Shown: one piece after another, positions 1-33,950 of the stretch
Layout of the letters: the number at the start of each line of letters is the position of its first letter
Numbering within the stretch: position 1 is the stretch's first letter
DNA from: Candidatus Magasanikiibacteriota bacterium
GTDB taxonomy: Bacteria; Patescibacteriota; Patescibacteriia; Magasanikbacterales; GWA2-37-8
Length of the DNA: 33,950 bases
Assembly: GCA_943359595.1 (NCBI GenBank)
Contig: CALRIA010000006.1
Coordinates: forward strand, 1-33,950
Direction of reading: 5' to 3'
The notes under the pieces: generated by a model
Told to the model about the DNA's origin: nothing
The model's database searches: none
The model's input: the letters and a program-made list of their open reading frames with translations, nothing else
Program-made: the position numbers and the translations under genes

Positions 1-1
1 A

Positions 2-523
2 GTGTTTTTGATTTTGTTTGTGTTTGCCGCTGGTTGGTTGATCAAAAAAAGTGAGCTGTCTTACAAAAAACCTTTTGGTTATTTGGCATTATTATTAGTT
101 GGTTTTGTAGTAATAGGTGGTATTGTTTTAGCTTATACTAAAATAGCTGAAAATATTGAACAACAAACCTTTGAATCTCAGACAGGTGGTTTTTTATTTA
201 AACCATTTTTGATGCACGCTTTAGAAGCGCGTCATCGTGGAGTGGTTGGACGGGTGGTAGAAATTGGTGATGGTTATCTAACTATTCAAACTCCTAGAGC
301 ATTGGAAAAAATAATGTTAACTGATGCTTCGATATTACCTGTGCAACCACTGTCTGAAGGTATATTTATTATGGCGATTGGTTCACGTAATGATAATAAT
401 TTTATTGTTTCTAAACTACAAATCATTAACCCAGAAGAAATGCAGATGATTCGCCGTGGTGTTCGTCGTCGTTTTGGACAATTTCAATCTCGCCACGAAA
501 TACCTGACGGAAAAGGGTTTTAA
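2..523 (+). CDS. Membrane protein with C-terminal small beta/DUF5666-like domain; likely 5'-truncated by window edge
   Basis: Open frame from the window edge; hydrophobic N-terminal segments, then GVVGRVVEIGDGYLTIQTPRALEKIML...SKLQIINPEE resembling DUF5666/OB-like repeats. Confidence 0.6.
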   Translation: MFLILFVFAAGWLIKKSELSYKKPFGYLALLLVGFVVIGGIVLAYTKIAENIEQQTFESQTGGFLFKPFLMHALEARHRGVVGRVVEIGDGYLTIQTPRALEKIMLTDASILPVQPLSEGIFIMAIGSRNDNNFIVSKLQIINPEEMQMIRRGVRRRFGQFQSRHEIPDGKGF

Positions 524-542
524 ATTTTTTTATTATATAAAT

Positions 543-2450
543 ATGGATAAAGTTTTTTTTCAAAAAATATATCAGAATATTTTAGAGCATAAACTTAGAG
601 CTGGTATTATCGGCTTGTTAATTGTTGCTAGTATTTATTATACTTATACAAAATTTTTTATTCCTCAACTGCCTTTACGTTATAGTACTGCCACTATTAA
701 AAAATCTACCATTGTCAGTTCGATTGTTGGTAGCGGTCAAGTGTCTACATTAAATAAATTAGATATTAAACCGTTGGCTTCAGGTATCGTGACTGATATC
801 AAAGTAAAATCTGGCGATATTGTCAAAGCCGGTCAGGTTCTTTTGATTATAGATCAACGTAGTGTTAGCGCTAGTTTAATCCAAGCACAGGCAAGTTATA
901 ATAAAATAGTAAACGCATTAACTGCGGCTGATTTAAATACTTATCAAGGTAATATTGCCAATGCCGCTTCTGATTTAGGAAAATCTAAAGTGGATACTGC
1001 CAATACGGTGGCGACAGCTCAAGCTACCGTGGATACTGCTTATAATAATTTAAAATTGGCTGAAGGTGGAGAAAGTAGCCAAATAATGACTCAATCTTAT
1101 CAAAATGGAGTGATATTTTTGCAAAGTACTTTGGCCAAATTGGATAGTGCTTTAACTGCGGCTGATAATATTTTAGGAACAGATAATACTTTGGCTAATG
1201 ATAGCTTTGAACAATATTTATCTATGCTAGATAGTAATCAAATAAATTATTCTAAATTTGATTATTTGTTGGTTAAAGAAGCTAGACAAAAGGCCGGTGC
1301 GGCAATTGCTCTATTATCTTCGCATAGTCCTCATAGCGATGTTGATGCGGCGCTGGATTTAACAGCCGGTGCTTTGGAAAGCAGTATACGTTTGTTCGCT
1401 GATATGGCCACTATGCTGACCGCTACTCCACCTGTAGGTAGTTTGACTCAGGCATCACTGGATACTATGAAATCCAGTGTTGCTTCGCAACGATCTGCGG
1501 CAACTACTCAGTATAGTAGTTTAATTAGTGAGCAAGAGACACTTGTTAATGATAAAAATAGTTACATCTCATACCAAGCTGCTTATCAAAAAGCTTTGCG
1601 TGATTTGGATGCGGCCAAAGCTACTGCGATCAATACTGTACAGACAAAAGAGTTTGCTTTACAACAAGCTAAGGACGCACTTTATACCAAACAAAATCCT
1701 CGCAAAGAAGATTTGGATAGTGCCAAAGCACAGTTAACCTCTGCAATCGATAATTATAACAATACAATCGTGCGGGCGCCGTTTGATGGTAAGGTAGCTA
1801 CCTTAACTGCACAAAAAGGCGTACAGGTAGGTGGCCAAGTAGGTGATTTAACTGCCGCGGTTACACTTATTACTGCTCAAAAAATTGCCACTATTAGTTT
1901 GAACGAAGTGGATGTCGCCAAAATTAAATTAGGCCAAAAAGCCACTCTTACTTTTGATGCTTTGCCAGATCTTACTATCGCCGGACAAGTGACCCAAATA
2001 GACAATATTGGTACGGTCACTCAGGGGGTAGTAAATTATAATATACAAGTTAGTTTTCTCTCTGATACAGACGAGGTTAAATCTGGCATGAGTGCTCGTG
2101 CGGCGATAATTTTGGATACTCGGCCAGATGTTTTGGTTGCACCTTTGGTCGCTGTAAAAACAAATAGCAATCAAAATTATGTTGAAGTACTAAATCTTTC
2201 AGATTTGATTCCAGTAACAAATGTTAATAATCAATCGACTGCAAAACATTCTCCTCAAAAAGTAAATGTGCAAATTGGTCTGTCTGACGATACCAATGTA
2301 GAAATTATTTCTGGCCTAAAAGAAGGTGATTTAGTTGTTGTTCAAACTACTAATCCAAATATAGCCAAAACTACTGCCAACACTCCAGCGGCTAGCGGTA
2401 TTCGTATTCCTGGCTTAACTGGTGGCGGTGGTGGTCGTCAAGGTGGATAA
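543..2450 (+). CDS. HlyD/MacA-family periplasmic adaptor (membrane fusion protein)
   Basis: MDKVFFQKIYQ... start within ORF 456-2450; TM anchor, lipoyl-like KPLASGIVTDIKVKSGDIVKAGQVLLIID and VRAPFDGKVATLTAQKGVQV halves around a long helical hairpin; followed by ABC ATPase and MacB-like permease. Confidence 0.88.
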   Translation: MDKVFFQKIYQNILEHKLRAGIIGLLIVASIYYTYTKFFIPQLPLRYSTATIKKSTIVSSIVGSGQVSTLNKLDIKPLASGIVTDIKVKSGDIVKAGQVLLIIDQRSVSASLIQAQASYNKIVNALTAADLNTYQGNIANAASDLGKSKVDTANTVATAQATVDTAYNNLKLAEGGESSQIMTQSYQNGVIFLQSTLAKLDSALTAADNILGTDNTLANDSFEQYLSMLDSNQINYSKFDYLLVKEARQKAGAAIALLSSHSPHSDVDAALDLTAGALESSIRLFADMATMLTATPPVGSLTQASLDTMKSSVASQRSAATTQYSSLISEQETLVNDKNSYISYQAAYQKALRDLDAAKATAINTVQTKEFALQQAKDALYTKQNPRKEDLDSAKAQLTSAIDNYNNTIVRAPFDGKVATLTAQKGVQVGGQVGDLTAAVTLITAQKIATISLNEVDVAKIKLGQKATLTFDALPDLTIAGQVTQIDNIGTVTQGVVNYNIQVSFLSDTDEVKSGMSARAAIILDTRPDVLVAPLVAVKTNSNQNYVEVLNLSDLIPVTNVNNQSTAKHSPQKVNVQIGLSDDTNVEIISGLKEGDLVVVQTTNPNIAKTTANTPAASGIRIPGLTGGGGGRQGG

Positions 2451-2454
2451 TTTT

Positions 2455-3138
2455 ATGATTGAGATCAAAAATATTACTAAAACATACAATACCGGTGAGA
2501 TGGATTTTCAAGCACTCAAAGGCGTATCCTTTACTATAAAAGAAGGGGAATTTGTTGCCATTATGGGGCCAAGTGGTTCGGGAAAATCTACCTTAATGAA
2601 TATTGTAGGAGCATTGGATACACCTAGTTCCGGACAGTATCTGTTGGATGGTAAAGATGTTTCTTCACTTTCAGAAAGTGAATTAGCAAAAATTCGTAAA
2701 GAAAAAATTGGTTTTGTATTTCAGTCATTTAATCTTTTAAAACGTACAACTGTTATTCGTAATGTGGCTTTGCCACTATTGTATACTGGCATGCCAAAAG
2801 ATCAAAGACTTGTTAGAGCTAAAGAAGCATTAGCTAGTTCTGGTTTTGAAGAAGATCATTATTATCATCTTTCCAACCAATTATCTGGTGGTCAGATGCA
2901 ACGCGTCGCCATCGCCCGTGCTTTGGTTAATAATCCCTCATTGATTTTAGCTGATGAGCCAACTGGAAATTTGGATACGAAAACTGGTGAAAAAGTTTTG
3001 GAAACTTTTACAAGATTAAATGATAAAGGGCATACGATTGTTTTAATTACTCATGAATATGATGTGGCAATGCACGCCAACCGTATTATCACAATTCGTG
3101 ATGGTTTGATAGAAAAAGATGAAAATATAAAACACTAA
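2455..3138 (+). CDS. ABC transporter ATP-binding protein (MacB/LolD type)
   Basis: Walker [10 protein letters not shown], signature [15 protein letters not shown], Walker [13 protein letters not shown]. Start taken at ATG 2455 just after the upstream stop. Confidence 0.95.
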
Positions 3139-3141
3139 ATT

Positions 3142-4365
3142 ATGAATTGGATAGATCTGTTTGAAGAAATTTATTGGTCATTATCTGCCAACAAAGTGCG
3201 TTCTTTTTTGACTATTCTTGGAATTGTTATCGGAATTGGTTCGGTAATTGCGATGGTGGCGATAGGGCAGGGAGCAAAAGATAATATTCAAGCTAGTATT
3301 CAATCTGTGGGATCTAATCTAATAATTATTACACCAGGTGCTCAACGTGGAGTTGGATCACAAATTAGTTCTGGTCGTGGTTCTGCTCAAACTCTTACCC
3401 AAGCGGATGCTGATGCTATAAAAAGTTCGGTGGCTTTTATTCAATCGATCGCCCCGGAATTAAGTCGTCGTTATCAAGTTACATCTCGTGGTAAAAATAC
3501 TAATACTCAGATTATTGGTACTGTGCCTGAATATCCTGATGTCCGTAAAGTGGAAGTTACTGATGGTAGTTTTATTACTTCTAAACATTTATCATCTAAT
3601 GATAAAGTGGCAGTAATCGGTCCGCAAGCGCGCGATGATTTATTTGGTATAGATGCAATGGCGGTTGGTCAGTCTATTCGTATCAATAATATTGAATTTA
3701 AAATTATTGGTGTTACCAAAGCCAAAGGCGGGAGTGGTTTTAGTAACCCAGATAGCAATATTTTTATTCCGATTACTACTGCTCAACGTTATTTGGCTGG
3801 TGATACTTATGTTTCTACTATTAGTGTGGAGGCACAAGACCAAGAATCGATGGCGGCAGTACAGCAAGATATTACTAATTTATTATTACAACGTCATAAA
3901 ATTTCCAATCCTCAGGCACCTGATTTTTCAGTTTTAAATCAGGCGGATATTGTGGCTTCCGCCTCTAGTATTACCAACACTTTTACTATACTACTTGCTT
4001 CAATAGCTGGTATATCATTGCTCGTAGGTGGTATTGGAATAATGAATATGATGTTGACTACAGTTACCGAACGTACTCGTGAAATTGGTTTGCGTAAAGC
4101 GATTGGTGCGGATAGAAAAGATATCAGTTCTCAATTTTTATTGGAAGCTATTACACTTACTTTTTCCGGCGGAGTATTTGGAATTATTTTAGGCTGGATT
4201 TTGTCGTTAGTAGTTGCTAAATTTGCTGGTATAAATACCCAAATTTCGCTTTCTTCTGTATTGTTGGCGTTTGGTGTATCAGCTTTAATTGGGGTTATTT
4301 TTGGTTACTATCCTGCTAGTCGAGCGGCAAAATTAAATCCGATTGATGCTTTACGTTACGAATAA
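3142..4365 (+). CDS. ABC transporter permease (MacB/FtsX family)
   Basis: N-terminal ANKVRSFLTILGIVIGIGSVIAMVAIGQGA and C-terminal GGIGIMNMMLTTVTERTREIGLRKAIGA...SRAAKLNPIDALRYE. Confidence 0.95.
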   Translation: MNWIDLFEEIYWSLSANKVRSFLTILGIVIGIGSVIAMVAIGQGAKDNIQASIQSVGSNLIIITPGAQRGVGSQISSGRGSAQTLTQADADAIKSSVAFIQSIAPELSRRYQVTSRGKNTNTQIIGTVPEYPDVRKVEVTDGSFITSKHLSSNDKVAVIGPQARDDLFGIDAMAVGQSIRINNIEFKIIGVTKAKGGSGFSNPDSNIFIPITTAQRYLAGDTYVSTISVEAQDQESMAAVQQDITNLLLQRHKISNPQAPDFSVLNQADIVASASSITNTFTILLASIAGISLLVGGIGIMNMMLTTVTERTREIGLRKAIGADRKDISSQFLLEAITLTFSGGVFGIILGWILSLVVAKFAGINTQISLSSVLLAFGVSALIGVIFGYYPASRAAKLNPIDALRYE

Positions 4366-4395
4366 TTTTTTTTAATTTATTTAATAATATTTTTT

Positions 4396-4842
4396 ATGAA
4401 AAAAATGTTACCCCAAATTATTATTGGAGTGTTAGTGGTAAGCGCGGTTGCTTTTTATGGTGGTGTAAAATATAGTGAAAGTAAAACAGTTGTTACTAAT
4501 GGTGGCGGTTCAGGACAGGGTCAACAACGTGGTGGCGGACAGTTTGGCGGTGCTCGTATGGGTGGTAATCGTAGTGGTGGAAATAGTGGAGGCTTTGCTA
4601 ATGGTGAAGTTGCTTCTATCGATGATAAAAGCCTCACTATTAAAATGCGCGACGGGAGTTCAAAAATTATTATTTTATCTACTTCAATCCAAGTATTAAA
4701 ATCCGCAACGGGCACTCTATCCGATGTTGTTACTGGCACAGAGGTAGTTGTAAACGGAAGTCCAAATTCTGATGGTAGTATAACGGCTCAATCTATTCAG
4801 ATCAGACCAAATATGCCAAATAGCACAACGACTAATCGATAA
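4396..4842 (+). CDS. Gly-rich DUF5666-like exported protein
   Basis: N-terminal hydrophobic segment, Gly/Arg-rich linker, then GEVASIDDKSLTIKMRDGSSKIIILSTSIQVLK...ITAQSIQIRPN (DUF5666-like). Confidence 0.7.
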   Translation: MKKMLPQIIIGVLVVSAVAFYGGVKYSESKTVVTNGGGSGQGQQRGGGQFGGARMGGNRSGGNSGGFANGEVASIDDKSLTIKMRDGSSKIIILSTSIQVLKSATGTLSDVVTGTEVVVNGSPNSDGSITAQSIQIRPNMPNSTTTNR

Positions 4843-4844
4843 TA

Positions 4845-4884
4845 AATAATAAAAGAGCGTTCATGTGAACGCTCTTTTATTATT
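4845..4884 (+). terminator. Intrinsic terminator after the MacAB-like operon
   Basis: AATAATAAAAGAGCGTTCA-TG-TGAACGCTCTTTTATTATT, a near-perfect 19-bp inverted repeat with T-rich 3' side. Confidence 0.9.
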
Positions 4885-4911
4885 GACAAAATAGTGATTT
4901 TGTGATATTTT
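4883..4911 (+). promoter_or_regulatory. Sigma70-type promoter for gene at 5028
   Basis: TTGACA (4883-4888), 17-nt spacer, TATTTT (4906-4911). Confidence 0.6.
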
Positions 4912-4937
4912 AAACAATCGCTTTATTTAATTTTCGT

Positions 4938-5014
4938 CATGTTTAGAATAATAAATTTTTATTGCTCTAAACATGGCCGAAATGGAATCGGTCAGTTGCG
5001 TGTCTTTTGACACG
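4938..5014 (+). promoter_or_regulatory. Structured 5' leader with three consecutive hairpins
   Basis: CATGTTTAGA..AATAAA-TT-TTTATT..TCTAAACATG (4938-4975); GGCCGA..TCGGTC immediately after; CGTGTC-TTTT-GACACG just before the SD AAGGGG. Confidence 0.65.
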
Positions 5015-5027
5015 AAGGGGTAACTCA

Positions 5028-5495
5028 ATGAATCCGCGTAAGGAACGCAATATCGTGTTGGCTTTGGCTTTGGCCGAAGCTGACAGTGCGACCTTCGAGA
5101 CTGTCTGGTCGTTGGTGTTCGGCACCAAGACCCAGTGGCATGGTCTGCTTGAAAAGGCCGCTGTTTCGGTGAATGGCTTCAGCGAGGAGCGGTTCCCGTT
5201 GGAAAAGTCGCCCACGTCAAACGGTGTGAATGAAGTGCCGTTTCCTATGGAGTGCAAGAACGGCAAGGATGCCGTTAGCAAAATGGTGTCTGTCCACAAC
5301 TTCGTCGGTCCTGGATCGGCTCTGCTCTACATCGCCACGCGTGAGAGTAAGTGTCTCAAGCTCGTGATCTCGGGTTGTACCTGGAACGGGGAGGACGGCC
5401 ACACCTATGTGGCGGTCTACGATCGCCTGTCTAGTTCTATCTACCTCGAGCTCATCGACGAGCTCGACTCCAGCTACACTTTCCTCGTTCGCTAA
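5028..5495 (+). CDS. Orphan protein of unknown function (155 aa), atypically GC-rich
   Basis: MNPRKERNIVLALALAEADSATFETVWSL...SSYTFLVR; SD AAGGGG upstream of ATG 5028; base composition clearly richer in GC than neighbours. No family recognised. Confidence 0.75.
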   Translation: MNPRKERNIVLALALAEADSATFETVWSLVFGTKTQWHGLLEKAAVSVNGFSEERFPLEKSPTSNGVNEVPFPMECKNGKDAVSKMVSVHNFVGPGSALLYIATRESKCLKLVISGCTWNGEDGHTYVAVYDRLSSSIYLELIDELDSSYTFLVR

Positions 5496-5501
5496 CCTGC
5501 C

Positions 5502-5562
5502 ATCACGGTATTCTGCTGATAGAATCTCGTAGGACATAGTCCTCGGTTCTTCGCCCCGTGAT
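5502..5562 (+). ncRNA. Multibranch structured 3' UTR element
   Basis: Outer stem ATCACGG/CCGTGAT enclosing hairpins ATTCT-GCTGAT-AGAAT and AGGAC-ATA-GTCCT. Confidence 0.5.
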
Positions 5563-5566
5563 TTGA

Positions 5567-5620
5567 AAACCACTGCATGTCAAATGTTCGCTTCGGCGAG
5601 CAGGCGACATACAGTGGTTT
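5567..5620 (+). terminator. Compound hairpin / terminator with UUCG tetraloop
   Basis: AAACCACTG(C)ATGTC / GACAT(A)CAGTGGTTT enclosing GTTCGC-TTCG-GCGAGC; followed by GTCGTTTTTATG. Confidence 0.75.
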
Positions 5621-5729
5621 GTCGTTTTTATGTGTTTTTATAGCCATATTCAGCTTGTAATATTTTTTCTACTGTGATAATATAGGCTGACCTAAATCAG
5701 GTCTGTTTTTGTTTTAATATCAAGTTTTT

Positions 5730-8489
5730 ATGTCATTTTTAACCAAATTATTTGGTGATCCAAACGTTAAGGCAGTCAAAGAAATAATGCCGATTATTGA
5801 AAAAATTAATTCTTTGGAAACAGAGATGGAGAAGCTATCTTTGGATCAGTTAAAAAACAAAACTATTGAGTTCAAAGAACGATTGGTTAAAGGTGAAACT
5901 CTAAATGATCTTTTACCGGAAGCGTTTGCAGTCGTGCGTGAAACTTCCAAACGCGTTACTGGTATGCGTCATTTTGATGTTCAACTTATTGGTGGTATCG
6001 TTTTGCATCGTGGGCAAATTTCTGAAATGCGTACGGGTGAAGGTAAGACTTTGGTTGCTACTTTGCCAGTGTATTTAAATGCTTTGGCTGGGAAAGGTGT
6101 TCACCTAGTAACGGTCAATGATTATTTGGCTAAACGTGATGCAGTTTGGATGAGCCAAATTTATGATGCACTTGGTTTGAGTGTTGGCATTATCCAACAA
6201 CAATTGGTTTCCTATAAATACAATCCACATAAACTAAAAATTCTTGATGAAAATGGCCAAGATGCCATGAGTGAGGGTGGTTCGATCGACAAAGAACGTG
6301 ATGCTAAAGGTGCTTACAAAGTAGAATACGAATATTTAGAGACTTGCAGTCGTAAAGAATCTTACGCTTGTGATATTACTTATGGCACCAACAATGAGTT
6401 TGGTTTTGATTATTTACGCGACAACATGGTGGGAAGTTTGGAAGAGATGTCCCAACGTCCATTTTATTTTGCTATCGTCGATGAAGTTGATTCGATTTTG
6501 ATTGATGAGGCGCGTACCCCTTTGATTATTTCCGCACCGGCCGAAGAAGCGACTGATATGTATTATAAATTTGCTGATATCGTGGCTAGAATGGAATTAG
6601 ATGTGGATTATAATGTTGACGAAAAAATGCGTTCTTCCACTTTAACTGAAGCGGGATTAAAAAAAGTAGAGCAAGCTTTGAATGTAGAAAATATTTATGC
6701 CGAAGGTGGTATGACTATGGTTCATCATATCGAACAAGCATTACGAGCTAGAGCATTATTTAAACGCGATCGAGACTATGTGGTGGATAATGGTGAAGTG
6801 ATTATCGTGGATGAATTTACCGGTCGTAAAATGCCAGGCCGTCGCTATAGCGAAGGTTTGCATCAAGCTATCGAAGCTCAAGAACATGTCAAAATCCAGC
6901 GTGAAAGTCAAACCATGGCGACAATAACTTTTCAAAATTATTTCCGCTTGTATGAAAAATTGGCTGGTATGACTGGTACTGCCGTAACTGAAGCAGAAGA
7001 ATTTGCGAAGATTTATAAATTAGAAGTGATAGTAATCCCAACCAATAAAGATAATTTGCGCGTTGATCATCCAGATAGAATTTATAAAACGGAAGAAGCA
7101 AAATACAAAGCGATTGCGTTGACTGTAAAAGAATTACAACAAAAAGGCCAACCGGTATTAATCGGTACAATTTCTGTAGAAAAAAATGAAGAACTTGGGT
7201 TGTATTTGGAACGTGAAGGTATTAAACATGAAATTTTGAATGCCAAAAATCACGAACGTGAAGGTGAAATTATTGCTCAAGCTGGAAAAGCTGGTGCGGT
7301 AACTTTGGCCACCAATATGGCTGGTCGCGGGGTTGATATTATTTTGGGAGGCAATCCACCAGATAAAGACGAAGCGGAAAAAGTTCGTATTGCTGGTGGG
7401 CTATTTGTAATCGGTACCGAACGCCATGAGAGTCGTCGTATCGACAATCAGCTGCGCGGTCGTGCCGCCCGTCAGGGTGATTTGGGTGAAACTCAGTTTT
7501 ATCTATCTACTCAAGACGATCTGATGCGTATTTTTGCTGGCGATAGAATTCGTTCAGTGATGGAGACTTTACGCGTTCCTGATGATATGCCGATTGAACA
7601 ACGTTCGATAACCAGAATTATCGAATCAGCTCAGAAAAAAGTAGAAGGTTTTCATTTTGATTCTCGTAAACATTTGCTTGAGTATGACGATGTTTTGAAT
7701 CGTCATCGTGAAGTTGTCTATGGGAAACGTCGTCAGATTTTGGAATTATTTGATAAACAAAAAAACAATCAATTGATTGTCGAAGATAAAACTTTGCAAA
7801 CTTTGATTTTAGATATGGTTGAGGCGGAAATTGAACAGGTAGTGTCATATCATACTAATGCGGAAGATAAGAATGAATGGAATATTAAAGAAATTGCTGA
7901 AGTTGTGGCTACTATTTATCCAATCTCTGGTGAAGAAAAAAATAAAATTTTAAATTTTGGTGAGCATGGTGAGCAAAAATTGGAAGCTGTAATTGAACGC
8001 ACTAATATTATCGAATATTTGACTGAGCTTGCGATAGAAAAATATCAGAAATTATTGGTAGAAAAGATTGGGGAGAAAGAAATGCAGATTGAAATGGAAA
8101 AACAAATCTTATTACGTTCGATGGATATGCTTTGGATCGATCATCTAGTAGCAGTAGATTATTTACGCACTGGTATTGGTCTGCGTGGTTATGGTCAACG
8201 TGATCCATTGGTAGAATACAAAAAAGAAACTTATAGTATGTTTAATGAACTGCTGTCAGCTATACAGCATGAAGTAGTTTATTCCATTTTTAAGGTGAGT
8301 GTTGGTATGCAATTGGCTCCAAGTGTAATGCAAAAAAATAATTTAATTTTCAAAGGTGCCGAAGTTGAGGGTGGAGTAGTGGATATTGATACTAAAATAA
8401 AAAATGAACATGGAGAAAAGGTGGGGCGCAACGACTTGTGTCCGTGTGGTAGTGGAAAGAAATTTAAGAAGTGTCACGGTAATGTTTAG
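5730..8489 (+). CDS. secA: Protein translocase subunit SecA
   Basis: MRTGEGKTLVATLPVYLNAL, YGTNNEFGFDYLRDNM, VDEVDSILIDEARTPLIISAP, ATNMAGRGVDIILGG, C-terminal SEC-C zinc motif CPCGSGKKFKKCH. Confidence 0.98.
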   Translation: MSFLTKLFGDPNVKAVKEIMPIIEKINSLETEMEKLSLDQLKNKTIEFKERLVKGETLNDLLPEAFAVVRETSKRVTGMRHFDVQLIGGIVLHRGQISEMRTGEGKTLVATLPVYLNALAGKGVHLVTVNDYLAKRDAVWMSQIYDALGLSVGIIQQQLVSYKYNPHKLKILDENGQDAMSEGGSIDKERDAKGAYKVEYEYLETCSRKESYACDITYGTNNEFGFDYLRDNMVGSLEEMSQRPFYFAIVDEVDSILIDEARTPLIISAPAEEATDMYYKFADIVARMELDVDYNVDEKMRSSTLTEAGLKKVEQALNVENIYAEGGMTMVHHIEQALRARALFKRDRDYVVDNGEVIIVDEFTGRKMPGRRYSEGLHQAIEAQEHVKIQRESQTMATITFQNYFRLYEKLAGMTGTAVTEAEEFAKIYKLEVIVIPTNKDNLRVDHPDRIYKTEEAKYKAIALTVKELQQKGQPVLIGTISVEKNEELGLYLEREGIKHEILNAKNHEREGEIIAQAGKAGAVTLATNMAGRGVDIILGGNPPDKDEAEKVRIAGGLFVIGTERHESRRIDNQLRGRAARQGDLGETQFYLSTQDDLMRIFAGDRIRSVMETLRVPDDMPIEQRSITRIIESAQKKVEGFHFDSRKHLLEYDDVLNRHREVVYGKRRQILELFDKQKNNQLIVEDKTLQTLILDMVEAEIEQVVSYHTNAEDKNEWNIKEIAEVVATIYPISGEEKNKILNFGEHGEQKLEAVIERTNIIEYLTELAIEKYQKLLVEKIGEKEMQIEMEKQILLRSMDMLWIDHLVAVDYLRTGIGLRGYGQRDPLVEYKKETYSMFNELLSAIQHEVVYSIFKVSVGMQLAPSVMQKNNLIFKGAEVEGGVVDIDTKIKNEHGEKVGRNDLCPCGSGKKFKKCHGNV

Positions 8490-8530
8490 ACAAAAAAGTG
8501 ATCTGAATTAAAAAAATTTTATAAAATACA

Positions 8531-8560
8531 AAAACACACCAAATTTAATTGGTGTGTTTT
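8531..8560 (+). terminator. Intrinsic terminator downstream of secA
   Basis: AAAACACACCAA..TTGGTGTGTTTT inverted repeat. Confidence 0.85.
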
Positions 8561-8574
8561 ATATTAAAGCGTAT

Positions 8575-8635
8575 AAATCACTCGCATAATCTAAAAACAT
8601 TTTAATATATTTTTAAATTGCGAGACGAGTGATTT
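8575..8635. other. Long hairpin between secA and the HAD gene with two alternative registers
   Basis: AAATCACTCG (8575-8584) / CGAGTGATTT (8626-8635); alternative CTCGCA (8581-8586) / TGCGAG (8619-8624); CGAG duplicated as CGAGACGAG. Confidence 0.6.
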
Positions 8636-8652
8636 TTAATCAAATTTTCTCT

Positions 8653-8687
8653 GTCCCACTGCCACGCTTTTTTTTGGCAAGTGGGAC
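8653..8687 (-). terminator. 3' hairpin of the HAD-like gene
   Basis: GTCCCACTGCCA / TGGC(A)AGTGGGAC, 12 bp with one bulge, 14 bp beyond the stop codon of the minus-strand gene. Confidence 0.7.
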
Positions 8688-8700
8688 TAATATTTCTCAT

Positions 8701-9552
8701 TTATTGTTCACGGTTCATCACGAATGGAACCACTTCGCTCAGCGAATGAATCAGGGTGGCGCGTCCAGGGTTGGCCGCGATGAAATCCAATTCATAGCTG
8801 GGCGTGAACTGGTTGATAACCAGACCAATTCGCGCACCACGCGTAAACGGCAGAGCGAGGTCGAGTTCAAAAATGTCACCAATGACCGTGATATCTTTCC
8901 ACTCGATACCATGCATTACGCGTAGACGCTCGAGAATGTCATGATATGCGGGACGACGCAGATAGACTGGACGATAAAGCCCAGAGATCATCATCGATTC
9001 GGCTTCACCATCAACTACGTACTTCTTGGCACCGCCAATCACACGTTCGCACATCTTCTCAATTCCAGGATTGTCATTGCTCAGAGCAATGATTTTCTTG
9101 CGGACACTTTCCGTGTGAGAGTTGGTGACAACGTAGGTTTCTACCATCTCAATTGCACACAGATCAGAGAGCATTTTGCCAGCCCCATCCTTGAACACTA
9201 TATCGGAAAGTGAATAGTTGTTCGAGTAGAGGAAACCAAGCAAACGCTCCCTGTCTGAAATATCCAGGAAAGCTCCAAAATGATCGAGCACCTTCCGCGC
9301 GACAGCCATCGTGCGCAGATAAGGATCAACCATTGCCGGAGCCACGATGAGTCCATTGCACAACCAACCATTTTTCTCGGGGTTGGTGGCAATTTCGATT
9401 TCTGCTGATTGCAGAATTGGGCTCACTTCTTCTGGGTTTTTTCCTAGAAGAAGACAGAGATCTTCTATATATCCTGCCACGGCCGGTTTGCCTTCTTTTT
9501 CGGCGTCACTGAATGTTCCATCGAAATCTGCTACCACAAGTTGCTTTTCCAT
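8701..9552 (-). CDS. HAD-superfamily hydrolase
   Basis: MEKQLVVADFDGTFSD (DxDGT), VVTNSH (motif II), VIGDIFELD (motif IV). SD AAGGAG at 9561-9566 suggests start at 9552 rather than the ORF-track start 9585. Confidence 0.85.
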   Translation of the reverse strand: MEKQLVVADFDGTFSDAEKEGKPAVAGYIEDLCLLLGKNPEEVSPILQSAEIEIATNPEKNGWLCNGLIVAPAMVDPYLRTMAVARKVLDHFGAFLDISDRERLLGFLYSNNYSLSDIVFKDGAGKMLSDLCAIEMVETYVVTNSHTESVRKKIIALSNDNPGIEKMCERVIGGAKKYVVDGEAESMMISGLYRPVYLRRPAYHDILERLRVMHGIEWKDITVIGDIFELDLALPFTRGARIGLVINQFTPSYELDFIAANPGRATLIHSLSEVVPFVMNREQ

Positions 9553-9573
9553 GACCATTTCTCCTTGGTGTTG

Positions 9574-9594
9574 TGAGCTAGACAACCTAGCTCA
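9574..9594 (-). promoter_or_regulatory. Leader hairpin of HAD-like gene
   Basis: TGAGCTAG-ACAAC-CTAGCTCA, perfect 8-bp stem upstream of the SD. Confidence 0.6.
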
Positions 9595-9632
9595 ACTAGA
9601 GTTTTTTATCATAGATAGAAAGAAAAATCAAT

Positions 9633-9685
9633 AGTATAGTCCAGCTTTGTCTGTATAGACAAACCAATAATAAATAATATATACT
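9633..9685. promoter_or_regulatory. Putative divergent promoter region with central hairpin
   Basis: Plus: TAGACA (9656-9661) .. TATACT (9680-9685). Minus: TTGTCT within 9657-9662 .. TATACT (plus AGTATA, 9633-9638). Central palindrome TTTGTCT-GTAT-AGACAAA (9646-9663). Confidence 0.45.
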
Positions 9686-9695
9686 TAAATCTTAA

Positions 9696-9720
9696 TTAAG
9701 TGTGCATAATGCGCATTTAA
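9696..9720 (+). promoter_or_regulatory. Leader hairpin with G-U wobbles
   Basis: TTAAGTGTGCA-TAA-TGCGCATTTAA: 11-bp RNA stem with two G-U pairs. Confidence 0.55.
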
Positions 9721-9749
9721 TACGAGGTAGGAAAATTGGAGGAATGCAT

Positions 9750-9974
9750 ATGGATAAAAATAATCCTGTTGTCGTCAACAATTGGCAAGCCATCACGGCA
9801 AAGGTAATCTTAGTTTTATCGTTGTTGAGCATTGTCATGGAGACGGTCGTTTTTTTTACCCCTTGGTACAAACCCATCAAAGTGTCTTTATTTTCGACTG
9901 TGGTCGGTACATATATGCTGTTTGGGTTTTTCATGTTGTTGTTTGCCCCTCGCAAGATCAAAAAATCGCCTTGA
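9750..9974 (+). CDS. Small two-TM membrane protein (74 aa)
   Basis: MDKNNPVVVNNWQAITAKVILVLSLLSIVMETVVFF...VGTYMLFGFFMLLFAPRKIKKSP; GGAGG SD at 9738-9742, 7 nt from ATG 9750. Confidence 0.7.
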   Translation: MDKNNPVVVNNWQAITAKVILVLSLLSIVMETVVFFTPWYKPIKVSLFSTVVGTYMLFGFFMLLFAPRKIKKSP

Positions 9975-9985
9975 AACAAAGGCGA
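9966..9985 (+). other. Hairpin overlapping the stop codon
   Basis: TCGCCTT-GAAACA-AAGGCGA; stop TGA at 9972-9974. Confidence 0.5.
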
Positions 9986-9999
9986 GCGGTGAGGAGTCG

Positions 10000-10065
10000 A
10001 ATCATCGACCACCAAACTGCTCTGTATATAAAATATTTATATGTGAAGCAGTGTGGTCGATGATT
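10000..10065 (+). terminator. 66-nt compound terminator-type hairpin
   Basis: AATCATCGACCAC[CAA]ACTGCT..ATATAAA-ATA-TTTATAT..AGCAGT GTGGTCGATGATT followed by TTTCTTTT. Confidence 0.8.
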
Positions 10066-10094
10066 TTTCTTTTAATTTAGCCAATTTTATCCAC

Positions 10095-10123
10095 TTGCCA
10101 AAAAACTTGAAAAGCGGTAGAAT
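10095..10123 (+). promoter_or_regulatory. Putative sigma70 promoter for secDF
   Basis: TTGCCA (10095-10100), 17-nt spacer, TAGAAT (10118-10123). Confidence 0.5.
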
Positions 10124-10169
10124 TTGCCTGCTTAATTCTATTACTAAAATTATTAAATTTATCTAATTT

Positions 10170-11921
10170 ATGGCTAAGAATGCAAAACCGGTTGTCAGCT
10201 TAACACGGTCTCAGGTTAAATGGAGGGTATTGTGGATTGGCATTTTATTAGTTGTATGTGCTTTGATTGTTGCTCCAACTTACGCCAACAAAGGCGTTGA
10301 TTGGGTAAACAACAAGGCAAATTTAGGTTTGCCACGTTTACCAGACAAAGGCTTCAATCTAGGATTAGATTTGCAAGGTGGAGCTCACTTGGTTTATCAG
10401 GCAGACACCAAACAGGTACCAGATGCTGATCGTGTTGACGCCGTCGAAGGTGTGCGTGATGTAATTGAACGTCGTGTTCGCGGTGGTCTTGGAGTATCTG
10501 AACCGTTGGTACAAACTACCAAAGTTGGTGAGGATTTTCGTATTATTGTAGAACTGCCTGGTATTGCTGATGTAAATACGGCTATCAAGATGATTGGTGA
10601 AACCCCAGTTTTGGAATTTAAAGAACAAAATAATGAGCCACCACGTGACTTGACCAAGGAAGAACAAAAAAAACTGGATGATTTCAACAAACAAGCCGAA
10701 AAAACAGCAAAATTAGCTTTGAAAGAAGTTAATAACCGTGTAGATTTTGCTTCCGTGGTTTCTAAATATACCCAAGATGATAAAAATAAGAATAATGGTG
10801 GTGATTTAGGTTTTATCAATGATAAATTATATCCAGAAGTTTTTGCTTGGGCAAATACTCATAAAGATGGTGATGTAAGCAAAGAATTGGTAAAAAGTTT
10901 TGAAGGTTTAAATATTCTTAAAAGAATTGGTAGCCGTCAAATTAGTACTTCTACTTCTGAATATCAGGTGAGCAGAATTTTTATCAAAACAGAACAAAAA
11001 GGCGATATTGTACCACCAACTGAACAGTGGAAAACTACAGGATTGTCTGGTAAACAATTGAAACGTGCGGAAGTCACCCAAGATTCTCGTACTGGACAGA
11101 CTCAGGTTAATCTAAATTTTGATGAAGAGGGTACCAAGTTATTCGCCGATATTACCGGTAGAAATGTTGGTAAGCCAGTCGCTATTTATTTGGATGGTCA
11201 ACCAATTAGTATCCCAAAGGTAAATGAAGCAATTACTAGTGGAAGTGCGGTAATTTCCGGTGGCTTTACTTTATTGGAAGCCAAACAATTATCTCAGAGA
11301 TTAAATTCTGGTGCGTTGCCAGTTCCAGTTGAATTAATTAGTCAACAAAAAGTAGACGCTACTTTGGGTGTTGATTCTTTAGCAAAAAGTTTTCACGCTG
11401 GGTTGATCGGACTGATCGGTGTGATGTTGTTTATGATTATTTATTATCGTTTCCCAGGTTTATTGTCAGTATTTTCTTTGATTGTTTATGCTTTACTGAG
11501 CATGGCTACCTTTAAATTATTAGGAGTAACTATGACTTTATCTGGTATTGCTGGTTTCATCTTGTCCATTGGTATGGCGGTGGATACCAACGTGCTGGTG
11601 TTCGAACGTCTTAAAGAAGAACTACGATCTGGTAAAAATTTGCACACGGCTTCAGAAGAATCATTCCGTCGCTCTTGGCCATCTATTCGTGATGGTCATA
11701 TTGCCACCTTGGTGAGTTGTGTATTCTTGGTTTGGTTTGGCACAGGCTTTGTACAGGGCTTTGCTGTGACTTTGGCTATTGGTGTGCTATTCAGTTTGTT
11801 TACCGCCATTGTGGCCACTCGGGCGATGTCTCGATTGGTATTTAAGTGGTTTAAAGAAGATGGCAATTTACTATTTTTGGGATATACCAAATCTAAGTCT
11901 TCTGAAGTAACTAATAAATAA
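10170..11921 (+). CDS. secD: Protein translocase subunit SecD with internal parvulin-like segment
   Basis: GFNLGLDLQGGAHLVYQ, GKPVAIYLDGQPISIPKVNEAI, GMAVDTNVLVFERLKEELR; internal DFASVVSKYTQDDKNKNNGGDLGFI resembles PpiC/parvulin. Confidence 0.96.
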   Translation: MAKNAKPVVSLTRSQVKWRVLWIGILLVVCALIVAPTYANKGVDWVNNKANLGLPRLPDKGFNLGLDLQGGAHLVYQADTKQVPDADRVDAVEGVRDVIERRVRGGLGVSEPLVQTTKVGEDFRIIVELPGIADVNTAIKMIGETPVLEFKEQNNEPPRDLTKEEQKKLDDFNKQAEKTAKLALKEVNNRVDFASVVSKYTQDDKNKNNGGDLGFINDKLYPEVFAWANTHKDGDVSKELVKSFEGLNILKRIGSRQISTSTSEYQVSRIFIKTEQKGDIVPPTEQWKTTGLSGKQLKRAEVTQDSRTGQTQVNLNFDEEGTKLFADITGRNVGKPVAIYLDGQPISIPKVNEAITSGSAVISGGFTLLEAKQLSQRLNSGALPVPVELISQQKVDATLGVDSLAKSFHAGLIGLIGVMLFMIIYYRFPGLLSVFSLIVYALLSMATFKLLGVTMTLSGIAGFILSIGMAVDTNVLVFERLKEELRSGKNLHTASEESFRRSWPSIRDGHIATLVSCVFLVWFGTGFVQGFAVTLAIGVLFSLFTAIVATRAMSRLVFKWFKEDGNLLFLGYTKSKSSEVTNK

Positions 11922-11926
11922 TTTGT

Positions 11927-12844
11927 ATGTCTATTCCTTTTGTAAAGTATTCAAAATTTCTTTTATCCATTAGTGCGGTATTAACCGCCATTAGTTTAGC
12001 CTTATTATTTATTTGGGGTTTAAAACCAGGTATTGATTTTACTGGTGGTTCATTGCTCGAAGTAAGTTTCAGTCAGACTCGTCCAGATAATCAGGTTGTC
12101 GAAAATTCTCTTGCTAATTTAGGACATAAAAATATAGTTATTCAAAAAACTGGAGCTACAGGAATGATTATCAGAACGGCATTTTTGTCAGAAAATGAGC
12201 ATCAAGATGTACTAAAAGGTTTGCGTACTCAACTGGAAAAAGATGGCAATAAAATGCATGAGGAACAGTTTCAGACCATCGGTGCCGCTGTTAGTAAACA
12301 ATTACGTACGCGTTCTGTTTGGGCCGTGTTTTTAGTGGTTATTAGTATTATTGCTTTTGTGGCTTATGCTTTCCGTACTGTTTCTCAACCGGTAGCTAGC
12401 TGGAAGTATGGTGTGACCGCTATTATTGCTGCCGCCCATGATGTGCTATTGGTAGTTGGTGTGTTTGCTTTCTTGGGACATTATAATAATATTGAAGTAG
12501 ATATTGGTTTTGTAGTGGCGTTATTAACGGTATTGGGTTACTCTGTACAAGATACAATCGTAGTGTATGATCGTATCCGCGAGAATCTGTTGCACCGTCG
12601 CAACGTTAGTTTTAGTGAAATGGTTGATATTGGTTTAAATGAAACTCTAATGCGTTCTATCAATACTACTCTAATCACTCTGATTCCTTTAGGTGCTTTA
12701 TATTTCTTTGGTGGTGCAACAATCAAGAATTTTGCTTTGGCGCTATTGATTGGTATCGCTAGTGGTGCTTATTCCTCTATTTTTGTTGCTAGTCCGTTAT
12801 TGGCTTATGTTGATAAATGGCAGAAAGCTAAGGCTAAAAAATAA
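11927..12844 (+). CDS. secF: Protein translocase subunit SecF
   Basis: GLKPGIDFTGGSLLEVSF, GYSVQDTIVVYDRIRENL, NETLMRSINTTLITLIPLGALYFFGG; directly follows secD. Confidence 0.96.
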   Translation: MSIPFVKYSKFLLSISAVLTAISLALLFIWGLKPGIDFTGGSLLEVSFSQTRPDNQVVENSLANLGHKNIVIQKTGATGMIIRTAFLSENEHQDVLKGLRTQLEKDGNKMHEEQFQTIGAAVSKQLRTRSVWAVFLVVISIIAFVAYAFRTVSQPVASWKYGVTAIIAAAHDVLLVVGVFAFLGHYNNIEVDIGFVVALLTVLGYSVQDTIVVYDRIRENLLHRRNVSFSEMVDIGLNETLMRSINTTLITLIPLGALYFFGGATIKNFALALLIGIASGAYSSIFVASPLLAYVDKWQKAKAKK

Positions 12845-12859
12845 TTTAAAGTAGTTTAA

Positions 12860-12890
12860 AAAACTCTCTCATATCAAATGGGAGAGTTTT
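12860..12890 (+). terminator. Intrinsic terminator after secF
   Basis: AAAACTCTCTC..GGGAGAGTTTTTT. Confidence 0.85.
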
Positions 12891-12956
12891 TTGTTTTAAT
12901 GATTTTATGTTATACTATCTAATAGTAAAATAAAAATTAATTTAATCTATTTTTAT

Positions 12957-13133
12957 ATGTCAGGTCACGGTCATAGCGAAAGCGGTTTACGTCATTTAAT
13001 TGCTTTTTTTGGTACGTTGGTGGTGGTGTTGGCTTTCTGGGGAGGTTATGTTTCTGGTGTACAAGGTTGGTGGTGGACAGCTTTTGGTCTGATAATTGTT
13101 TATGGTGGAATATATAAAATTATCGATTCCTAA
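12957..13133 (+). CDS. Small membrane protein (58 aa), below the ORF-track length cutoff
   Basis: Translation of 12957-13133: MSGHGHSESGLRHLIAFFGTLVVVLAFWGGYVSGVQGWWWTAFGLIIVYGGIYKIIDS*; ends 3 nt before the next gene. Confidence 0.7.
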   Translation: MSGHGHSESGLRHLIAFFGTLVVVLAFWGGYVSGVQGWWWTAFGLIIVYGGIYKIIDS

Positions 13134-13136
13134 TCT

Positions 13137-14570
13137 ATGGAACCAATTACTCTCTCATCCACTTTTGGTTTTTCGATCAATTGGGAATTTTGGTCTTGGA
13201 TTTTATCTCAACCAACTGCTGATTTGATCAAATATTTATTTGCTATTATAGGCTGGGTAATTCTTGCCTTAATTTCAGTTACTTTAGGATCACAATTATT
13301 GGCAAACTATCGAGCTAAAAAAGCAGGAGACAGCTGGCAACATGTGTTACTAGCAGTAGATGTTCCGTCACTTTTTATTCAATCGCCAAAAGCAGTAGAA
13401 CAGATTTTTGCTCATCTGAGTGGAGCAAAAGTGAGCGTTCGTCTGGCCGAAAAATATTGGATAGGTAAACGACAAAAAAGTTTTAGCTTTGAAATAGTTT
13501 CTATTGAAGGCTATATTCAGTTTTTGATTCGGACTGAAGCTGACTATCGTGATTTAGCCGAAGCAGCAGTTTACGCTCAATATCCAGAGGCTGAAATCAC
13601 CGAGGTGGAAGATTATGTCGATATGATTCCAGGGGCGTATCCTAGTGAAACTCATCATATGTTTGGAGTAGAATTTCAGTTGGCTGAGGCTGATGCGTAT
13701 CCGATTCGTACTTATCCAAGTTTCGAATATAAAATTAGTAAAGACGATGTTTTTAGTGATCCGATGGCGGCAATTTTGGAAAATTTTTCACGAGTTGGTC
13801 ACGGTGAACATTTTTGGTTACAGATTATTATTGAACCGGCTGGGAATGACTGGAAAATTAAAGGTATTGAATTAATAAAAAATATTATTGCCGGTCATGT
13901 CGGTCATCACGGTAGTACTTTTGTAAAAGACACAGTAGCGATGGTTGGCAACATTCCGATGGCATTGGCCAAAGAATTTTTTAGATATTTAAATAATGCA
14001 GAACCAGAAGAGGCGGTACATGAAGAGCATGGCAAACTCAGTGATCTTACTCCTGGCGGGAAGGGAACCATAGAAGCAATCGAAGAAAAGATTGCCAAGC
14101 TGGGTTTTAAAACTAAAATGAGAGCTTTGTACGTAGCTAAAAATGAAGTTTTTAATCCCGGCCGCTGTGTCGATGGTTTTATTGGTGCTTTAAATCAATT
14201 TCATATTCAGAGTAGCAATGCGATTGTCCCACGAGCTATCACTCATACACATTTTCTATTTTTTAATCATGCTCGTGAAATTTTGGCACAAAATAAATTT
14301 TTTAAAGCTTTTGCTAAGAGAAAAATAAAAGTTGGTGGTAGTCCATATATTTTGAATATTGAAGAGCTGGCTACTATCTGGCATTTCCCATTACCTTTTG
14401 TAAAGACACCACTCATCCAAAAAGCTGGTGCAAAGCGTGGCGAACCACCAATGAATCTCCCGATCGAGGCCGATGCTGGGCCACTACGTGCCAAGGTAAA
14501 GGCAGTAGATACATCGGGAGCGTCAACAGATGTACCAGAACCAGAGCCGGAAGAGCTAATGTATGGCTAG
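13137..14570 (+). CDS. Membrane-anchored DUF8128-like protein lacking the ATPase domain; paralogue of the N-terminal half of the 23613-26171 protein
   Basis: AYPIRTYPSFEYKISKDDVFSDPMAAILENFS and IEELATIWHFPLPFVKTPLIQKAGAKRGEPPMNLP align by eye with AFPLKTYKKMDSDPLVAILNPLS and TEEIASLWHLPVPNTETPHINWLGARKAPPPVNMP. No Walker A motif. Confidence 0.8.
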   Translation: MEPITLSSTFGFSINWEFWSWILSQPTADLIKYLFAIIGWVILALISVTLGSQLLANYRAKKAGDSWQHVLLAVDVPSLFIQSPKAVEQIFAHLSGAKVSVRLAEKYWIGKRQKSFSFEIVSIEGYIQFLIRTEADYRDLAEAAVYAQYPEAEITEVEDYVDMIPGAYPSETHHMFGVEFQLAEADAYPIRTYPSFEYKISKDDVFSDPMAAILENFSRVGHGEHFWLQIIIEPAGNDWKIKGIELIKNIIAGHVGHHGSTFVKDTVAMVGNIPMALAKEFFRYLNNAEPEEAVHEEHGKLSDLTPGGKGTIEAIEEKIAKLGFKTKMRALYVAKNEVFNPGRCVDGFIGALNQFHIQSSNAIVPRAITHTHFLFFNHAREILAQNKFFKAFAKRKIKVGGSPYILNIEELATIWHFPLPFVKTPLIQKAGAKRGEPPMNLPIEADAGPLRAKVKAVDTSGASTDVPEPEPEELMYG

Positions 14571-14575
14571 ACTTT

Positions 14576-14600
14576 AAAACCTCCTTTTTCGGGAGGTTTT
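14576..14600 (+). terminator. Intrinsic terminator
   Basis: AAAACCTCC-TTTTTCG-GGAGGTTTTTTG. Confidence 0.85.
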
Positions 14601-14645
14601 TTGTATTTTTTTGGCTGTGTTTAGCCAAAAATCCTCAAAAAGCTA

Positions 14646-14674
14646 TTGACAAAATCACTAATTCGTGCTATACT
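14646..14674 (+). promoter_or_regulatory. Strong sigma70-type promoter
   Basis: TTGACA (14646-14651), 17-nt spacer, TATACT (14669-14674). Confidence 0.75.
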
Positions 14675-14679
14675 CATTA

Positions 14680-14845
14680 GTTATTGGATTGAATAACATA
14701 AATTGGCAAATCGTACCTTTACAAATATTATCGATCTTGTGTGTAAATTGGCTAAACATGGTTGTTTGGTCGATTTATGCACAAGATTCAGTGTGCAGTT
14801 TGGTGATTGGCCTATAGTGACAAGTGTTCGCTAATGGTTGGTTAC
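14680..14845 (+). promoter_or_regulatory. Long structured 5' leader with three hairpins, two rich in G-U wobbles
   Basis: GTTATT-GGATTG-AATAAC (14680-14697); 26-bp stem 14733-14788 with loop TGGT; GTGATTGGCC..GGTTGGTTAC enclosing TAGTGA..TCGCTA (14803-14845); SD GGAGGT follows at 14858. Confidence 0.7.
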
Positions 14846-14868
14846 TACCTTTGGTTTGGAGGTTCTAG

Positions 14869-15066
14869 ATGAAGACCGTAAATGCTTTGCTTTACATCGT
14901 GATCCTTGTTCTGTTGTTGACAATCGTCTGTGTCGCGCCGTTCAAGCTCGGCTGTGGTACTCTCGGTACTGCTGTCACGCTTGGCGCCAGCGTGGCCGCG
15001 ATTGGGTGGTTGTTGCTTTTCAAGCGGATATTCCGCACGTTCGAGGACACCCCCTCCCAGCAGTAA
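14869..15066 (+). CDS. Small two-TM membrane protein (65 aa), atypically GC-rich
   Basis: MKTVNALLYIVILVLLLTIVCVAPFKLGCGTLGTAVTLGASVAAIGWLLLFKRIFRTFEDTPSQQ; SD GGAGGT 5 nt upstream of ATG 14869. Confidence 0.75.
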   Translation: MKTVNALLYIVILVLLLTIVCVAPFKLGCGTLGTAVTLGASVAAIGWLLLFKRIFRTFEDTPSQQ

Positions 15067-15185
15067 TAGGTTTTTGGACTTCTCCTGTGCCTCAGCACAC
15101 AGATTGTCAAAGGTCGAGCTAGATTTTTTATAGCTCCCAATGATATCTAAAAAAGTCTACTCCCAAAAAAGGGGAGGGACTATCG

Positions 15186-15246
15186 CAAGATCGTCCCAAC
15201 TCGTTTTCATCATAATTCATTTGTGATAAAAACGAGGACGATCTTG
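15186..15246 (+). terminator. Compound 3' hairpin
   Basis: CAAGATCGTCC[CAA]CTCGTTTT..ATCATAA-TTCAT-TTGTGAT..AAAACGAGGACGATCTTG. Confidence 0.7.
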
Positions 15247-15256
15247 AATAAAAATT

Positions 15257-15288
15257 AAAACACATCAACTTAATTGTTGATGTGTTTT
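15257..15288. terminator. Intrinsic terminator, probably bidirectional
   Basis: AAAACACATCAAC-TTAATT-GTTGATGTGTTTTTTT between convergent genes. Confidence 0.85.
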
Positions 15289-15303
15289 TTTATGTTTAAT
15301 TTT

Positions 15304-15822
15304 TTATTTTATAGTTGCAGTATTTATTTGTGGCGACAATTTTTTTATCATCTCATATCCACCTATCAACACACTACTATAAAATAAGTCACCGAATAAT
15401 TCGTTATGCCAGAAGGGAATGGCCAGATAATAACTTTGAAACAGCCCGGATAAATTATGAGTGTACATTGTTCCAAACGCCCAGACGGCGGTATTGGTAA
15501 GTAAGAAAAATATCACACTGCCGGATATTGCACCGAGTATAATATTACCCAGTTTAATTTTATTTTTTAGATATCGTCCCAATAAAACGGTGATAGCAAA
15601 ACCAAAATAAACCGAAGCCATAATGTATGGACTGTAAAAGCCAATAAAAATGTCGCTGACAAACATCGCAATCATCGGTATGGCCATAGCCTGTTTTTTG
15701 TTCAAATACAAACCACTAAAAAGAGCAATCGCTCCAATAGCGGTAAAGTTCGCCGGGTGCGGAACAAAACGAGTAGCAACAGCTAAAATGATTAGCAAAT
15801 AAATAAGAATATTTTTGGACAT
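15304..15822 (-). CDS. DUF6580-like integral membrane protein (possible ECF S-component-like)
   Basis: LAVATRFVPHPANFTAIGAIALFSGLYL..MIAMFVSDIFIGFYSPYIMASVYFGFAITVLLGRYL; multi-TM, last gene of the riboswitch-led operon. Confidence 0.65.
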   Translation of the reverse strand: MSKNILIYLLIILAVATRFVPHPANFTAIGAIALFSGLYLNKKQAMAIPMIAMFVSDIFIGFYSPYIMASVYFGFAITVLLGRYLKNKIKLGNIILGAISGSVIFFLLTNTAVWAFGTMYTHNLSGLFQSYYLAIPFWHNELFGDLFYSSVLIGGYEMIKKLSPQINTATIK

Positions 15823-15862
15823 ATCGTTTTAGCCAGATTAAATATTAATTTTAGTTAGTATA

Positions 15863-18649
15863 TTATATCACGTTGCGAAATAATCTAAAACCGATATAGG
15901 CTCCAACGATGAGAGCACTACCGCCAGATATTTCTAAGATTTTTTTAACGTTTCTTTTGGTCGGAGTATCTAGTGGGAGATTGTCCAATGTTTTATTTTC
16001 GTCTGTCTGTGGTTTGCCAGCACTCAACTCTTGTTGTGGTTTTTCGATGTTTTCTTTTTTTATATTTTTAAATATAGTTTTAGTCAATTTAATTTCTGGT
16101 TTTGTTTGGGTGTTTGTATTTTTTGGTGTAATAGTATTGACGGTGGCAGTAGTAGCCGCCAAAGCTGTAGTGGTAGATATAGTCGTAGTTGTGATGACTT
16201 GGGTCGTACTAGTGGATATTATAGTTGTAGTTGTTATGGTTGTAGTAGTAACAGATGTTAATGCACTCCCGCCACTAAATATTGGTGTAGGTGCAGTGGT
16301 CATTGATTTAGGTTCTAATATAATTGGCCAAGAAAGTCCTAATAATGCTGGTACTGCATGTTTGGTTCCAAACCAATCTACACCACCATCCCAAGATTGA
16401 GTGAAGTGATCATTGTCCAAAGCGGTTAAAATATACCATGGATTTTTTCCGTTGGAGTTGAACCAATTTGTTTGATTTTCACCCAAAGCATTAATTCCCA
16501 TCATTGCCCAGCCGGTAGTGAGAGCATCGGAAACGCCGTAACCCCAACCACCATCAGTAAGCTGTTGAGATTTCAGATATTGTTTGGCTTTTATGAAAAT
16601 GTTTGCGTCTATAGTAGCACCATTATTTTGAGCGTATTTCAAAGCATTTATGGCTGCACCGGTAAGATCTGCTGATTCGTATGGACCTGGATAGGCAAAA
16701 CCACCATCGGCTTGTTGGTTTGTTTTGATGGTCGTTAGAGTGGTCTGAACTACTGGAGAATTTTGATCTTCTCCAATAGCGATAGCCGCAATCAAACCAA
16801 AGACATCATCATTAATTCCAGTTTGTCCAAAATTATTATTTTGTACGCAGGAATTTAATTTAGTTTTTAATGTCATTATTTTGGAATCATTTTTTGATAC
16901 GCCACTGGCGAGTAATCCTAAGATATGACGAGGATAGGCGGCACAGTTATTGAGCTCATTATCAAGTAAATTATTGTCATAATTATATACATAATTATAA
17001 AGTGATGATGTACCATTTTTTATATCATCGGCGTAGATATTTTTGGCGGCAAAGGTTATCGCCAACCAATCCGAAGTTCCTCCATCCACAATTTTCCCAT
17101 CGCTACCTTGATTAGATTTTATGAAGGTGATTAATTTATTTACAGTGTCATTGATTTTTATATCGGAAATAATTTGGTTACTGTTTCCACCTGGCCCACC
17201 TCCAGTGCCAGGATTTGTACTGGTAGTAGATGTAGCGTTTTGCTCAGTGCTGGTTGGGTACAACGTCATTAGTGGACTAGAGGCAAACCCTATTTTTCCA
17301 CCATATATAGTTATTGTATTAGTGGAAGTAATTGGAAAATAAAATGTGCCATTATTATTTTCAACTAGTGCATCGTTTATTAACAGCGTGCTACTAGTGG
17401 CTGGGTTCCAAGTCGGACTAAAAGATTGGTCAAAGCCAAATTGTTCCAATGTGATCGTGCTGGTTGACCCCACGATTGGTGTAGATGTGTTGGCAGTGAT
17501 TTTTAATGGGAGAACGTCATATGTTAACAACAAACTTTCATTTAGAGTTAAAATGTGTTTGTTTAGAGCTGTTTGTCCGTAATTCAAATCATTAAACCAA
17601 TTCCAGTAAATACCGTTATTATTTTGATTGTTTTGGTAAGAATTTATTGAATTTAAAAACATGTCTGTGCCAAAAGTTGACCAATCAGTTGTTAGCCCAG
17701 ATTGTTTTAGAGTACACATAGCGTTTAAAGTAGAAGTTTGACTGCCGTCGATTTCTGGGCAAGCTGTTACAGGTAAATTTGAGAATGAGAAGCCTTCTTG
17801 GCTAGTCACAACATTTAAATTTATTGATGTGGTGGCCGCTGTATTTATAGGGGCTGGATCAGGAGTGGAAGTGACATCTGGCGAGGATGTTGGTGCTACG
17901 TAAGGCTCAAAAGAAAAGTTCTTGACAATCAATTCGCTAGTAGTCGCGTTAGTCGGTGTAGAGCCATTTATTTGCCAAAAATTTATATGAGCACGTTCAG
18001 AAGCATCTTGGAAGTTTACTGATCCATCGCCTTGTTCGTATCTTTTCCAGCCAGATCCAATATCGAATCCACTTTCATCAACTGTGCGAAAAGCCACCGA
18101 GTCAGGTTTCCAGTCTATAATATTTTTTGAAAAATCATTGTTTAAAGATACGCTCTGATTTAGTTGGTTGAGATCATTGTATGGTTCAGGTTGTACGGTG
18201 TAGTGTAAATTGGTACTATTAGGAATTTGCCAATAAGAATATTCAATATCCAATTCGTGCTGGTCATTTTTATATATAAAAGGAGCGGCTACTAGGTTGG
18301 CATCAATTTTATCTACGGGAGATTCAAAATCAAAAGTATATTTTCCATATCCCAGAGAATGATCCAAAGTTACCTCAGAGGAATACCAACTTCCGTCTGG
18401 ACGTTGAGAAACGAATAGATGTAGTTTGCCATTAGTATCAACATTTACATCATTCTGGTCATTTGCAACTGTACTTCCCCAACTATTTCCTCCTGGGCCC
18501 ATTGTTTCTCCTGGAGCTGTTTCTTTAACGTCCCAAGTATATTTGGAAAAATCAACTGTACGTGCGTAAACTAAATTAACACCAGATGATAAACTGATTA
18601 TTATACCAACGACTATCAATAATTTGTTTTTAAAATTTAGCTTTTTCAT
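15863..18649 (-). CDS. Large surface-anchored multidomain protein: signal peptide, GH16-like domain, DUF4430-like domain, alpha/alpha-toroid (prenyltransferase/transcobalamin-like) repeats, Thr-rich stalk, C-terminal TM
   Basis: HELDIEYSYWQI (GH16 ExDxE); INLNVVTSQEGF..GIYWNWFNDLNYGQTALNKHILTLNESLLLTYDVLPLKI (DUF4430-like); QADGGFAYPGPYESADLTGAAINALKYAQ and QQLTDGGWGYGVSDALTTGWAMMGINAL (toroid repeats); VTTTTITTTTIISTSTT stalk; terminal hydrophobic segment. Confidence 0.8.
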   Translation of the reverse strand: MKKLNFKNKLLIVVGIIISLSSGVNLVYARTVDFSKYTWDVKETAPGETMGPGGNSWGSTVANDQNDVNVDTNGKLHLFVSQRPDGSWYSSEVTLDHSLGYGKYTFDFESPVDKIDANLVAAPFIYKNDQHELDIEYSYWQIPNSTNLHYTVQPEPYNDLNQLNQSVSLNNDFSKNIIDWKPDSVAFRTVDESGFDIGSGWKRYEQGDGSVNFQDASERAHINFWQINGSTPTNATTSELIVKNFSFEPYVAPTSSPDVTSTPDPAPINTAATTSINLNVVTSQEGFSFSNLPVTACPEIDGSQTSTLNAMCTLKQSGLTTDWSTFGTDMFLNSINSYQNNQNNNGIYWNWFNDLNYGQTALNKHILTLNESLLLTYDVLPLKITANTSTPIVGSTSTITLEQFGFDQSFSPTWNPATSSTLLINDALVENNNGTFYFPITSTNTITIYGGKIGFASSPLMTLYPTSTEQNATSTTSTNPGTGGGPGGNSNQIISDIKINDTVNKLITFIKSNQGSDGKIVDGGTSDWLAITFAAKNIYADDIKNGTSSLYNYVYNYDNNLLDNELNNCAAYPRHILGLLASGVSKNDSKIMTLKTKLNSCVQNNNFGQTGINDDVFGLIAAIAIGEDQNSPVVQTTLTTIKTNQQADGGFAYPGPYESADLTGAAINALKYAQNNGATIDANIFIKAKQYLKSQQLTDGGWGYGVSDALTTGWAMMGINALGENQTNWFNSNGKNPWYILTALDNDHFTQSWDGGVDWFGTKHAVPALLGLSWPIILEPKSMTTAPTPIFSGGSALTSVTTTTITTTTIISTSTTQVITTTTISTTTALAATTATVNTITPKNTNTQTKPEIKLTKTIFKNIKKENIEKPQQELSAGKPQTDENKTLDNLPLDTPTKRNVKKILEISGGSALIVGAYIGFRLFRNVI

Positions 18650-19238
18650 ATTTCCAAGTTATTAAATCATTATTTTTTAAAGTGTATATTGATATGCCCA
18701 TCTTGGCCGATTGACCGTTGATGTAATAGATCCAGTATTCTCCGGTTTGATTATTGTTTTTTAACCAGTCAATTTCTTCTAAAAATTCTCCCATGCCACT
18801 AAACTCTTTCATAGTCGCGCTGATTTTTTGATCAGTAACTAATTTTTGCATCGCATCATAGGCAGTGGCTTTGTCCGGAAGTTGAAGTGAATATTTTTTG
18901 TCGGTTATTTCTATTGTGACATTGATTGGATTTTTTATTTCTTCATTTTTGATGTCTGGTTTTTTGATTATTTCAGTGGTCGTGGTTGTGGTATCAATTT
19001 TTGTAACGGCGGTGTTGGTATTTTTTTTATCAACTAATTTAGCAGTCGCAGTAGTCGATACCGCCGGCTGATTTTCTGAGATAGCCGTATTTGTAGCTAC
19101 ATCAGACCAAGTGATATTTTGTGGTGGTGGTTGTGTAACTATTTTTTTTGGTTGGTCTGATAAAAGTAGATAAGCACCACTGGTCAAAAATACAAAAATG
19201 AGGATAGAAAATAGTCGCGCCAGGTGTTTATTATGCAT
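18630..19238 (-). CDS. Exported DUF4430 (transcobalamin C-terminal-like) domain protein
   Basis: N-terminal hydrophobic segment; INVTIEITDKKYSLQLPDKATAYDAMQKL..SGMGEFLEEIDWLKNNNQTGEYWIYYINGQSAKMGISIYTLKNNDLITWKYEKAKF. ATG at 19238; ORF-track start 19247 is a TTG. Confidence 0.8.
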   Translation of the reverse strand: MHNKHLARLFSILIFVFLTSGAYLLLSDQPKKIVTQPPPQNITWSDVATNTAISENQPAVSTTATAKLVDKKNTNTAVTKIDTTTTTTEIIKKPDIKNEEIKNPINVTIEITDKKYSLQLPDKATAYDAMQKLVTDQKISATMKEFSGMGEFLEEIDWLKNNNQTGEYWIYYINGQSAKMGISIYTLKNNDLITWKYEKAKF

Positions 19239-19253
19239 ATTGTGCAATAAATT

Positions 19254-19282
19254 AAAAAAATCTTTCCCGATACGAAAAGATT
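19254..19282 (-). terminator. Rho-independent terminator forming the riboswitch expression platform
   Basis: Minus strand AATCTTT-TCGTATCGGG-AAAGATTTTTTT between the aptamer and the first gene; TCGGG in the loop can pair with upstream TCCCGA (plus 19303-19308). Confidence 0.65.
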
Positions 19283-19311
19283 CAAAAAGAGAATACTCCT
19301 GCTCGGGATAA

Positions 19312-19404
19312 CTGTTATTTGAAGACCGGACTTGTCCCTGAACTAGTCAAGGCGTTACCGTTGCGGCACAGTGGAGGAATAGACCTCACTTCCACAAATA
19401 ACAG
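19312..19404 (-). ncRNA. Cobalamin riboswitch (short form)
   Basis: Minus strand: P1 CTGTTATTTG..CAAATAACAG (perfect 10 bp); core GGAAGTGAGGTCTATTCCTCCACTGTGCCGCAACGGTAACG resembling the B12-box GGAA..GGTG.AA.TCC..ACTGT.CCGCAAC.GTAA; then AAGTCCGG. Confidence 0.85.
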
Positions 19405-19424
19405 ATAAATTGTTCTTAGTTGGT

Positions 19425-19453
19425 AGCCTATCAGGCAAATTAGTCTTTGTCAA
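19425..19453 (-). promoter_or_regulatory. Putative promoter of riboswitch transcript
   Basis: Minus strand TTGACA (19453-19448), 17-nt spacer, TAGGCT (19430-19425). Confidence 0.45.
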
Positions 19454-20156
19454 AAAGACCTGTGTACAACCTAAAAATGGTAATAAAAAATTCGTAGACA
19501 TCTTTATTGGACAATTTGGATTTACCTAGTTTACGGTCAGTAAATGTTACTGGGATTTCTTTAATATGAAATTTATTTTTTTGAGTACGGAATAGCATTT
19601 CTTCTTGAAAAGCATAACCGTTGCTTTTGATTGTATCCAAATTTATTTTTTCTAATACTTCTCGTCGATAACAACGAAAACCGGCCGTGACGTCTTTGGT
19701 TCGCAAGCGTAAAAAGGTGCGAGCAAGTAGCATGGCACCATGACTCACTAGTTTCCTTCTCCAATTCCAACCGACAATTTTTCCACCTTTAATTTTTCTT
19801 GATCCGATAGCCAAGTGAAACCCATCAGTACAAACTTCAATCAAACGTGACAAATCTTTTGGATCATGTGAAAAATCTGCATCCATTTCTATTATTAAGT
19901 CTGCACCTAGTGCCAAAGCTTTTTTAAATCCGGCGACGTAAGCACTGCCTAGTCCAAGTTTATTGTAGCGTTTGATGAGATAGAGATTTGGATAGATTGT
20001 TTGTGCAGGGACGACCAGCTCAGCGGTTTTGTCTGGAGAATTATCATCCACCACAATTACTTTTAAATTTTCTATCGGTTGAGCAAAAATATCGTTAATA
20101 AGGTTAACAATATTATCCCGCTCATTGTAAGTGGGTATGATTACGGTGGTTTGCAT
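19440..20156 (-). CDS. Family 2 glycosyltransferase (dolichol/polyprenol-phosphate mannosyltransferase-like)
   Basis: VIIPTYNERDNIVNLI, VVDDNSPDKTAEL, EMDADFSHDPKDL, SRKIKGGKIVGWNWRRKLVSHGA. Confidence 0.93.
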   Translation of the reverse strand: MQTTVIIPTYNERDNIVNLINDIFAQPIENLKVIVVDDNSPDKTAELVVPAQTIYPNLYLIKRYNKLGLGSAYVAGFKKALALGADLIIEMDADFSHDPKDLSRLIEVCTDGFHLAIGSRKIKGGKIVGWNWRRKLVSHGAMLLARTFLRLRTKDVTAGFRCYRREVLEKINLDTIKSNGYAFQEEMLFRTQKNKFHIKEIPVTFTDRKLGKSKLSNKDVYEFFITIFRLYTGLFDKD

Positions 20157-20159
20157 AAG

Positions 20160-21008
20160 TTATTTTTTGGCGTTCTGTTTAGCGCAGAGAACAGTATTTT
20201 GTAAGAGGAGTGCTACAGTAATTGGTCCAACTCCGCCAGGAGTAGGTGTAAAGTAACTAGCTTTTGGTAAAATTTCTTCTTTATTGGCGTCGCCGTACAT
20301 TTTTCCATTTTCAAAAACAATGCCGGTATCAATAACAATTGTTCCCAGCTTAACCATATCACCGCGTAATAAATCTTTTTTTCCAACTCCGGTCACAATG
20401 ACATCGGCCATTAAACATTTTTCTTTGGTGTCACGAGTGCGGCTGTTGCAAGTGATTACACTAGCACCAGCGTTTGATAAAATTATGGCGAGTGGTTTGC
20501 CTACTAGGGCACCCATGCCGACAATGGTAATATTTTTTCCCACTAAATCAAAATTTAATTCTTTTAAAATAGTAACGACTGCAAAAGGGGTTGGTGGAAA
20601 AATGTAGTTTGTATTCATTACTAATTTACCGATATTGGCATCAGTCAAACAGTCGACGTCGATTTTTGGATCAACCGCATTGATAACTTCGGAAGTGTAC
20701 AATTTTTCTGGTAATGGTAGCTGAATAATTAGACCAGATAGGTTTTCTTTTTTTTGTAGATTTTTAATTTCGGTAATTAATTTATTTTTGCTCACAGAAG
20801 CAGGAAATTTTTTTAAGACAAAGCTAATCCCAGCGGTTTCGGCAGCTTGTTGTTTTTTGTTGACGTAAGTTTGAGATGGAAGATCGTTGCCAACCAAAAT
20901 AACACCCAATTTAGGTTTGATGTTTTTCTTTTTTAACTTTTGTACTTCCAGTGCTATTGAGATACGGATTTTTTCGGCGATAGTTTTGCCATCGATAAGT
21001 TCACCCAT
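20160..21008 (-). CDS. folD: Bifunctional methylenetetrahydrofolate dehydrogenase/cyclohydrolase
   Basis: MGELIDGKTIAEKIR start; VGNDLPSQTYVNKKQQAAE, GLIIQLPLPE, VDCLTDANIGKL, PPTPFAVV, TPTPGGVGPITVALL. Confidence 0.96.
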   Translation of the reverse strand: MGELIDGKTIAEKIRISIALEVQKLKKKNIKPKLGVILVGNDLPSQTYVNKKQQAAETAGISFVLKKFPASVSKNKLITEIKNLQKKENLSGLIIQLPLPEKLYTSEVINAVDPKIDVDCLTDANIGKLVMNTNYIFPPTPFAVVTILKELNFDLVGKNITIVGMGALVGKPLAIILSNAGASVITCNSRTRDTKEKCLMADVIVTGVGKKDLLRGDMVKLGTIVIDTGIVFENGKMYGDANKEEILPKASYFTPTPGGVGPITVALLLQNTVLCAKQNAKK

Positions 21009-21048
21009 ATTTTGTTGATTATGTTCGTATATTAACATAATTGAACAA

Positions 21049-21073
21049 AAAAATCCAGCTATAGACTGGATTT
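21049..21073 (-). terminator. Terminator of tRNA-Gln
   Basis: Minus strand AAATCCAG-TCTATAG-CTGGATTTTTTT. Confidence 0.8.
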
Positions 21074-21074
21074 G

Positions 21075-21145
21075 TTCCGAGACTTGGATTCGAACCAAGA
21101 TAAGCAGCTTCAGAGGCTACTGTCCTACCATTAGACGATCTCGGA
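21075..21145 (-). tRNA. tRNA-Gln (anticodon CTG)
   Basis: Minus strand TCCGAGATCGTCTAATGGTAGGACAGTAGCCTCTGAAGCTGCTTATCTTGGTTCGAATCCAAGTCTCGGAA; 7-bp acceptor stem, anticodon loop CTCTGAA, T-loop TTCGAAT. Confidence 0.95.
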
Positions 21146-21190
21146 ATAATTGGTATTACATCACGATTTAACTATATTTTTGCCTTATTG

Positions 21191-22021
21191 TCAAGAAGAT
21201 ATCGGATCACCAGTTTTTAAATTATCTAATCTTTTTTTCGTGACAATATGAATTTTGTTCCATTTCCAACCGTTTTTCTTAAATATCTCTGAAGATGCAA
21301 TATGGTATTTGATATCGTGTTTGACTAAATAAACTTTTGGATCATTTTTTTCTTTAAATAAAATTTTTGAATCAGTAAATAATACTCTGTGTGGCCCATC
21401 GGCATGTCTAGTTTTATAGTTAAAGTCGTGTAAATTTGTCATTATAGCGTCGTATTTGTAACGAAAACCAGCCCCAGTCTTTGAATCACCATTATCATTG
21501 GTAATAAATTCCTTGGTGTTATCGTCAAAACCAATTATTACCAAAACATGATAATAAGATCCACCAGCACGGAAGCGATGATTTTTGTTTACTATATTTT
21601 TCATATAAAGCATGGCAATCACTGGACGCCCTTCGGTTAATTCACTTTTAATTTCTTCTAAAGTTGGATTTTCTTTGATTGTGGCTGAGATGTCAGTGTA
21701 ATCATTAATCAACTTAGCAGTTCGAGTAGTGTCTGTATCAGCATTACTTCCAAAAATTTTATTTTCAATTTTAAATAACGACGACATATTAGCGATAGCA
21801 ATTTGTTTGGTGGTAGTTTCGTAGCCAAAATAGTAGCCTTCAACCATCACGATACTAGCTTCTTCACAGGCGTTGTTCCATGGTTTTGTCCAGGTACCGT
21901 TTGGAATTTCTGAAGTATACGGGACTTTTAATTTAGTTAAATTTTGATTTTCGGCTAAAGCAGTATTGCTTGAGAACAATAAAGAAAAAAATAAAAATAT
22001 TGCTAGATATTTTTTGGTCAT
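21191..22021 (-). CDS. Exported C39-like (papain-fold) peptidase family protein
   Basis: Signal peptide MTKKYLAIFLFFSLLFSSNTALA; VPYTSEIPNGTWTKPWNNACEEASIVMVEGYYFG; GGSYYHVLVIIGFDDNTKEFITNDNG. Confidence 0.8.
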   Translation of the reverse strand: MTKKYLAIFLFFSLLFSSNTALAENQNLTKLKVPYTSEIPNGTWTKPWNNACEEASIVMVEGYYFGYETTTKQIAIANMSSLFKIENKIFGSNADTDTTRTAKLINDYTDISATIKENPTLEEIKSELTEGRPVIAMLYMKNIVNKNHRFRAGGSYYHVLVIIGFDDNTKEFITNDNGDSKTGAGFRYKYDAIMTNLHDFNYKTRHADGPHRVLFTDSKILFKEKNDPKVYLVKHDIKYHIASSEIFKKNGWKWNKIHIVTKKRLDNLKTGDPISS

Positions 22022-22026
22022 ATAAA

Positions 22027-23586
22027 TTAAATTATTTCCCCGCCAAATTCTGCGGCCAGATTGTTCATCTCAGTATCGTTGGTAGAAATTATTTCAGACG
22101 CGTGCACATTGCAAATAATTCTTATTCTTTCTCCCATTATTTTTTCAATTTCATCTTCTAAGCTTTTTTTAGTTTTAGCTTCTTCTACTTTGTCTTTGTG
22201 AATAGCAAATTGGAAAGTTAAATTTAAGCCAGTTTCATCAAGACTGGTAAGGATACAACTTCTGAGCACAAAAGTGAGAGATGGTATTTTTTGTGATAGG
22301 CCAGATACGATCTCATCCCATTTGGCTTTGACTTCTTCTAAAGTAGATTTTGGCGCTGAGTTGTTGGTAAAATTGCTAATGACATTTTTTATAGAACTAA
22401 CAATGATATTTGGTTTAGCGTCTTCAATTTTGGTGGTAGCTTCGATTTTAGTAACATTTTTTTTATTTTCTATAGTTGGTGTGTTGATCACGATATTTTC
22501 ATTGTTGCTAAATTGTACTGCAAATAATTCAAGTGGCAATTGTGGAATAGGTGATTGTTTGATCTCGCGTCTGCGATTTGAGATAGAATCAATCATGGCG
22601 ATAATTTTTGAAGTGAAAAACTTTTCCGATAATTTTTTAATTTTTCCGACAGTTTCTTTATCGGCATTTATTGTAGTGGTAATATCATAGCCAGTCTGAG
22701 CAATCATAATCTGACGTAAAATATCAATTAAATCCAGAGTAAATTGTTCTAAATTGAGGCCCTGATTGGCGAGCTGGTTTAAATGTTTGATTGCAGCTCT
22801 AGCATCAAGCTCGGCAATAAATTCGATAAAAGATAAAATTGAGTTGAGATCAGAAGAGGGGAGAATAGCTGCGATATCTTCATCGGAAATTTCTTTTAAA
22901 TTCAAGGTCAGAATTTGTCCTAGCAAGCTTTCGGCATCTCGCATTCCGCCTTCACTTTTATTGATAATTTTTTCTAGAACTAATTTTTCAACTTTAATTT
23001 TTTCTTGTTTGCAAATCTCTTCTAGTTTTTGCATCATTCCTTCGTGAGATATTTTCTGGAAGGCAAAACGCTGACAACGAGAAATAATAGTAGCTGGTAA
23101 TTTTTGCAATTCGGTGGTGGCTAATATAAATACGACATGAGCCGGTGGTTCTTCAATTGTTTTGAGTAGAGCGTTGAAGGCGCTAGTGGAAAGCATATGT
23201 ACTTCATCGATGATAAATATTTTGTATTTGGATTGAGTAGGTTTAAATTGAGCGTTTTCGATGATGTTTTCACGAACGTTATCAACACCTGTGTGCGAGG
23301 CGGCGTCGATTTCTATGACGTCAATATTGCGCCCTAGAGCGATTTCCTGACAAGAAGAACATTCGTTGCATGGTTCGAATTCTCCATCTTTATGATTTTT
23401 ACAATTTAGAGCTTTGGCCAAAAGACGGGCAATAGTAGTTTTGCCAACGCCACGCGGACCTGTAAAAAGATAAGCATGGGCAATTTTGTTGCCAGCAATT
23501 TCATTGGTAATAGTTTTGACTATATGTTCCTGATCGTGAATGTCAGCAAAAATTTGCGGACGGTATTTTCGGTATAATGTGGACAT
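22027..23586 (-). CDS. dnaX: DNA polymerase III subunit gamma/tau
   Basis: MSTLYRKYRPQIFADIHDQEHIVKTI, GPRGVGKTTIARLLAKALNC, zinc Cys cluster CNECSSC, IIDEVHMLSTSAFNALLKTIEEPP. Confidence 0.97.
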   Translation of the reverse strand: MSTLYRKYRPQIFADIHDQEHIVKTITNEIAGNKIAHAYLFTGPRGVGKTTIARLLAKALNCKNHKDGEFEPCNECSSCQEIALGRNIDVIEIDAASHTGVDNVRENIIENAQFKPTQSKYKIFIIDEVHMLSTSAFNALLKTIEEPPAHVVFILATTELQKLPATIISRCQRFAFQKISHEGMMQKLEEICKQEKIKVEKLVLEKIINKSEGGMRDAESLLGQILTLNLKEISDEDIAAILPSSDLNSILSFIEFIAELDARAAIKHLNQLANQGLNLEQFTLDLIDILRQIMIAQTGYDITTTINADKETVGKIKKLSEKFFTSKIIAMIDSISNRRREIKQSPIPQLPLELFAVQFSNNENIVINTPTIENKKNVTKIEATTKIEDAKPNIIVSSIKNVISNFTNNSAPKSTLEEVKAKWDEIVSGLSQKIPSLTFVLRSCILTSLDETGLNLTFQFAIHKDKVEEAKTKKSLEDEIEKIMGERIRIICNVHASEIISTNDTEMNNLAAEFGGEII

Positions 23587-23612
23587 ATTATGAATTTTAT
23601 TTCAGCTATAGT

Positions 23613-26171
23613 TTACAAGGTCGCTTCACTTAAATCAATACTTGCACCCATTGGTACGCCAAGTGCTGATCTTTCCATTATTTCTGCTTCGACAATTTCG
23701 CGTGGTCTTCCATATTTAAGACGCGATAATTCTTTGATCGCTTCAGCCAGTTCTTTGTTACCGGCCTTTGGTGGGTAAGTCATCATGCTAAATGGTTTGG
23801 CGGCAGTATTGTGGATCAACAATTTGCAATAAGCAGTATATTGTTCTACATTCACCAAATCGTAAGCAGAGAACACAGGAGCAAATTCTTTTTGTAAAAT
23901 ATCGGCATCTTCCACACCGATACGGAAAGATACAATCGTACCGGCATTACCAAGCACGGCATCACGCACCGCCGACTTGCCTTTATTATCTTCCAATTGT
24001 TTCATGTATTGATGGGCGATGATTAATTCCAAACGATATTTACGCGCCTCAGATAAAATCGTAGCGATAGAATCGGTAATAAAGTTTTGAAACTCATCAA
24101 TATATAAATAGAAATCATGACGTTGGTCTTCAGGCATGTTGGCACGTTCTAAAGCGGCCATTTGAAGTTTGGATACGATGATCATACCCAATAAGTTGGA
24201 GTTAATTTCACCAGTTAAACCTTTGGCCAAATTTACAATTAAAATTTTCTTTTTATCCATCACTTCACGAAAATTAAAACCGGAATGGCTTTGGCCGATA
24301 ATATTTCGGACCATCGCATTTTCCGTAAAGCGACCTACTTTGGAAATTAAATATCCAAGCATCTCTGATTTGTGAAAATCAGAAGTTTTGGCCATTTCTT
24401 TATCCCAAAAAGCCATTACTACCGGATCTTTCAATTTCTTTTTCCATTTTGCTACATAGGAATCATCGGTAAACATGCGAGGGACTTCAGCGATAGTACC
24501 AGGATTTTCTAGATCAGACATTAGCGTTAACATGACATTACGCATCTGATGTTCAAACATTGGGCCGATCATAGATGGATCAGTAACCATTTTATAAAAA
24601 ATGGCAATCATCTCTTGGGTAGCAAAATCTTTTTGACCTTCGGTCTTTACTTCAAGCATATTTAATCCAATTGGACGGTCTACATCGGATGGATTGAAAT
24701 AAATAACATCATCAGCGCGTTCTTTTGGTACGTGTTGTAAAACATATTCAGCAAAATCACCGTGAGGATCTACGATACAAACACCTTCACCATTTATTAC
24801 ATCTTGAATAGCTAGATTTTGGATAAAGACAGATTTTCCACTACCAGATTTACCAACAGTATAAAGATGACGGCGACGATCATCGCGGGTCATACGTACG
24901 ATAGTTTCTTCACCACGATAAACTGCTCGGCCCAAAATAATACCTTCGTTTGGCATGTTGACTGGTGGCGGAGCTTTGCGTGCTCCCAACCAGTTGATAT
25001 GTGGGGTTTCAGTATTTGGGACAGGTAAGTGCCATAAACTGGCGATTTCTTCAGTGTTTACTACCATGTAACGTTTTGTGTCCATGGAGCGGAATATAGA
25101 ATCACGAATGAGTTTGTTTTGTTTGCGTGGTACGGCAGCTCCAAAAGAATTGCCATAACGATAGATGTTGTATTGGCTAAAAGAATTTACCATGTTTTCT
25201 AAATTCAACTGAGCAACTTGTTTGTTGTCAGCTGAACTAATCATGCGAATAGTGAGTTCTAATCCGCCATGTGAAATTTTTTCTTCCATACTTTTTACCA
25301 TCTCTTCTTCCATTTGGGTGAGATGATATTCTTGAGTGTGGCCTTGTTTGGCTGGGTCATGGCTTTTTGGGAATAACACTTTTTTCCATCGGATTAATGA
25401 ACGAAGAAAAGCACTACGATTCGCGACATACTCAAATTTTTGACCTTCGCGAATATCACGAATCATATGTACACCTTGACGACGCCAATAAGGGGTGGCT
25501 GGTCGGACAATAAATTGTATTAAAGCCCCATCATTTTCCGACATCTTACTAAGTGGATTTAAAATGGCCACCAATGGGTCACTGTCCATTTTTTTATAAG
25601 TTTTTAAAGGAAAAGCTGAACGATTTTTTAAAAATAAATAAGCACCAACGATATGGCTTTTTGGTTTGAAAATATTATAATCATTTTCTGGGGTAATTTC
25701 AGCGTGAGGATATTGGGCATGAATTTGTTGTTCGACAAATTCTTTCCAGCGATCTGGTACAGCAACGTAGAAAGATATTATTCCATCTTTGACTACTATT
25801 TCAAAAGCAATATGATCATTGCGTCCATAAAACCATTTTGTTAATCCTTTTTCACCTTTTAAACCGGCAATAGACGAAAACATAGTTTCTGCCGTGGCGA
25901 TATATTCACGAGTCTGACTGATGTTTTGTTCTTGTGATTGACCTTGAGTACCTTCACTCTTTTTTTCCTTTGGAACGCGGATCAGGATTATGGTTTTGTG
26001 AAAAGCTTTGCTTTCGTGTCCTTTGGTATGCAAAATTGCTCGTAATAAAAATAATAATCCAATCAGTGTTATACAGCCAAGAACAAAAAGAAAAATTGCC
26101 AAAAATATTGGTTGGGCAATCGCGTCGGTAATCAATTGGGTTAAAAATTTAAAAAAGTTAGCGAAGTCCAT
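23613..26171 (-). CDS. DUF8128 + HerA/TraG-like ATPase (type IV secretion/conjugation-type, CPR family)
   Basis: Walker A TVGKSGSGKSVFIQNLA, VCIVDPHGDFAEYVL, FYLYIDEFQNFITDSIATILSEARKYRLELIIAHQYMKQL; N-terminal TM. Confidence 0.9.
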   Translation of the reverse strand: MDFANFFKFLTQLITDAIAQPIFLAIFLFVLGCITLIGLLFLLRAILHTKGHESKAFHKTIILIRVPKEKKSEGTQGQSQEQNISQTREYIATAETMFSSIAGLKGEKGLTKWFYGRNDHIAFEIVVKDGIISFYVAVPDRWKEFVEQQIHAQYPHAEITPENDYNIFKPKSHIVGAYLFLKNRSAFPLKTYKKMDSDPLVAILNPLSKMSENDGALIQFIVRPATPYWRRQGVHMIRDIREGQKFEYVANRSAFLRSLIRWKKVLFPKSHDPAKQGHTQEYHLTQMEEEMVKSMEEKISHGGLELTIRMISSADNKQVAQLNLENMVNSFSQYNIYRYGNSFGAAVPRKQNKLIRDSIFRSMDTKRYMVVNTEEIASLWHLPVPNTETPHINWLGARKAPPPVNMPNEGIILGRAVYRGEETIVRMTRDDRRRHLYTVGKSGSGKSVFIQNLAIQDVINGEGVCIVDPHGDFAEYVLQHVPKERADDVIYFNPSDVDRPIGLNMLEVKTEGQKDFATQEMIAIFYKMVTDPSMIGPMFEHQMRNVMLTLMSDLENPGTIAEVPRMFTDDSYVAKWKKKLKDPVVMAFWDKEMAKTSDFHKSEMLGYLISKVGRFTENAMVRNIIGQSHSGFNFREVMDKKKILIVNLAKGLTGEINSNLLGMIIVSKLQMAALERANMPEDQRHDFYLYIDEFQNFITDSIATILSEARKYRLELIIAHQYMKQLEDNKGKSAVRDAVLGNAGTIVSFRIGVEDADILQKEFAPVFSAYDLVNVEQYTAYCKLLIHNTAAKPFSMMTYPPKAGNKELAEAIKELSRLKYGRPREIVEAEIMERSALGVPMGASIDLSEATL

Positions 26172-26179
26172 TTTGTAAT

Positions 26180-26692
26180 TTATAAAATTTTATTGGTATC
26201 TTTTTCTTTTTGTTTTTTGTGTAGGTCGATTATTAAGTCTGTCTTTATTTTTGCTTCCTGTTCGAGAAAAAAGTTATTGACTCCAGGTAATACTTTTAAC
26301 CATTCAATAATCAGATAAAATATGGTTTTGACTTTTACATTGGTAGCTTGGAGCAAATCTCTAATTTTTGTGGTAATCTCCTCTCCTTTTATTTTAAATT
26401 CTTGTTTAGCGATTGGAGATAGCTTGGCATATTCATCGGCTAAGCCAATTTCTAATATTTTTTCAATTTTAACTGACATCGCATCTTGAAATTGAGGGAT
26501 GGGTGGAGCGGCTTTTCTAGCTTTAGCCGGTAGGAGTTTGTGAACATATTTTTCCAAAGTAGATTTTTTTTCAGGTTGGTTTTCGGTCGGTGTTTTCTCT
26601 TGTTCTTTGCCGGCCATCACTTCTGGACCAGTATGCCTTGATTCAGTCTGCTCAGTTGGGTCTTTTGGGTTGTCTAGTTTTTTATCTATCAT
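26180..26692 (-). CDS. Hypothetical protein, upstream partner of the ATPase gene
   Basis: MIDKKLDNPKDPTEQTESRHTG..; start chosen at ATG 26692, as the ORF-track extension runs through the promoter-like AT-rich region. Confidence 0.6.
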   Translation of the reverse strand: MIDKKLDNPKDPTEQTESRHTGPEVMAGKEQEKTPTENQPEKKSTLEKYVHKLLPAKARKAAPPIPQFQDAMSVKIEKILEIGLADEYAKLSPIAKQEFKIKGEEITTKIRDLLQATNVKVKTIFYLIIEWLKVLPGVNNFFLEQEAKIKTDLIIDLHKKQKEKDTNKIL

Positions 26693-26774
26693 AATAGTAA
26701 TTATTATACCACTGTTTTGTCTAAAATAAAAGTAAATAATATTTGCTTGTGGATTGGCTATCGACGACAGAGTT

Positions 26775-26803
26775 TTGAGTGATTTTAAAAAATGTGGTAT
26801 AGT
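26775..26803 (+). promoter_or_regulatory. Promoter of corA-like gene
   Basis: TTGAGT (26775-26780), 17-nt spacer, TATAGT (26798-26803), followed by hairpin AAATTCC-TGC-GGAATTT (26812-26828). Confidence 0.55.
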
Positions 26804-26837
26804 ATTCTTATAAATTCCTGCGGAATTTGAAATCACT

Positions 26838-27764
26838 ATGAAAAATATCTATCAACTTGAAAATCAAGGTAAGCTGTGGGTCAATGTAACCAAACAAAGT
26901 GAAAAAGAATTGCGAGAGATTCAAAAACGTTTTGGTTTTGATGAATTGGATGTAAAAGAAAGTCTACCTCCGTTTCAGCGTCCAAAAATTGTTAAACGTG
27001 ATAGTTATTATTTTATGGTCTTGCATTTTCCCGTGTTTGACCGGGAAACTTTTCGTTTGGGTTTTACAGAAGTGGACTTTTTTTTGAGTCAAAATTATCT
27101 GGTGACTGTTCATGATGATAAGCTGTCAGCGATTGAAACGTTGTTTAATGAGTGTAAAAAAGACATATCTAGTGGAAATAAGTATTTTTCTGGCACAGCT
27201 GCACATATTTTATTTGAATTATTAAGCCGTTTGTTCGATTCTATTTTCCCAATTTTGTTACATGTAAATGACGATATCAATTTGGTGGATAGAAAATTAT
27301 TTACCAAAGTATCTGGTCGTAAGATTACCGAAGAAATTTTGCGTCTAAAAACCAACATCGTTACTTTTCGTCGCACTATGCAGGGGCATCGAACAGTCCT
27401 GGAGCGATTGTTGTCTTATGCCGGCCGAGAATTGGATATACCGTCTTTTCAAAATTATATAAATTCATTGCGTGAATTTACCAATGAAATCTGGCATATA
27501 CTTGAAAGTCAAAAAGAAAGTATCAATGCTTTGCATGAAACCAATGAATCTTTATTAACTTTGCGCACCAATAATGTGATGAGAGTGTTGACTATCATCT
27601 CGGTGACTACTTTTCCGCTGACTTTGTTGGCAACTATTTTTGCTATTCCTACTCTGGGCAATCCATTTACAAATTTACCTGGTGGATTTTGGGTAGTTTT
27701 GATAATAATGATATTTGGAGCAATTGGGATGTTTGCAATTTTTAAAAAGAAAGATTGGGTCTAA
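26838..27764 (+). CDS. CorA-like (2-TM-GxN) divalent cation transporter with atypical signature
   Basis: Long helical domain then NVMRVLTIISVTTFPLTLLATIFAIPTLGNPF..FWVVLIIMIFGAIGMFAIFKKKDWV; C-terminal two-TM layout. Confidence 0.88.
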   Translation: MKNIYQLENQGKLWVNVTKQSEKELREIQKRFGFDELDVKESLPPFQRPKIVKRDSYYFMVLHFPVFDRETFRLGFTEVDFFLSQNYLVTVHDDKLSAIETLFNECKKDISSGNKYFSGTAAHILFELLSRLFDSIFPILLHVNDDINLVDRKLFTKVSGRKITEEILRLKTNIVTFRRTMQGHRTVLERLLSYAGRELDIPSFQNYINSLREFTNEIWHILESQKESINALHETNESLLTLRTNNVMRVLTIISVTTFPLTLLATIFAIPTLGNPFTNLPGGFWVVLIIMIFGAIGMFAIFKKKDWV

Positions 27765-27781
27765 GGATGTTTGTTTAAAAA

Positions 27782-29170
27782 TTATTTTTTTGTCACTGTT
27801 GTTTCATTTTTTGTATCTTCAACTTTATATTCTAGTTTTTCAAGTTCTTTGCGCAATTGATCACTTTTGTCCCATTCTTTGTTGATTCGCGCCTCATTTC
27901 TTTGCATAATCAAAATCTTTATATTTTCTGGTAATGGTTCTTCTTTTTTATTTACCGCTTCATAAATTTTTAAACCTAAAATTTTATCAAACTTAAATAG
28001 CGTCTCTTGAGAAATAGCGTTCTGTTTTATAGCATTCCATATCAAACTTAATGCCGATGGAATATCTAAATCGTCGTTTATTTTTTTCTGGAAGTCATTT
28101 TTAATTTTGTCTTCACTTTCAGTGGTTGTATTCATTGCTGGTTTTTCTCTTGGTAGTTTTTTGGCGGATTGGTATAGATGTTCTAATCCGTTCTGTGCTG
28201 CTTGTAGAGCGTCCCAAGAAAAAGTCAATTGCTTGCGATAATGAGTCTGTAATAGTAGATAGCGATAGGCAAGTGAGCTTACCCCTTTTTCTTTTAAAGT
28301 TCGTAAGGTGACAAAATTTTCACCTGATTTAGCCATTTTATCACTGCCCATTAACAAAAATTCTCCATGCATCCAGTAATTGGCCAATGGAGTGTCATAA
28401 GCGGCTTCACTTTGGGCAATTTCATTGGTGTGGTGTACTGGAATATGATCAACTCCACCGCAATGAATATCAAACGGTTGATTCAAATATTTTGTTGCCA
28501 TAGCACTGCATTCGATATGCCATCCAGGAAAGCCAACACCCCATGGGCTCTTCCATTCCATCTGTCTTTTTTGTAGTTTTGGTGAAAATTTCCAAAGTGC
28601 AAAATCAGTAGTATTTTTTTTGTCTCCAACATCTACTCGAACACCAGCGCGTAATTCCTGATTTTGTAAATTTGCTAATTTACCGTAGTCTTTTAATTTT
28701 TTAGTATCAAAATATATCCCGTCAGAAGTGGCGTAAGTAAAGCCTTTTTTTTCTAGTTTTTTTATCAAATGTATCTGTTCTTTGATATGATCGGTGGCTC
28801 GGCACCAAATCACCGGTTCAGATATATTTAATTGTTCTAAATCTAGTCGAAATTCATGGGTGTAAAATTCGGCCAATTCCCAAGCAGTTTTACCTTCGCG
28901 AGCTGACCCTTTTTCCATCTTGTCTTCTCCGGCATCGGCATCGTCAGTTAGATGTCCAACATCAGTGATATTCATAACGTGTTTTACTTTGTAACTATTG
29001 TATTCCAGCATTCGTTTTAATAAATCTTCAAACACATAAGTACGCAAATTCCCAATATGTGCGTAGTTGTATACAGTTGGTCCGCAGGTATAAAGACCAA
29101 TTTTATGTTTTTTAATTGGTTTTAATTCTTCGATACGGCGAGATAGGGTATTATATAAATATATGGACAT
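27782..29170 (-). CDS. cysS: Cysteinyl-tRNA synthetase
   Basis: [29 protein letters not shown] (HIGH motif HIGN), [36 protein letters not shown] (KMSKS variant KMAKS). Confidence 0.97.
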
Positions 29171-29284
29171 AGGAAACTTTTAGTATAATATAATAATTTT
29201 ACCTTATTTATCCACAGTTTTCAATAGTGGTATATCAGAGAAATCATATTTTTGATATAATTATTATATAAAATTAAAAAAAAT

Positions 29285-30418
29285 ATGTTATTATTTAAAC
29301 CTAAATCTCATCTGGGAATAGATTTGGGTGCTGGTGGTATTAAAATTGTCGAATTAAAATTAGAAAAGAAAAGGCCGATGCTCTATACTTATGGCCTAAC
29401 TTCACAGATGCAAGATGTGCATCGTTTGTTTGATGTATCTTCAAAAAATAGTCCTTCTCTGTTGTCATCTGATCAAAAAAATAAAAGTGTAGCAGTAGCG
29501 ATTGACCCAGAACAGGTAAAAAAATATGCGAATTTAGTGAAAGCTATATGTGTTGGCGCCAGAACGACATCACTTTCTGCCACCGTTAGTTTGCCGGTGT
29601 CAGTTGTTTTTCATGCAGTAATCAATTTGCCATTGCTAAAAAAAGAAGAGCTGGATCGGGTCTTGCGTGCTGAAGTAAAAAAACTTTTACCACGACCAAT
29701 TGAAGACATGGTGCTGGACTATCAGATGATTAAAAATTCTCCTGAATCCAAGACTCAGCGAGTATTGGTGAATGCTGTGCCTAAAGAGTTGGTCATTTTC
29801 TATACTCAGGTTTTTAAGTTAGCAGGTATTCAGTTGGAATCTTTGGAGCCAGAGTCTATCGCGCTTGAACGTTCGTTGGTAGGACGCGATCAGAGTGTTT
29901 CGATGATTATTGATATTGGGGCAGAGCGTACCAATTTTTATATTATTGATCAAGGCTATGCTATCACTCATCATAGTACTGAAATTGGTGGAGGACGATT
30001 AAATAAAATTTTATCAAATATATTGGGTGTCAAAGACGAATTGGTTGAACAATTAAAGTATGATTATTTTGGTAGTTTATTGAAAAAAAATAGTAATAGT
30101 CAGATGACTAAGGACAAATTTTATGGGCTATTTTCATCAATTGTTGATCCGATAGTCAAAGAGATTGAATATAGCTTTGAAATATATTTAAAACAAACTG
30201 GCAATGAAAAAAAACGACCGGAAAAAATAATTTTAACTGGTGGTGGAAGTTCTATGCCGTATTTAACTGATTTTATTTCAGAAAAGTTTAATATCAAATG
30301 TTATATTGGTGATCCGTGGGGTCGAGTGGTATATCAAGAAAGTTTAAAACCAGCTTTAGGAAAGATCGGTCCACGTATGTCGGTCGCAGTTGGACTCGCG
30401 TTACGGAAATTAGTATGA
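29285..30418 (+). CDS. pilM: Type IV pilus assembly protein PilM
   Basis: HLGIDLGAGGIKIVELK, SMIIDIGAERTNFYIIDQG, IILTGGGSSMPYLTDFI actin-like ATPase motifs. Confidence 0.93.
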   Translation: MLLFKPKSHLGIDLGAGGIKIVELKLEKKRPMLYTYGLTSQMQDVHRLFDVSSKNSPSLLSSDQKNKSVAVAIDPEQVKKYANLVKAICVGARTTSLSATVSLPVSVVFHAVINLPLLKKEELDRVLRAEVKKLLPRPIEDMVLDYQMIKNSPESKTQRVLVNAVPKELVIFYTQVFKLAGIQLESLEPESIALERSLVGRDQSVSMIIDIGAERTNFYIIDQGYAITHHSTEIGGGRLNKILSNILGVKDELVEQLKYDYFGSLLKKNSNSQMTKDKFYGLFSSIVDPIVKEIEYSFEIYLKQTGNEKKRPEKIILTGGGSSMPYLTDFISEKFNIKCYIGDPWGRVVYQESLKPALGKIGPRMSVAVGLALRKLV

Positions 30419-30453
30419 TACTATAAATGATAGTTTAATAATTATTATTTAAT

Positions 30454-30831
30454 ATGGCAGAAAAAATTCATGTATTGTTGGTAGAGGACGATGTTTTCCT
30501 ATCTGGCATTTATCAAAAAAAGTTTGAAATGGAGGGGTATAAAGTTAGTTTGGCCGATAATGGCGAAAAGGCTTTGGTTGAAGTAAAAAAGAAAAAACCA
30601 GATATTGTAATGTTGGATATTTTGTTACCAAAATTAGATGGTTTTGCAGTTTTGTCAAAAATAAAATCTGATTCTGAAACAAAAGATATCCCAGTAATTT
30701 TGCTTACAAATCTTGGCCAAAAAGATGATGTTCAAAAAGGTTTAGAAATGGGGGCTGCTGATTATCTGATTAAAGCGCACTTTAAACCATCTGAGGTTGT
30801 GGATAAAATTAAACAAGTATTACATCTTTAG
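30454..30831 (+). CDS. Single-domain response regulator (receiver)
   Basis: VLLVEDDVFLSGIYQKKFEMEGY, DIVMLDILLPKLDG, PVILLTNLG. Confidence 0.93.
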   Translation: MAEKIHVLLVEDDVFLSGIYQKKFEMEGYKVSLADNGEKALVEVKKKKPDIVMLDILLPKLDGFAVLSKIKSDSETKDIPVILLTNLGQKDDVQKGLEMGAADYLIKAHFKPSEVVDKIKQVLHL

Positions 30832-30908
30832 TAAACTTGTGTTATAATTTAATTGTAAGATTAAAGTTTTGTTATGAAAACAATTCTGAATGAAAAGGGG
30901 GTGAATTT

Positions 30909-31328
30909 ATGAATAAGAAAGGTTTTACATTGATTGAATTGCTTATCGTGATTGCGATTATCGGTTTGTTATCTACTCTTGCAGTAGTAGCATTAGGTTC
31001 CGCTCGTGTCAAAGCGCGCGACTCCAAACGTTTAGCCGATTTGAAACAATTACAAACAGCTCTTGAATTATATTATACCGACCAGAACGCTTATCCAGCT
31101 GGGAGTGCTGTCAGTTTAGGTGACGCTACTCACACCTGTTTGAACTCTACTGGTTTTGCCGCTGCTGGTTGTGCTTCCCCATATATGGGTCAAGTTCCAG
31201 TAGATCCTAAGGCTGGTAATTATGTATATAACTCTGCTTCTAGTAGTTATACTATTGACGGTGCCTTGGAAGGTACAGTTAGTGGTCTTACTGGTGCTAT
31301 TCAATTAAGCCCAGCAGGAATCAAATAA
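30909..31328 (+). CDS. Type IV pilin / prepilin-type N-terminal methylation protein
   Basis: [56 protein letters not shown]; strong SD AAGGGGG. Confidence 0.95.
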
Positions 31329-31345
31329 TCTCAACTTTTGACTTG

Positions 31346-31367
31346 CCCTCCTATGTTTTAGGAGGGT
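31346..31367 (+). terminator. Terminator after pilin gene
   Basis: CCCTCCTA-TGTTT-TAGGAGGGTTTTGTTTTTT. Confidence 0.88.
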
Positions 31368-31412
31368 TTTGTTTTTTTATCAATTATGGTATAATTTAGG
31401 GAAATAATTTAT

Positions 31413-33950
<2,538 letters not shown>

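Follow-up and report, generated by a model that had tools for sequence, protein, structure and literature searches.

The leader of a gene for a 65-aa membrane protein in Candidatus Magasanikiibacteriota contains a 26-bp stem, and this locus raises the question of whether the stem is a genuine RNA structure and, if so, what it does in the mRNA. The stem was analysed by folding, strand comparison, and covariation within the window (the whole stretch of DNA under analysis, 33,950 nucleotides of contig CALRIA010000006.1). On the plus strand it spans 14733–14788, with the 5′ arm at 14733–14758, a TGGT loop at 14759–14762, and the 3′ arm at 14763–14788; the coordinates and sequence given by the initial annotation proved exact on re-inspection. 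The annotation had also claimed that all 26 positions pair in plus-strand RNA through about six G-U pairs, that the minus-strand RNA would be mismatched, and that the stem lies between a consensus promoter and the Shine–Dalgarno sequence (SD) of the membrane protein gene, all of which was borne out. As plus-strand RNA, 26 of 26 positions are paired, six of them as G-U (−33.0 kcal/mol), whereas only 20 pairs are left in the minus-strand RNA (−13.6 kcal/mol). The promoter (14646–14674, plus strand) consists of a −35 TTGACA, a 17-nt spacer, and a −10 extended by TG (TGC TATACT), and matches the consensus at 11 of 12 positions; the motif count by itself is not proof, as chance alone would give 2.7 sites over the region scanned. 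An SD (GGAGG, 14858–14862) and an ATG (14869) were found 3′ of the stem, and the ORF that follows (14869–15066, plus strand) encodes a hydrophobic product.

In each of the seven stems examined, the transcribed strand paired better than its complement; the G-U asymmetry is thus a general one. No U-tract lies 3′ of the stem, which is followed by CAGTGTGC instead; the stem is therefore not an intrinsic terminator, and the strand asymmetry, together with the missing U-tract, led us to reject a DNA palindrome as well. The stem is one of the three longest in the 933-kb genome, and the whole leader (14680–14868) folds at −62.7 kcal/mol (z = −6.3), a value that none of 200 shuffles attained. A BLAST search with the promoter and leader recovered L002, a paralogous copy from the same genome, and L006, a syntenic copy from G004, a genome of the same genus, where it lies in front of a 37% identical small protein. 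The leader at G004:C1 (L015) has an architecture in common with the window leader, and a further stem copy lies within the G004:C1 array (L216); L234 and L215, from a third genome (G003), were recognised by inspection. The homologous leaders numbered five, from three genomes within a single Candidatus Magasanikbacteria genus, and six sequences including the window were aligned. Loss of pairing in these leaders had been set beforehand as the result that would refute selection on an RNA structure; instead, pairing was kept in 95.8% of pair cells, and 12 of the 24 aligned pairs carry compensated two-sided changes. None of 500 shuffles equalled the alignment on any of five measures, the signal was lost when one arm was slid by 1–3 columns, and covariation was also present in the extended leader. 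Between loci the stem sequence differs; what recurs is the geometry, namely a length of 20–27 bp, a short loop, and a position 60–100 nt before the ATG, with 5–32 nt between the boxA-like motif and the stem in leaders that have the motif. One stem family stands behind a promoter at some loci and behind a hammerhead ribozyme in a polycistronic array at another, demonstrating that the module is reused before different genes and fitting a stem that acts in the mRNA. The two-sided changes, the general strand asymmetry, and this reuse support the claim that selection has acted on an RNA structure. Most homologs belong to one genus, and all genomes are metagenome assemblies without RNA data. Collectively, the comparative evidence indicates, in the absence of transcript data, that the stem is a real, evolutionarily conserved RNA structure in an mRNA leader.

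Several other elements share the leader with the stem. A 5′-terminal hairpin (GTTATT-ggattg-AATAAC, 14680–14697, plus strand), predicted by folding at the expected transcription start, covaries (GTTAAT/ATTAAC in L006), and the promoter and leader start are 80–82% conserved at G000:C9 and G004:C2. The boxA-like motif (14713–14725, plus strand) is degenerate in the window (GTACCTTTACAAA) and canonical in the homologous leaders (GTTCTTTACAAT). It borders a deletion, and the deleted part, a terminator module between the promoter and the stem, is present in L002, L006, and L015. Judging from the aligned sequences alone, the window leader has lost this module through a deletion that also damaged the boxA-like motif. 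In the three leaders that retain the module, a GAGAG hairpin loop (TTTGAGAGAG) is complementary to the CTCTC arm of the downstream terminator hairpin (CTCTCTCAAA), with a compensatory change in L015, and the terminator hairpin and the complementary loop form a candidate attenuator. This complementarity is what would recommend the leader as a ligand- or factor-sensing attenuator or riboswitch with the stem as part of its expression platform. However, the window lacks the module, neither a U-tract nor an obvious alternative pairing was seen for the stem, and the window leader had no Rfam match at gathering or relaxed thresholds; we regard this explanation of the stem as quite improbable.

Downstream of the stem is a second leader hairpin (14803–14846, plus strand) with a conserved loop, (A)CAAGUGUU, and a covarying stem; among the sequences scanned, only these leaders carry this loop on a stem of 4 bp or longer. 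Neither the SD nor the ATG is part of the 26-bp stem, and a hairpin thus stands between the 5′ end and a free SD. The 65-aa hydrophobic product and its long structured leader could suggest a type I toxin–antitoxin system, in which the leader of a small membrane toxin would block translation, but the stem does not pair with the SD or start, a homologous leader precedes proteins of 147 and 164 aa, and leaders of the same kind precede enzymes and lipoproteins, so that we give this idea almost no credence.

The 65-aa gene is GC-rich (0.54) and belongs to an orphan family, with a syntenic 77-aa relative of 37% identity in G004 and no Pfam or PHROG family. Its cassette sits between an upstream gene for a 477-aa protein and a convergent gene; by the orthologs of the 477-aa gene, the window falls within Candidatus Magasanikbacteria, Patescibacteria. 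A relative whose 477-aa protein is 84% identical lacks the cassette, and there the flanking genes are approximately 45 nt apart vs. 733 nt; in another relative (L113), a different GC-rich gene occupies this site. Cassettes that vary in this way between genomes would suit a stem that is a DNA-level feature (the end of a mobile element or a recombination hairpin) or a chance palindrome. Against this speak the better pairing of the transcript strand in all seven stems, a covariation that includes G-U pairs, a position fixed relative to the promoter or ribozyme and the SD, and the leader z-score of −6.3, which together leave such an origin very hard to defend.

A structured 3′ UTR element (15067–15162, plus strand) follows the gene. 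It is homologous to the 3′ UTRs of hammerhead-punctuated arrays and covaries, with two-sided changes in 7 of 17 pairs, and both ends of the window mRNA are therefore structured. This conserved, multi-helix RNA, found in the window, G004:C1, G000:C9, and G003:C151, contains GGGAACAG, GUYGAG, and CUGAAAAAGUCU and is without an Rfam family. Further downstream is a bulged stem, CAAGATCGTC-CCAA-CTCGTTTTCATCA (15186–15246, plus strand), closely similar to the element that ends the G000:C9 array. Stem families with a 4-nt 5′ bulge (CCUA/CCAA) were also seen before the terminators of GC-rich genes in G000 (C1, C7, C16, C20, and C21); they occupy the place where hammerheads sit elsewhere and are possibly a processing site. 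A bidirectional intrinsic terminator (15257–15288, plus strand) ends the cassette. Elsewhere in the window, a locus at 18630–19420 (minus strand), with 15863–18649, has an AdoCbl riboswitch upstream of genes for a 205-aa lipoprotein-like protein and for a surface protein of 928 aa that contains repeat-like domains; the locus adjoins an ECF-type membrane component (15304–15822) and looks like one for B12 capture.

Examination of the whole genome (932,867 bases, 36.1% GC) revealed that the 65-aa gene belongs to a larger class of about 30 mostly orphan ORFs of 0.48–0.62 GC within AT-rich contigs; the mean GC of long ORFs in the genome is 0.36 (sd 0.04). The GC cut-offs were hand-chosen, and the starts of the GC-rich genes were assigned from the SD and start codon. 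Codon use in the class departs strongly from that of the rest (TTC 0.64 vs. 0.12; AAG 0.62 vs. 0.13). The codon bias of highly expressed genes was rejected as the cause of the GC-richness, since translation and transcription genes do not share it (CGG 0.00 vs. 0.22), with the proviso that the comparison set was small and motif-selected (ribosomal-protein, RNA-polymerase, EF-Tu, and a few other ORFs). Most genes of the class have no Pfam family; a phage origin was rejected, as five class proteins had no PHROG match and the 65-aa protein no tblastn match to phages. Synonymous shuffling of the GC-rich coding regions showed only a modest shift in folding (mean z −1.5 vs. −0.7).

Many of the GC-rich genes are preceded by a TTGACA...TGcTATACT promoter of their own and by an AT-rich leader containing a boxA-like GTTCTTT, a 17–27 bp hairpin, and an SD that is left free. 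Enrichment of leader stems at the GC-rich genes holds both in the same genome (8/32 vs. 13/240, p = 1e-3; MWU p = 2e-5) and at loci in other genomes (9/41 vs. 4/68, p = 0.015; Mann–Whitney 1e-5), although only the 8 of 32 leaders in its own genome reached the strict stem threshold. An unbiased k-mer count returned GTTCTT(T) as the top k-mer of the GC-rich leaders (12/32 vs. 8/240 normal genes, p = 6e-8) and TTGACA as the second; GTTCTTT was likewise enriched in other genomes (11/41 vs. 3/68, p = 1e-3), and a clear GTTCTTT is missing in approximately 60% of the GC-rich leaders of the same genome. These counts establish the enrichment of the boxA-like motif and the association of the stem with the motif and the GC-rich class. 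The motif GTTCTTTACAA resembles boxA. A clean boxA was not found in the rrn leader on the contig that was read, which leaves the boxA consensus of this genome undefined. A group I intron was observed inside the 23S rRNA gene (L093:7939–8129; G000:C32). The genome encodes both nusB and rnc (RNase III), which overlap in one operon (L270, G000:C7); a single NusG match was obtained, and no NusG paralogue was found. The window holds a second cassette of this kind (4883–5495, plus strand), with a promoter at 4883–4911, a long stem at approximately 4924–4988, and a GC-rich ORF of 155 aa at 5028–5495. A further GC-rich cassette (8701–9585, minus strand) encodes a HAD-like protein and ends in a recurrent 3′ stem family (TCACTCG..CGAGTGA). 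The GC-rich cassettes of Patescibacteria, with their own promoter, hairpin leader, structured tails, and, in relatives, hammerhead ribozymes at the mRNA ends, are a class undescribed so far; no papers on GC-rich genes or hammerheads in Patescibacteria/CPR were found in a search that left most subscription journals and preprints uncovered.

The Rfam scan gave no hammerhead match in the window or its leader. At relaxed thresholds, it detected type III hammerheads with intact cores in homologous loci, those of the sister loci (RF00008) having perfect CUGAUGA/GAAA cores and a type III fold. The G004:C1 array opens with a promoter and leader; gene A is followed by a hammerhead and a stem, gene B likewise, and gene C by a hammerhead and a terminator. 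The first inter-gene stem, before gene B (L216), is of the window stem family and lies 3′ of a hammerhead. G000:C9 carries a shorter version of the array with the bulged stem at its end. The hammerhead-punctuated GC-rich arrays occupy G004:C1:82335–84950 (L015, L216, L192, L209), G000:C9:16480–17982, and G003:C151:5239–8321, and in G004 and G003 the last hammerhead precedes an intrinsic terminator. Of 86 order-level genomes, 18 contain hammerheads (E ≤ 1e-3), as do 26 of the 382 examined at the phylum level (E ≤ 1e-4); the 14 control genomes yielded none. At the order level, 23–24 of 27 loci (some of them weaker matches) lie approximately 40–340 nt after the stop of an ORF with a GC of at least 0.49, mostly with a terminator next, and the phylum-level loci show the same tendency. 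Across the Patescibacteria loci listed as L192–L227 and L242–L269, the hammerhead is mostly 20–200 nt after the stop, and the ORF is usually GC-richer than its surroundings. Most of the hammerhead E-values are below the Rfam gathering score, and their reality rests on the intact cores and the non-random position.

What, then, does the stem do? We lean, by a little, toward a 5′ insulator or stabiliser within a boxA-type leader that serves GC-rich cassettes lying between terminators in the AT-rich Magasanikbacteria genomes, a function inferred without transcript, cleavage, or half-life data. Such a leader would comprise, in order, the 5′-terminal hairpin, a boxA-like GUUCUUUACAA, the 20–27 bp stem, the CAAGUGUU hairpin, and a free SD. 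The stem would work after transcription as a long, sequence-independent helix, shielding the mature 5′ UTR from nucleases and preventing the SD region from misfolding with RNA that lies upstream (an attenuator, a ribozyme remnant, or the previous cistron); the boxA-like motif would most likely recruit NusB/S10, allowing RNA polymerase to complete structured, rare-codon genes. Stabilisation, insulation, and antitermination by the leader are all inferences, and the window itself, with no hammerhead and a degenerate boxA-like motif, counts against this model, as do the GC-rich leaders that fall short of the strict stem threshold or have no clear GTTCTTT and the missing clean boxA in the rrn leader.

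Two rivals remain live. In the first, the stem would be a boxB analogue in a nut-like antitermination signal, bound together with Nus factors on nascent RNA and letting polymerase read through both the leader terminator and the GC-rich gene. The boxA-like motif 5–32 nt upstream of the stem, the terminator hairpin just upstream of boxA in three homologous leaders, the encoded NusB, and the precedent of the LoaP dfn leader hairpin (PMC12691694) all favor it. Yet the stem differs from protein-bound boxB or dfn hairpins in that its sequence and loop are free to vary from locus to locus, and only one NusG was found; in addition, boxA could not act on terminators that lie upstream of it, and the window keeps the stem although the terminator and canonical boxA are lost. 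We consider it unlikely, if still worth pursuing. In the second, the stem would be a substrate of RNase III, whose cut would trim the leader and set the mature 5′ end and turnover, as in rRNA processing stems. A near-perfect dsRNA of 20–27 bp and the presence of the RNase III gene agree with this, without cleavage data, but a second cut would be redundant 3′ of a hammerhead, and no conserved cut-site sequence was seen, so that we hold it to be doubtful.

On a wider scale, it seems an even call whether the GC-rich, foreign-codon genes of Patescibacteria have mRNAs built as discrete RNA units, with a 5′ end made by a promoter or a ribozyme, a boxA and long-stem leader, a structured 3′ UTR, and a 3′ end made by a hammerhead. 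If so, a system of mRNA processing punctuated by ribozymes would exist in nature, giving bacterial hammerheads a first general role, and the very reduced Patescibacteria would maintain a second gene class, distinct in composition and with an expression design of its own. The stem points to chromosomal genes with hammerheads at defined mRNA boundaries, beside covarying stems, and at such boundaries cleavage, 5′ and 3′ ends, and stability are directly testable.

Long-lived bacterial mRNAs can carry ompA-type 5′ stabiliser stem-loops, and the leader resembles these in its 5′-terminal hairpin and strong 5′ UTR stem upstream of the SD; here, however, the stem is a common module of a whole compositional gene class. 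With the boxA leaders of rrn and lambda nut it has in common a strong promoter followed by an untranslated stretch with a GUUCUUUACAA-like motif, in a genome with NusB, but the genes are monocistronic or on short mRNAs, a long sequence-variable stem follows boxA, and the motif, whose antitermination function is putative, is degenerate in the window. The LoaP dfn leader hairpin, which is needed for processive antitermination (PMC12691694), is similar in adjoining a leader terminator; in contrast, no NusG paralogue and no small UNCG-type hairpin were found here, and the stems are variable. Earlier bacterial hammerheads have been described as intergenic and often phage-linked, and their role as an open question (PMC6155905); those of the sister loci have the same type III core and fold but sit at the 3′ ends of, or between, GC-rich chromosomal genes, with none in the window. 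RiboJ-type engineered insulators place a hammerhead and a 23-nt hairpin upstream of the RBS in terminator-framed cassettes and reportedly both insulate the mRNA and stabilise it (PMC6993053). The relatives have the same order of hammerhead, hairpin, free SD, and ORF in a cassette between terminators, and the window has the hairpin between its 5′ end and a free SD. The differences are that this arrangement is natural, that the stem is 20–27 bp and preceded by a boxA-like motif, and that the window leader begins at a promoter without an upstream ribozyme, whereas the L216 stem does have a hammerhead upstream. If the mRNAs are indeed discrete units, these cassettes would be the natural counterpart to engineered RiboJ cassettes.

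Follow-up and report, generated by a model that had tools for sequence, protein, structure and literature searches.

In Bacteroides, the surface lipoprotein BtuG binds vitamin B12 and hands it to the membrane transporter BtuB, often under riboswitch control. Animal transcobalamin and intrinsic factor combine a DUF4430-type beta domain with an alpha/alpha toroid that precedes it. For Gram-positive bacteria, B12 scavenging by transcobalamin-like SLBB surface proteins was predicted by Burroughs et al. 2007 (PMC1796856). In the parts of that paper that treat these proteins, the DUF4430-type beta-grasp domain is stand-alone or toroid-fused in either order, the operons carry CbiO/CbiQ genes and frequently a second paralogous surface protein, and the genomes are without key enzymes of B12 synthesis. 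Regarding the membrane step, CbrT of Lactobacillus delbrueckii (6FNP) is a B12 S-component that requires an ECF module, and solitary CbrT gave no B12 growth without it (PMC5997447). BtuM of Thiobacillus denitrificans is a solitary B12 transporter in which a cysteine ligates cobalt (PMC6072759).

The DNA analysed here (the window, the whole stretch of 33,950 nucleotides) belongs to a Candidatus Magasanikbacteria genome. On its minus strand it carries, in this order, an AdoCbl riboswitch, a terminator-like hairpin and the genes P0001, P0002 and P0003. These very likely constitute an operon for acquiring corrinoid (vitamin B12) in a cell that depends on B12 and is probably auxotrophic for it; the products would bind and transport the vitamin. 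The features are:

19286..19420, minus strand: AdoCbl (B12) riboswitch aptamer, RF01482 (cmscan 50.0 bits, E 1.8e-6, full model 1-149)
19253..19281, minus strand: predicted Rho-independent terminator, expression platform (AUCUUU...AAAGAU stem, U-run; fold z -2.2)
18630..19238, minus strand: P0001, stand-alone protein of the DUF4430 family (resembling the transcobalamin beta domain), membrane-anchored (PF14478, N-terminal hydrophobic segment)
15863..18649, minus strand: P0002, secreted/anchored multidomain protein (Pfam, orthologue alignment)
17450..17809, minus strand: DUF4430-like segment within P0002, aa ~281-400 (orthologue alignment; model confidence low here)
16280..17176, minus strand: alpha/alpha toroid of P0002, aa ~492-790 (PF13243; model pLDDT mostly >85-90)
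15304..15822, minus strand: P0003, membrane protein of the DUF6580 family with an ECF S-component-like predicted fold, candidate for corrinoid transport (PF20221)

The initial annotation, made from the sequence alone, had described a riboswitch followed by DUF4430, toroid and DUF6580 genes, and both the models and conservation confirm this arrangement. The P0001 and P0002 genes overlap by 20 nt, and a search of close relatives for the same neighbourhood found the order riboswitch-DUF4430-toroid-DUF6580 at 18 of 23 riboswitch sites. Among GTDB loci with DUF6580 there are 37 riboswitch matches; each lies on the same strand as DUF6580 and has a DUF4430 or toroid frame within the next 500 nt. Because the gene order is conserved in both sets, a chance origin of the operon is excluded.

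The score of the window's riboswitch is identical to the RF01482 gathering score of 50 bits, and it would therefore be borderline if taken alone; a match only just at this score counts against the corrinoid reading. The aptamer core was aligned with 19 relatives, and RF01482 scores in relatives reach 69.8 bits. The cobalamin-like riboswitch of the initial annotation is confirmed, lying upstream of the operon and kept in relatives. A search of the genome with RF00174 gave no match, RF01482 being the model that detects this site. The terminator-like hairpin sits between the aptamer and the first start codon; the P0001 frame is open from TTG 19247, and its orthologues begin at ATG 19238. A permissive scan found a hairpin and T-run downstream of 27 of 29 riboswitches, three of which are doubtful as they overlap the aptamer 3' motif. 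The hairpins contain complements of this motif, CCCGAGCAGG, with a mean paired run of 6.1 vs 4.5 in shuffles. Judged from these features, transcription would read through the terminator at low internal adenosylcobalamin and stop at high levels, as expected of an off-switch.

P0001 matches PF14478 above the curated cut-off (E 1.9e-14, 54.3 vs 23.8 bits, over 18642-18869), in line with its first assignment to DUF4430. Its N-terminus is a hydrophobic segment, and some orthologues have a lipoprotein-like look. In the PDB, the DUF4430 profile matched gastric intrinsic factor over its beta domain (2pmv/3kq4, E 0.0015); a match to transcobalamin-1 was weak. Matches to 'Bagel' structures were dismissed, as they came from a 15-residue match that recurred.

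P0002 consists of an N-terminal domain, the DUF4430-like segment, the toroid and a hydrophobic C-terminal tail. The N-terminal domain (aa ~28-270) occurs in close relatives only and gave neither a PDB nor a Pfam match. Pfam recognised DUF4430 in 10 of 23 orthologues, with which aa ~281-400 align, but not in the window's own P0002; the claim of a second DUF4430-like segment is in this way partly confirmed. The PF13243 score of the toroid (26.1 bits) is at the cut-off, and the orthologue profile matches squalene-hopene cyclase in the PDB (2e-14). Foldseek matched the P0002 model to transcobalamin (4zrp, 7qbe; E ~5e-4, TM (target) ~0.49), and squalene cyclases and other toroids matched at least as well, a closeness that counts against the corrinoid reading. 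PF01122 (Cobalamin_bind) had no match in the window's P0002 and one among the 23 orthologues (E 0.0038). The model supports an alpha/alpha toroid fold, while its beta-grasp part is of low confidence. The lack of any transcobalamin-like fold, named in the initial annotation as a refuting outcome, was not what these comparisons gave: the DUF4430 profile matches intrinsic factor and the P0002 model transcobalamin, with squalene cyclases at least as close to the P0002 model. A squalene cyclase-like enzyme was considered for the toroid given the clear sequence similarity, but the likely surface location and the operon context speak against it. Like the animal carriers, the locus pairs a DUF4430-type beta domain with an alpha/alpha toroid, whereas here there are two separate membrane-attached proteins with no known receptor and putative B12 binding, and the toroid of P0002 follows the beta domain.

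P0003 is a clear DUF6580 member, as had been proposed (PF20221 E 1.9e-50, 171.7 vs a cut-off of 27 bits). The best PDB match of the family profile is CbrT (6fnp), a weak match of E 0.0072 over 129 columns. Among the 50 Foldseek matches listed for the P0003 model (pLDDT 89.9), only the S-components TmRibU (0.60) and PanT (0.55) had TM >0.5, with E values that are not significant; this and the weak CbrT match also count against the corrinoid reading. DUF6580 resembles ECF-CbrT in its predicted S-component-like fold, its B12 context and this profile match, and differs in that CbrT requires the ECF module (PMC5997447), whereas PF02361 (EcfT) was over the cut-off in none of 57 genomes, the window's own included, with 10 of 14 controls positive. 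BtuM, likened by description and not by sequence, is an S-component-like B12 transporter of organisms without an ECF module; it ligates cobalt through a cysteine, whereas the near-invariant residues of DUF6580 include no cysteine and H22 as the sole histidine. No clear BtuC was found in relatives, where FecCD matches were weak and partial (frames of about 270 aa). The one exception, in G050:C10, lies on a contig of 7.5 kb that also bears cobalamin genes and is probably mis-binned; a BtuC route was therefore rejected.

The initial annotation had made its reading depend on a B12-dependent enzyme or an ECF module in the lineage; the enzyme is present in this genome, whereas EcfT was not found. 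Class II (B12-dependent) ribonucleotide reductase NrdJ lies at G000:C7:11106-13349 (TIGR02504, 582 bits with neighbouring pieces in frame, above the cut-off), and some 1 kb from it, at G000:C7:14373-14867, is the gene for a cobalamin adenosyltransferase. The expected lack of B12 synthesis agrees with the absence of CbiC from all 57 genomes searched; gene absences given here rest on the named model searches. DUF6580 is present in all 24 DUF4430-positive relatives and in G003, and NrdJ in 22 of these 25 (Fisher 1.4e-7, by genus 8e-6). In G034 the NrdJ match barely passes and is class I-like; G019, G037 and G040 have no NrdJ match. Six NrdJ-positive relatives are without DUF6580, which implies that the lineage has another uptake route. 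These discordant genomes in both directions, like the inactivity of solitary CbrT, count against the corrinoid reading. Phylum-wide, NrdJ occurs in 32 of 37 genomes with DUF6580 vs 54 of 108 without (p 5e-5). The two genes lie within 6 kb of each other in 19 genomes of this sample, with DUF4430 between them on the same strand at 16 of the 19 loci, and the intervening frames include CobA/CobO adenosyltransferases (16/24). The order in distant Patescibacteria is NrdJ-CobA-DUF4430-DUF6580. Their nrdJ-linked clusters lack the toroid, so that, judged from gene content, the conserved core is DUF4430 plus DUF6580 and the toroid is a lineage addition.

Taken with the riboswitch and the fold matches, NrdJ and the adenosyltransferase support corrinoid capture and import, as first proposed, with ligand binding as the inferred part. 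The membrane-held DUF4430 protein and the DUF4430/toroid protein would capture corrinoid outside the cell, probably gripping it between beta-grasp domain and toroid in the manner of transcobalamin. They would pass it to DUF6580, which could carry it into the cell, apparently with no ECF motor involved, and the adenosyltransferase would then produce adenosylcobalamin for the class II reductase, the genes for both being present.

DUF6580 is also found outside these clusters. A Chlorobiota locus (L166) reads riboswitch (107.6 bits)-beta-propeller-TonB B12 receptor-like (BtuB-like)-DUF6580-MetH-...-CobA, a propeller/BtuB-type operon that also holds DUF6580. The window's operon resembles BtuG/BtuB in its riboswitch control and in the proposed passage from surface binder to membrane transporter; BtuG/BtuB differ in the outer membrane location, beta-propeller binder, TonB receptor and lack of DUF4430. 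In Bacteroidota and other phyla, no B12 families were seen among the listed DUF6580 neighbours and no riboswitch at 16 of 17 loci, and some members of the family may therefore take a substrate other than B12.

On these sequence comparisons DUF6580 is probably an ECF-free importer. We lean, by a small measure, towards it being a previously unrecognised ECF-independent B12 importer family in Patescibacteria, to which membrane-tethered transcobalamin-like proteins deliver corrinoid directly. An ordinary S-component for the same substrate, sharing an ECF or other ABC module that has diverged beyond the reach of the models applied here, would fit the fact that ECF S-components are the sole detectable solved relatives and that CbrT alone is inactive (PMC5997447). 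It is nevertheless unlikely given the EcfT search with its positive controls, and solitary S-components are known for B12 (BtuM) and biotin (some BioY) (PMC6072759).

Uptake might instead follow a different route (e.g. host-cell contact or an unrelated transporter), with the operon serving surface capture or storage and DUF6580 another step. We regard this as rather improbable: the six NrdJ-positive relatives without DUF6580 favour it, yet no DUF4430-positive relative is without DUF6580, which in L166 comes after the BtuB-like receptor, the expected place of an inner-membrane importer. Three independent links to B12, namely the cobalamin riboswitches, the nrdJ/CobA clusters and the BtuB-like/MetH operon, make it highly improbable that the operon serves cobalt, a polysaccharide, an isoprenoid or some other ligand and that its likeness to B12 carriers is incidental, even though the toroid resembles squalene cyclases, Bacteroidota DUF6580 shows no B12 context among its listed neighbours and the ligands of SLBB domains are described as varied in the relevant part of PMC1796856.

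If DUF6580 does import corrinoid in the way we favour, a split bacterial transcobalamin would capture the substrate for a vitamin transporter that has no motor. Surface scavenging of B12 by DUF4430/toroid proteins is already known as the 2007 prediction for Gram-positives with ECF partners (PMC1796856). The locus shares the domain arrangements and the second paralogous surface protein with the operons described there, and differs in having no EcfT found and DUF6580 in the place of the membrane component. The part of that paper on the SLBB proteins mentions neither riboswitch control nor nrdJ-cobA linkage nor Patescibacteria; these, with the CPR setting and the role of DUF6580 as a probable ECF-free importer, are probably new. 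A literature search for SCO2321/SCO2322 gave nothing relevant, and no B12 uptake system named for Patescibacteria was reported in the open-access literature searched. The operon offers a concrete, testable candidate for such a system, proposes a function for DUF6580, a family of unknown function, and would widen the range of bacteria with relatives of the human B12 carriers to include reduced-genome species that depend on their neighbours for B12. Class II ribonucleotide reductase was over the cut-off, marginally in a few cases, in 86 of 145 sampled Patescibacteria genomes, and DUF6580 occurred in 37 of the 145, about a quarter. At one further locus (L157) the order is NrdR-NrdJ-AdoCbl-II riboswitch-235 aa protein-toroid-DUF6580.

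The operon runs on the minus strand in the order riboswitch, terminator-like hairpin, P0001 (a DUF4430 protein), P0002 (a toroid protein), whose gene overlaps that of P0001, and P0003 (a DUF6580 membrane protein). The genome carrying it comprises 0.93 Mb in 51 contigs, the window being contig C6, and the relatives used for comparison are Candidatus Magasanikbacteria. A glycosyltransferase gene adjoins the operon and SecD/SecF genes lie further out at its other side; neither is B12-related.

19420-19286, minus strand: AdoCbl riboswitch (RF01482), 50.0 bits
17833-18568, minus strand: N-terminal domain of P0002 (amino acids ~28-270), seen only in three close relatives, without a Pfam or PDB match by sequence

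The riboswitch scores exactly at the gathering threshold, so that it is conservation which has to decide. The initial annotation had proposed a corrinoid acquisition system, and the riboswitch-DUF4430-toroid neighbourhood does recur in related genomes: a covariance-model search found 23 RF01482 sites in 19 of 57 genomes, and DUF4430-toroid-DUF6580 genes lie behind 18 of them (window included). Furthermore, a covariance model made from these riboswitches matched 37 times in 80 GTDB loci that had been collected for DUF6580 only, some of which come from the same genomes as before. All 37 share the strand of DUF6580, and each has a DUF4430 or toroid frame no more than 500 nt downstream. Once Bacteroidota, Chlorobiota and Alphaproteobacteria are set aside, DUF4430 is on the DUF6580 strand in 54 of 63 loci. 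A real and conserved corrinoid acquisition operon is very probable.

The B12-dependent enzyme sought on the basis of the initial reading is present: the genome encodes a class II ribonucleotide reductase (NrdJ), with a PduO-type adenosyltransferase gene ~1 kb downstream. CbiC, which marks synthesis of the corrin ring, was not found in any of the 57 genomes searched. Among the relatives, NrdJ occurs in 22 of 25 DUF6580 genomes (Fisher 1.4e-7; by genus 8e-6; tree not fully modelled), the marginal, class I-like match of G034 being counted in this test. In a sample from across the phylum it was found in 32 of 37 genomes with DUF6580 vs 54 of 108 others (p 5e-5). More telling than these counts is physical linkage. 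The starts of NrdJ and DUF6580 are at most 6 kb apart in 19 genomes, DUF4430 lies between them on the same strand in 16 of these 19 loci, and 16 of the 24 scanned frames in between encode CobA/CobO adenosyltransferases.

Six relatives (G027, G031, G035, G038, G041 and G045) possess NrdJ, most of them also an adenosyltransferase, and lack both DUF4430 and DUF6580, which implies another B12 uptake route. In small Patescibacteria genomes, class II ribonucleotide reductase frames also occur side by side, up to four per contig (G124:C39:9546-19234; G090:C46:264-8296; G069:C12; G096:C6; G191:C73).

We judge DUF6580 likely to be the importer. The best solved-structure match of its profile is 6fnp chain A (E 0.0072, 129 columns), the B12 S-component CbrT (PMC5997447). 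Its AlphaFold model is confident (pLDDT 89.9), and among the Foldseek matches listed only the S-components TmRibU and PanT exceed TM 0.5, with E-values that are not significant. In a Chlorobiota locus (L166:4558-14195, CobA/CobO nearby), a strong cobalamin riboswitch is followed by a beta-propeller lipoprotein, a TonB B12 receptor-like (BtuB-like) protein, DUF6580 and MetH; DUF6580 thus has the place in which one would look for an inner-membrane B12 importer. In Bacteroidota, however, no B12 families are among the listed neighbours of DUF6580, which speaks against a B12 role of the family in general. A profile search found no EcfT in 57 genomes, and BtuC-type permeases in the relatives are weak partial matches only; we lean slightly towards motorless import.

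Of the transcobalamin-like parts initially proposed, DUF4430 has a profile that matches the beta domain of intrinsic factor (E 0.0015). The toroid's sequence resembles squalene-hopene cyclases, and by Foldseek its predicted fold resembles cyclases and transcobalamin alike. A recognisable DUF4430 precedes the toroid in 10 of 23 P0002 orthologues. The chances that corrinoid is sandwiched between DUF4430 and toroid seem to us even. As the toroid is missing from the nrdJ-linked clusters and from G019, the core would seem to be DUF4430 and DUF6580, with the toroid as an accessory. In G019 (L093, G019:C22:171000-180000) DUF4430 is directly followed by DUF6580, and no toroid, riboswitch, NrdJ or adenosyltransferase was found.

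According to Burroughs et al. 2007 (PMC1796856), bacterial SLBB/toroid surface proteins occur as paralogous pairs in operons with CbiO/CbiQ partners, in genomes without key B12 synthesis enzymes, and were predicted to scavenge B12; the initial idea thus falls under a prediction already made there. In the open literature searched, we came across no description of DUF6580 as partner, the absence of an ECF module, cobalamin riboswitch control or nrdJ-cobA linkage in Patescibacteria. This literature, which leaves out most subscription papers and preprints, does not mention DUF6580, and names DUF4430 together with cobalamin in one paper on vertebrate B12 binders and another on a Lacticaseibacillus proteome.

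A permissive scan placed a candidate terminator hairpin and T-run 3' of 27 of 29 riboswitches; the hairpin is doubtful in three cases, where it overlaps the aptamer's own 3' motif. In 21 hairpins chosen by hand from this output, complements of the aptamer motif CCCGAGCAGG are commoner than in shuffled hairpins (mean run 6.1 vs 4.5; maximum of 500 shuffles 5.3). This fits transcriptional attenuation, by which the riboswitch would switch the operon off when adenosylcobalamin is plentiful.

One further RF01482 site, on a short contig (L042, G050:C10:1-7491), precedes cobalamin synthesis and BtuC-type genes; the rest of that genome is without such genes, and the contig is probably mis-binned. The other four sites are second AdoCbl riboswitches in Magasanikbacteria genomes, each upstream of a lone Tat- or lipoprotein-like protein of ~105-135 aa, in which Pfam detected DUF4430 above cut-off in two, weakly in one and not in the fourth:

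L026, G002:C1
L037, G023:C3
L041, G020:C8
L043, G024:C11
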